The notes beneath the pieces were generated by a model. The model was given only the letters and a program-made list of their open reading frames with translations. It did no database searches and was not told the DNA's origin. The position numbers and the translations under genes were made by a program. Shown here piece by piece: positions 1 through 64,000 of a stretch of 64,000 nucleotides of DNA; the first letter of the stretch is position 1; every line of letters starts with the position of its first letter. The DNA is from Malachius bipustulatus (taxonomy: Eukaryota; Arthropoda; Insecta; Coleoptera; Melyridae), in the NCBI GenBank assembly GCA_910589415.1, contig OU342630.1, positions 17,083,867 through 17,147,866 on the forward strand, written 5' to 3'.

Positions 1-59
1 TTATTATTTACGAATTAGGTTATGCTGTCGGGTGATAGATAGAAATTGACGAGTTATGT

Positions 60-560
60 TATACGTAGTCAGTCACATTGGTAAACCCATGATACAAATA
101 AACAGGGTATGTTAGCGCGCAACCTGTGACGTCAGTCAGGTGATAGCTATATGCGACTCGGCAGTAATAATGATGTAAGGTCACGATTTAGTATAGGTAA
201 CTATATTCGAAATTTGTAGATGTTGCAGTTAATATTAATAAGTTTGACTTCAGTAGTTCAGTACCTGACTGTCTGATAGCAAAAGTAGTGGTTTATTAAT
301 TGTGCGGTAAGTGCGGGTGTGAGAATCACGCAAGAAAAACGAAAGGCAAAAAGATATATTTTTTTAGTTTGCTAGCATAGACAAAGGAAATTATGAATAA
401 ATGATTAGCATTCGTATCACAGTAAGTACCAGCACTTTTCATTACACCCAACAAATGTTGACTTTCACCTTCAAATATTTTTAATTCTTCCGTTAGCTCT
501 CGGATTGCAATCACTATAATAGTGACGTCATGCGCAGCGCGGACGAGTTTTCAGTCTCAA
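60..560. repeat. Degenerate repeat weakly resembling the hAT-like MITE interior at 8.1-9.2 kb
   Basis: Scattered short matches in the same order (a GACGTCA near a 'gtgatagct' string, and a later 'gacgtcat...gcgca' block before a 'gtttcagtctc' string) recall the interior of the nested hAT MITEs at 7948-9428. No termini or target duplication are visible. No gene is seen in positions 1-715. Confidence 0.3.
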
Positions 561-715
561 GCTGACATACCTTGTGGTATCAAATAGGGTAAAATATTAA
601 TACGGGACACTTACCCCTAAAAAAAAGCGACAATTTTCAAATTCAAAGGTCGGTAACTTTTCACGGCTTTTGACAGCTTCTGCTCAATCATAATTATTAT
701 TAATCTGTCATTATA

Positions 716-870
716 CAGGATGTTTTGTAATTGAATGTCAATATTTAAGGGGGTGATTTTTGGGTCCATTTAAAGAAGAAAACTTCATAAGAACGTGTAT
801 GCAAAAGTCTTAACTTTTGAGATACAGAGCGCATGGTAAAGTTTTTAAAAATAATGTTGCCTCGATGGTA
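716..870 (+). repeat. One-ended fragment of the 62433-63208 foldback MITE family
   Basis: It starts after a TA with CAGGATGTTTTGTAATTGAA and follows the left arm of the element at 62433 for about 150 bp (shared 'aatatttaagggggtgattt' and 'gaaaacttcataagaacgt'). The opposite end is absent. The following stretch to about 1094 is AT-rich and shows nothing recognisable. Confidence 0.7.
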
Positions 871-1094
871 AACTACATAGAACCGGAATTTAATTAAAAA
901 AATCAGGGATATAAATATAATGCTATATGTTACAGACATAATATAATATTATCTAGAGTTCTAGGTTTCGGGTAATAATAATGATCACCTTCGTGTAAGT
1001 AGTTATTGTAGTATTATAAGTAGTTATAAGTAGTAATGACTAATGAAATGAACACACACGTCAATAATTCATTATTTCTGCATCTGATTACATA

Positions 1095-1965
1095 AATTAA
1101 TTTTTCTACTCCCAACCTTTAATATGCATATTAAATATGAATCACCAGTGCTTTAATGGGTCTCATTAAGATACAAATTTTCATTAAAGCACTGAGAAGC
1201 ATTTGCAATCGAATCGGTTCCTTTTCGCTTACAATCGGGTCGGCAAGCCAACCGAAGTCACAGAGTTGTCATACTCACGACAAAAATTGCCTTGTGATAT
1301 AAGTTCTGTATTTCTGAAAAAAAATTCTGAACGTTTATTTAATTTAGAACATAAGTAACATTCAAAGAAAATTTATCAAGATTTTTATGTTACCTTAATT
1401 AATTTGATAAGTAGGTATATCGTGTAAAGATGGGAAGATAAAGTATTATATCATTCGTAGAGCTCCGTGATAGTATTCAAAGCGGCAACGCTGCGACCCG
1501 CGTTGCGCAGATAAACAATATTGTAATTAATGGCTGTCGATGTTATTAAAATTATTAATTAATCTCAAAATCGAAGCGTAAAATTCGGAATTCGAACTTC
1601 GCATAATAAAAATTACGCAGTAGTGACTAGTGCCCTTTAAACTTGATACTAAAACATGTCTCAGCAGAATAACCTTAGCGACGAAGAGAAAATTTGTTAA
1701 ATGCGTAAACAAATAGCAACCTATCTTAACCTCAATGATCCGCAATTGTACACGGGTCATTGTTAAAATATATAATTTTTTAATCTTTTCTCTGAAATAA
1801 AAAAGGGTCGTAGAAAAAATAGTGTATGGAACTCGCAGATAATGGCTATTAATACGCTCTTATGATGGTTAAGACACTCGCCTACGGCTCGTATCTTAAC
1901 CATCATACTCGCGTATTAATAGCCTTCATTATAAGCTCGTTGCATAATATACTATTAATAAACAG
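1095..1965 (+). repeat. Dispersed repeat, copy 1 (inverted partner at 10122-10947)
   Basis: This block of about 870 bp reappears in reverse orientation at 10122-10947 with high but imperfect identity. It carries a short internal hairpin (CAGTGCTTTAATG at 1147, CATTAAAGCACTG at 1181). This copy also has a palindromic insertion around 1844-1924 that the other copy lacks. It encodes no convincing protein; the class is unknown. Confidence 0.75.
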
Positions 1966-2199
1966 CTGATCGCTAATGCTCTGCTCTGTGCGGACGTCAA
2001 GCAAGAGTCAAGTGAGTGAAGTCTTAATGACATCGACTCATGTCAAGCTGTCACAGCGGAGGCACTGACAAAGTGACGTTTCTAGCTTTGGAAGCTTGAA
2101 AAGTGACAAATGACATTTGAATACATAGAATACAAATCGACCCTACACAGTTCGATTTGATCATGTGCAGTTGGCATAATCGTGTGGATCCTTTCACGT

Positions 2200-2812
2200 T
2201 AGCTGCTTTCTTTCGACCGTAAATTCGTCATCCGAACGCGTTATAACGCGTTTGGATTCAAACAGGCGTGTTCTTTCGTAAACGGATTCATCCCCACTCT
2301 TTACCAGATTTGGATCGCGATCCGTAATCCCCTCACCCCTCCGAATCGTAGAATTTTTAGGATCGGAACGGATTGATCCGGATCCGAAAAACGTAACCTA
2401 AGATTCCTAAGAATATGTTTACGTTTTCATACTTTTGTTTGTTTATTCTCATTTTGTTCATGTACATTTTCGAAAGTAATGGAATAGTCTTACATTTAGA
2501 ATATTATGATGGGTTATTTATTGGGTATACGGGTATACCTATCACATCCATTTCGTGCCATTTTTAAATATTATAAATAAAAAAATTAAAAATTATTATT
2601 ATTATTGTTAATTATTATTTCGTTTTAATAATTCGACTTTAGCAATTTTTTCCATTAATCTTACAATAATAATAATTCGAATCAACTTTACACTTCCCTT
2701 TGCTGTTCTTTCGTCGCGATAAGAAACGGTCCTATTGAATCCGCGATTCAGTGATCCGGATTCAAGTTTCAGGATCCATGATTCAAAGTGGCTGAACGAA
2801 AGAAAGCGGCTA
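2200..2812. repeat. Possible MITE with TAGCYGCTTTCTTTCG ends
   Basis: The left end TAGCTGCTTTCTTTCG is mirrored with one change at the right end (CGAAAGAAAGCGGCTA). The interior is rich in GGATC/GATCC strings. I could not find a target duplication, so the limits are provisional. Confidence 0.35.
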
Positions 2813-4038
2813 TGTCTCTTATAACGCCATGTCCTAGCTGCATCCGGGGACTGCGGTGCGTGCGTTGCCATGAAAGATTGAAATAAAACACATGATAACT
2901 GATAAGCAATGGGACTGTCCATATTAAACGCGTTGCCCGCAAAAGTCGTACGATAAAACGACTGATATAATTTTCATCTGTCAAAATCTTGCGATTTTTG
3001 CGGTGAGTAGGAACTTTTTTGAATTTTGATTGCCGTCGTGCCAAAGCGAAACATTTTGTGGAATAAGAGAAATTTGGCTCGATTGAAGAGGCGCAAGGTC
3101 CCACGATGTCTATTGAAAATGAGCGGGATTCGTTACCGGGAAGTGTCTTTTTTCTGGAATTTCGGGTTTTTTCGGTGGAACCTTCTCTACTCGCCTGATT
3201 TTAAATTTAGATTGAAAAGCCAAAAATGTGCGAACAGAGGGTGTATCTCCTCTCGCTCCGTACGGGTACCTTCAGATTCCTTTGAACCCGAAAAGGAACG
3301 GAGGAGGTGAGGATGTCGGTCAGTTCTACTGCGAACTAACCGCACCACAAAAGGAGAGAGAGATTAAAAAATTACAAATTTATAATGATCGTCTATATTA
3401 AATTTTTTTCCAAAATACTGAAATTACTGACCTGCCCTACGCTGTGTTCTTTTTTTAATTTACAGGTCACACAAACACTAACTGAAATAAAAGTCACACT
3501 ATAACAATAACAAAATTTATTGGAAATTTTATCCAAACAAATTAAAACAATTCCAGGAGAAATTAAAATAATGTATCATGAGATATACTTAATATTAGAA
3601 TTCATTAAACTTACTTGCTAAAATATACACATGACCTTTAAAGAGTATCATCACTCATCAAAACAAATATTTAATCTACAAAAGATAATAATACAGCCTC
3701 AATAATAGGCACTCATACACAAATTTACACATACTTAAACTGAATTATTTCTACCAAAAAAAAAGGTACTCCGAGAACTAAAACTCATCTCAATCATCAT
3801 AATTAACTATCATTAATAGATAAAATTCAAATTCATTATTTACACTCAACTCCTTGATTGATAACAATTTATACCAATTAGATATAATTAAATTTATTAA
3901 TAGGTAAAATTCAATACCAATAATTTAGGCATTTTCAAATTCATTAATAGATAACAACAATCGGTCTTTAGTAAAGACACCGATTAAAAATCACCATAAT
4001 AATGCCAATTGGTCTCAGCCATCTTTCATTTTATGAAA
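2813..4038. other. No gene recognised
   Basis: The short reading frames here show no domain, codon bias or family motif. Most of 3360-4020 is AT-rich sequence with poly-A/T runs. Confidence 0.5.
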
Positions 4039-4926
4039 ACATAATAGACGCCGTCAGTGTGACGTCACAGGGCGGGGCTAAGCGGTTCTGGTTCCAGACA
4101 AACAAACCCTTCACGTGGTCATTGTTGTCAGTTGTCGTGATTTTTCCTGAAGTTTGACGTGATGTTTTCACCCCCGCTTCCGCCAGTCGCCAATTGCCAT
4201 TGACATCGAAGTGATTAGTGAAGCTATTACTGAAGTCATTAGTGATGCCATTAGTGATGCCATTAGTGAATGAATAGTGAATACTGAATATTTTATTTTC
4301 GTTAAAATTAGGCAGTTCAGTATCAGTAGCAGTTAAAATTAGGCAGTTCAGGTCAGTAGGTACTTTAATAGTACGTCTGTCGGTATTTATTAATTGATTA
4401 TTGAGTGGTTTGATTTGGGTGTTCCCGTAAAATTCCAAGTTTATCCTCAGTTTGTTTTACGAAGAAACCAAAGAATTTTCCAAAGGTGAAAATGCTGTAG
4501 AATCTGACCATGTTGAAAGAATGGAGTTCGAGGCGGCACTTAAAATAATTCGTGGAACAGTACCCGCCAGCATGAAAAACAAAACCTAATAATACCTAGC
4601 GTTGAGGTAAGAATATCCTGCTAGCAAATTCAACAGGTAGTGGCAATGGGTTAATTGTTTTTTTAATTTACAGATTGAATTGAAGGATGATTATCTCCAT
4701 TGGGAAAAGTAGTTGTTGTCCTAAGGGTATAAAATGCCATCACATTTGCAGCACTTTTGAAGTTCTACTAATGAGAGACCTCATTAGAGCTTTGATGTTT
4801 GACGAGACAACTTCCATCAGAACTGGCAAACCTGTAAACGTCAAACCTGTAAACAACGTTTGTTTGTATGGAACCCTGGCCGTTGGCCCCGCCCACTGAC
4901 GTCATCACTGTCGGCGTCTATTATGT
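4039..4926. mobile_element. MITE with ACATAATAGACGCCG terminal inverted repeats
   Basis: The left end ACATAATAGACGCCGTCAGT is mirrored at 4926, and the mirrored similarity continues inward for about 70 bp through GACGTCA, GGGCGGGGC and ACAAACAAAC. The interior contains four tandem 'cattagtga' type repeats around 4215-4270. No transposase is present. It abuts the Harbinger element that begins at 4933. Confidence 0.6.
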
Positions 4927-5351
4927 AGATAAAGGCCGGTCCAGACGCACCGACTAATCGCACGATAAAACGGTCATATAAGTCGTTCGACAAGACGTAT
5001 TAAAATGGTGCGTCCAGACAGTTTCATCTTATCGTACAAACTTCGTACGACTTTCAGTTTCGCGACGATCGCTATCATGGAAGAATTAATCCTGTGGTCA
5101 ATTTATGCTGTGTTTATTGCAGTCGCCATTATTTGAGAATGGATGTTGAAACTTACATGAATTTGTTAAATTTATTATTATTATTATTATTACTTCTAGG
5201 GTAGGTTCAAAGACCTTGTACTGAAGCTTGCGCTTATTGTACTCCTTTGGATAATTATCTCATCGGCCCATCTCCCGAAAGTATTTCAGTATGAGTCCAA
5301 TGGGTGCTTGTTCTATTTCTTTTGGTTCTGCCATTTCGGTCCCAAATACTA

Positions 5352-5600
5352 TTATAGAAGTCTAGTTCCCTCTAGTGCTGGGCATTCACACATTAGGTGG
5401 TATGGGGTTTCCTCCCCTTCCACGCATCTCCTACAATCTGGGATATTTGTTTCTCTTCTTATTGAAAGGTGTTTCATTAGCGGGCAGTGTCCTGTTAAAA
5501 GTCCAATTGCCCATCTCAGCTGATGCTTACTCAGCTTTTTCAGTTACATCGTCTCTGCTCCGTCTTCCCTTTACCCACCTAGTCGCTTGAACAGCACCCC
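5352..5600 (-). pseudogene. LINE ORF2 C-terminal zinc-knuckle fragment
   Basis: Minus-strand translation gives LLTGHCPLMKHL, then CRRC, a spacer, H and C (CRRC...YHLMCEC), then a stop near 5352. This is the CX2C...HX4C knuckle found after the RNase H domain in I/LOA/R1-type LINEs. The same knuckle recurs at 30.6-30.9, 44.3-44.4 and 60.5-60.7 kb. It is a fragment of the reverse-transcriptase polyprotein, not a host gene. Confidence 0.75.
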
Positions 5601-5877
5601 AGTTAGGTTTAAGTAAGGTCTGCATTGAAGTTGCTCTATTTTCTCCCATGAGATTTGGCCTTTTGTGTCAGGTTTTCTGTCCACTAGGATCCACGTTTCT
5701 GGTTTTTAATACCTGGTTTTGAATTCCCAGTCTTTTTTGGATTTTTTTTTCTGGTTCTTCTCTTGGGTCCCTGGTATCCACACTGCTGCTCTTATAGGTT
5801 TCGGAACGTCCTTGGTGCCGAGTTTCGCTCCTGACCAGGGTTCCATTTCCCTGACCACCCGCACCAGCCAGTCCTCT

Positions 5878-6995
5878 CCCAAACAGCACAATAACATCCA
5901 GTGGATGTCCATTTTTATTACTACTGTGGACTTCCATGACATCCATTGGCCATCCACATATGGACATCGTACATTCAGTGGATGTCCAGTGGATGATACG
6001 AATGACACAGTTTGGGACCTCCATTGTTAGTCCTTCAGTGGACATTGTATGGATTAAAATCTGGACTACTTTTGGATCAAATTTGTATAATTAAAAAAAT
6101 GTCCTTTGGACATCCATTGTCACAAACATGGACGTTCATTAGCGTACATTATGTGGATCAATAATGAACAATTTTCATCCGTACGGAAATTGTGTGGTAA
6201 CTGACATTACTAAAAAAGCAAATTCGGAGAAGCGTTTAGCAGAAAATAGAAGATTTTTCTCGCTTGCCGCTTCTCTGAAATTGCTGTTCTTGAAATGTCA
6301 GCTTACCCCACACATGATACAACTACACAATTTATTTATACACTGACACTGTTTATTTGTATTATATTATGACTGCACACAATTTCCGTACTGATTGATG
6401 AGGGTTTTGCTATAGTGGGACCGCAATAAACAAACTCTCAATACCTAATAAACCTCGAAAACTGAAAGATTAATACGACCAGTGTCCAGTGTCGTCATTG
6501 GAGGCGAAATGAATTTTCATTTTATTTTTAGGTTAGGTATAACTTGTATGGATTTCTTCTTTTTCTTCGTTTGAACTATTATTGGCCTTCAATTCTTGAT
6601 AATTAACGTAATACAAGATTTATAATTATAATTATAGTAAATAATAAGTGACTAATTGCTTGAAATATTGTTTATTTGCGTGGTGTTACAAAATTATTGA
6701 ATTCTACAAAAAATAATAACCTGTTGAGAGTAACATTAAACGTGCTGTTAAAAGTGTCGATATGGATGTCCATTTTAAGTCACAATATGTACATTAATGG
6801 GACGTCCAAACTAGGACATGATTGGGTTTGTACAAACGAATCATTCAATGGACATCGAACGGACGTCCTCTGATGTACTAAAACATATGGTACATAAAAC
6901 GACATCCAATGGATGTAGCGCAAAAGGTCCATGGACGTAATGTACGTATTATGGACATAATCGTCCCGTCCATTGGATGTTGTGTGCTGTTTGGG
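5878..6995. mobile_element. Foldback element with CCCAAACAGCAC ends and an array of ATCCA(S)TGGAT palindromes
   Basis: The ends CCCAAACAGCAC and GTGCTGTTTGGG are flanked by CT on both sides (5876-5877, 6996-6997), a possible 2-bp duplication. Both flanks are filled with degenerate copies of the palindrome GGACATCCA(C/G)TGGATGTCC, e.g. at about 5895, 5972, 6905 and 6970. It has no coding capacity. The closest relative in the window is 48595-49652, with similar ends and a related palindrome. Confidence 0.75.
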
Positions 6996-7947
6996 CTGTG
7001 GCCTGGTCAGCGCAGGAAGTCATGAGAAAGTCCCCTATGCTCTAAGCTGCATTCCTGAGAACCTTGGTGAAGGTTCTCTTTTTTTTTACATTGTTCCGGT
7101 TCCTTGCTGGTCCCGGGTTTTGTTACACTGGGGTTCACCTTCACCCTAGCTTTCTAGGTTCTCCAGTTTCCTCCTGGTTTTGTAGTTTCTACTCGTTTCG
7201 CAGTTTGCTACGAGCGGCTCCTGAGAGTTTTTTGGATGGGTCTTTCTTCTCAGAATACCCTTACCTTTTTGCATTAGGTGTGTCTTGGTCCATATGGCCC
7301 ATGAGTAATTTGTTAAATAATTTGTTAAATTTGGTAACGCCACGCATTAAAAAACGAGATAGTTGTATGAGAAAAGCGATTTCACCTCACGAGAGATTAA
7401 GCGCCACCTTAAGATTCCTTGCAACCGGAAGAAGTTACAAGGATGGAATTTACAATACTAATGTCCAAGCAAGCATTGAGTGAGATTATACCTGAGATAA
7501 TACGACAATATGAGGTTGAATTATAATAAACATAAACATAAAATTGAACGGTAAGTAGCTTCGCCCGTCCACATGCCTCGATCTTCAGTCTTTCGATTTA
7601 GCTTCCAATCTCATTCCGTTTGGACTAAACGTACGCTTTGCGGTCCACACATTCCATTTTACTTGATTCATTTTGTCTGATTCGACATATCGTTCAATTA
7701 GTCGTTGCGTCTGGACCGGCCTTAAGGTTACCTTGATAGACTCCATCTTTCCGTGAACTTGATTCCTGAATTCCGGTTGAGAAGAGACAACCGAAGAAAA
7801 AGGATGGGACGTTTTAACTCCTTACTCCATTCATGTCGATGTCTGGCTTCTACGTCATCCAGAGATACCAAATAATAAAAAAACCAAACCAACGCTTCGC
7901 TTCTGAAAGGACGCTACCAAACCAAAACACGCCAACATGGAATAAAC

Positions 7948-9428
7948 CAGAGCTGGGCACGAGTACTGAAAAGAGTACTCGTAAATAATTCGAGTACGAG
8001 TACTTGGAAAATGTACTCGTAAGTATTTACTCGTAAGTACTTTGGCACAAACAGGTGGACGAGTACGAGTAATACTCGTGAAACAACGAGTAACAAGTAC
8101 GAGTAGTTTTTTTCGTGTCGTGCGCATGATCGATCATGATACCAATAAACAAGGCATGTTACTCATGTCATGTCAGTGGTCAAGGCGCAACCAGCCTATG
8201 ACGTCAGGCTTGCTAACCTGCCTGAAACCTGAAACAATAATTACGTTACTTTGAATCGACTACTACTTTAAACGTTATTCAAATTCAAAGACGTAAAAGA
8301 GTCTTAATTATAATAGTAACAGTGACAGTGCAATTGCGCAGAACTGTGACTCGTTTTTCAGATCGGTTCCCTGCTGACGGCATGACGTCATTACTATCCG
8401 TAAAAATATCCGTATTTGACGAGTAAAATTTCTCGAGTAGTTGTAATTATTGTACTTATCCGTACGAGTAGTAAGCAGAGCTGGGCACGAGTACTGTAAA
8501 GAGTACTCGTAAATAATTCGAGTACGAGTACTTGGAAAATGTACTCGTAAGTATTTACTCGTAAGTATTTTGGCACAAACAGGTGGACGAGTACGAGTAA
8601 TACTCGTGAAAACACGAGTAACAAGTACGAGTAGTTTTATTCGTGTCGTGCGCATGATCCATCATGTTACCAATAAATACCAAGGCGCAGCCAGCCTATG
8701 ACGTCAGGCTTGTGATAGCTAAATACGAGTGAGAGCATAGGTATATCATATCCGTTCCGTAGATCGTATCATATCTAAGCATCATTAATCTAAGCAGTGC
8801 CGGCTCCTGTGATAATGGCGCCCTGTTCGAGAGTGCTTCATGACGCCCGATGCACGGATGCACCCAGTGGCGAAGTTAGGGGGGGGGGCTAAGGGAAAAA
8901 GCAGTATTTAATCTTCAACATAAATTCAAATGCTTTGAATTTGAAAGAATTTTTTCAATGAAAGAAATTTTATTGTAAAGAAATTAATAACTTCTTACAT
9001 AGTGCACATTTGATATGTTATATAAAAATATGTACCTAATATAAAATGCGGCATTATACTAGTGAGTGACAGTGACTGTGCAATTGCGCAGGACGGTGAA
9101 CTCGTTTGCAGATCGGTTCCCTGCTGACGGCATGACGTCATTACTATCCGTAAAAATATCCGTATTTCACGAGTAAAATTTCTCGAGTAGTTGTAATTGT
9201 ACTTATCCGTACGAGTAGTAAGTATTTTGGATGGAAAGTACTTGTGAGTAAAAAACTACGAGTAGTTTTTTCACTCGTAACAAAAATACGAGTAAAGTAC
9301 TCGAGTACATGGCCAGCTCTGGTAGTAAGTATTTTGGATGGAAAGTACTTGTGAGTAAAAAATTACGAGTAGTTTTTTTACTCGTAACAAAAATACGAGT
9401 AAAGTACTCGAGTACATGGCCAGCTCTG
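7948..9428. mobile_element. hAT-type MITE (outer copy), interrupted by its own sister copy
   Basis: The ends CAGAGCTGGGCACGAGTACT and ...GGCCAGCTCTG are flanked by the perfect 8-bp duplication GAATAAAC (7940-7947, 9429-9436), as expected for hAT. Removing the inner copy and its duplication leaves about 627 bp. The ends are filled with ACGAGTA/TACTCGT repeats. No transposase. Confidence 0.9.
8476..9321. mobile_element. hAT-type MITE (inner copy) nested in the outer copy
   Basis: It has the same CAGAGCTGG...CCAGCTCTG ends and is flanked by the perfect 8-bp duplication GTAGTAAG (8468-8475, 9322-9329), which lies within the outer MITE's own sequence. Length 846 bp. It has extra interior sequence at about 8725-9065, including a run of G at 8879, relative to the outer copy. 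Confidence 0.9.
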
Positions 9429-9436
9429 GAATAAAC

Positions 9437-10121
9437 TCAATATCTGGAAAACTGGAACTATAACTTGAACTGGATCACCATACTCGCAGCTTGAACCCAA
9501 ACTAGAGCTAGAACCCTAAACTAGATCCAAAACTAGATCCCTAAAAATCGAATGCTTAACATTAGTATCAGAAAATTTTACTTGCGTTTGAAGTGACCCA
9601 GATTGCCTTTATACAAATGTCAATGCGCATGTTAAAATCGAAAACGTAGAGTTTCTACCATTCACTGATATTCTGTGTATTCGATATGCCAGTTGTCAAG
9701 TTTTCAAACCTAGAAACGTCAAATGTCACTGTCAGTCTTCTTGTAAACACATGGCGAAATCCAGCGGAAAGGGGGATGTTAGGAAGGCGAATGGGGAAAC
9801 GAGTACGAATAGATGAATGCGAATATAATGTAATTGTAATGACAAAATAACGATCGACATAATTACCTAGAGAGGCTATATATAGGGTAACGACCCGAGA
9901 ACGTGGATCTTTCGTTAGCAGCACCTCCTGGATGGACGACGACATCAAGCTACAGCGGTGATTTGTTTAAAAGTACCCTCGTGTTTTCTAGTGCCGTTTC
10001 CAAACCCAAAACAAAAGCTTTGAGTGTTATTCTGTAAGTACAATTTCATCTGTTATTTATTATTGTTAAAATTTTATGCCTGTTTAATATTACCCAAGTA
10101 AGTACCTACCTACCTACTGTA
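9437..10121. other. No gene recognised
   Basis: Low-complexity 'aactagagctagaaccc' type repeats occur near 9490-9540. A short minus frame at 9655-9948 shows no motif or family likeness. I see nothing else. Confidence 0.4.
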
Positions 10122-10947
10122 ATAGTATATTATGCAACGAGCTTATAATGAAGGCTATTATCAAGGCTAGCCATTATCTGCGAGTTCCATACACTATTTT
10201 TTCTACGACCCTTTTTTATTTCATAGAAAAGATTGAAAAATTATAGGTATATTTTAACAATGACCCGTGTACAATTGCGGATCATTGAGGTTAAGATAGG
10301 TTGCTTACGCATATTAGGTACCAAATTTTCTTTTCGTCGCTAAGATTATTCTGCTGAGACATGTTTTAGTATCAAGTTTAAGGGCACTACTTACTACTGC
10401 GTAATTTTTATTATGCGAAGTTCGAATTCCGAATTTTACGCTTTGATTTTCATTAATAATTTTAATAACATTGTCAGCCATTAATTACGATATTGCTTAC
10501 ATGCGCACGCGACGGTCACGGTCGCAGCGTTGCCGCTTTGAATACTATATCACGGACCGCTACGAATGATATAATACTTTATCTTTCCTATCTTTTACAC
10601 GATATACCTACCTATCAAATTAATTAAGGTAACATAAAATCTTGATAAATTTTCTTTGAATGTTACTTATGGTCTAAATTAAATAAACGTTCAGATTTTT
10701 TTTTTCAGAAATACAGAACTTATATCACAAGGCAATTTTTGTCGTGAGTATGACAACTCTGTGACTTCGGTTGGCTTGCCGACCCGATTGTGAGCGAAAA
10801 CGAACCGATTCGATTGCAAATGCTCCTCTGCCATTGGATAGCTTGACCAGTGCTTTAATGAAAATTTGTATCTTAATGAGACCCATTAAAGCACTGGTGA
10901 TTCATACTTAATATGCAGATTAAAGGTTGGGAGTAGAAAAAATAATT
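10122..10947 (-). repeat. Dispersed repeat, copy 2 (inverted relative to 1095-1965)
   Basis: Reverse complement of the repeat at 1095-1965, sharing blocks such as 'gcaacgagcttataatgaag', 'acaattgcggatcattgagg' and 'ttctactcccaacct'. It contains about 20 bp next to the CACTG hairpin that copy 1 lacks. Confidence 0.75.
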
Positions 10948-12810
10948 TATTAATTTGATCCTCCAAAAATCCAAAAGCAAAATTATTAATCTTTCAAAAC
11001 AATAGGGTTGAATCTTGTCACGTTTTAAATGCCATGCTTTATTTTTACCTGCAGTTCATTCAGCTGATTTGTTTAAATTAATTTATTTCACATTTTCTAA
11101 ATAATGAGTTTTGATTAAGGGGTAATTAATAAAATAAAGGGTTAATTCTAAATTGGTTTAAGGTAAAGTTTATTGAATAATTTAACTTCGCATTCCTGTA
11201 GGTAGGTACTTACGAAGAGTTATTTTAAACGATCTTATTTTAATCACACTTCTCACACGTGCATGGTTTTTATTAGAAATGGATTAACAAACTATAAAGG
11301 ATTTCTTTCTCATATTTTATATTTTATGTATTGTGATGATCCATCCTTTGGATCTAGGTTCGTTTGAGATTATTTCTTACTAGCAGGGAAAGAGCTCTGA
11401 GATTTACTAATTTACATTTTATTGGTTATTATCCTATTACAATTTAACTAACTTATTGCTAGAATGTCGATGAACATCCTGTCGAAAAAGACGGGATCAA
11501 CCTTCCTCTCTTGAGGACAACTTATTTCTTAATAATTTAATTAAAAAAATATACAGTGAATAATTTCTAACATGTCGCTGAGTAAACATAAAAGATTATA
11601 GTTTTTGCAATACAGGAAATGTGAATGTACTCGGCTCGGCTGGTGAACTCAAGTTAACTTATCAGCAACTTTTGTTTCATAAAGTGGTTCAAAGACATCA
11701 ATGAACTTTTCAATAAACTAAGAATATATTACTTAGCATTTTCCATCACCGTATGACTAATTTACGAACCACATGACTCTGCTCTATTTATTTATTTTAC
11801 AATTCATGCCTGCATTTATTAACCTGTGTGTGTCAAAAGTTTATTTAATCCTTCTGCGTTTTTATTTGATTGTTTATTTAATCGATGTCTTATTGTCTAC
11901 CGAACATTCTTGATTTGATTGTTGATAATTGACTTATACTCTTTTGATTATTTATTTATATTTCATGAACATATTTATTCAACGAAACTGTTCAATTGAT
12001 TATTGTTTATCTTGTTTTCAAATTGATCTATGTAATTGTAAAGTCAGGTTCTCTTATTTTTCTGTGAAATCAATCAACGTAAAAGTCATTTCTCATTCTT
12101 CGTCAAACTCAATACAAAAGGGTGGATCGTTCCGATTGCTAATTGTTTACCGAACTTTTGAACTAGAATGTATGGGCCTTATGTGAATCTAACTAACATT
12201 TTCGTCCTTCCTTGCCACGAGGGGACCAATTAAACAGCCAGCAGGTAGCATCCTAACCCTCGGACCTTGCCCAGGGGTCCCCCCAACTATAGGTGGGTAG
12301 CCTCCTTCACAGGACCTCATTACACTGTCTTACTAACAAAACCCATTCCCATGGTTATCTTAAAAACCTAGATTTCCATGAGAATGCTTCAGTTTAAAAT
12401 GATTCGCGCAAATGAGTCATGAATGAGGGTTCAATAGTTTTGGTGACGGTTGTCGAGACGATTGATCTACGCTTTTTCAAACCACCGTTGATTCTTTTCA
12501 TTTCGGGATAATGATCGAGGTTTTTCTCGGCCACGCTGCTCTTTTTACTCGGGAGTCCCAGTGAGCGTAAAGGCACTGCTAGGTTTCTCTTACAATAAAG
12601 TAGGTGTTTTTAAAATTCTTTTGTTTCACTAATCTCAAATCTCCCACCTTTTGCTTCATGTCTGTGTATAAAAGAACCAATAACAAAGGTAAGAGGTCAC
12701 TACGAATACAACGGAAGGTCCAAACAAGGTGAAAAGCTAGACGAACACGAGCCAAGGTAAACGACGATCATAAAACGTAAGTAAGTAATGTTGGTCATTC
12801 TATTTGAAAT
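10948..12810. other. AT-rich stretch without a recognised gene
   Basis: Short reading frames at 11929-12186 and 12394-12576 have no recognisable domain. A more GC-rich patch at 12205-12330 (runs of CCC/GGG) could be retroelement debris, but I cannot assign it. A TATAAAAG at 12667 is not linked to any gene. Confidence 0.4.
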
Positions 12811-12930
12811 CGGGGCGGGTTAATCTTTAAATTCAAACATCCAAGAATTCAGGGCGGGAAAACCTGAAATTCAAATCAAATATTTAGAGCGGGAAAACCT
12901 CAAATTCAAATCAAACATTCAGGGCGGGAA
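12811..12930 (+). repeat. Short tandem repeat, unit about 37-39 bp, about 3.3 copies
   Basis: The unit begins GGGCGGGAAAACCT and continues with 'caaattcaaatcaaacattca'-like sequence. It is seen at 12812, 12852, 12889 and partially at 12922. Confidence 0.7.
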
Positions 12931-13615
12931 TCCAAACAGTCATTCATGACAGACAAGTTGACATTTCAAACGTCAAAGGGGTTCTTCTTTTTCAAAACCA
13001 TTCAGTCTGGGGGCCACATTACTGAATTTACTGCGCATGACGCAGAACCTCCATTTTGAGAGGTTAGATAGAATACATCACAGATTCTTTACCGTCGACC
13101 AGGATGCAGGTTTTTAGGGTGTTTACACTACACGTTTATGAATTTTCTTACCGAGGTGGGCACGCCATCCTGCCAACGCCGGGATTTTGTTTTTCAAAAC
13201 TCTATGCTGACGGCATTTACAATGCTTTGTCAACCTCAAAATAACCTAATCGAGTTTAAAACAGAAATTAGCAATGATAAAATTATGTCAAAGTCTACTT
13301 TCATACCTGTTCTATGTAACACAAAACACCCAACACAAAACATAATAATTGCCAATACTGCGACTCACATCTTCATTTATCAAATACCAAACTCAAAGAG
13401 AGAACGACTCGACTACTCGACCCTCAGGCTGGGACCTGAAACTTTTTTTTTTCCTATTGGTCGTTGTCAGATTTATTTCCTTTCTGGAGACACAACCATA
13501 CGACTATATTAACGATGCCGAAAAAATCACTAACAATTGCAGACAAAAACAACTATCCGGCAACTATGTACCGACTTCTTGCGCCAATCGATAAACCAGC
13601 GCAAGCTCGTGCCAC

Positions 13616-14113
13616 TGTGGCGACCACTCGCTCCCACAGAGAGAGAAACAACAACAACAACACATATAGCCGATCTGACCAAGACAATTGCAAGTGACCT
13701 GGGTGGTGTAGTGGTAAGCAAGCACACCTGACGCGTAATCAGGAGGTCTGGGGTTCGATTCCCCGCTGGGCCACGAAACACTTTCGTTTGGTCAGATCCA
13801 CATAAACGCTATATTTGGTGACCCCGATACGAACATAATTCTTCATCATTCTTCTGATGACTACTTTCACACATTCTAACTCTCCTCCCTTTCAAAAATA
13901 AACAACCAACATTCACTTGCTTCCGTCGCCCCTATACACCGAGGTACCGAACAACGGTCCGTAAGAATAGTTCAAGGTTCAAGTCAAGGTTCAAATCGAA
14001 GCGCAACTCCGTTTCTGGAAGGGGAGTACTGTGGCGACCACTCGCCCCTACAGAGAGAGAAACAACAACAACAACACATATAGCCGATCTGACCAAGTCA
14101 ATTGCAAGTGACC
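13616..14113 (+). mobile_element. Collapsed LTR-retrotransposon remnant (LTR, primer site, polypurine tract, truncated second LTR)
   Basis: Two LTR pieces beginning TGTGGCGACCACTCGC start at 13616 and 14030. The first ends near 13815, followed by a primer-binding-like TGGTGACCCCGATACG at 13816. A polypurine tract ggaaggggagtac lies directly before the second LTR. Only about 200 bp of interior remains. The second LTR is cut off at 14113. The first LTR is interrupted by a tRNA-like sequence. Confidence 0.7.
13696..13773 (+). repeat. tRNA-like (Thr-CGT-like) sequence inside the LTR remnant
   Basis: An A box (TGGTGTAGTGG) and a perfect B box (GGTTCGATTCC) are present. D, anticodon and T arms can all be drawn (anticodon stem CCTGA/TCAGG). 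The loop reads CGCGTAA, so the base before the CGT anticodon is G instead of the near-universal U, and the acceptor stem has an A-C mismatch. This points to a tRNA-derived repeat or decayed tRNA rather than a working gene. Confidence 0.55.
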
Positions 14114-14480
14114 TTATTATTATTTTTTTCTTATCGAACGACATAAAAAAATGATATGGCGGCCATAAGAAAAACGAAAATTGACTATGAAAACTTTGGG
14201 ATCTAGTCGGCTTTGAAAATTTTTGAAACGTCAGATGCTTAGCTCATAACGGCTTATGTAAGCCTACGAAAAATTGTTTATTAATTTCCAATGGCAAGAA
14301 AGATATGGCAAAAATAAGATTTCTCGATTTTTCAGTTTTTCAGGATATTTCAGGAACGGTCACAGATATCTTGAATGTTTTGACGGATTCGAGGTGGCCA
14401 CAAAATAGCGTAACTTTTCTCTAATTTAAGCAAGCCTGTATCTCTTATATGGTTTAGGATATCCCAATACTGGCACCATG
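14114..14480. repeat. Half copy of the foldback found at 29945-30470
   Basis: It shares 'atatggcggccat' followed by 'agtcggct', 'aagaaagatat' and 'atctcga' blocks with the right arm at 30205-30470. Confidence 0.6.
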
Positions 14481-14802
14481 AAATTTGCATATATGGATGA
14501 ATACAATATAGCAATGATTGGTAACACTGTTGATATCAGCAGTTTTCATGTTATCTTACGTGTTGACTGGCATCATATTCATTGTCATCAGAATCGCTGG
14601 ATAAATAAAGATCTTGTGGTAGGCGTTTCTTCTTTGTTGGGTTTTGCTCCCTAGTCTATAGAGTTCGGTTTTTCTGGGCACTTGTGTAGATCTTTAAGGA
14701 TTTTTTTGGTAATTTTAGAAATGTAATCTGAGATATATGGGGTTGACGTTTCTCTGTGGATCTGGGTACTTGGTATAAACCAAGGAGCGTGCGTTGCTAT
14801 TC

Positions 14803-17276
14803 TCAGTAGTTTTGGAATGTTTGGATCTTCTTTACGTTCGTTTTACAGGCTGTGCTCCAAACGGGGCAGGCATACATAATCATAGATCTTAGGATTGATT
14901 TGTATATTAGAACTGCACATTCAAGTTTCAGTACAGATTTCTTGTTTAGGATCGGGTACAGCATCACAAGACGTGCATATGCTTCGTTGAGTTTCTTATT
15001 TACATTAGCTCTAAAACTTAGTTTCCTGTCCAAATGGAGTCCAAGGTATCTGACTGTGGTATCTGATGGATTCCATGGTATTTATGATGATGGTCGTTTA
15101 ATATTACTAGAGGAGGATCGGCTGGTCTTCTTAGCGTGAAGATTTTGGCTTCGCATTTGCTTGCATTGAGTTTAATTTTCCACTTATCATAATATGTGCT
15201 AAGCCTGTTGATGGCTGTCTGTAGGGTGGTAGCAGCAATATTAATATCTGAATCTTGTGATATGAGAGGCGTGTCATCAGCATACATTGAAATGATGTTG
15301 TTACCCGGTTGTGGCATGTCCGATAGATACAAATTGAAAATTATGGGTCCTAGAATTGATCCTTGGGGTACTCCAGCCCTAATATATTTAACTTCTGAGT
15401 GCTCGCCATTTATTCTGACATTGAATGTTCGTTCGCTTAAAAATGAGGTAAGGACATGGAGTAGGTAAGTAAGTATTCTTAGCTTAATTAGTTTATAAAT
15501 TAATCCATTTAACCATACTTTATCAAATGCCTGTTGTATGTCTAAGAAGACAATAGTTGTATGTTTCTTCGCTTCAAAGCCTCTCTGGATTATTTCCGTT
15601 AAACGCAAAAGTTGGTGAGTTGTGTAGTGATTGGATTTAAAACCAAACTAGTAGGGAGGGATTATTGATTGGTCCGTGGCAAACTCAGATAAGCGAGTGT
15701 AGGTAATTCTTTCAAATCTTTGGACAGAGTGGTTAATAGGCTTATTGGTCTATAGCTGCTTGCATTGGATTTTGGCTTCCCTGGTTTGTGAAAGAGAATG
15801 ATTTCGGCGTGTTTCCCGAGTTTTGGAAAATACCCAACTGATAGACATCGATTGAAGATAATGGACAGATATTCCAGTGCTTTTCCATTTAATGTTTGAA
15901 TACCATATTCGGAATCAGATCGTATCCGGGGGTTTTCTTCAATTGGAGATTACTAATTATTTCTTGGATTTCATCTGCTGAGGTTGTTTTGACATTTGCT
16001 AGATCTATGCGAGCTAAGGTCGAAATTGTTTCATTTACATGTCTGGTAAATTGTGTCTGGTCGTCGGTTACCTGAGATGTTAAACGTTTCCGATAGATGG
16101 TTAGCAAAGGCCTGTCATTTTTCTTGGTCGGTGGCGTAAGTGTTTCCGGACGCTATAATTGGTGGCATTATGGTTGGTTGACGTAGGATGCGTTTTGTTG
16201 CCTTCCACTTGGGTTAAGTTCTGCGACGTACTCTTGATAGCATTTAATACGGTAGTTATCGACTTCCCATTTGACTTGACGGGTTAGCCTGTTCAAGTTG
16301 TGTTTTAGTTAGGGGGAGCGATTTATTTGCCATAATCCTTGTGTTGCATGTTTTTGCTTAATAAGATTTATAATGTATCCTGGAGTACTTTGGTGACCTG
16401 GGTTTGGCCGTCGTTTTGTTAGTGATGTTGAATTATGAATCGACGTTACGACTACTTTGGTAAAGTGCAATAAATACGTATTAATGCTCTCTTTATCATA
16501 TCTCTCTTGTGGAAATTTTAAATTATCGTCAATTCCAGTTTGGAAGAGCTCCCAGTTGACTATGCCATTTATTAGTCGAGGTGGGGACGTTTTTAGTTTT
16601 GGTTTTTCTATAAATGTTGTAATAACAGGTAGATGATCGGAGTCGAGTTCGGTATATTATACTTGGTGATGTAAGGGAGCGTTGAAGTTTTTGATTAAGG
16701 CTATGTCTAAAATATCAGGTTGGTGATCGCTTCTAAATGGAAAGTATGTGTATTCATTTGGTGCTGACACAATATAATGCTATGTAGGACTGACAGGTTA
16801 TATAACACACCCCCTGCACTGTTGTTCGCTCGGCATCCCCAAATAGTGTTTTTGGCATTTAGGTCACCAAAAAGAAGTAGGCAATTTATGTTATAAAATA
16901 TATTTTGTAGATCTTGTTGGAACTGATTTCAATTTGGAGACCTATAGGCGGAGGCAATATTTATGTTATTGTCGTCTGCAAATTCGACTTGTATCATAAC
17001 GGCTTCCATTGTATGGTAAGTTCTGGTAGGGGTTGTTGGCAATGTTTTAAAGAGTTTTTGATTATGATAGCAGCACCTCCTGAGGCTTCTTCAGCTTCGC
17101 GATCGTTTCTAGAGATTTTGTATCCAGGAATTTTCAGCGTTTGCGCTGATTTTAAATGAGTTTCAGTCATACAGGCAAGGTCAACGTTATGATTGATAAG
17201 AAAGTGGATAAACGCCGAGCGTTTTTGCTTTGGTTCGTTTTCATTCCAGTTTGCAATTGTTATCTGATTTAAAGTA
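14803..17276 (-). pseudogene. LINE ORF2: endonuclease and reverse transcriptase, broken
   Basis: The N-terminal endonuclease is visible in translation near 17.1-17.2 kb (INHNVDLACMTETHL, with the catalytic glutamate in TETHL). The reverse transcriptase lies at about 16107-15018, with the palm motifs FLDIQQAFDKVW, AGVPQGSILGPIIF and SMYADDTPL (the YADD box). The thumb region continues at 15033-14803 (KSILRSMIMYACPVW). The frame shifts between 15889 and 15608 and again near 15018, and several stops interrupt the 16.2-17.2 kb part. It is not expressible as one protein. Confidence 0.8.
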
Positions 17277-19497
17277 TTATTTGGTCTGAATCATATCAGT
17301 AAACAGTGATTTAATCATTGTGCTTATAAACTCTTTGATTTTGTTCATATATGGAGTAATCATTTCAATTACTCGCTCTACAAGGCTATTCATTAGGTTT
17401 GAATTTGGATGTGATTGGTTGAGGTTATTTTTGGTGGCTTCTGAGTAGGTTCGATTTGAGCGTTGATTTCTGAAATAAGTGTGGCGTGATTGATTCTGAT
17501 TGGGATAACTGATTTGTTGATTGGAGTTTATCTGTGAGGCTGTTGGTAGATTGAGACGGTTCGTGAGGTGAGAAGTATTAGGATTAGGTTGGTTTTGTTG
17601 TTTTTCTATTTTAGATTTCAAGTCTGAGAAATAGGGGCAACCTCTATAATTGGCCGTGTGGTTTTCCCCGCAGTTGACGCAGGTGGGTGTTTCTCCCGAT
17701 TTTCGAGGGCATTGAGTTTAATGATGATTTTCGGAGCATTTAACGCATCGAGGCTGAAGTTTGCAATAGTTTTTGGTGTGCCCAAAGCGTTTGGCATCTC
17801 ATGCACTGTGGGATATCCTTAGATTTTCTTCGTGGCTACACGGACACTATAGAGTGATCAAGTTTTGTTAAGTTTAAAATTTCATTTGATTTGTCTTCTC
17901 TCGCAAGATCAACTACACACATAGGCATCGGGAATTTATCTCTGTTGAGGAGGCGAGTAACTTTTTTAACAGAGTAAGTTTTGGAGAGCACCTCGTGAAT
18001 TTTTTCGGTTGTTAGTGATACGGATAAATTTCTAATAACAACTGATAAATACAGGGTGTCCGGTAAGAACCTCCTAATCTCTCGGGAGCATACAGGGGAG
18101 GTCAAAAAAAACCTAGTCTGTCATAAAAAAAAATTCCTAAAGTGTCCCCAAACGGAGATATGGAGCCCTAAAAGGGTGCCCCGCAATTTACTTTTTTGGC
18201 TCTAACTTTTGAACCGACCTGTATAATTGGATGGAATTTAAACACTTTATAGAGGCCACAGAGAGCCATCAGGCCATATTAAAGTCGATGTTTGACGTCG
18301 TCAGGGAAGTCAGGAACGGACTTACCATCATACTCGTTGAGTCAAAATTTTGACAGGTGTCACTTTACAGAGCTACAAACTATTTTTTTGAATAGTCTAA
18401 TACTTCATCTTTAAAAAAGGTGCTCTTAATTTATTTCGGTAAAACTGACGGTTTTCGAGATAAATCGGTTTTTAGGTATGCGAAACACTCAAAAGTTACT
18501 AATGCTAAACACAAACAGGTAAAAATCAGGTTCTTATTGATAAACCTACCTACATAATGGATTGCTATTGACGGAACTTGATCAAAATTCGCATAAAAGT
18601 CGATTTATCTTGAGAACCGCTAGTTTTATCGAAATAAATTAAGAGTACCTTTTGTGAAGATGAATGACCAGCGTATTTAAAAAATAAGTTTTCAGCTCTG
18701 TAAAATGACACTTGTCAAAACTTTGACACAATGAGTGTGGTGGTAAGTCCGTTCCTGACTTCCTTTAGGACGTCAAACATCCACTCTGATATGGCTTAAT
18801 GAGTCTTTATGGCCTCTATAAAAAAATTGAAATTCCATTAAATTACACAGGTCGGTTCAAAAGTTAGAGCCAAAAAAGTAAATCTTAGGGTACCATTTTG
18901 GGGCTCTGTATCTCCGTTTAGGGACACTTTAGGAATGTTTTTTTTATGACAGACTAGGTTTATTTTGACCTCCCCTGTATGCTCCCGAGAGATTAGGAGG
19001 TACTTACCGGACACCCTGTATGTGTCTTCTGGATTACGGAACGTGTGGTATTGTGTATTCTGTTGGTCGTAGAATGCGGTTAATTTCCGATAGTCTGCAG
19101 AGTTATTTAGGTTCACTTTTATTGTGTTAGTTTTGCATTGCAATGTGAACTCTTCATTTCCTATGACCTGTTTAATATCATCTCTAATAGCTTTATAGTC
19201 ATTTGCATTGTGAAGAAATATGGGGGGTATTTTACTCTTAATAGGAGTATTGTTTGTTTCAGCGTAACAACTATCATCTATTTTTGATTGTAGTTTTTCT
19301 GGTAGGTAGTATTTATTTTGTGAAATTAACTGCGATGGACCCAGGACATATTTTTTCTCATGGTTACTGATACTGATATCAGGAGATAAGTGATAGCCTT
19401 TTCTTTTATTTGATTGTGAGCTGGCAGTTGCCGATTCATCAGCGGAATGGACGTCAATTAGATTAAGATTTAAATTAAGTTGATCTTTATTGCTCAT
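17277..19497 (-). pseudogene. LINE ORF1 (nucleic-acid binding, CCHC knuckles), interrupted by a foldback
   Basis: It starts with MSNKDQLNLN at 19497. The N-terminal part runs to about 19021, is cut by the 967-bp element at 18052-19018, and resumes at 18049 with SVVIRNLSVSLTTEKIHEVL. Removing the insertion and one TA rejoins the two parts. Around 17640-17830 the three frames together show CCHC zinc knuckles of retroelement ORF1 proteins, but with stops and shifts. The last about 115 residues (17621-17277) are Asn/Gln-rich. A structural Gag-like partner of ORF2, now non-functional. Confidence 0.7.
18052..19018. mobile_element. 967-bp full-length foldback MITE (CAGGGTGTCCGGTAAG ends, TA duplication)
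   Basis: It begins CAGGGTGTCCGGTAAG and ends with the mirror image, flanked by TA on both sides (18050-18051, 19019-19020). The two arms pair over about 460 bp each, leaving almost no unpaired centre. The TA duplication suggests Tc1/mariner-type mobilisation. Confidence 0.9.
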
Positions 19498-19553
19498 ACC
19501 TATTGGCCAGTAAAGGTGACCAACGAGCAGCTCTGCTTGGCGATTATATTATA

Positions 19554-21866
19554 CAGGGTGATCCCGAAATGGCGGACACGGTATACAGGGTGTTGTAGAG
19601 GATGTTCAGAAAGACTGTAAATTTAAAACAAAAATTGTTTCCTCGCCTTCGTTACCGAGATATAGGGTGTCCGTTTTCTAAACTTTAAATCAAAACGGCA
19701 GTCAAATTTAAACAACCTCCACTGGCAAAGCACATGATTTTACATAACTATTACGATAGCGTTTGCTTTTTATTTTTATTATTATCGGGAACGGAATTAC
19801 AGGCATTCAAAGTTTACCTATTCCCTGAGTTCAACAAAATTTTTCAATGTGGCATCGTTGTTCAAATTCGAGCTCAACAATGCAACTAAAATAGATTTTG
19901 AATAATATTATCGGATATGTTTCCCCGCAACAATTATTATTTTGAACATTGTTGAACTTTCCATTTCATATGTTTCCATGGTAATATCTATCTGGGTATT
20001 ATTGTAGACCTACACATTATTTTTTCCTTAAGAAGGGTAGTGCAGTGTTGTGACTTTTTTTTCCACAAAAGTGTGCAGCGTCAGCAAAATGTAATTATTT
20101 ATTCATGAATGCCAATTACAGCTTCTGCGTAAGATTATAAAATCAGGGAATGTCGAATGCAACTGTAACGAGAGCTTGCAGTGCAAACGAAAGACAAAAG
20201 GTTGCTTCGGCAAAACGGTAAAGCTGCAAGAGAATATTTTATGACAAATTTCTCTAGAGATAATGATGTTGAATAACTTGAAAACCGAATCAAATACTAT
20301 CGGAGTGCTAGTTATTCCGCTGCTTTAATTCTTAAAGAGTTACACCCTTTATATAGGTATCTAAGGTAGATTAGGGATGCCAATTAGTTCCTCAGTACTT
20401 ATTAACTCGTTTTTCGCGAGTTCTTATTTATATTGTGCTACCTAAACTCTATGAAGAACTAATAAAAAATAGATTTAGGGTGATAGAGATGTTAATATGA
20501 TTTTCAAAGAATAAGTTATAATGTACAGATGTTTAATGATCAAATTATCTTTACATTTTACTGTTTAATTAAATCAATAATTATCCTGTCTTACTTTAAA
20601 AGCTTTGAATTGATATATGTATGTTTAAACAATTAGTTTGTTTAAAATAAAGGATCCTTTACTTTGTACAGCTTGGTACAATAATAAAATACTTCCGATA
20701 TTAATTTATATCGGGAAAGATAAAGTTCATGAGTGGTAATTAATTAATTCACTAAATAGCACTGATCTTCTAGTCGTTCCTCATCACGTTCGGTGAAATA
20801 AAATAAAGGCAACTTACAGTTTCCGGGATGAAGCTGATCGAGGTAAAACTGTCTTTATTTTGACAGTAAAAGGATATTAATAGCTCCTAGACTTTGATAG
20901 GGGTGGTGTTTAATCGGGCATTGAAGTCTCCAGAGAAAGCAGCAGGTGCAGAGGTGACGCCCTGACGAGACTCCTGGGATTGAATAGCCAAACAGCACCA
21001 GCACCGGGAAAATGTTCTGTTGTTGTTGAAGATCACCAAAACGTTGATTTATTTCACCTTGGATAAGTGAAAACGATGGAAGGATGAATTAGATAATAGT
21101 GGAGAAGAAAATGAGCGACGCTCCCTTTGTCTCCTAGTCCAAGATGGCTTCTTTGTTCACAATAGGCAATTAGTTCAGATATTAGTAAATACCGATGAAG
21201 GTAAGGTATTTACCAAAGATAAAGGTAACGATAAAGGTATAAGGTAAAGTTGAGATAATATCCCCAAAGCTAAAAATAAGTAATAATCGAATTAGAACCT
21301 ATTTTCAAAATATCCGTAATGGCGACTTACCCTGTACAACAGGCTTTCGTAAGGAACGGTCAAGAAATGAACTTTCTTGGTCGACAGATAAAGAGGAAAT
21401 GCTTTCAGTTCCGATGGGACTGGGTCTACGTCCGCCTTCGATTCGTGAAAGTAGAAATGTCACTGTCAGATACTGAAATCTGATTGACAGTTGACAACTT
21501 ATTTGGTTTGTTTGATTTCTTTTAGAAACAAACTGGAAAGAAATCAAACGAGAAAAGAGACACGAAACGCCATCTAGTAGTGAATTATCCTAACAGCATC
21601 AACCCTTGCGAGCCGAGACATAGTGTGGTAGCCAGTTCGATGTTGCGGTCTGTATTATAGGAAATTGTGGGGGACTGTAATTTTACAGTTCTCATCAAAA
21701 CAAAAGGAATCGTCTAAAGGAGAAAGAAAGTGACGTATAAACGTTACAAGTGGTCATATCTTCTTAAGGGAGCCATACTGGAGAAAACAGTAAATAAAAC
21801 TTAGAATCCTTAATCCACAATGGGTGCTGTGGTGCTGTCCGTGTCCGCCATTTCGGGATCACCCTG
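19554..21866. mobile_element. 2.3-kb TA-flanked DNA element without transposase
   Basis: The ends CAGGGTGATCCCGAAATGGC and their mirror are flanked by TA (19552-19553, 21867-21868). The left interior (GAAAGACTGTAAATTTAAAA) is shared with the degraded relative at 31932-33476. No transposase is found. The section 20760-21680 is different in composition (GC-richer) and may be a further nested insertion, which I could not delimit. Confidence 0.8.
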
Positions 21867-21868
21867 TA

Positions 21869-23503
21869 TTTTTCACTTTATTCACTACACTTTTAACTAT
21901 TGAGACACTTTTATAAGTTTGTCGCAAAGGATTGAAAATTAATAAATTTACTTAATGCGCTGTTCGATACGTCCTATACGTTCGACCTCTCGCACCGGAA
22001 TGTGTTTTTTACCTGAAACGTTGTAAAAACTTTCAAAATCGGGAAAAACTTCGGCAGGTCTTTCCGACTGTTTCTCGCGTCGTTCATTTTATCTTCCTGT
22101 ATTATATACATTATTTGTGATCTTCTTTTCAAGTTTTTTTTTGTTCAACATATAATTTGAAGTCTTATCTTTAGTTTCTCTCGCTTATATGGGCACTTTT
22201 AACGGAAAATAAAAAATGTCTTCGCTGATCGAAAATTAGCTTACAGTTATTTAAAATTATAAAATCGATGCAATTTCTTTTTTATTTTTTTTCACGTTCA
22301 ATTATGCATGATTCTGACAATTAGAAGAGCAATCGCAATGACAATTAAGTCACCTACATGCGGGTGAATTTTTTTTTCAAATTGGTCTTTTAACAAACGA
22401 AGATATGACAAGTTTAAAAAATAATTATCATTAAAAGCCAGGTAGCCTAGTTTATCGGTACCTGTCAAGAAATCTGACTTAATACATATACGCGCTCAGC
22501 GCTATGAATTCAAATGGCAGCGTGGTGGAGTGTGTTATTAGATCTTGCCTGGCGATCCGATAGAATCGGATAGAACACCAATCCGATGGTACGGAGTTCA
22601 AATCCATGAAAGGTTTATTACTTTATTTTAAGTAGGTGGAGTTTTCTCAAAAGAAAATGCGGATTATGTTTTCAATATATTCATTATAAGAAGAAATAGG
22701 AAGAAGATATTCATAATTGAATCGCATAAAAATACACTATTTATGCGATTGATTTTTTTTTGTTCAAGCTTTACTCGACTGACGACTCGTCTCTCTCTAG
22801 CACTCACACCAGCACCAGCACCAACAGTCTGGATGTTGTCGGGAGGTAAGCAACGTTGCCTGGTTTTGTGGTTTATCGCGCTACAAATTAAAATTACAAT
22901 AAGAGAATCTGCAGCAAGGAAAGCATCTGAGATCTGATTACTATAGACTATAGGTAGGTATCAAGATTTATTACAATGTAAACTAGTCCTGAAAGCTTTA
23001 TTGCCTTCAGGTGTGCGTTTGCTTCCGTCTTTTGTACAAAAAATTCTAAAATTGTACAGTCGAACACCTTATTTTCAAAGCTTATAAAATCCACCTACAA
23101 AACCGTAATTCATCCTTTCTCTAAATAGTTTCAAGCAGGTCATGCTACAAAATAATAGAGTTTTTATTAATAACGTTTATTTTTTAGATTACATATAATA
23201 TTATTTGCATTCACAGCTACAGCATATACTTAATATTATATATAACTTACTTTTATATTCTCAACATAAAAGAGAACAAAAAATAGTAACAACTTGATTA
23301 AATATCTATTTTCTTACATGGCAAGGCTTTTCTATTAATACACCTAATGTTAATAATGTTAATAAACAATTTGACATAGCGATAATATTGATATCGCTGC
23401 AATGTGGCATTATGCTTGTTTTGCGTTGATAGCAGGTGTAGTAGTCCAATGAATGCCTACGTAAAACAGGCAATTTTTGGACTATTTTGGCAATTTAGAA
23501 GTC
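21869..23503. other. No gene recognised; contains a tRNA-like repeat
   Basis: AT-rich sequence without a supported reading frame. The segment 22743-22937 is short, has no motif and is not credible as a gene. Confidence 0.4.
22518..22606 (+). repeat. Possible tRNA-derived SINE head
   Basis: An A-box-like TGGTGGAGTG and a B-box GAGTTCAAATCC are spaced as in a tRNA with a long insertion between arms. No tail or target duplication was identified, so the call is weak. Confidence 0.35.
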
Positions 23504-23507
23504 CTCA

Positions 23508-25055
23508 TGTAAGACGTAAATTGGATTCAATCTCATTCATTCCATATCGATAGGTATCGATATATAAAATCCAGTAGATATGTAACAACCGGTCGCTTTG
23601 TTAAGATAAACATCCGCGCGGATGCTGAAGAGTTAACATCCGTTGCGTGGAAGAAAAGGAAATATCCATATGACCCTACTTGACCGTAAGGCGCGGGGCG
23701 GGAAGTACCTACTCCCGATCAATCAGTAGTGCTTTGAAAGTAGTCGAGTGAGTTGGTGATCTTGTGTTTGTGTTTGGTGCATTCTGGCGTTCTTTTGTAA
23801 TAGATAACAGGTGAGTTGATTTACTCACTGAGTGTCCTATTCCTAAGATAAATAGAGTTAGGATGAGCAACAGAGAGTTAAGTAATCATGATTATTAATT
23901 GAGATCTAATTGAGAAAGATAATTATTATTATTAGCCTGTCTTAAGATTCGAAGTTAATGAGCTCACATCTATGTAGAGTCAAATAAGGAGAAATTAATA
24001 TAGTTTCTCAATAAGGAGAAACTGCATGCAAGCATGTAAAGCACGAATAAAGCATGAATAGGCATAGAGGTAAATCAGTGAAACACAGAATGATGATAAG
24101 TACTAATTGAGAGACAAAGATTAATGAGTGCTGAAGATGTCTAAATTGCTGAAGTGTTAAGGAGAAATGAGCGTTGATCGTAGAGTTCTAGTGGGCCTGT
24201 GTGGCATGTGCATGTGTTAGTTTGAGAGAAGGTCTGTAGCCTGTGAGGCTGAGAGCGGCTTGGTGGCCGAAGGCAAGTGATGCCTGTGTGGTCTGCATGT
24301 GTAGACCCGAGAGAGACCTGAGAGCGGCCCGTGTGGCCTGCGTGACCTGCATGTGTAGGTCAGAGTGGAGGCCAGTGTGGCCGGACTTTGTTCCGGGTGT
24401 GAAGGATCGAGAGGATGATCCTGCCGATCACCCGTGAGTGGTTTCGAACCGGGTGTGAAGGATCGAGAGGATGATCCTGCAGAACGCTTATGGTGGCCTG
24501 GGCGGGAAGGATCGAGAGGATGATCCTGCAGAACGCCCAGTGATCTTTAACCGGACGTGAAGGATCAAGATGGATCCTGCTGACCGCCTGGTGGTTCCCC
24601 GGGAGAGAAGGATCGAGAGGATCCTGCCAACCTCCCGCGAATGACCTTGAGATCGGAAGGACCGAGGTGGGTCCTGGTTACCACAGCGTGCCTTGGCGCC
24701 GTAATCCTTGGCAAGGCTACGATCAACGGCTTAAGAGCAAGATGTCTTAAGTAGAGTCTTGAGTCGAGTAACTTCAGCAATGACCTTGAACAGTGATTTA
24801 CGTATCTTCAGCAAGGTAATGTCAAAGCTCCAGAGAGAGGTTACCAAGAAGGCTAAGCGTTAGTGAATGATAAGCCTAAGGAAGCTTTAGGAGGAATAAG
24901 ACACTTATGCAAGTTTTAATCTTTAGGGAGTGAGGGAGTGAGCCGAGACGTCGAAAGGCAAGAGAAACGGTGAGTGACTAGAAAAACGACGGCCCTGACG
25001 AAATAAATTTGTGAAGTTACATGTGAGTAATTCTTTCCCTCTTTTCTGCGTTACA
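23508..25055 (+). repeat. 5' LTR (1,548 bp)
   Basis: Runs from TGTAAGACG to TTACA. It contains a TATA box (tatataaaat, about 23570), a 12-bp palindrome ATCCGCGCGGAT (about 23612), and a candidate initiator TCAGTAGT near 23720. The hairpin array is at 24194-24675. The 64- and 71-codon open stretches in it are by-products of low stop density in the GC-rich array, not genes. Confidence 0.93.
24194..24675 (+). other. Array of about 14 short RNA hairpins in the 5' LTR
   Basis: First block: seven or eight stems with GTG-containing loops: AGCC/GGCT at 24238, CGGC/GCCG at 24256, AGGCA/TGCCT at 24271, GGTCT/AGACC at 24290, GGCC/GGCC at 24326, TGACCT/AGGTCA at 24343, GGCC/GGCC at 24370. Second block: six units about 50 bp apart with inner stem AGGATC/GATCCT and GAGAG loop (24410 to 24675). 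Their outer stems differ but still pair: GGGTG/CACCC, GGGCG/CGCCC, GGGAG/CTCCC. GAGAG strings recur between hairpins. Likely role: RNA packaging, dimerisation or export signal, or DNA-level GAGA-factor sites. Confidence 0.75.
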
Positions 25056-25276
25056 GTTTTTCAGGAGTGGGATACACTTGGCGCCGCTGCTTCTCTTGTC
25101 TCGTACTCTTTCAGTTTTTTTGTGATTTTGTGTGCTAGTGACACTTATTGATATTCTTGGTTTCGTATCCGGTGCGGTGGTGACGTTTGGTGACGTTTAG
25201 CTGTGTGAACGGCTTTTGAGACAAGTTTGCTGTTTCTCTATTTTAATTTTTGTGACCATGTATCCCAGCTCGAGTC

Positions 25277-26017
25277 TTGGAAAACATAAAACATAGTGGG
25301 TGGAAGTCAGACCCGCCCACGGAGTTGAAGTCAACTCCGCCTACGGCGTTGGTACCGTTGGCCGAAACTGGTTCTGCTGAAGCAGGACAGACCGATGAAG
25401 TTGTTGGCAAACTGGCCGATGTTTTGAGTCGTGCTCTTCGAGATATGAGCTCTGGTTCTGGAGGTCCTAAGGTGGCAAAGTTTGTGGGGGCGGACGTGAT
25501 TCCGTATTTCGACCCCAACGATTTGAACCAAAATGTGGAGGACTGGTGCAATAAAGTGGAGGAAATCCGTGAAATGTTCCATTGGACAGAAGATATCACC
25601 ATCTTCAACGCTCTCTCCAAGCTTAGAGGGTTAGCAAGTGTCTGGTACAAGGGATTGAAAACAGTCAAGTATACTTGGTCGGAATGGAAAGAGAACCTTT
25701 GCTATTCCTTTCCAGTCCAGCGTGACTTCCATGAACTTTTGGAACAAATGATGTCTAGCAGGAAAAAGTCAACTGAGTCTTTTGCGCAATATTTTTATGA
25801 GAAGCAAGCTCTTCTGAATGCCTGCCGAATACAAGGGAGAGACGCCGTCTCGTGTATTATTGCGGGAATTTCTGAGAACCACATTCGAGCAAGTGCCAAG
25901 GCCGCAAATTGTTGCGACCCCGAAGCTCTTTTTGGTTACCTGCGAACTCTTAACGCTGAGGTAGCCGGACCAACAAGAACAACGGCGATCCAAAACTTCC
26001 AAGGTCGTGTTACTTAA
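25277..26017 (+). pseudogene. Gag fragment of the deleted LTR element
   Basis: A 246-codon open frame with the retrotransposon Gag core: FNALSKLRGLASVWYKGL, then EWKENLCYSFP, then STESFAQYFYEKQALL. This is the capsid-like domain that binds the RNA and builds the particle. It ends before the CCHC zinc knuckles, which are deleted; the next open frame begins 10 bp before its stop in another phase. Start chosen at the first ATG of the frame. The Gag is therefore truncated and probably unable to package RNA by itself. Confidence 0.85.
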
Positions 26018-28107
26018 ACGCAAGCAGGCACCACAGAACACAACGATTCATGGTTATGGAGGGGGAGTGGTTCCAGCTAAAGGAACTGTCGAATTTGATT
26101 TGACCATCGACAAGGTTTGCGTACCTACATCGGCAACTGTGGTACCCAAACATGGTCAAAACACGCCAATATTAATTGGACATCCAGTTACCGAAAATCC
26201 TGAAGTGGTCGTTTACAAGGACAGCGAGAATTTACAACTATTTCGGAAACTGCCACCGAGCACTGCGACAGGTGACGAAATTAAGAAAATCTCTCTTTGG
26301 CCCAAGGATTCGACAACTATTCCTGTTGGATTTTGGGGCAATATACCAGTACAAGGCAGAAACGAGTTTCAAGGGGACCTGTACGTAGAGGCAAGTATAC
26401 GTACCGGCGAAGAACAGGAGTATTGTATTCCTCATACCATCCTCACGATCAAGGAAGACGAACACGCGGTGTTGCCAGTCGTGAATCTGTCAAATGTTGA
26501 CTTACAACTCTCGCCTAAGTATCCAGTAGCCAGAGGTTGGCCTAGTCAACCTGAATCCGAGGGAGGTGAACGTGTATTCCGTATGATAGAAAAGAAGCGG
26601 AAAAAGTTTACAGCTCAAGATATTTGTTTTGGGCCGATTACAGCCGACGAACAGAAACAATTAGTCAATCTCCTGAACAAGTATAGAAACTGCTTTGCAA
26701 CAAGCACAGACGAACTTGGTTGTGCCAGGTCGACACAGGTTGAAATTGAGCTCGAAAATGACAAGCCCTTCAGACCATACCGGATGTCGAAGACTGAGCA
26801 AGAATGTGTAAGAGAAATCGTCGATGACCTACTGAGAAACGAAGTGATTAGGGAATCACATTCACCCTATTCATCGCCCATTTTATTAGTTCGAAAGAAG
26901 AACGGTGAACAACGGATGTGTGTTGACTATCGCAAGCTCAACAAGATGACCATTAAAGACCGATATCCACTACCTAGGGTGGACGACCAGTTGGATAAGC
27001 TGCAAGGAAGTGTTTATTACACAACCTTGGACTTGAGATCAGGCTACCACCAGATTCCCGTCGCAGAGAGCTCCAAGAAATATACAGCCTTCGTCACTGC
27101 CGAAGACCAGTTCGAGTATAATCGACTACCCTTTGGGCTGACGACTGCACCAAGTGCATTTCAGCGGCTCAGGTTTTGGAACCAGCTCGCGACATTGCTG
27201 CAATATATTTGGATGATGTCCTTTTGTTTTCAAAAACTGTGGCAGAGGGGTTGGAAAATTTGGAAAAGGTCCCGCATCTTTTACAACAGGAAGGCCTAAC
27301 CTTAAACCCCAGTAAATGTAAATTGCGAAACCCCTCACCGACTGAACAAAGAAAAGCTCAGAGTGGTCTTGGACTGAAAAGGAGCAAACTGCTTTTGAGC
27401 AGCTGAAGAACATTCTGATACAAAGACCGCTGTTAGCACTTTACAACCCGAAGGCAGCAACGCAGGTACACACGGATGCAAGTTCAAAAGGGTTGGCTGG
27501 TATTCTTTTACAAAAACAGGATGACGACACCCTACATCCCGTGGCGTACTATAGCCGCAAGACAACACCACCGGAAACAAAGTATCATTCGTATGAACTA
27601 GAAACGCTGGCGGTTGTGGAAACTTTGAAGAAATTTCGAGCCTACCTCTTGGGAATGGATTTTGTAGTGGTCACGGACTGCAACTCTTTGAGGACTAGTA
27701 ACTCAAAGAAGCCTTCAGGCAGAAAGGAAGGGTTCTTACACCCAATAGCAAAACCAGCTGCACCCATGGATATGCTTCATGTTGATCACTATGGTCCGTT
27801 GCCAAAAACAAGTCGAGGCAACGTCCACATCATCGTGGCTGTCGACGCCTTCACTAAATTTACGTTTTTGAAGGCCGTAAGATCAACGAACTCCAGATAC
27901 ACCATTCTATTTTTGGAGGGAATTTCCCAACTATTCGGGAAACCCCGGAGTCTAGTGACGGATCAAGGGAGTGCTTTCACTTCCAATAAGTTCTGCCAAT
28001 GTTGCGATACCTTCCAATGTGCATTCAGTGACTACTCAACGAGCCAATGGCCAGGGAGAAAGGTTCAAGAGGACAATGAAGTCGGCATTGTTACCCATGT
28101 GTCTTGA
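26007..28107 (+). pseudogene. Pol fragments (protease tail, reverse transcriptase, RNase H, integrase) with deletions
   Basis: Piece 1 (26007-27299) holds the end of the protease region without the active site, then the reverse transcriptase fingers (VRKKNGEQRMCVDYRKLNKM, TLDLRSGYHQI). Piece 2 (27176-27406, another frame) has the YLDD catalytic box, but a deletion removed the sequence before it. Piece 3 (27493-28107) starts within RNase H (HPVAYYSRKTTP), loses the RNase H end and the integrase zinc domain, keeps two integrase aspartates (DHYGPL, VTDQGSAF) and then loses the catalytic glutamate. At least four deletions make it non-functional. Confidence 0.88.
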
Positions 28108-28165
28108 GGAGTGCTGATCGGAGGACTAGGCAGCCTCGGGACGAGTCTGACGCAGGATGGCCGAA

Positions 28166-29713
28166 TGTAAGACGTAAATTTGATTCAATCTCATTCATTC
28201 CATATCGATAGGTATCGATATATAAAATCCAGTAGATATGTAACAACCGGTCGCTTTGTTAAGATAAACATCCGCGCGGATGCTGAAGAGTTAACATCCG
28301 TTGCGTGGAAGAAAAGGAAATATCCATATGACCCTACTTGACCGTAAGGCGCGGGGCGGGAAGTACCTACTCCCGATCAATCAGTAGTGCTTTGAAAGTA
28401 GTCGAGTGAGTTGGTGATCTTGTGTTTGTGTTTGGTGCATTCTGGCGTTCTTTTGTAATAGATAACAGGTGAGTTGATTTACTCACTGAGTGTCCTATTC
28501 CTAAGATAAATAGAGTTAGGATGAGCAACAGAGAGTTAAGTAATCATGATTATTAATTGAGATCTAATTGAGAAAGATAATTATTATTATTAGCCTGTCT
28601 TAAGATTCGAAGTTAATGAGCTCACATCTATGTAGAGTCAAATAAGGAGAAATTAATATAGTTTCTCAATAAGGAGAAACTGCATGCAAGCATGTAAAGC
28701 ACGAATAAAGCATGAATAGGCATAGAGGTAAATCAGTGAAACACAGAATGATGATAAGTACTAATTGAGAGACAAAGATTAATGAGTGCTGAAGATGTCT
28801 AAATTGCTGAAGTGTTAAGGAGAAATGAGCGTTGATCGTAGAGTTCTAGTGGGCCTGTGTGGCCTGTGCATGTGTTAGTTTGAGAGAAGGTCTGTAGCCT
28901 GTGAGGCTGAGAGCGGCTTGGTGGCCGAAGGCAAGTGATGCCTGTGTGGTCTGCATGTGTAGACCCGAGAGAGACCTGAGAGCGGCCCGTGTGGCCTGCG
29001 TGACCTGCATGTGTAGGTCAGAGTGGAGGCCAGTGTGGCCGGACTTTGTTCCGGGTGTGAAGGATCGAGAGGATGATCCTGCCGATCACCCGTGAGTGGT
29101 TTCGAACCGGGTGTGAAGGATCGAGAGGATGATCCTGCAGAACGCTTATGGTGGCCTGGGCGGGAAGGATCGAGAGGATGATCCTGCAGAACGCCCAGTG
29201 ATCTTTAACCGGACGTGAAGGATCAAGATGGATCCTGCTGACCGCCTGGTGGTTCCCCGGGAGAGAAGGATCGAGAGGATCCTGCCGACCTCCCGCGAAT
29301 GACCTTGAGATCGGAAGGACCGAGGTGGGTCCTGGTTACCACAGCGTGCCTTGGCGCCGTAATCCTTGGCAAGGCTACGATCAACGGCTTAAGAGCAAGA
29401 TGTCTTAAGTAGAGTCTTGAGTCGAGTAACTTCAGCAATGACCTTGAACAGTGATTTACGTATCTTCAGCAAGGTAATGTCAAAGCTCCAGAGAGAGGTT
29501 ACCAAGAAGGCTAAGCGTTAGTGAATGATAAGCCTAAGGAAGCTTTAGGAGGAATAAGACACTTATGCAAGTTTTAATCTTTAGGGAGTGAGGGAGTGAG
29601 CCGAGACGTCGAAAGGCAAGAGAAACGGTGAGTGACTAGAAAAACGACGGCCCTGACGAAATAAATTTGTGAAGTTACATGTGAGTAATTCTTTCCCTCT
29701 TTTCTGCGTTACA
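28166..29713 (+). repeat. 3' LTR (1,548 bp)
   Basis: Same length as the 5' LTR and offset by exactly 4,658 bp. The visible differences are a G/T near the start, A/C at 28863 and A/G at about 29287. The copy of the array here (28852-29333) keeps an additional intact stem, GGCC TGTGT GGCC, that is broken by one base in the 5' LTR. Confidence 0.93.
28852..29333 (+). other. Hairpin array in the 3' LTR
   Basis: Second copy of the structure at 24194-24675. Its first stem (28852-28864) pairs perfectly, which favours this sequence as the ancestral state of the element. Confidence 0.75.
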
Positions 29714-29944
29714 CTCAGAAACAGCACCGATTTTCATGATTCTGGTTTTCAAAAATTTCTCTTTTCATGTTATTTAAAATCAGCAACCTCTTGGAGCGGG
29801 GGCGATATATTATATGCAGGGTGGTCACTTTCTACTACTGGCTCACTTTTAGGAGCTTCTAAATCATTGGGAACTCCTAAGCCATTGGAGATAGACAGTG
29901 GGTTGGTTAAATTAGAGAAAAGTAATTTAATGCTTAAATAGAAT

Positions 29945-30470
29945 CTGAATTTTTCTTTGAATATTTCCAGTCGTTGCTGAAATATCCTGAAAAAACTGAA
30001 AAAACCAAGATTACTTATTTGTCATACCTTTTTTCTTTTTTATTATTGAAAATAACTTAATCAGTTATTGTAAGTTTATACATATGAGCCGCAAAGATTT
30101 TCCTAAAAATTTAAGCTGACTAGATCCCAAAGTTCAAAGTCAAGTTTTGTTTTTCTAATGGCCGCCATATTGATTTTTATGTCGATCGGTATGAGGAAAA
30201 TTGATGAAAATCAAATCAATGACATAAAAAACAATATGGCGGCCATTAGAAAAAAAATTTATTACAAAAACTCTGGGATTTAGTCGGCTTAGAAAATAAT
30301 CTGTAACGTCATGACGTTACAGAAATTTTACAAATGGATAGCTTTTGATGACTTTATGACCTACAAAAAACTATCAAGTTATTTTTTATAATAAATAACT
30401 TAAGAAAGATATGCCAAAAATAAAAAATCTCGAAGTTTTAGTTTCTTTCAGCATATTTCGGAATCCACTA
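29945..30470. repeat. Foldback repeat centred at about 30205
   Basis: Two arms of about 250 bp mirror each other around position 30205 (e.g. 'ggccgccatattg' left, 'aatatggcggcc' right). Half of it also occurs at 14114-14480. The segment 29718-29944 before it shares about 70 bp with the reverse complement of 31800-31880. Confidence 0.7.
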
Positions 30471-30599
30471 AAGTTGTACAAATTTTTATTTCAGATGATC
30501 ATTGTGAAAATTTTCTCTAATTTAACCAACTCTGTAGATTAGATTTTTTTTGAGTGGGCCATTGTGACACCTCCATTGCAACCGAAGGTGTATTGTGGC

Positions 30600-31930
30600 T
30601 CACGTCTAGTCGTGCTACATTAACCCCAGCTCAAGTCAAGATGGTCAGCTTCCTGAAAGAGGCTGACCATCTTGCCTGTAGTTAAAGTATCATCAGGTCC
30701 ACCGGTATGAGAAAGTCTATCTCGAAGGTTTGTAATCTGGTCTTTCAAAGCTGGACACTCACATAGGATAATATGTTTTGCTGTTTCGTTATCTTCCAAA
30801 CACAGGCGGCATTATATAGCAGCGCTGATTTCTAAACCCATCCTCTGCAGATGATGATTCAGCTTGCAGTGCCCATCAGTGTATATATAATAGACCTATT
30901 AGGGGTTTCAGTTCTTTTCTGTTAAGCTCCAATAGTTCTTTGGTCCTTTTTTTAGAAGTACGCTGTCTTCGAATGTCTTCGAATGGTCCAATCTTGGTAA
31001 GTTTTGCCAGTGCTCGAGGAAGGGGCCTCCAGGAAGAAGGACCCTCTCAGCCCAGTTTCGTGTTGTTGTTTTGGCAATATCCAGTGATATGTCAAATGCT
31101 GGTTCTGGTCCGAATCCAATAAATTCGGATTCGGCACCTTTCCTGGCCAGAGAGTCGGCAAGTGCGTTCTCTCCATATCCAGCGTGGTCCGGAATCCAGA
31201 TCAGAGTTACGTCGTTGCTTTTTGCTAGAGCATGCAAGGTTAGTTGACAGATCCAGACCAACTTGGACTTGCAGTGGCTGGAGCTAAGGGTTTTTAGAGC
31301 TGCTTGGCTGTCTGAAAATATCTTTATTGATCTGCGTTGGCAATGCATCTTTTCCTGCAACTGTGCACAGAGCTCTATGGGATAGATTTCTGCATGGAAA
31401 GTGGTTGCGTGAAGGCCCAGGCTCGAAAAGACTCTATTCTTCGAGCCGGCGCTACACACCCCAGTTCCAGTTTCTGTGGATGTCTTAGATCCATCGGTGA
31501 ACCAACTGAAATCAGCTTTCAGGAGTTCATTTCTGTTGTCTTCCCACACGTCTCTTCTCGGAAGAAGGGTCTTATAAGCAGAGCGGTTCATGATTGTCTT
31601 AGTCATTATGTCCGAGGGCATTCCCGGTAGACTGTGACTTTCTATGTCATTCAATAACCTGGTTCACTCCAAGTAATAAGCCTTTGGCAAGCTTCTTGCC
31701 ATCTGTTTGTTTCTATATATAGTATGTAGTCCATATCTGGCCTCTTCTCTCCAAATTAGTATGGAGAGGTGGTAAAGTCCAGTAGGATCTTCATAGCCGC
31801 CGACGTAACCTTTGCGCCAAGATGTTTCTGATTTTAAATAATATAAAAAAAACTTTTTAAAACGCAGAATCATCAAAGTCGGAGCTGTTTCTGAGGACTT
31901 CCGAGTAAAAGGATTCATTGACGCTACCAT
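30600..31930 (-). mobile_element. LINE fragment (LOA/R1-like): RNase H and C-terminal knuckle
   Basis: The minus strand encodes, in order, a region downstream of the reverse transcriptase (31930-31664), an RNase H domain (31654-30908) and a CX2C...HX4C knuckle (30860-30640: CRLCLEDNETAKHIILCEC, after one stop). The reverse transcriptase is missing (5' truncated or cut by the element at 31932). Confidence 0.8.
30908..31654 (-). pseudogene. LINE RNase H domain
   Basis: The 248-codon open frame contains the RNase H pattern: FSWFTDGSKTSTETGTGV (first aspartate), FHAEIYPIELCAQL (glutamate), KIFSDSQAALKTL (aspartate) and IWIPDHAGYGENALADSLA (the usual PGH is PDH; the final aspartate is present). 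It belongs to LINE ORF2 and would remove the RNA strand during insertion. No initiator is expected, as the domain is internal to a longer polyprotein. It is a fragment, although the frame itself is intact. Confidence 0.88.
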
Positions 31931-31931
31931 A

Positions 31932-33476
31932 TAGGGTGATATTCATAAATTAGCAACAGCTGTGTCAGGATGAGGACTATTATTTGACGAACACGTTATT
32001 CATGGTGTTGTAAAGTATGCTCAGACAGCCTGTGAATTTAAAACAAAAATTGTTTTCTCGGCTTCGTTACCGAAATATACGGTTTCCTTTTTCTAAAATT
32101 TAAATCAACCTGACAGTCAAATTTAAACAACTTCCACTTCCAATAAAACACATGATACCTACTACGATAGTATTTCTATTTTTTTTTTTTTATTATCGGA
32201 AACGGAAATACAGGCATTCAAATTCTGCTTATTCCTTGAGTTCAATTAATTTATCAATGTAGCATCGTTTTTCGAATTCAAACTTAAAAATGGAAGTAAA
32301 ATATATTTTGAGTATTATTAGATATATGTATCCCCGCAACGATATTGGTTTGAAACTTTTTTGGACCTGCCAATGTTTCCAGGATAACCTCTTTCTGGGT
32401 ATTATAGACTATTCTTCTTCCTAAAAAAGCGTATCCAGTGCAATGTTGTCAATTTTTTTTTTCAACAAAATTGGTAAGGCAAGCCATGCTGGAGAAAAAA
32501 GTTCATGAAGCTCTAAACCACAATAAATATACTATGCGTGTTCGCCCATCTCGGGATCGAGCGATACCGAGTTGGGCCAAGAATTTTGTTTGTTGTTAAT
32601 TCCACAGCTCAGTTGGACGAAAAAGATATATGAGGGGATTATTACAGATAATTAAACATAACTGACCTGATAAGAAATACCTGCGAGGCCTTTCCCATTT
32701 ATATAGCAGTGTTGTCAGATTTATTTTGGGTAATTGCTACTTGTTTGAAACTAAAGAGTGGCTATATATTCAAATAAGTTTTATGCCATTTACAATTCAC
32801 GGGATTGTTGCGAATAGTATTGACGAATTATGATTTGTTAGTAACAAAATCATAATCTTTCGTGTTTTCCATATTTTCATGTTGAAATGATTATTACTAT
32901 TCTGCATTACTATAAATGCATATTATAGATATGCAAACGACTCATCCGTTTTCGTGACAATTAGGGAATATTTTTGACTAAAACAACAATAATTAATTGT
33001 TTATCGAGGCAGTTCTATAATACAACTTTCTGTTATTTCTCAGTTTAAAATATAAACATCTTGAAAATTTACTCCAAAGGTAACAGTTTTTCCAATTTTC
33101 TCAAAGACAACTTATTGGCCAATCGAAAATCTAATATAAGTATAGAAATTGATTATTGAGTATAGTGTTGATTACTTTTTATGGTTTTTTTTACTATAGC
33201 AGCGACCGGGAGCTTACAAAATAATACATCAAGTATTATAATAAAAGTATTTATATTGTTTATTTTTATTTAATGTAAGATTACTAAATTTCTGTTAAAT
33301 ATGGAAACGTAGCATGCAAGTGACCCGGAAAATAATCAATCAAGTCTCCATTGGCTTCAATGGTTCCTCGAAACTCCTTAGCTCAACTGAGTCCTCGGAT
33401 AAAAGAATCCCCCCTGAATTCAGAAAGTCGCTCAGGTAATATGGCCCAACTCGTAAACGCCGTCGGGATCACCCTG
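31932..33476. mobile_element. Degraded relative of the 19554-21866 element
   Basis: The left end TAGGGTGAT and right end ATCACCCTG are one-base-off versions of the CAGGGTGAT ends. The left interior (acagcctgtgaatttaaaac) matches the 19.6-kb copy, and a second internal 'tctcgggatcg' is seen at 32550. No coding capacity. Confidence 0.7.
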
Positions 33477-33508
33477 TTTAGTGAGGATACGCTACCAGTC
33501 TACAATAG

Positions 33509-34190
33509 TGATACGGATGGATAAAAAGTTGGCTGGACAAAAAGGAAGATCAACGGTAGCCATAATTCCGGCGTCCTGTATTGGCCGGGTCGCGCTAGTG
33601 AGTGGCGTGAGCGGCCACGCCCACAAGTGCGTGAGCTACAACGGCAGCCTAATCCCCACCCTTCTCCACACTGATGCTCTCCTGTCACCCAGAGAAAAGA
33701 TCTCGCTGAAAACCACGGGAAATGAATGGAAAACTCTGGTCATTTCCTGTGGAGAAGTTCCAGAAATGGATGTTTGTGTGTCTGGGAGCCGAAGATCTAG
33801 GAAGGGAATATTCTCGAGTTCTTTCTCTTGGATTTGTTCGGGAAATAGAAGCGAGCGGTCAGAAAACCCTCCAGAAGCTACTTCCAGAGGTAGGGATGTC
33901 CTATAAATAGCCAGCAAGCAGGCGAACTCAGTCAGTTTTAGTCTAGCAGTGTGCGAGGAACAAGCGAAGGAACTAAGCGACTAGTGGCGATATAGACAGT
34001 GCGGTATTCCTAAGTGACTAGTGAAAAGTAGTAAAGTGTATAGACCAAGTTAAGTTGATGTGTATAAGAAGTAGTGATATATTTGTAACATTGTAATTTG
34101 AAATTCTTGTGGACATTAAATAAATAAATAAAACAGTAAATCTGTGTTTCCCAATTATCCGTCGAGCCTACGGTTAGGAAATCCGTAACA
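33509..34190 (+). repeat. Solo LTR (682 bp)
   Basis: It starts TGATACGGAT and ends ATCCGTAACA, an imperfect 10-bp terminal repeat, and is flanked by the 4-bp duplication ATAG (33505-33508, 34191-34194). A TATAAATA box lies at about 33903, a TCAGTCAG initiator-like string 30 bp later, and AATAAA signals near 34120. No internal retroelement sequence adjoins it, so it is the product of LTR-LTR recombination. Confidence 0.85.
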
Positions 34191-34194
34191 ATAG

Positions 34195-35247
34195 CAGTAT
34201 AAAAGGTAGGAAAAATAAACAAACGCCAACCTTGATTTAACGCTTTAGTTTCTCTGATAAATTTCTTCTAGTAGGTATAACTGGTATCTCAGATAAGTAT
34301 ATGGAGCGCAACTGTATAGCAAAAATTGTAGCAAAAATCTGCCTGTTCAATAAAACTGTTGAATAAATATTTTGAAATCGTAATTGATTCCAGGTTTCTT
34401 GTGCCGTGGTCCATGGAGATTTGCGTCGAACGTTTCGTCAACAGCTGCGGTTGTGCTACAGCAGTGTTCACTGATAGTTATCAGTGAGTTATCAGACAGT
34501 CAGTTGACTGCTTGGGCGAAAAAACGCTCCTAATTATATTGTGATGACGTCATATCCCCTCCACTGACTATCTCTACCACAGCAACGGCCGATCTCTCCG
34601 ATGATGTAATGGATTCCTGAGTCAGACGATGACTCATTTCTGAGTCAAAAAGAGTCATCGTCTGATCAAATTTAAGATAGGGACAGATGTAAGTAGTTTT
34701 TCATTTATCTTAAGCCGTTTTTAAGGTGATCTTCAAAAATGGAAAATTAAAATTTTTAATAAGGTTCTTAGGAATCTAGAGTCAATTTCAACTCCAACAA
34801 GCATTCATATTGCTGATTCTCAGACAATATAAAAATGCATAATACCTATTATATACCTACAGAGGATGTCCCATTAAAAAAAATAGACAACTGAACTCAG
34901 GAATACTCTGTATAAAAAATGTTACGTCAGAAGAAAATAAATTTCATTTAAAAACAGACTAGTTTTTGTAACACAAAGCCGACAACGCATGGAAAGTTAA
35001 ATCTGAGCTGTGCCGAGTGGCGTGCCGCGTCGTCATACACACTTCGCGGCACTTGCCAAGTATTCACAAGTACTACAAGTAGTTTTGGCAAGTACCGCGT
35101 CTAGTGAGTAGCCGGCTATAAGGCACGACGAAAAATAACTTTAACATTTGAATGGGAAAAACTTAAATACATAATTATTATAAACAGAATCCAAAATGCT
35201 ACTAAAGAATCCATGAAAATTTTGTTCGGGTGTAACACAATAATTGC
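34195..35247. other. Sequence downstream of the PGRP gene; no gene recognised
   Basis: No supported reading frame. It contains the palindromic AP-1-like cluster at 34618-34664 and a short GC-rich patch at 35000-35120. Confidence 0.45.
34618..34664. promoter_or_regulatory. Cluster of three AP-1-type sites in a hairpin
   Basis: TGAGTCA (34618), TGACTCA (34630) and TGAGTCA (34641) lie within 30 bp. A 13-bp inverted repeat, CAGACGATGACTC / GAGTCATCGTCTG, spans 34623-34664. It lies about 0.6 kb beyond the 3' end of the PGRP gene. A regulatory role is only suggested by the motif. Confidence 0.4.
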
Positions 35248-35253
35248 TTTATT
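35248..35253 (-). promoter_or_regulatory. Poly(A) signal AATAAA of the PGRP gene
   Basis: On the minus strand AATAAA begins three bases after the TAA stop (35257-35259), implying a very short 3' UTR. Confidence 0.55.
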
Positions 35254-35256
35254 ATG

Positions 35257-35714
35257 TTAAGTAGGTAAAGCATTCATTATCAAATTAGAAGGATTCAACA
35301 CACTAATTTCACCCTCCCAATTATCCCAAGTCTGGATCTCCTCGTACAACTTCTTTCCAGGACTCTCCGAGCTCGTGCACTGACAGTGTCCCACCAAGGA
35401 GTAGTCCTGGCTGATGGCTCCTGTCTTGATTCCGTACGCAATCAAAGCCTTCGCTTTCCTTAAAGCGAACGGCGGTGGAAGATGGTTCGTGTAACATCCC
35501 ACAAAAGCAATCGACAGGCTGAATCGGTTGTAGGAGGCAGCGGTGGCTCCCACAGCACTCCAACCTCTACCCTCAAAAACGTTGCCATCGGCGCTTACTA
35601 GGAAGTTATATGCGATGTCGTCGAATTTTCGACTCTCGATGTGGAAGGTCTGAGTCAAGCGAACCAGGAGAGTGTTTTCTGCTTGAGTGAAGGCTTCTTC
35701 TGTTGCTGTATGAG
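35257..35714 (-). CDS. PGRP-LE: PGRP coding exon 4 (main part of PGRP domain)
   Basis: After acceptor ttttgcag it reads HTATEEAFTQAENTL, then IAYNFLVSADGNVFEGRGW, then SLSIAFVGCYTNHLPP, then LVGHCQCTSSESPGKKLY and EIQTWDNW, the ordered core of the PGRP/amidase-2 fold. The frame stays open upstream of the acceptor to 35853, but that part has no family match and is intronic. Confidence 0.95.
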
Positions 35715-38700
35715 CTGCAAAATAGTGTAAGTGAAAATCACGGTAAAGGCCTGTAAAATACGTGTGATTTTTCGAGCAAGACCCAAAGAATTTTAAATAC
35801 AATGAATGCTTTACGTTAATGTTTTTGCTATTTGTACAATGATTGCAAATCATGAATTATTGTTGAATGTTTGAATAAATAATATTTTCAAGCATTCGTC
35901 AACAATTTTAACTAATCAAAATAGGATACCAATAAAAAGTAGTGTATTTTTTTATTAAAAAATACAGTATAAGATCAATAAATAAAATATATAAGCAGTT
36001 TATCTGTTAGGAGCAGTGTGAGTTAGTTACTTGTTCAAGAATACCTACCTATGTACCTTTTGAACGGAGGTTATTAAAAAAGGTGAGAAGAGAATAAGAA
36101 TAGTGTTGGTGATGATGAATGTTGCTAAAAGAATGACAGCAAATAAATACTGTTATTATATAGTATTTTTGATGACATCCATTCTTGCTTAATTGACATA
36201 TTATGGTACCTCATTCACGAATAAGACGAGTCCAAAGACTCTCAACTATAAATCCGGACACTCTCCCCTAAATCGAACTGTAATGTTCTTATTTTAATTA
36301 AGATGATTATTAATATATGTTTTATTATTTAAACTAGGTAAATTACATAAATAAAAGGTAACACTTTACGAGCATGACGTTGGGTTGGAACTGTGTTTTA
36401 GAACTGACAAAAATGGCGTTATTGCCAAGGTTACCAAATCACGTCACACGCCCCTTTTAACAGAGTACATTATTATGGTATTGTTTACAATAATTAATGT
36501 TAATATTAAACAAAGTAAAATAAATTTTTACCAGCAAAAAGATAATTAAATGCATACTAAATTAAACATGCAGAAAAACAAATTATTATTCAAAGATCAA
36601 ACTTCTTAGGAGGTTTACTTATTCTACCACTTCGCTTGTGTAAACACATTTTTCAGTTTTTTCTGTTTCTTTGGTTTCTGTTTCTTGATCTTTTTTTACT
36701 TCTCGTTCTCTTTCAATAACTCTTCTTTCCTCTCTAATAGGAGATTCATGCTTTATCCGAGTTTTAGTTTCTTGCTCGTTTTCTTGTTTCTCATTCTCAT
36801 CTTCCTCAAACTCTGTTTTATACGGTCTTATATGCATTCTGTTTCGTCTATAGTTGGTGTCATTTACTTGAACAGTATAGTCTCTTGGTCTGTTTATATT
36901 TACTACATGACCCGGTTTCCAGTTTCGAACACCATCTTGAACTAACACTTTTTGACCTTTTGCAAGTTCGGGTAAAGGTTTTGTTGTTTTATTATATCGG
37001 CACTGTTGTTTACTTTGTTTTGATCTAAGTTTTTCCTTGATTCCCTTTGTTGAATATTTTGGTTTTAATATTTCTTTATTTACAGGAAGCGTAGTTCTCA
37101 GGCATCTACCCATTAGTAAAATAGAAGGAGCTGGAAGGTCTTGTTTTGGTGTTGTATTGTAGTTCAATACAGCAAGAAATGGATCTTCTTTATCTCTATA
37201 CGCCTTGACAAACAATCCTTTCACCGTCTGTATGGTCCTTTCGACCATTCCGTTGCTCTTTGGATATAGTGGGCTTGATGTTGTTAAATTAATATCATAT
37301 TTCCTTGAGAAATTTTGAAATTCTCGCGAGTTAAAGGGTGGACCATTATCTGAAAATATTTCCAATGGAAGGCCATATAACGTAAATACATTTTTCAAGG
37401 ATGATATAACAGTCGATGCATTTTTGCTCGCCAGTTTGTTTACTATGGTAAACTTGCTAAAATAATCTACAATGACTATATAATCAGCCATTTCTACATG
37501 CATAAAATCAACTCCAATTTTCTCCCACGGTAAGTCAGGTGGTTTATGACTTTTTAATGGTTCTTTTTGATTACTTTTGGAGTACATTTGGCAAACGGAA
37601 CAATTAAGTACCAATTTCTCAATATCGAAAGTAATTCCAGGATAATACACAGCCTGTTGTGCTCTCTTCTTACAGGATACTACTCCTTGGTGTGATTGAT
37701 GGATAAGATTTAAAAATTCATCTTTTAAGGCCTCTGGGACTACTAATCTTTTTTGATAGAAGATGATATTCTTATGAATGAAGATTTCGTTGCGAATATG
37801 CCAATACTTCTTAACTGAAGGTGGACTGACACTGCTTTTGTGCTGTGGCCAACCATTAAGTGTATAATACTTAACCTTCTCCAGTGTTTCATCTTCTTCG
37901 ATCGCTTGTAGGAGTCTTTTCTCATTTTCAGTTGAGGTCGAGATTACTGAAAATACACGTAGATTATCATCCAAATAATTGGTATTCATTGTGTCTTTTG
38001 TAGGACTTCTGCTTAATGTATCCGGCACCTGTAAGTTTTTTCCAGGTACGTATTCAAGTTCAAATTGATATCGTAACAATTTCAAAGTTAATCTTTGTAT
38101 TCTTGGTGACATATCATCAATTGGTTTCTTTAATAGACCAATCAGAGGTCTGTGGTCTGTTTCAAGTTTGAATCTTCTACCATATAGGTAATAGTGGAAA
38201 CGTTCGCAGCCAAACACCAATGCCAACAATTCTTTATCAATATGGTTGTAACGCTGCTGAGTCTGTGTAAGAGAAATTGAAGCAAACTCCACCGGTTTAT
38301 TCTCTTGAGCTATGACAGCACCAATGCCATATGGACTCGCATCAACAGACAGAGTTACTTGTTTTTCAGGATTGAAATAGGTTAACGTTACATCTGCAGC
38401 AAGCAATTCTTTGATATGTTTAAAGCTGTTTTCTTCAGTTTGTGTCCATATCCACTCTACCTTCTCACTAAGTAATTTTCTCAATTGACTCGTCGCTTGT
38501 GATAAGTTAGGTATAAACTTAGCTAAATATACTACCATACCTAAAAATCGTTGAAGTTCCTTTTTATCTTTTGGAGATGACATGTTTCTAATTGCTACTA
38601 CTTTATTTTTATCCGGTGAAACACCATTGCCGCTAATTTCATGTCCAAGGAACTTGATTTTAGGTACACAAAATTTGGACTTTTCCAAATTTAAGGTCAT

Positions 38701-41700
38701 GCCACTCTTTCTGATTTTCTCCAATACTAGGCTTATCCTTTGATGATGTTCTTCAATGGTACTTCCATAAACTAAAATGTCATCGAAGTATGCTATTACC
38801 CCAGGAAGACCACTCAACATCTCATGTATAAAATGTTGAAATATTTCAGGTGCAGAAGTAAGCCCGTATGGCAATCTCAAATAGCGATACCTTCCAAAGC
38901 TTGTTGCTATCGTACATAGTAGGGAACTTTCTTTTTCCAATGGAATCTGTAGAAATGCCGAAGATGCATCTAGTAAGCTGAAAACCTTGGCTCCAGATAA
39001 TTGTGAAAATAAACAATCATACGTTGGTATTTGAAAAAACTCCCTCTTCACATATTTATTAAGGTTACGAGGATCCATGCAAATTCGGATGTCACCGTTG
39101 CTTTTGGGGACCACCACTATAGGATTGACCCAGTCTGTTGGTTCAGTTACAGGCACCAAAATTTTTTGTGATACCAACTCATCAAGTTTTTTTTTGACTC
39201 TGTCCCGCAAAGATATTGGTATTTTTCGGGCGGCACATACGCTCGGTTCAGCATTTGGTTTCAGAGTAATCTTCCACTCTATTGTCTCTGTTTATTATTT
39301 CAGTCACTATTTTAGTTTTAATTATGTTGAAATGTTCTGCCGCACTTAAACCTAAAATGGATTTAGGCATACTTTCGTTTAAAATATAGAATAGAAGTTT
39401 GTTCCTTTTACCGTTATATGAGCACCACAAATAAATTTGTCCAAGTATATTTATTTTATGTCCCGAGTATGAAGACAAAGACGATGCTACATTTGAAAGT
39501 TTCTCCACACTAATTTTAAGAGAATCAAAATCATCACGGTTTAAAATGTTGACATCACTTCCAGTGTCTATTTTCAAGTTTATTAGACAGTCATTAATTT
39601 TGATTAGTTCAAACCACTCTATTGATCTTACAACAGTATTGTTTACTGTCCAAACCACTTTTTGATTATTAAAATTACTATCACTGCCTTCTGTACTAGA
39701 GTCAGTATCACTGTTCAATTCATCTTGCATAATTTCATGCACATTAGATTTTTTAGGGCACATTTTCCGATAATGTCCCTGTAGTTTGCCACCAGAGCAA
39801 ATTCGATAATAAGCTGGACACTTTCCTTTAACATGTTGCAAGTCACACCTCTTGCACTTGTAAGCAAGATTAGTTAATTTATTTTGGTGTCTAGTGGAAC
39901 GCCAATTATCACTTGTACGATCAACAGTTTCACTATATTTATTTGGTTTGCTAGTTGAAGCACTAACACTATTTTTAGAGAAATGTCCTCTACTTTGTTT
40001 ATAATTATTAATTGTACTCCCATTAGACTGATTTATTTCTTTTTGAGTTACTACACTACTTTCCATTGATCTAACAATATCAATTGCTTCATTCAATTTT
40101 AAATCAGAATGTTGAAGTAGTTTTTCTTGTATTCGTGTATCACGAATACCTAATACAATTCGGTCACGTATTAGCACGTCTTTTTCTTTAAATTCGCAAG
40201 TTGAGGCTAACTGTCTTAGCGCTGTTATAAATTGATCAACTGTTTCATTAGGAAGCTGATCCCTTTTAAAAAATTTAAAATGTTCATACACCAAATTTTT
40301 CATGGGGTCACAATACTTTTGAAATTTATCCAAGACAACATTTAATTTTGTTTTGTCTTCATCTTCTCCATACTCAAAAGTATTATAAACTTGTAATCCT
40401 TCAGTACCAATTTGGTTCAGCAAAATGGCGATTTTCACATCATCATTTTTCTCTACCTTACCACTTGCCAGCAGGTAAAGTTCAAATTTTTGTCTCCACA
40501 GCTTCCAATTACTTGCTATATTCCCTTGAAACGAGAATTTTTCAGGAGATATGTATTGCTCAGACATTATTCTTGTTTATTCTTTAATATTAATTAATCA
40601 GAATCAGAATAACCACTATTGCTTGTTTGAGTTCCTCCAGCGAAAATTATTAAAACTCATGCTTCTGGTTCATTTTCGCTTGCTCTCCCATACACACAGA
40701 ATGATTGTTCTCGTCCTTGTTGTCGCGATATTTTCATCACGCACTCTCAGCACACGTATTATTACGGGTTGTTTACGTTTGCTTTACCTTTTTACACCGA
40801 TTATTTAGTAATTTCACTTTTACCAGCTGCCACCATGTAATGTTCTTATTTTAATTAAGATGATTATTAATATATGTTTTATTATTTAAACTAGGTAAAT
40901 TACATAAATAAAAGGTAACACTTTACGAGCATGACGTTGGGTTGGAACTGTGTTTTAGAACTGACAAAAATGGCGTTATTGCCAAGGTTACCAAATCACA
41001 TACGACAAGTTTTACAGCGCCATCATGCGGTAGTGGGTATCACTTATTATTGTTAATAAACATATTGCAGACTTTGTTATTTATTGTTGTACTAATTCCC
41101 AATAGTAATGTCATCGAGTTTTTATTTCAGTGTTGATATTTAAAACTTACGCCATGTTGCAGCAAATAAACCTCTTCGTGTCACTCACATCCGTTTGGCC
41201 AAGCTGCTGTAGTTGTCGTCGATCAACACAATGCATAAAATATTGAAGTGTCTGGTATTGTAGTTGAGCGTATTTGGCGACTCTATAGATTTGTTGTTAT
41301 TAGCCAGAGACTTGTTATTAAGTTGAAGGCAATAATGATCTTCGCCATGAGGAAATATAGTTTTTTCACATTATTTTGAACACATTTAAACGGTAACTAT
41401 ATGTCTCAAACTGCACATTTAAAAAAAATGATTTGGGGCTGCAAGTTATTCCCATCGGGATCCTTCCTTGGTGACGGATAGGGGAACGACTTCCTTTATG
41501 GATGTTACCGGGAAAATCAAATACCCAAATACCCGCGGATGACCAAAACTAGCAAACCAGATGGTAGAGGACATACATAAACCTACAGAGCCTCACCCTG
41601 GGCTTCTCTTGCTGCTTAAGCGATGTGAAGTTGCTTTGAAGAGCTGACATTTCGTTTCTGTGTCAGGGATTCTGGTCCATAGAGTGAGAAAGAACAATAT

Positions 41701-44700
41701 GTATGGATTCCGTTCCCTGGGTTTAAATTTCATGCAAGAATTGTAACGTAACATCTTTCGAATGGGAAAAATTTAAAGTTGACTTTTATAATGTTAATAA
41801 AGGTTTAGACACGAATATAAATTCAGTTTAAGTACATCAACATTGCAGACAAATCAACCTCACATCCTCGCACTGTGTGAAACAAAACTTCAAGTGCTCT
41901 CAAACACAGTAGGTAGGTGCATTATTTCTATCCAGGATACTTTTACTCCCGATTCAGATGTAACTTCGGAATTGGCGTGTTTGTCAGAAGTGACCTCTCT
42001 TATCAACGTAAGGAAGACTTGGAGCTTCATGACTTTGATGTCATTAGGCTTACGTTAACAGAACTTCAAACGACTATATAGATGTATTTTGTCGGTTATA
42101 CCGACTTCCAAGCGGTAAGCAGTATACGGCACTTTGTCCCTGACAAAGACTGTTAAGATTTCTTACAGATGACTAGGTACCCTAAAGCCGAGATAGCTAT
42201 CTTAAGAGACATCAATGTACAAAACCCTAACTAACTTAAAAACTTTAATCTTAATGCCAAAGAAATCCGTAAAGCGGAATCGTTTGCGATTAGCTGTAGT
42301 TTTACCATGCCTTGTTTGACGATTCAACTCACATTCCCGACCACGAGGGAGAATTTACTAATTTTCTGGATATCTTTTTGACCACGAACCCTCAAATATG
42401 CCTATACTATCACGGTGAAAGCTTCATTGGGTTCCTCAGACCACAAACTCATCTCAACATCATCTGTCTGCCAATTAGGTTCAAAGAAGCAAGTAAACTG
42501 CAATTTTGGCAAGTAAACTGTAAATTTGGCACTATAGATCGGCCAAATGATTAGAACTCAGGGTACATTATGGAGCTTTTGGCGGAGCATGTGTTTCGCC
42601 TATAATGATCCATCTATTTGTTCATCTTGACTGTCATGAAAGCTTAAATTACTTTTTCAAAAAACAGCTCTCAAACAGAAAACCTAGGTTCAATCAAAGA
42701 TCCAAGGAAGTTGTGGCATCCAAACAACTTGCTTTTCAACAGTAAAAGCCTCGACGGCACAAATCACCACAATTTCATCCTTGCTCGAAACAGATGCAAA
42801 GTAAATGATAGATAAAACCAAAAGGAAACTCACATTCAAAGAACTAGGAACAGACTTCTCTTCTGCCTTAACGATTCGAAATTTTTTTAATCGGTCACTA
42901 AGGCAGTAGGCCAGAACTTCCCCATATCCACGATTCCACCACTTACATGAATAAACAAGACTATTACATCCACGGCTATTGAGAAGGCAAACCTGTTGGC
43001 GGTAGTATTTTCTTCATACTCTTCCGTCGATTGGAGAGTGACATCCGACCTTGCGTCATCGCGGATTCTAATTAAAAAAATCAGGAATATTTTGTATTTG
43101 GGTCAGTAAGGAACGCCCATGCTGACCACGCAAATCCTAAGTCCTGTAGGTACCTACCTCAATCAATTATTGAAAATTTATTTTACTTTAAAAGGGCAAC
43201 GCAGTTCTTAAAGGGGAATTGGTTTTCACACAATTTAGTTTAAACCTAGTGAATGTTAGTCAAATCATCCTGATAAATGTGATTTTACAAGAATTGAGAT
43301 AATCCACTGCAGGTAATCCGAGAAAAATAAAAAAGTCAGCACAAGACAGAAAGGTTACTGAGATTTTGCGGCGAAGACAAACTATGACGAAGGTCAACTA
43401 TTAATATGTGGCTCCGTAAAAAACAAACAATTCAAGGCCATAGAAAAGGTAACAAGCCTAATAATTTGGAAAGTGAAGATCTATGCAAAAAACGTCGAAA
43501 CAGGTCGATTTTGTTATCGAGGGGGACATATTTGCGTGACAAATTTAACTACCCAAGTTAACCCCCTTTGCAGGGGTAGCTACCCCTTTGCTTACCATCA
43601 TAGGGAACAGATATCGAGTGATATAAGTACATCATTTGAACGCTACTTAAATTCTCTTTACAACGATATCCAACATTTTGGGTTTCGCTTACATACAGGG
43701 TGGCCCAACGAAAACGTAAGTCGCCCTTATGACTTGGAAACTGAAGATGTACGCGAAAAACGAAAGATAATTCAAGTAGCTTTCAAATGATGTATCACTC
43801 GATATCTGTTCCCTGTGATGATAAGCAATGGGGTAGCTACCCCTGCCAAGGGGGTCAATTTGGGTAGTTAAAATTTTCACGCAAATATGTCCCCCTCGAT
43901 AACAAAATCGACCGGTTTCGGCGTTTTTTGCATAGATCTTCACTTTCCAAATTATTAGGCTTGTTACCTTTTCGATGGCCCACCCTGTATAATAATACAC
44001 ATGAATATACCAGCTCATTGAAGTTGGTCTCTGTGGGCCAAATGATAGATTTTGAAACACACCTGCAACTTTTAAACACTTGATGGAGTGAGTGTTGATA
44101 TTGATAATGATAATGAGGGTGTCAGATGCGCTGCGACCTATTACAGATCTATTGTGCCCCCTCTTCTCTGCTTCTTTGAAGTATATTCCCTTCATTGAAG
44201 CAGCCTCTCCAACTCCGCTTCCCTTAGGAATTTCAGGATTTGAAGGGGATCAAGGCCGGGCAAAGCCCCCCCGTTGAGCTAGTGTTGGCCCAGAACATCG
44301 TTTTTTTCACGTTCTAGTGCTTCGCAGTTCATCAATAGGTGACGAAGCGTCTCGTTTTCTTCCCTGCAGAGTCTGCAAACGCCATCTTTTTCTATACCAA
44401 GTTTCCTCAGGTGTTCATTGAGCTTGCAATGACCTGTTAGGAATCCTGTTAGCATTCTGAGACTTCCTTTGTTGAGGGTCGGGAGTTTTCTTGACCTTTC
44501 TCGGTTAAAGTTCCCGAGGAGCTCTTTGGATTGTCTCAATCCTGAGACGCTATTCCAATGGATTTCTCTCAGTTTTTCTTCTTCCTTCCGAAGTTCTGCC
44601 TTGAAGAACGTGTCTTCGAGGCTACAGAATGGTTCGGGTCCTATATATGAAGGGTGTCGATGCTCCTTTTCTTGCCAATGAGTGGGCACGTTCGTTTTTC

Positions 44701-47700
44701 TCAATCCCAGTGTGTCCTGGTATCCATTTGAGGTGGATTTTGTTCTCTCTGCCTAGTTTATTGAGTTTTTGTAGGCAGTTCCATGCCATTTTTGAGCTGA
44801 TAGGAGAGCTCAGCGTCTTTATGGCTGCTTGACTGTCTGTCAGTATTGCTATTTCCCTACTTTTATAGTTTCTGTCGAGGTTTATTTGGGCGCATACTCT
44901 TATTGCGTACAGTTCGGCTTGAAGTATGCTTGGGGATGTTCCCATTGGCTCGGAGTAGTTAGTTGGTGCCTATCCCATTTGTTTATTTTTATCGCTAATG
45001 TTCCGATTTTCATATCAGTAAAAAGTGCACAATTTCGACTCACAAGCTGTTTTCTCAGAAATTCCCTTATTTAAGGTTACAAATTGATTACATTACCATA
45101 TTGGCAATTAAATGAAGTATCAAAAAATGGAATAAAAAATAAGGGTTGCTGTTTAAAAATAATGCCGATGACGTCACCACTTTTTCGCGCATCACCCTGT
45201 ATACCCCAATATTATGTCAAAAGTTGAACAACTCAAAAACAAAATCGACCTGTTTTTTTATTTTTTCAAAAAACAGCGCTTTTCGGTTTATCGAATTCAT
45301 TCCTTACTTTTCTCGCGCACTGTATAACTCAAACGCAATACACGATCAGTTCTTCCCTAAAAATATACTCATACCATATAAATTTTAATGTGATAGCTTT
45401 AAAATTGCGACCTGTATTTTGTTTACAATGTTGAAAAATTTGTGATTGAAACAAAAAATTGAACAGTTCATTGTGGAAAAAGAAATCAACCTCGAAATGA
45501 ACAATAATATACTTTTCCAATAGACTTATTAGATACCGACCTCAATTATTATTCTTCTTCACATCACATCATCAATCTCAATTTCAATCAGTGGTAAACT
45601 TGTACGCAGTATATACCTTAATGACATGCTAATATTTCAGGATAATGAAATTCCTTTGGGCCATTTTATGGAGAAAAGTTAATACTGTATGTCCACAACG
45701 GCTTAAATTTTCTGCTAAAGCGGGTGTTGATTTTTTCTTTTTTAATAGGTTTTCTTATTATATGCGAAAGTAGTTTAGATATTTTTTTTCAATTTAGGTA
45801 GGTACCTATGTGTCATTAGGATATAAAATCACATTCTTTAACTGTATACATATAAAATACGCTAATATAACTCATCGTTCAATAAGTCCCGGGATTAACT
45901 ATGAAAACAACATTTTACCGGCAAAATTCTGTATTATTCATCAAAATAATCTCCTTCAAGTGTAATACAATCATTCCAACGCTTCTCTAACTTTTCAATG
46001 CCATGTTTGTAGAACGATTTTGTCTTTTGACTCAAAATGAGCCTCAGTAGCAGCGATCACCTCCTCATTCGAGCCAAATCTTTTTCCCTGGAGCATCTTT
46101 TTGAGATCCGCGAAGAGCCAGTAGTCGCTGGGGGCCAGATCCGGCGAGTACAGAGGATGGGGAAGCAGTTGGAAGCCCAATTCATTGAATTTGGTCATCG
46201 TTTTGATTGACTTGTGGCACGGTGCGTTGTCTTGATGAAAGATGACTTTCTTCTTCTTCATGTGTGGGCGTTTTTTTGCTATTTTGGCCTTCAAACGATC
46301 CAATAACACCGTGTAGTAGTCGCTATTGATGGTTTTTCCTTTTTCGAGGTAGTCAATGAAAATTATACCATTCGCATCCCAGAATACGGACGCCATCACT
46401 TTGCCGGCCGACTGTTGTGTTTTTGGACGCTTCGGGCGGCTTTCACCGGTCGTACGCCATTCAGCTGACTGCCGACGTGACTCCGGAGTGAAATAGTGAA
46501 TCCATGTTTCGTCCACTGTCACATATCGACGCAAAAAATCCTGTTTATTGCGACTAAACAGTGCCAAACAGCTCTCCGAATCATTGATACGTTGTTGCTT
46601 TTGTTCCATTGTGAGCAAACGCGGCACCCATTTGGAAAAAACCTTTTTTATAGCCAATTTTTGGTGCAAAATAGTAAATGCACTACCAGTTGATATATTC
46701 ACCATCTTAGCTATCTCGCGCACTTTCATTTTGCGGTCACCCAACACGATTTTCAATACTTGCTTGGTGTTTTCGGGAGTTACTGCCTCATTTGGCCGAC
46801 CCGAACGTTCCGCATCATTTGTATCAGCACGACCGCGTTTGAAGTCAGCATACCACCGACAAATGGTTGTTTTCGACGGAGTAGAGTCCGGATAACGTTT
46901 TTCAAGCCATTGCTGAGCTTGAACAGTATTTTTTCCCATTAGAAAACAATGTTTTATCAACACACGAAACTCGTTTTGGTCCATTTTTTCACGATTTCTC
47001 TATAGCTTTCTTGGTTATGCTTCGAATTACATCATAGACCAATGCCCGTATTCACAAACGATAATTTCCTAAATAATTACGTAATCAATTATATCCATCT
47101 CACTCTATTGAAAAAAAAACTGCATATCTCCATCTCACTCATTTAATTAATTACGTAATTATTTAGGAAATTATCGTTTGTGAATACGGGCACTAGAATA
47201 TAATGGACTGATAGTTGTCAATGCTTTACTGTACTAAGTTTGTTGCCAGTGTAAGGTAGGCAACCAACATTTCTTGTAAGGGCAAAAACTACTAAATAAT
47301 ATGGAGAAATAATACGAAATTCAAATTTTTTGTTTTTATTACACATATTTTATAGGAAGAACATGGTTATTTTTAAAGATTAAGAAAATAAATGTATAAA
47401 AATTATAATAACACTTTATTATTTGTTTTTATAGGGTAATTCTAATAGAATAATAGAATAACTATTTATTACAATTATACAGAGATAAAATGTTTCACTT
47501 ACCTATGAAAAGATATATCTGTTAATTTTGATACACGATTTACACAATTATAAGCTGCACAAGACTGAACCATTATTAATATTAAATTTTAAATCGACAG
47601 AGAAGATATTTAAAGTAAATATAAATATGCTTAACCAGTATGGATATTAAAAGGAGATCTATTTGTTATACACCTACAATTTCCATACAAGGCCAATAAT

Positions 47701-50700
47701 AAATATTTATTTATTTATACTAATGTCAGATAATAATATTAACATTAATTGTTCTATCGCTCAAAAAACACCAAGAATGCGGAATTTTTGATTATTCGTT
47801 GTTTAAATTTGTTTTGTTGAATTGAATTCGTCGCTTTGCCCTTACTTGTATGTATGGTTGCCTAACTTTGGTTGGCAACAAATTTTAGTCTCAAGGGTTC
47901 GTCCATTATATTCTAGGTCTATGAATTACATCAAATTTTGACACATGTTATGCTTCGAATTACATCAAATTTTGACACATCTCATCTAAAGGTTGGTACT
48001 TCTGAACCTTGGTATACAGGGTGTTCTACAAGCTCTATGACAAACTTTGACAGATGGTAGGTTGCTTGATTTTAAACATATTTTTTTTAATAAACATGGG
48101 TCCGATTCGTTTTTGTTTAGAAGTTACAAGCATTTAAAAAATCGTAATTTTTCAAGTTCAAGGCCCTGTAAAAGGAAAACGGTTCAAGAAAGAGAAAAAC
48201 GGCTTACATGTCCCTATTTTAACTTTTTATGGACTATCCTATGGTATAGAAACATTTGTACTTTCTTTGATTTTTTTAAATGTGGAGAAATCTCAGATTT
48301 TTTCAAATTTTTTATCACCATGTATAAACATTTCATCTACATCATTGGATAGTACATGAAAAGTTAAAATAGGGACATGTAAGCCGTTTTTCTCTATCTT
48401 GAACCGTTTTCCTTTTACAGGGCCTTGAACTTGAAAAATTACGATTTTTTAAATGCTTGTAACTTCTAAACAAAAACGAATCGGACCCATGTTTATTAAA
48501 AAAAATATGTTTAAAATCAAGCAACCTACCATCTGTCAAAGTTTGTCATAGAGCTTGTAGAACACCCTGTATACATGGCATTATTAGCGCCGTCCCCAGG
48601 CAGCAAGGAATGTTCACTGAATGTTCCCTAAATGTTCACCGAACATTAAACATTGCTCTAATGTTAAACAGACTTTCCGAATATTCAGGCAACGTTCAGA
48701 TTCTAATGTTCGTTTTCAGACGTTGAATAAACATTCACTGAACATTAGATACTGAACATTCAAAATGCAATGTTTAATTAACATTCATACAATGTTTAAG
48801 ATGAAATGTTTATTGCACGCAATTACATACAGGTACACTGACATCAGGTAAATAACATATACCAAAAAAAATTGGAAAATCACATGCTGAAACGAAAATA
48901 TTTGGCTTAAAAATTGATAAAAACCAGAATTATATTTATTATAATTATTCCAAGTTGCGCGCGCAGCTCTCTTGTCTATTTCATTCCCAGTCCCAGTTCT
49001 CTTGTCTTGTGTTCAATTCAATATGTCCGTTATTCTTGGCATTTCATCTTGTTTTTCTAAACTATGAATATACCTATGTATAGGTATAAAAGTCACAATA
49101 AATTATCAGCAAGCTAAGTATTTTATGCTTGTCTGGTCGGAGAGAGAAGGTGCAGAGAGTGATGCAAACTAATCTAATTCTTCATCCCAAGTATTATAGG
49201 TAGCGTAGGTATTATGATGTAGACAGGAAGAAGAAAAACAACACGGAAGAGCAAATGTGACCTTATAATAATAATAATAATTTATATTGTTCACTGATGG
49301 ATTGATAAATGGAATACACCTACATAGTAAGTATTATTTTTTTCAGCTTTTCAGCTCCATATAATACAATTCTTAGTGATGATCAGTTTGATAAAAAAAA
49401 AACAAACATTCACTCAACATTTAAAACTAATATTCATTGAATGTTTACGAATCTGTCGTTTTTCACATTGGCTGAATGTTCATTTTTGAATGTTCAGTAA
49501 ATATTCATTTATAAATGTTCACTAAAGCTTAAATCTGAACATTCACTGAACATTTAAAACTAACCTTCATTGAATGTTCACGAATCTGTCGTTTCTAACA
49601 TTGGCTGAATGTTCATTTTTAACATTCAGTGAATGTTCGATTGCTGCCTGGGTCTCTACGCTAGTCCCGGGACTTATTGAACGATGAGTTAGATACTTGT
49701 ATTCTTAAATTAATATAATTTTAATTTAATATTTTCGATCAAGCCGTACGTGCTTCTGACGAGAAAAACGTACCAGATCGTTTTCATGTAGAATTTATCA
49801 GGCTAATCAGAAAAAAACACCCACATGGCGGAATGCCAAAAGACATGAAAAAAAATGTAAAAGGACATGTTTGCAGGACGCCTATTGGAGCAAAAGAAAA
49901 ACTTTTCTAACTAAAATATGTGGTTTCATATCCTATTAACACATACCAAAATTAAAATAAATATCTATACTACTTACAGAGAGATATAAAAATAACTCTT
50001 AAAAAAGCAAGAATTCAAGTAGGTAATTAACTTTACCATATAAAATGACCTGAGGAATCACATCCTGAAATATTAGCATGTTATTAAGAGACATTATTTA
50101 TAGATCAGTTTCAATGGCAATAAAGTGAACAACATTCTGTGTGGTGAAGCGAAGAGGGATTTTCTGTATCTGCGTGTGTGCACGTATTATTTCTATCGCT
50201 TATTTGCACACTGTTCCATCCCATCCCTCTCCACCATTTTGTATCAGTTATCTTGGAACTCTTGAGAGAGAAAGAACAGACATTCAATTATTTTCTGCAT
50301 TTCTAAAGCATTCAACGGAAAGCGTCCTCCGCCTTGACGTTTGTATCGAAAATTTAAGACACGGCAAAAAGAAAAATAATCAGTTTCTTCATGTACACTG
50401 AGAAAAATATTTAGTATCCAATTAACTAACTGTAGCTGTACATAAGGGCAGGTTGTCATTACATGGCAAAAAAGTTTACCAAACTCGTCGAGCAATTATT
50501 GTTACAACGTCTACCAATTGTATTAACTACGGCAACAAAATAGTTGAAACAGATATGTAGTTAAGTTTAACACTACGTGCAGTAGAATATATCGGTCCGT
50601 AGTTGTTAATTTTTTAACTAGAACCTCAATGTTCTATTTACTACTACAGAAATGTTGATCATAATACCAAAATAAGTAGAAACACCAAGTTCCGAAAAGT

Positions 50701-53700
50701 TTAAAAACAAACGTTACCAATCGTTTATCCAATCACGTATCCGTATTACTATCATGTGATCAGTTCGACGCAGAAAATTGGATGTGTCGATTTGTGCGTT
50801 TGCGCGTCATGGTAAACGGGAGAGAAACGAAACGAAAGGAAAAGAATCAAACAAAACGGTTGACGGGTGTCGGTCAACGCAACTTATTTCTTATTCTTTT
50901 ACATTCTTGTTGCTTGTTGGTATACTGTTCTGTGACCTGTGACCAAAAATTGAAAAATGGAGAAAAACCTGACCGACTGGGGACTACATGAGCTGATCCC
51001 TGTATTTGACGGTAAGTACCTACCTAAACGACAAACGTCATAATTTTCATGTATAATTTATACGCAGGCAGGTACATAATGTGCTGGGTATAACAAACCG
51101 TTGTTGCTTATAACGCAGCATGCAGCCAAACTGCCATGTTTCTTCGGTTCTTCCTTTTCCTAGTAGTACCTATGTGATAGATCGACAAATTTCGATCATC
51201 AGTTGAAAATAATTTCTTTCATTTTCTTGATAATATTGAAATGAAAAGAATGAATAAATTGAAGGATATAGTAATTTGAGTTAAAGCGAGCGTCTGGCTG
51301 AAATAAAGGCGGCAGTCAGACGTGAAAATATGCATTAAGTATATGGGAATAATAATTAATAATACGAGCTCACACGGTTGATAGGAAGTTGAGTCGTCAT
51401 TATTTTAACAAAACGTGGTATCAGGTTAACATTGCAACAATGTTGCTCTTTATTCACCGCCGCCACGAGTGAGAAAATAGAACAAGAGTCATTAAATAAT
51501 AGCGGGGATCAGGAGGTTTAATATAAAAAAAAATCATGAACGTGAGGTGCAAGTAGAGGGCACGCGGAAAGAAATTAAGAGAGGGAAGCGAGGTATTAAA
51601 TAGAGGAAAAAAGGGAGTAAGCGTCAGTTCCAGTTTCTGAGAGTTCCTGAGTTACTCACTTTTTAGTCGGTCGGTCACTTTTTACTGTTACTCACTAACT
51701 GACTTACTCGCTCGGCGTCAGTTTTTTCGGAGTTTGGTGGCCAGTCTCGGTGTCAGTGTTAGTTCCGTTGAGGAGTTTTGTGGGGTAGTTTCCGGTAGTT
51801 CCTGAGTTCAGTTTTAGTTTAGTTACTTCGACTTACTTTTAGTCGGTCGGCCACTTTTTACTGTTACTCACTAACTGACTTACTCGCTCGGCGTCAGTTT
51901 TTCGGAGTTTGGTGGCCAGTCTCGGTGTCAGGGTTAGTTCCGTTGAGGAGTTTTGTGGGGTAGTTTCCGGTAGTTCCTGAGTTCAGTACGAGTTCAGTTC
52001 AGTTCAGTTCAGTACGAAGTACGAAGTACGAGTACGAGTTCGAGTACCAGTCCCGTTCTGGAGTCGTGGTTTTTCCGTAGTTAATTCGAGTTCTTAAGCG
52101 TCATTTTTCGATGTAGTATCCCTTGGAGTTAGTTTTAGTTGAGTTTTAGTTTTGGGACCAAGTTTTAGAGTTTAGAGTATTGAATAAATGTAGGTATCGA
52201 GGGCGGGTGATGAAGGGTTAGAGTCCCCATGATATAATAATTGGTGAAGGGTTAGAGTCCCCGTACATAATTGGTGGAGAGTTAGAGTCCCTTGGGATAT
52301 AGTTGAATTTTGAAAATTGAGTCAAGTTAGGTAGTCGGATCTTTGTTCCGAGAAAATAATTAATTGGGTAGTAGAACTCGAATTAGAAGTCGTACGTGAG
52401 CGCGCGAAAATGTGTTGAACTGTAGTGAGTGTCATTTAAAGGATTACTTGAAGAAATCACACCTCCAACTTTCCAATGTAAGTGTTAAGATGTAAGAGTA
52501 GAAGGCAGAATACTAACTGACACAGTCGTAGTGTCTTGGCCACTGGAAGTACTCAAATTTGGGAATTTATAAAGTAATAGATATTGAGAGCGTCAGAATG
52601 TAAAAATCATAAACAAACTTTTAATTGAGTAGAAATATGGAAATAATAAAAATAAGTCCCAAACTTGAGTGCTGCTTAAGAGGAAAATTTAGTTACAGAA
52701 TGTATCATTACTTTATTTGAATTAATTTTCCTGGTTTGGTAACAGTCAATTTATATAACCATTTGAAGTAGATAAGAGACGAGAGAGAGTGATGACTAGC
52801 GATTAACTATCTGGATCATCCGTCTATCCTCCTTTTCGAAAATTTAAAATTAATAATTTAATAATGCAGAGTTAATTATTTTGTATTTTGCAAGTGCCTA
52901 AAAATCAAGATAGTAGTAAGGGTAATTCAAACTTTTTTGTAGGTAATTCATGTATCAAAATGTTTTATTTTATCAATAATAAATTTGTTAAAGTTTACTT
53001 CTCCTCTTTCATTCAAGAAAAATCACACTAGAACCCAACCAGTGTTAAAAATAAATTAGTTTTGTGAGACTCAAGATTTTGAAAATAGAAAATGAAAATA
53101 TTTAAAGAGAGCCAGTGGAATTTTATAGAGTCAATCAATGAATTAAAATAAGCAAAATAAAGTGAGTCCAGAAAAGGAAAAATAAGTACTAAAATTACTG
53201 AGCTGGCAATGCCCTATACTGAATGAGAATCAATTTAACTAATAGTACAATATAAGTAAGTATCCAACCAGACGAAAAGAATTTGGAATAATCAAAAGGT
53301 GGCAGATTTTCTGAAATTTCACGAAACAAAAGGTAAGTGCAGATTTTTGAGTTTTTCTTGGATCGTTTTCGCTAGAGCCGCTGTGCATTAAATTGTACAG
53401 TGTGGCCCCTACCTATTCATTTCTTTCGAAGCCTTTAACTGACAAACCGCTCGGCCAGCCAAAGGACTATTGTGACAGGGAAGAATGGAGAGAGTAGTAG
53501 GTAGATAAATAAATAAAGAAATTTGTTTGTTTGTTTACGTACGTACGTGCGTGCGCGGCGATTATCGACAGAAATCACGATCGCCCGCGCGCGGAAAAAC
53601 TCTCCCCTTTCTCTCCCCGCCGGTTACACCTAGTTCCCAATTCAAAGCAGGAAAACGCAATTTTGTGTGGGTGTTGGGTGGTCAATGGTGCATGCGTGTA

Positions 53701-56700
53701 AATCCAAAAATGCGACCTCATTCTTCTTGTGGGAAAGCTGCCATTTTGGTTTTAGGAGATTAATTGTTTTTTTTTTTTTTTAAGATTGATAATACAAAAA
53801 ATCTGGTAAAACACACAGGAAAAAATGTACGCCAACAGCACCCTCTTCATTATGTGTCTACAAGACTTTAAGAATGATCGTATAGTTGGACCTCCTCTGA
53901 AACTGGTATCAACTGAATATCAATTTTCAGCTTGATCGCAAATTTGATTAACCTGTTAGCTGAATGAATAGGATTCTATTGAGTGGACAGGATAAGATAT
54001 TAGAACATATGTGCATGGTCGCAAAAATGAAGATGATAGCGATGAATTAGCGATGTTTTCCAGCAGCCTGATGTCAATTTTTAATTACGTATAATAATAT
54101 GCCATTTTATCATTTTAGTTATTTTACCTGTACTATAATACCTATCTTACTTATGGGATTTATTAAATTATGATAATAAAAGTTTATATTTAAAATTTTT
54201 GTTAGTCATTGCTATTACTACAATATAGTGAGATATACTACTACAAGTGTGTCTATTTTACCCTGGAGTAGAAGTAAAAAGAACATTAATGAGATAGTTC
54301 ATGAAACTAAAATTCTAGTAGTCTTTGCGTTTACAATGTAGTAAGATTATACTACTACAAGTGTGTCTCTTTCACCTTGGAGTAGTGCTGAACATAATCA
54401 CATGCTGTAGTGGTTGATTTAACTTTTACCTGTAGTGGTAAAATTAACTTTTAAATGAAAAGTAACAAATACGTCGCGTAGTGTATCCCATAACTATGTT
54501 ACATTTACTATTTTGTAGTGGTATATACAGGGTGTACCAGCTCGATTTAGACAACGGTAAGGGCCGTGTAGGTCTCGTCAAGACGAAACGTTTTTTTATT
54601 TGAAGTTTTTGGATTTGGACCTTCGTTGCGGAAATATGGCCGACTTCTGGTTTTTGGTTTTTTGGCTCCAGTTTCGGCATTTTTAGGTTCTCGCCCAAAC
54701 TGAAACTAGTTTTGGAAACTCCTTAGCTTCAGTTACAACTTTCATATTGAAGTCAAGGTTCTATCTCTGTTGGATTCGAAATGGCGACATGCCCAAGACT
54801 TTAAATTTTAAGTCTTTGAATCAATTCAAACCTTGACTCGAACCTTGACTTCAATATGAAAGTTGTAACTGAAGCTAAGGAGTTTCCAAAACTAGTTTCA
54901 GTTTGGGCGAGAACCTAAAAATGCCGAAACTGGAGCCAAAAAACCAAAAACCGGAAGTCGGCCATATTTCCGCAACGAAGGTCCAAATCCAAAAACTTCA
55001 AATAAAAAAACGTTTCGTCTTGACGAGACCTACACGGCCCTTACCGTTGTCTAAATCGAGCTGGTACACCCTGTATAAACACATGTATAAGTTGGTGTCT
55101 ATTTCACTGCTACAACAAGTAAAACCAACTCTTTATCAAGTATGATATACGATTTTTTTTTCTCAGTGTAATTGCGTCCAGTACTGTCGCAGTCTTGGTC
55201 TTTTGCTTGAAATAAATACATACCAATAATGACAAATTTTGCCGGCTCTGATAAATACATATAAGGATTAGCAGGTGGTTGTGCTAGCCAATTTCTCCTC
55301 GCAATCATCGGAAACACGTCATTTCCTGCATAGATATATAATAATTAGCGATATTGCTCTAGAAAATAAATGTTGACTATATTCTTATTACCATTATTTT
55401 GGTTTTCTATGTTTATCACATTCAGTATATTCGACGATTGATTAATATATACTGGACCATTGATATAAGTGACATCTCCAATGTGAACTTTCTTGGATTT
55501 ATAAATTTGGATTTTATTAAAGTTGCTTCTTTCCCTATTAAAGACGGCCTGGAGGTCAATCGGTCCATTCTGAAACGGAAAATTGAACACAGTTAGCAGT
55601 TTATACTTATAATAATAATTAATATCTCTATTATTCACAGACAAAAAATTTTCCTGTACGATCATGTTAAATACTAAAACATCATCGATAGGGAAATTGT
55701 TAGGCCCTAATTCAGTGAGTTAAAATAAATATCTACTTAATTGTTGGTATTGTTACTAACAATCCCATTGAAACAGTTTACAATAGAAACTATCCATTGC
55801 AAATCACCTTATAGAGTCTCAGTACTCGCATGGTATTATTTTTGTAATTTATACACCGTGTTAATTGCATAAAAAAAATTCCCTATGTTGCACATAGGGA
55901 ATACGTGTAAAGCACTTTTCAACAATACTTTGAAAATAAATTACATCCCTTCAAATTTACAGTTCCCTTGAAAACTATCAAGTTTCCTGGGATACTATGC
56001 AGTTTCCTAAGAAACTATCAGTTTTTATACCAGAGTGGGCTTGATCGTTGTTAATATTCACTGCAGTGTTTTCGCTATGTTACCCTTTCCTATGCAATAC
56101 TGTATGTATTCCACATCATGCTACTACTGAACAATACACAATTATTTTGGAAAGCCTTAGAATAATAATTGATCTTGAAGCTAATGATCGGCTGGTTTTG
56201 GCAAGCTACGCTTTTTCGCTAGTCTATCTGATTAAAGTAAAATTAATTTTGTAAGCAAAAAATCAACATTGGATAGTGTCGAGTTCTCAGGTTTGCTCCG
56301 TAGATGCTGTAGAGGATTCAACTGTGAATGAGGATCCTCATCATTCGACACCATATCACTACGAGTAGTCTTTTCAAAGTCTTTAGAGATAGGTGCATGC
56401 TCCTGTGAGCATGAATTGTCAAAAACCCCTACTACATAATATGTATAATTTTCGAAGGGTATTCCTTCCCTTTGTTATGAAACTGTTTTAGTTGGCTGTT
56501 GGGATTCCTGGGCTTTGGGACACCGAAAATCTCTACCCTGGTTTTCATCGCAAATGTGGAAAAACCTTAATTTCTCTGACGGCAATATAAAGGCTACCGG
56601 AAATGATTGTTACATGATGCAGTTTAGAAAACTACGAGTACGTAATAGGATAAAAACTGATATGCGTTATAGCATTCGAAGTATGGACAAACAAATCAGT

Positions 56701-59700
56701 TACGAAATATTCTAGCAAAACTGGAATGGAAAGTAAAGACAAAACTTTAGTGCAAATAAAAAATCACAACTAAAGTGCAATAAAACTGAGTGATCAAGAT
56801 GACAATCGGTGCCAAAAGCTTTCGATTTATTTCATTTTTTATTTCATTACAAATAACCCAAAATTCCAAAAAAACAACTCAGTTAATATCATATCGAATG
56901 GTTCAATAAAATGATTCAGACTAAAATCTGAATATTTCCAAATCAATGGTTCTTCTATTTCATAGAACGGAAGTCACATAGCCAATAAAATCTTGGGAAT
57001 GCTTTAGTCGGGCTCTGTAAAGGACTTTTGTGTAAGTTTCTATCTTCAGTTAACTTTCGCATCACACGCATTGACCTGATTATCATGAGATGCAACTATT
57101 TCTGATTCGCAAAAGGAATATGGTTCATTTCTTTTGTCCGATTTCCGACTTGAATAATATGCATCCATACTTTGGGCACCACTTATAAAGCTTATGGGAG
57201 GGGGGGGGTCCGTAAAGCTTATTGGTGAACAGCGCTGATGACGGATACCAAGATCGTGGAGTTGATCCTGTCTCGGCTCGCTTTATGTTTCAGATTCATT
57301 TTCGAATGGTTATGAAAAATATAAAATGCGTTTGATGTGGGTGGTGGTGGTGGCTAGTGGGACTGTCGCTTGCGATTCATAAGCCCTTCCCTTCAAACCT
57401 TTGCCCTCTTTTTGATAAAACTTACTGTTGTGTACTGAGCTTTGAATTAACTTAAGTTCCTACGAACTCACTCCTGTCAGAGACACGACGCGTCTCCCAC
57501 CCCTCGAATAGCAGGCTGCATCGTTACGTCATTCCATACATATTATTGTTGTTATTATGACTACTTAGTTACCTACCGTATCTATCTTCTCGAATTTATG
57601 TCACTCAGTACGATTAATTGAATTTAATGTTTTGTATTAAAATTACCTAATAAAACGTAATTATGAAGTTGTGATCTATTGAGATAATCAAGAATTAATT
57701 TTACCCACAAATAAGTACATAATAAAGGGTGTCAGAAGTGGGATGTCAAGAAAGAAACTTCCTGAGTCGAATTCATAAAAGTTGGACAATTTAGATTCTC
57801 ACTGAACTGTTTCAAACGCAAAATCTGGCTCGTAAAGAAACGTGTTATGTCTACTCAGCAAGTGTCTGCCGAGCTTCTACAAGCTATCTCCAGTTTGCTA
57901 GCACAAGCTATACAGACTTCCGTAAATGAGACGGCCGGTCAATCAGAGCATGCCGCCATGCTGGGTGCTACCGGAACGCAATTACGTGCACCGCCATTTG
58001 CAATTAGCGAGTACCGCTCCTCTGATGCAAGGAGTATTGCAGGTTAGGTTATTCAAACGTTTTTCCTGGGCTCTCGAACTAATAAGCAGAGTACCTGAAG
58101 TGCAGCATGCCAATTATGCTCGTGTGTACCGAGTGGTCCATCACTTATGTTCACCCCCAAAATAGAGGTTAATTTTAAAGATAAAAAATTGAAACTTTGA
58201 GGATTTGTGTAATTAATATATGACCACATAATGGCATAATCAGATTATTTATTTTTTTTTTAGTTGAGCCATCAGCGATAAAAGCCTGTAATTTGGTGTT
58301 AATGTGACCAAAATAAATTCGATTTTTCTTTAATACACCGATAGAAATCGATTAATAAACTCAAAATCGATGAAAATAAATATCAAAAACCTAATTACAA
58401 GCCTTTAATTAAATAAAATACTTAAAATATGGAAATGACAGGTAAAATGATTGATATATGGTAGAGTAATAAACTGACAAATCTAATGAGGGTAGGTACC
58501 TACCATAAATAATCTTCAAAGCAGTCAGAAGAATGTGCCATTGAACTCGAATGGGGCTTCTTTTATGAATGTTTTCTTAGGATGTGTTTACTTAACATTT
58601 GTGCTATACCAGCCCTTCAAAATCCTGATAGTTTTATTGCTTCCATAAATCAATCATTCTAGCTGCCATTTTCATATTTTAAGTATTTTATTTAATTAAA
58701 GGCTTGTAATTAGTTTTTTGATATTTCTTTTAAGCGATTTTGATTTTCTTAATTGATTTCTATCGATGTATTAAAGAAAAATCGAATTTATTTTGGTCAC
58801 ATTAACACCAAATTAAAGTTTTATATCGCTGATGGCTCAACTAAAAAAAAAATAATTAATCTGATTATGTCATTATATGGTCCTATATTAATTACACAAA
58901 TCCTTAAAGTTACAATAATTTTTTATCTTTAAAATTAACCTCTATTTCGGGGGTGGATATAAGTGATGGACCACCCGGTACATGTGTTCAGAATTAAATG
59001 ACGCTTTGAAATTCCTTATCAGTCCTAGAGATCCTGCTGGGTTAACCTATGAAGAGATTCGCACAACTCTAATCGATAATTATGATTCTACGCGAAACAA
59101 ATACGCCGAAAGCATCAAGTTTCGTAGAATATTGCAACATTCAGGTGAAACTGTTTCAAAATTTGCTTTAAGACTGAAACAGGCTGCTACTTATTGCGAA
59201 TATGAGAATTTTTTAGACCGCATGCTAATCGAGCAATTGTTATCAGGGTTGGAATCGCAAGAGATGTGCGACGAAATCATTTCTAAGAAACCGTCAAGTT
59301 TTAAATAAGCGTATGATATTGCACATGCTCTTGGAGCGACGCATAATACAGCAATGGAGTGGATGGTGTAGTTCACGAGGCCATTACTGACTGGATAGAC
59401 TCCACAAGTAGAAACGGACCAATCACCAGTTCCCTTGGAAACACGAGTAGAAAAGGATGCTTGCAGGGGGGAGTGCTATCACCTCAACTCTCTGCTGTCG
59501 TGGAGCCTGGTTGTCGACAGCCTACTCTGGGAACTGGGAAGAAAAGGAATTCACGCACTAGTATTCAGAAAAATGGTGCCAAGCAGCGAAGGGCTGTCAG
59601 TTAATCATGACAAGACTAATAATTGTCTTCACGAAAAAAAGAAATCTTCAAGACCTGAAGAGACTTGGAGGACAAGAAATCTCACTGAGTACGGAGATTA

Positions 59701-62214
59701 AGTATCTGGGTATTACCCTGGATAATAAACTTCACTTCGGAACACACACAGAAAGAACAAAAAAGGCTACCACAGCCTTATGGGCCAGTAGAGGAATGAT
59801 AGGTAGAACGTGGGGATTGAAACCAGAAATGGCAAACTGGATGTACACTAAGGATATAGTTTCCAATATTATATTATGGATCTTTGTTACGGTGGCATAA
59901 ATCCAGAAAAACAAAGCACGTAACAAAGCTAAATAAGCTACAGAGACTTGCGTTACTAACAATAACAGGAGCGATGAGAACTACAAAAACAGCGGCCATG
60001 GAGGTGCTCCCAGGGCTCCCGCCACTTCACTTGGTGGTGGAGACAGAGGCACTAGCGGCGGCATACAGGCTTAAGACAAGGAGTTTTAAAAATTATTCGA
60101 AAATCAAAAATAATGACCTTCTGGTTGCCAAACTTTTCCTCCATATAACCGACCCTGTATCTCCCACGATTTTCGAGATCCCCATCCTGATCATTCTTAA
60201 TTTGGAAACAGTGTAGGTACACCAGTTACACCGCTAAGGTTTTGCAGCTGCACCCTTAATACACGCGTTTGAGCCTTTTAACCCTCATTAATCATTCCCT
60301 ACTTGATTTTTCAAGTTGCCCCCTAGTTTTTTTTTTGCTCGGTAAGGCGGCAAGACTTCATTCTGAATGCAATGACAACCAAAATTTTGAAAATCTAAGC
60401 ATTCTTATAACATTCCAACTACTAAGTTGGAATAATTTGGATGAACTACTGTCAAATTATACCGCTATTATTCTTTTCAACACGAAAAGTGGCACGTCGA
60501 CCTGGGTGTATTATTGTTATCATTAGTTGCGTTTAATGTCTGGTTAGCTCAAGGAACACCTGAGGAAGTTAGGCATAGAAGAAAATGGCGTCTGCAGATT
60601 CTGCGGGAAAGGAGACGAGACACCACGTCACCTGCTGCTCAACTGCGATGCGATAGAACTCAAAAGAAGTAATGTTCTGGGCCATCACCAGCTAGAGGCC
60701 GGGAACTTACCCGACCTTGATCCTCTCAAAATCCTGTGAAGTTTCTCAAGGAAACGGACTTGGAGAGGGTGCTTCACTAAAGGGAATCCACACCAGGCGA
60801 AGCAAAGTAGAGAGGATACAATAGATCTTTTACAGGTCGCAGTAACTTAATCACCCTCAAAAATACAAATACAATACAATTAATGTCTGGTTACGCTTTA
60901 TTGGGATGTGACTTGAAAAAATCAAGTAAAGGATGATTACTTGGGGGTTGAAAGACCTGAAGTTGTATTGAAGGTGCAGCCGCAAAGGCATATTTGAAAT
61001 ATCCCAAATTTGATTTTGTTTCTGTCTTGAAATAACGCGGATATCTCTTGATAATGGTATCTTGGGGCACCCTATACAGGGTGTTAGTTAAGTACGGGGC
61101 CAAACTCCAAGGGGTGCTTCCTTGAGTGATTTTAAGAAGAAAAGTTCAAATAAACGGGTCCGAAAATGCATATTTTTTCAAGATACAGGGTGTCAAACTT
61201 TTATTTTTTTTCTCGAAAACAAAGCAAGATATAAAAAAAACTCAAGAGATAAAATAGTTGTATTTCTAGTTGCTTAATTCGAAAAAAAAAATACAAAATT
61301 AAAAAAAAAGTCAGTGGCGCCCAATTTTTTAATCAAAAATATTAGTTAGACTGTCTTCCGGGACGCCACTGGAATTAATAATTTTAATCTAATTGGGACT
61401 AAATTACCCTCTTGTTATTACAAACAGAACTGCCAAATTTCAACAAAATTGATTGAAAGAGTTTAGAGATATTCACGAACATGCGAATTTTTTTTTTTAA
61501 GTTTGACACCCTGTATCTTGAAAAATATGCATTTTCGGACCCATGTTTATTTGAACTTTTCTTCTTAAAATCACTCAAGGAAGCACCCCTTGGAGTTTGG
61601 CCCCGTACTTAACTAACACCCTGTATACCTACTCCCAGAACTCAAGTCAATAGTCCCATCAAATAATTATTTTTTAATTCATATGAATAAACCTAACAAA
61701 TGTTTGGAAGAGATTGCATAGAACAAAATATTTTCAAGTCCTTAGATCCTTGACTTACTTAAATTTTATAACCGGCAATTCCATCAGCGACAAAACAATA
61801 AGAACTTCGTTTGTATAATAGGCAGCTACTTATGAGCAGTTTCCAGCAGTGTATAGGTATAAACTAGATAATATTGATTTAAGATCATATTTTCATTATT
61901 ATACTTACAGTTACTGTGTTACATTCAACTCTATTATTAATGGAAACTCCATCATTTATCACAACTCCACTATCTAGAGCCGAATTCGAAGTAAAGTCAG
62001 TCAAGACGGATTCGTTGGAATCGCTAACAAAGGACTCGGCATAATCACACTCCGCAATATCACACTTTTCTAGCCAATTTGTGCACTTCACTATGCTGTT
62101 TTCTTCATTTTCAGTAAGTATGAGTTGGTCTTTTGGTATATTTTTTAAATCGTGTTTATTTTTGTTATTTGTATTATTTGTTTCTTTGCAATTAGCTTGC
62201 AAAACCGTCGCCAT
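35257..62214 (-). CDS. PGRP-LE: Peptidoglycan-recognition protein, PGRP-LE type (four coding exons)
   Basis: Spliced from 62214-61909, 55569-55392, 55325-55224 and 35714-35257: 1,044 nt, 347 residues plus stop, with GT/AG at each intron and phases 0, 1 and 1. Residues 1-102 are acidic and without signal peptide or membrane segment. A cRHIM-like VHIG lies at 130-133 and the PGRP domain at about 165-330. Zinc-ligand positions read H197, Y231, H305 and S313 instead of cysteine, and the first His of the HHT pair is A196, so this is a sensor rather than an amidase. Drosophila PGRP-LE has similar size and layout and reports intracellular DAP-type peptidoglycan to Imd. The DAP-reading arginine seems displaced by one residue (R259 next to F260; by-eye alignment, uncertain). 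A PGRP-LC isoform is the alternative. Introns of 6,339, 66 and 19,509 bp. Confidence 0.85.
36279..36441 (-). repeat. 3' LTR, 163 bp
   Basis: Nearly identical to 40836-40998 over its full length. Confidence 0.92.
36619..39210 (-). CDS. Pol polyprotein: reverse transcriptase, RNase H, integrase
   Basis: An uninterrupted frame of 863 codons from the first ATG; the open frame extends about 27 codons further upstream. Reverse transcriptase at about residues 10-200 with YFDD in GVIAYFDDILVYG. RNase H at about 285-400 (SVDASPYGIGAVI, DKELLALVFG, ETDHRPLIG). Integrase zinc domain at about 500-545 (HQSHQG ... CSVC). The catalytic core D,D,E is seen in IGVDFMHVE, IFSDNGPPFNS and GMVERTIQTVKG. The C-terminal 60 residues are highly charged; no chromodomain is visible. 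It makes and inserts the DNA copy. Intact in sequence but out of phase with gag. Confidence 0.93.
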   Translation of the reverse strand: MRDRVKKKLDELVSQKILVPVTEPTDWVNPIVVVPKSNGDIRICMDPRNLNKYVKREFFQIPTYDCLFSQLSGAKVFSLLDASSAFLQIPLEKESSLLCTIATSFGRYRYLRLPYGLTSAPEIFQHFIHEMLSGLPGVIAYFDDILVYGSTIEEHHQRISLVLEKIRKSGMTLNLEKSKFCVPKIKFLGHEISGNGVSPDKNKVVAIRNMSSPKDKKELQRFLGMVVYLAKFIPNLSQATSQLRKLLSEKVEWIWTQTEENSFKHIKELLAADVTLTYFNPEKQVTLSVDASPYGIGAVIAQENKPVEFASISLTQTQQRYNHIDKELLALVFGCERFHYYLYGRRFKLETDHRPLIGLLKKPIDDMSPRIQRLTLKLLRYQFELEYVPGKNLQVPDTLSRSPTKDTMNTNYLDDNLRVFSVISTSTENEKRLLQAIEEDETLEKVKYYTLNGWPQHKSSVSPPSVKKYWHIRNEIFIHKNIIFYQKRLVVPEALKDEFLNLIHQSHQGVVSCKKRAQQAVYYPGITFDIEKLVLNCSVCQMYSKSNQKEPLKSHKPPDLPWEKIGVDFMHVEMADYIVIVDYFSKFTIVNKLASKNASTVISSLKNVFTLYGLPLEIFSDNGPPFNSREFQNFSRKYDINLTTSSPLYPKSNGMVERTIQTVKGLFVKAYRDKEDPFLAVLNYNTTPKQDLPAPSILLMGRCLRTTLPVNKEILKPKYSTKGIKEKLRSKQSKQQCRYNKTTKPLPELAKGQKVLVQDGVRNWKPGHVVNINRPRDYTVQVNDTNYRRNRMHIRPYKTEFEEDENEKQENEQETKTRIKHESPIREERRVIEREREVKKDQETETKETEKTEKCVYTSEVVE
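39248..40567 (-). CDS. Gag-protease polyprotein
   Basis: 439 codons starting MSEQYISPEKF. Residues 1-170 form the Gag core (NWKLWRQKFELYL, FKRDQLPNETVDQFITALR). Around 235-275 lie zinc knuckles: the first, CKRCDLQHVKGKC, is complete; the second lacks a cysteine (CSGGKLQGHYRKMC). At about 330-345 is the protease site LKIDTGSDVNIL, later ILGLSAAEHF. It ends in a different phase from pol, about 20 residues after the protease; the linker usual between protease and reverse transcriptase is absent, which suggests a small deletion with frameshift. Confidence 0.9.
   Translation of the reverse strand: MSEQYISPEKFSFQGNIASNWKLWRQKFELYLLASGKVEKNDDVKIAILLNQIGTEGLQVYNTFEYGEDEDKTKLNVVLDKFQKYCDPMKNLVYEHFKFFKRDQLPNETVDQFITALRQLASTCEFKEKDVLIRDRIVLGIRDTRIQEKLLQHSDLKLNEAIDIVRSMESSVVTQKEINQSNGSTINNYKQSRGHFSKNSVSASTSKPNKYSETVDRTSDNWRSTRHQNKLTNLAYKCKRCDLQHVKGKCPAYYRICSGGKLQGHYRKMCPKKSNVHEIMQDELNSDTDSSTEGSDSNFNNQKVVWTVNNTVVRSIEWFELIKINDCLINLKIDTGSDVNILNRDDFDSLKISVEKLSNVASSLSSYSGHKINILGQIYLWCSYNGKRNKLLFYILNESMPKSILGLSAAEHFNIIKTKIVTEIINRDNRVEDYSETKC
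40836..40998 (-). repeat. 5' LTR, 163 bp
   Basis: It starts TGATTTGGTAACC on the minus strand and ends TTACA. It is short for a gypsy-type LTR. Confidence 0.92.
41750..43120 (+). pseudogene. Decayed LINE endonuclease fragment
   Basis: Translations in shifting frames show QTNQPHILALCETKL (endonuclease motif with catalytic E) at 41847, HDFDVIRLTL near 42030, and a GSSDHKLIS-like block near 42430 (the terminal SDH motif). Near 42950 there is a KANLLA string typical of the link to the reverse transcriptase. Many stops. Jockey/CR1 group. The stretch 40999-41750 shows no gene. Confidence 0.65.
43433..43987. mobile_element. Two head-to-head copies of a TA-flanked MITE forming a foldback
   Basis: The complete copy, 43696-43987 (292 bp), has ends CAGGGTGGCCCAACG and CGATGGCCCACCCTG and TA on both sides. 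A second copy, 43433-43693, lies in opposite orientation and has a damaged outer end. Together they form inverted arms of about 250 bp. Reading frames across them are mirror products. Confidence 0.8.
44090..44950 (-). mobile_element. LINE 3' fragment (LOA/R1-like): RNase H and knuckle
   Basis: The minus strand encodes RNase H (AELYAIRVCAQ, AILTDSQAAIKTL, KWIPGHTGIEKNERA) at 44945-44640. This is followed in another frame by a spacer and the knuckle CRLCREENETLRHLLMNC at about 44400-44330, then a C-terminal segment that continues to about 44100. Its last part resembles the fragment at 60547-60879, so both come from one family. 5' truncated. Confidence 0.85.
44951..45869. other. Intron 3 sequence without a gene; one orphan MITE end
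   Basis: A lone CACCCTGTATA end lies at about 45193-45203 with no matching left end nearby. The rest is AT-rich. Confidence 0.45.
45995..46984 (-). pseudogene. Mariner transposase, frameshifted near the C-terminus
   Basis: The 329-codon frame starts MDQNEFRVLIKHCF. Two helix-turn-helix segments occupy the first about 110 residues. Then come the mariner linker WVPRLLTMEQ, first catalytic Asp in TVDETWIHYF, second in FHQDNAPCHKS, and third in YSPDLAPSDYWLF, spaced as DD34D. Near position 46020 one extra A shifts the frame, so the last about 30 residues of the family (KHGIEKLEKRW... in the next phase) are replaced by a short wrong tail. The catalytic residues are intact; activity is doubtful. 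It encodes cut-and-paste transposition at TA sites. Confidence 0.93.
47033..47923. mobile_element. Element X: CATAGACC...GGTCTATG ends, 8-bp duplication, inside mariner
   Basis: Terminal repeats begin CATAGACCTAGAATATAATG (interrupted on the left by element Y) and are flanked by the perfect 8-bp duplication AATTACAT (47025-47032, 47924-47931). Subterminal similarity (ttgttgcca..., aaggcaacca) continues about 100 bp. The 8-bp duplication and CA start fit P- or hAT-type elements; no transposase. Confidence 0.85.
47043..47192. mobile_element. Element Y: 150-bp MITE inserted in the terminal repeat of X
   Basis: TGCCCGTATTCACAAACGAT is mirrored exactly at the right end, with arms of about 43 bp. 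It splits the left terminal repeat of X after CATAGACC. Confidence 0.85.
48017..48569. mobile_element. Element Z: 553-bp foldback MITE inside mariner
   Basis: CAGGGTGTTCTACAAGCTCT is mirrored at the right end, TA on both sides. The arms are about 217 bp each and nearly perfect, so both strands contain the same reading frame (not genes). Confidence 0.92.
48595..49652. mobile_element. Element W: foldback with CCCAGGCAGCA ends and ATTCA(S)TGAAT palindrome array, inside mariner
   Basis: The ends CCCAGGCAGCAA and TTGCTGCCTGGG (right-hand form GATTGCTGCCTGGG) are flanked by TC on both sides. Both arms are packed with GAACATTCA(C/G)TGAATGTTC palindromes. A direct duplication of about 110 bp occurs on the right (about 49408 and 49535). 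No coding capacity. Related to 5878-6995. Confidence 0.8.
49692..50395. other. Intron 3 sequence without a gene
   Basis: Nothing recognised; the short frame at 50141-50401 has no motif. Confidence 0.4.
51660..51986 (+). repeat. Tandem duplication, period 176 bp
   Basis: The block at 51660-51811 recurs at 51836-51986 ('agtcggtcgg', 'gcgtcagttttt', 'ggccagtctcggtgtcag'). The surroundings (TTAAATAGAG box, TCAGTT strings, AATAAA at about 52182) look like an LTR or retroelement leader, but no LTR partner was found. Simple repeats of GTTCA and GTACGA follow at 51985-52045. Confidence 0.7.
54528..55073. mobile_element. 546-bp foldback MITE (CAGGGTGTACCAGCTCG ends)
   Basis: TA-flanked (54526-54527, 55074-55075). 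The arms are about 235 bp and nearly perfect. Both strands carry the same open frame (MGENLKMPKLEPK...), a mirror effect. It lies 150 bp from PGRP exon 3. Confidence 0.92.
55224..55325 (-). CDS. PGRP-LE: PGRP coding exon 3 (start of PGRP domain)
   Basis: A 102-bp exon between tctatgcag and gtatgtat. It encodes VFPMIARRNWLAQPPA ... AKFVII, the usual first strand of the domain (R-x-x-W-x-A-x-P-P). The intron before it is only 66 bp. The donor splits codon 196, which is completed 19.5 kb away. Confidence 0.9.
55392..55569 (-). CDS. PGRP-LE: PGRP coding exon 2 (cRHIM-like region)
   Basis: Follows acceptor ttccgtttcag and starts NGPIDLQAVF. It contains VHIGDVTYINGPVYINQ (from residue 130) and ends ...ENQNN plus one base before gtaataag. 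VxIG matches the RHIM core (I/V-Q-I/V/L-G) with His in place of Gln. In Drosophila PGRP-LC and -LE a cryptic RHIM upstream of the PGRP domain nucleates Imd amyloid. Confidence 0.85.
55570..57728. other. First part of PGRP intron 1; no gene recognised
   Basis: Open frames at 56048-56254 and 56515-56715 show no family motif. The end of this stretch (about 57480-57728, with AATAAAAC near 57650) is probably the LTR of the gag remnant that follows. Confidence 0.4.
57847..59352 (+). pseudogene. Gag pseudogene interrupted by the 58129-58978 MITE
   Basis: It starts MSTQQVSAELLQAISSLLAQ. A small insertion near 58046 shifts the frame, which continues as LFKRFSWALELISRVPE ... ANYARVY up to the MITE. 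After the MITE the frame resumes MCSELNDALKFLISPRDP, then YAESIKFRRILQHSGETVSKFALRLK and DRMLIEQLLSGLES, a standard insect gypsy Gag. It stops at 59306. The exact junction (gtg-TA-c) keeps phase. Confidence 0.85.
58129..58978. mobile_element. 850-bp foldback MITE (CCGAGTGGTCCATCAC ends) in gag
   Basis: TA on both sides (58127-58128, 58979-58980). Inverted arms of about 310 bp. Removing it with one TA restores the gag reading frame. Confidence 0.9.
59353..60100 (+). pseudogene. LINE reverse transcriptase fragment (LOA/R1-like), broken
   Basis: GCLQGGVLSP (palm motif) appears at 59457, then in the next frame VVDSLLWELGRKGIHAL. The catalytic YADD is deleted. The frame at 59607-59880 continues with EIKYLGITLDNKLHFGTHTERTKKA, and 59884-60080 with LNKLQRLALLTITGAMRTT and LPGLPPLHLVVE. 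This is the thumb and post-RT region of this LINE family. Several frameshifts. The sequence at 60100-60530 is unassigned. Confidence 0.8.
60547..60879 (+). mobile_element. 333-bp 5'-truncated LINE end with 14-bp target duplication
   Basis: Encodes only the C-terminal knuckle (VCRFCGKGDETPRHLLLNC) and 3' tail (aaaatacaaatacaatacaa). It is flanked by TTAATGTCTGGTTA at 60533-60546 and 60880-60893. Same family as 44090-44950. Confidence 0.88.
61077..61623. mobile_element. 547-bp foldback MITE (CAGGGTGTTAGTTAAGTACG ends)
   Basis: TA-flanked (61075-61076, 61624-61625). Arms about 128 bp. Each arm contains a second, inward CAGGGTGTCAAACTT, as if built from two nested ends. Confidence 0.9.
61909..62214 (-). 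CDS. PGRP-LE: PGRP coding exon 1
   Basis: Encodes residues 1-102, starting MATVLQANCK. The start is supported by ATGG with a G at +4 and by the absence of a longer credible frame. It ends ...CNTVT before gtaagtat, phase 0. The content is polar and acidic (many N, E, D, S), as in cytosolic N-terminal regions of PGRP-LE/LC. An upstream non-coding exon may exist. Confidence 0.75.
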
Positions 62215-62432
62215 GACTCCTTATCAACGCAGCACCCACCGCACACTGTTTTGTTGTTTTTAATTGTACGATTATAAACAACAATATAACTTGCATTCAT
62301 TCAAAACCTAAGGCAGTTCAAGGACACCCACAAAAAATACGGTGTCTAGATGATTAAACTCTCGCAGTCGCAAATAATAGTAGGTAATAAGCGAGAGATC
62401 TCGCTACATCATAATCATTTTAGTTGTTTATA

Positions 62433-63208
62433 CAGGGTGTTATGTAATTGAATGTCAATATTTAAGGGGGTGATTTTTGGGCCCATTTTAAGAAGAAAAC
62501 TTCATAAGAACGTATGTTCTAAGAGTCTTAACTTTTGAGATACAGGGTGGTAAAGTTTTATTAAAATAAATCATTTTTTCGTAATATCTATAATACCGCT
62601 CTGGATATTTTAATGAAATTCCGTATACAGATATTACGCATCAAGGGACATTTTTTCATGTAGGTACCATGTTTCATTTTATTTCTATTAGTGACGATGG
62701 TTGCACGATCGTGCAGAATTTTACCGGCATATTTTAGCAGACATTGATGGTACGCCACTGATTTCTGTTCAAATAGAAATCATTTTTGGAGTCCCCATTC
62801 ATTTCCAAGCAAATTCGATTACTCGTTTTTTTTTAGTCCGATGCACGGTTTTCGCGTAAAAAAAGAAAATCTGTTTCTCTACATGGTCACAAGATTATCG
62901 TTAAAATGACAATAAAAAAATATAAAAATATGCAGGTAAAATTCTGCAAGATGTGACTAGTGGAGATAAAACGGAATGTGGTATATGAAAAAATGCCTCT
63001 TGATGAGTAATGCCTGTCTATTAAATTTCATTAAAATATCCGAGAGCGGTATTACAGATATCATGAAAAAATTATTTATTTTTAAAAACTACCACCCTGT
63101 ATCTCAAAAGTTAAGACTTTTAGGACATACGTTCTTATGAAGTTTTCTTGTTAAAATGGACCAAAAATCACCCCCTTAAATATTGACATTCAATTACAAA
63201 ACACCCTG
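62433..63208. mobile_element. 776-bp foldback MITE upstream of the PGRP gene
   Basis: TA-flanked (62431-62432, 63209-63210). The ends CAGGGTGTTATGTAATTGAA and CACCCTG pair over about 185 bp. It lies 219 bp upstream of the PGRP start codon. A fragment of the same family is at 716-870. Confidence 0.9.
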
Positions 63209-63210
63209 TA

Positions 63211-64000
63211 TAAATTCTGAAACCATATCGATAGTGTAAATCGCAAAGTGCGTAACTCCATTTATCAAAATTTTCCAGGGGTGCTAAAAAACTAATTTAG
63301 TTGACAAAAAAAATTGATTGGCAGGAAACTTGTTTTTATGACTAGTAGTCAAGTTAGGTGAAGTCGGAAAGTAATATTATCGGTCTTAAAGCTTATTACT
63401 AGGGTTTTCTTTTAAATAATGGAGATACGCTGTTTAACCCAGCAGGACCGGTAAAATAAACAGCTCGTAAACAGACCGGGGAAATCTATTTTTTTTTTTT
63501 TTTCAGTCGATGGAGTCGGACCTTCCCTGTCTTTTGACATGTGTCTTAGGTTGGGTCGGGGTGAGGGGGAGGGGGGGCACGCTTTTAAAATTTACTGAAA
63601 ATGAATTTTATCGAAAAAACGGGTATATCTGAGCCGGATTTGATCTGACAAAAAAATTATGGTATTGAAAATTGAAGAGCTTGACTAAACACGGAAGTTC
63701 GTTCCGACTTGAACCCTTTAGCTCAACTGGTTCGCGAAATATTGCGATATTAATGGTGCAAAAATGAATAAAAATTACAGACTTTTGCTCGGCAGGTGGT
63801 GGAGTTAGGGCGTCAATTTTTTGCGAGAGGAAGGGTGCCACCGAGTACTTTGACGGGCCGGAGGGAGGGGGTGGTGGGCCAATTAAGAGGGGAGATATGG
63901 GGGTGAGAAGAAAAATACGGAAACGCTCGTAAAAAGTTTATTTATTGACCTACAGAGACCAGGCACCGCTCATTTTCTTCGTTTTTTTATCGACTACCCG
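63211..64000. other. No gene recognised
   Basis: Contains a poly-T run at 63490 and G-rich strings (63560-63580, 63860-63905). The short minus frame at 63608-63841 has no motif. Confidence 0.4.

Follow-up and report, generated by a model that had tools for sequence, protein, structure and literature searches.

What does a dense array of small hairpins do in the long terminal repeats (LTRs) of a beetle retrotransposon, and does it act as RNA or as DNA? The question is raised by a locus in a 64,000-nt stretch of Malachius bipustulatus DNA, referred to here as the window, where an initial annotation had placed two successive kinds of repeated stem-loop at 24194-24675 and read their pairing as the trace of selection on RNA structure.

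Host element, LTRs and hairpin density

Positions 23508-29713 of the window hold a Ty3/gypsy-type LTR retrotransposon, present as a broken copy. It has TG...CA LTRs, a short target-site duplication (CTCA, 4 bp, at 23504-23507 and 29714-29717), gag and reverse transcriptase-RNase H-integrase, and belongs to the Ty3/gypsy type on these features. Pfam matches to RVT_1, RNase H and integrase core (rve) were above cut-off, and that to Retrotrans_gag was below its curated cut-off; the interior lies in separate frames and carries deletions relative to other copies. A search with gag returned 19 related proteins, one of them from the beetle Aromia moschata, and the copies at C7 (L052) and C4 (L057) have an open frame with a CCHC knuckle. 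In viral contigs neither gag relatives nor an exact match to the hairpin core were found, and five single gapped-core matches there were judged to be chance. The following features frame the array:

23508..25055, + strand: 5' LTR, 1548 bp, TGTAAG...GTTACA (blastn of the LTRs and sequence)
23561..23569, + strand: candidate promoter, TATA-like TATATAAAA (string match)
25002..25007, + strand: candidate poly(A) signal AATAAA, downstream of the array
25256..26017, + strand: gag-like open frame (Retrotrans_gag, below curated cut-off)
25965-28107, + strand: pol pieces in separate frames, after the gag-like frame
28166..29713, + strand: 3' LTR with the second array copy, offset +4658

The repetition of the array in the 3' LTR, as annotated, was borne out, with 3 mismatches between the LTRs over 1,548 bp (blastn). 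Related LTRs were collected by searches of the element's own genome, in which the best 40 of 221 and the best 40 of 224 candidates were scored. The resulting 50 best-matching LTR sequences comprise the window's two LTRs, 38 copies and 10 more diverged copies (81-85% identical to the second query); once LTR pairs and identical rows are each taken as one, 41 insertions remain. Of 40 copies, some of them truncated at that point, 25 have TATATAAAA. Taken together, the TATA-like string at 23561 and AATAAA at 25002 suggest that U3 is short and that nearly the whole LTR is R. The array would then lie within R, and so would stand near both ends of genomic RNA.

A greedy scan for perfect hairpins within 24194-24690 found 14 at a minimum stem of 4 bp (7.3 in dinucleotide shuffles, sd 2.1), 11 at 5 bp (2.1 expected, sd 1.4) and 7 at 6 bp (0.5 in shuffles), and at each of these thresholds the count was reached by 0 of 300 shuffles. 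The annotated array is thus present at its position and above chance. No other 480 nt of the 64 kb is as dense except its copy in the 3' LTR (11 versus a mean of 4.2), and the hairpin excess in the other window regions tested was much smaller. When G-U pairs were allowed the excess disappeared at 4 bp (17 versus 17.4 in shuffles), was modest at 5 bp, where 10 of 300 shuffles did as well, and stood out clearly at 6 bp. Folding energy was below that of shuffles on both strands for the array as a whole (z of -3.9 on + and -5.85 on -) and mildly low on either strand in 60-nt windows (mean z of -1.0 to -1.7); being low on both, it does not pick a strand.

As separate observations, the part of the LTR before the array has 8 stems of 5 bp (versus 3.9), and the flank at 30000-32000 has 10 stems of 6 bp (versus 3.7), both above most of their own shuffles.

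The proposed Rfam search came back without a match above gathering, on which grounds a known Rfam RNA, SECIS included, was ruled out. A coding role of the array was rejected on indels of 1, 2, 5, 8 and 22 nt, each common to at least two copies. The array might instead control translation or processing, as an IRES-like or repressive 5'-leader structure or as an intronic element that is spliced out. A splice-donor-like CAG/GTGAGT at 23811, upstream of the array and kept in 38 of 40 copies, and a polypyrimidine acceptor ending at 25056 would fit removal of the array; however, a further donor at 24970, 3' of the array, forms with the same acceptor a short 87-nt intron and leaves the array in an exon. 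We regard control of this kind as improbable.

Two halves of the array

The first half contains the following:

24194..24206, + strand: type-1 hairpin 1, GGCC(TGTGT)GGCC (sequence)
24230..24319, + strand: branched junction closed by AGGTCT/AGACCT (24230-24235 with 24314-24319)
24325..24384, + strand: long hairpin on GGCC/GGCC and TGACCT(GCATGTGT)AGGTCA, local folding -36.4 kcal/mol

Hairpin 1 is broken by a private base in the 5' LTR (GGCA), the 3' LTR having GGCC. In the window the junction encloses four hairpins (24238-24250, 24256-24269, 24271-24285 and 24290-24307). Other copies have one or two modules between AGGTC and GACCT, each of two hairpins, AGCCT(GTG)AGGCT and CGGGT(GTCG)ACCCG or near variants, and the predicted fold of two-module copies pairs arms of neighbouring modules. 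The existence of one-module, two-module and four-hairpin copies indicates that whole modules are gained and lost as this half evolves. The long hairpin contains two short alternatives (24326-24338 and 24370-24382); its GGCC mini-hairpins also pair with each other, and folding prefers the long form. As modelled, then, the first-kind hairpins are not independent of one another, and make up a branched junction and a long hairpin. The GCATGTGT loop that the annotation described on both GGTCT/AGACC and TGACCT/AGGTCA stems is indeed found on each; the statement that every loop of this kind contains GTG fails for the hairpin at 24381-24396.

The second half carries six AGGATC-type cores, the last swapped to GGACC/GGTCC, just as described. 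Around the first five of them the order is constant: outer stem, x-GA, AGGATC, loop, GATCCT, GCN-GA-y and outer stem. Judged by sequence, this is the standard kink-turn layout (definition and folding rules in passages of PMC8191799), which the earlier reading had missed. The inner stem corresponds to the C helix, GCN on the 3' strand to the three-nucleotide bulge L1-L3, GA facing GA to the tandem sheared pairs, y:x to 3b:3n and the outer stem to the NC helix. The units are as follows:

24394..24434, + strand: kink-turn-like unit 1; outer stem CGGGTG/CACCCG, U-GA, AGGATC/GATCCT, GCC-GA-U, 3b:3n U:U
24451..24489, + strand: kink-turn-like unit 2; outer stem GGGTG/CGCTT (G-U), U-GA, GCA-GA-A, 3b:3n A:U
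24498..24540, + strand: kink-turn-like unit 3; outer stem CTGGGCG/CGCCCAG, G-GA, GCA-GA-A, 3b:3n A:G in this copy
24551..24591, + strand: kink-turn-like unit 4; outer stem CCGGACG/CGCCTGG with an A x C mismatch, U-GA, GCU-GA-C, 3b:3n C:U
24600..24637, + strand: kink-turn-like unit 5; outer stem CGGGAG/CTCCCG, A-GA, GCC-AA-C in the 5' LTR
24658..24675, + strand: unit 6, AGGACC/GGTCCT hairpin only (sequence)

In units 1-5 the C helix directly adjoins the three-nucleotide bulge (AGGATC/GATCCT, then GCN). GA faces GA, with exceptions that include unit 5 of the window's 5' LTR, where one GA was lost by a private G>A at 24629; the 3' LTR has an intact GCC-GA-C, and the 38 other copies have GA at that place as well. 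An NC helix lies beyond the GA pairs, mismatched at its third pair in unit 4, and across the 50 copies 3b:3n is free and L3 variable. The outer stems GGGTG/CACCC, GGGCG/CGCCC and GGGAG/CTCCC named in the annotation are present and paired, although its statement that the outer stems pair does not extend cleanly to all six units: unit 2 (GGGTG/CGCTT) needs three G-U pairs, unit 4 has the A x C, and unit 6 has no comparable outer stem. Unit 6, which also lacks GA on its 3' side, was rejected as a kink-turn.

A strict kink-turn scan gave three matches in the 5' LTR and four in the 3' LTR on the + strand, none on the - strands of the LTRs and, with both strands counted, one in the remaining 60.9 kb; of 2000 shuffled arrays, 24 had a single match and none had more. 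A loose scan gave five and six matches in the 5' and 3' LTR (one of each outside the array) and nine elsewhere in the window, with one or two in 142 of 2000 array shuffles. Unit 4 was found by the loose scan only. One loose-scan match outside the array lies at 23872-23907. A sixth candidate, in the type-1 hairpin at 24343-24362, came from a relaxed scan and is probably chance, because its TGA and TCA pair as Watson-Crick.

All 50 best-matching copies carry four or five units (43 with five, 7 with four), counted with units that have neither GC nor GA on the 3' side excluded; unit 6 stands outside the unit counts of both the 40- and the 50-copy set. Among the counted units of the 50, the two GAs are kept in 241/243 and 242/243 and L1L2 is GC in 242/243, while L3 takes all four bases (C, A, U and G) and 3b:3n takes six types, among them A:U in 72, C:U in 90 and A:G in 23 units. 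With no GA condition imposed, each of the two GAs is present in 195 of 196 units in the 40 copies. The pair at -1b:-1n is U:A in every insertion counted. Changes common to at least two insertions fell on 5 of 15 free loop sites and on 0 of 30 sites fixed in kink-turns (p = 0.0025); private changes at these 45 loop sites of the five units numbered 3 at free and 4 at core positions. Five four-unit copies were left out of the loop-site and stem-change counts at 24438-24545, and rows of the other type-1 lineage were left out of the stem-change counts at 24252-24311, homology being unclear in both cases.

The units are products of duplication, with apparent conversion among them: in L033, unit 1 resembles unit 2. 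Constancy of GA, GC and inner stem must therefore partly reflect descent, and given the apparent conversion the shared changes are not all independent. On the layout and its pattern of constant and free sites, we consider the units probably to be genuine kink-turns.

Stem pairing and strand

Pairing is kept between units within the array while the sequence changes, and here the annotation was upheld. Among seven unit sequences 89% of outer-stem cells are paired and 8 cells have changed on both sides, neither value being matched in 500 shuffles; the 3 pairs changed on both sides were reached by 56 of the 500, and the 9 further pair types by 38. Over the 39 distinct arm pairs of the 50 copies, 214 of 234 outer-stem cells are paired; re-dealing the 3' arms 5000 times gave 196.5 on average and never more than 207. 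Outer-stem pair 5, for instance, occurs as UA, UG, CG and AU.

The same pattern might be left by tandem, hairpin-prone copies that arose by plain duplication, or by dyad-symmetric protein sites in DNA, with no RNA role. The minus strand folds just as favourably, as such an origin would allow. Against it, the outer-arm cells that are not Watson-Crick are mostly G-U when read on the + strand (36, with 13 A-C and 7 others). One unit of L040, ACTGGGTG/CGTTTAGT, pairs at eight positions of which four are G-U, and is therefore a palindrome as RNA and not as DNA. GA facing GA, moreover, belongs to no dyad, and few features are more constant.

Comparison of orthologous positions between copies was less one-sided. 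Shared stem changes kept pairing in 11 cases and broke it in 4 (11 and 2 in the 40-copy set), which agrees with the pairing claim. Private changes divided into 24 kept and 23 broken (17 and 14 in 40 copies), the ratio of about 1:1 that is expected for dead copies. Orthologous cells were paired in 98% of cases, versus 27-51% when partners were slid. Three orthologous pairs had changed on both sides (24398-24430, 24499-24539 and 24500-24538), versus 0-3 with slid partners, so that covariation at this level is not above controls; on this and on the private changes, the related LTRs bear out the pairing claim only in part, and both would suit a DNA feature. One lineage shares an A x A in unit 5, and the A x C of unit 4 is constant.

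Transitions prevail in the stems: private changes there were 40 transitions and 7 transversions, versus 33 and 24 at the array's remaining sites (p = 0.003), and shared changes 13 and 2 versus 22 and 15 (p = 0.10). In the 40 copies 25 stem transitions kept a wobble pair and 10 broke the pair (p = 0.017 versus 1:1). This asymmetry did not exceed the bias of other array sites (27.5:15 predicted, p = 0.48), which would explain it under the DNA alternative too, or that of the remaining LTR (28.4:22.6 predicted, p = 0.06). For shared changes in the 40 copies it was 10:1, versus 6:11 at other array sites (p = 0.006) and 50:32 in the remaining LTR (p = 0.09). In the 50 copies it was 9:4 versus 11:11 for shared changes (p = 0.31) and 21:19 versus 9:24 for private ones (p = 0.03). 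Significant among shared changes with 40 copies but not with 50, the wobble test does not settle the strand.

Weighing these results, we hold a DNA feature or plain duplication to be improbable, if anything slightly more so than control of translation or processing, and consider RNA structure under selection to be very probable.

Possible protein recruitment and relation to known systems

According to passages of PMC4316175, L7Ae-type proteins touch G1b and G2n, and an L1 guanine as well in the complex with Kt-7; these bases are constant in the units. As passages of PMC8191799 have it, U:A at -1b:-1n weakens metal-ion folding, a Watson-Crick 3b:3n impairs or prevents it, C:U and A:G at 3b:3n help it, and L7Ae folded all four kink-turns tested. 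From the U:A pair closing the C helix and the A:U at 3b:3n of many units, poor folding in magnesium alone is predicted. The U4 kink-turn needs protein or gains much from it (passages of PMC5061560), and on balance the units should behave like it in this respect.

The reading that we somewhat favour is a protein-recruiting array of kink-turns, probably for the SNU13/L7Ae family, in the predicted R of the element RNA. The second half of the array would be a tandem set of four to five kink-turn stem-loops whose folding would depend on protein. They would bind host proteins of the L7Ae family, namely SNU13/15.5K and possibly RPL30 or NHP2; SNU13/15.5K is abundant and nuclear and is for that reason the first candidate. 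Binding of the units by such a protein in the host is plausible, though we are less sure of it than of the motif itself. Several bound proteins, together with the adjoining branched type-1 module, might single out the full-length RNA to be retained, exported or packaged. In its most specific form, in which tandem kink-turns at both RNA ends load several copies of SNU13 (or another L7Ae-family protein) and a nuclear-RNP identity, mimicking snoRNA or U4, controls retention, export or packaging, the idea is speculative and rather unlikely to hold in full. Any given downstream role of the array, taken singly, is unlikely.

Typical packaging signals are hairpins that recur close to the 5' end of the genomic RNA. 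An array of this kind could thus serve packaging or dimerisation by the element itself, with stable hairpins and purine-rich internal loops read by its own Gag or nucleocapsid and the kink-turn look incidental or architectural. The repeated hairpins near the 5' end of the genomic RNA and the CCHC-knuckle open frame of the L052 and L057 copies are in keeping with this, and K-turn elements are mentioned in passages on the MoMuLV SL-C hairpin (PMC7599994) and on the HIV-1 leader (PMC4598872). Such mentions make packaging the main rival of host-protein recruitment, and one that may coexist with it. However, the array lies about 400-900 nt upstream of a PBS-like site at 25079 and occurs in each LTR, whereas retroviruses have such signals between the 5' LTR and gag, and Gag binding would not obviously need the pattern of constant and free loop sites. 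We think a Gag-binding signal an unlikely explanation on its own; Gag and L7Ae roles may exist side by side.

Should recruitment of host proteins through kink-turns prove right, it would add a novel route by which a mobile element enlists RNA-binding proteins of its host, which the element may use for handling its own RNA. Binding of SNU13 is a concrete and cheap question to ask of an otherwise unexplained LTR.

The kink-turns known from ribosomal RNA, riboswitches, snoRNAs and U4 occur singly. The units share with the standard simple kink-turn (H. marismortui Kt-7, the U4 snRNA 5' stem-loop, box C/D snoRNA) the order of C helix, bulge, G-A/A-G and NC helix, and differ in forming a tandem array of five in a retrotransposon LTR. 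The A:G at 3b:3n of unit 3 is the pair of Kt-7, and the U:U of unit 1 that of box C/D. In passages of PMC8191799, A:G at 3b:3n, as in the window's unit 3, is given for drum, HOLDH and RAGATH-18, and the common -1b:-1n is C:G, as in HOLDH, whereas it is U:A here. Box C/D snoRNAs have the same type of motif and, it is predicted, possibly the same protein, SNU13/15.5K. In them a C box (RUGAUGA) and a D box (CUGA) flank the guide; the units were rejected as box C/D snoRNAs, this pair of boxes being absent and no Rfam snoRNA matching above gathering.

The packaging signals of MoMuLV and HIV-1 likewise place a number of hairpins towards the 5' end of the genomic RNA, with K-turn-like bends mentioned in passages of PMC7599994 and PMC4598872; in contrast, the array would lie in R of both LTRs, as tandem unit copies with the standard GA/GA layout. 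The LTRs of Cassandra, Helenus and Ajax also contain structured RNA sequence, and animal Helenus has the same four-base length of target duplication (PMC10886601), whereas the present LTR is a long one of a gag-pol family and not that of a miniature element. A tRNA- or 5S-derived LTR was rejected, ARAGORN (bacterial settings) giving 0 tRNAs and Rfam no 5S match above gathering.

In the titles and abstract openings of the open-licence papers listed on kink-turns with retrotransposons, with LTRs or endogenous retroviruses, or with packaging signals, no such array did appear. The annotation's remark that it knew of no described signal of such a shape is fair for the array and does not apply to the single unit, whose shape is a known motif. 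The motif is already known, and its tandem use within an LTR is apparently new. Kept in 50 copies as its outer stems drift, the tandem LTR set would be a counterpart in nature to the L7Ae/kink-turn switches used in synthetic biology.

Candidate intron and donor-like sites in the LTR

Two splice-like features were recognised in the 5′ LTR (23508-25055) of the gypsy-type element carrying the hairpin array (24194-24675):

24970-25056, end of the 5′ LTR: candidate 87-nt intron (donor, AATAAA, polypyrimidine tract and TTACA)
23811, upstream of the array: strong donor-like site CAG/GTGAGT

The donor of the candidate intron reads ACG/GTGAGT. AATAAA lies inside the intron, and the LTR ends in the polypyrimidine tract and TTACA. 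The whole donor-AATAAA-tract pattern was matched in 37 of the 40 best-matching LTR copies (the window's two LTRs and 38 from its own genome). A PBS-like TTGGCGCCGC lies next to the LTR in eight of the 40, where the first internal base is G, thus completing TTACA to TTACAG, an acceptor. The next base was variable at the other 29 pattern-matched LTR ends (G in 7/29). Splicing of this candidate intron would deprive only the 5′ LTR of its poly(A) signal. The donor-like site at 23811 was kept in 38/40 of the same copies, and its use with the acceptor at 25056 would splice out the array.

Internal regions of other family copies

Among the six copies with analysed internal regions, four lacked approximately the same pol segment (window internal 2269 to 2664-2681), while the gag region still matched:

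L052 at C7: partly pol-deleted internal region
L053 at C7: partly pol-deleted internal region
L054 at C13: partly pol-deleted internal region
L056 at C14: partly pol-deleted internal region

This near-identical loss, together with the matching gag, suggests that deletion derivatives of the family spread in trans.

Another family copy (L057-L058, at C4) is disrupted by a BEL/Pao element (domains Peptidase_A17, DUF1759 and DUF5641).

Other repeats in the window

19570-20073 and 31985-32473, same strand: ~500-bp repeat, 77% identical, both outside the array-bearing element (23508-29713)
45995-46999, minus strand: mariner-type transposase frame (Transposase_1, HTH_48)
36279-40999, minus strand: second gypsy-type element with 164-bp LTRs and long open frames

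One long frame of the second gypsy-type element encodes RT, RNase H and integrase. Its short LTRs are 100% identical, which, with the long open frames, indicates that it is probably a recent insertion.
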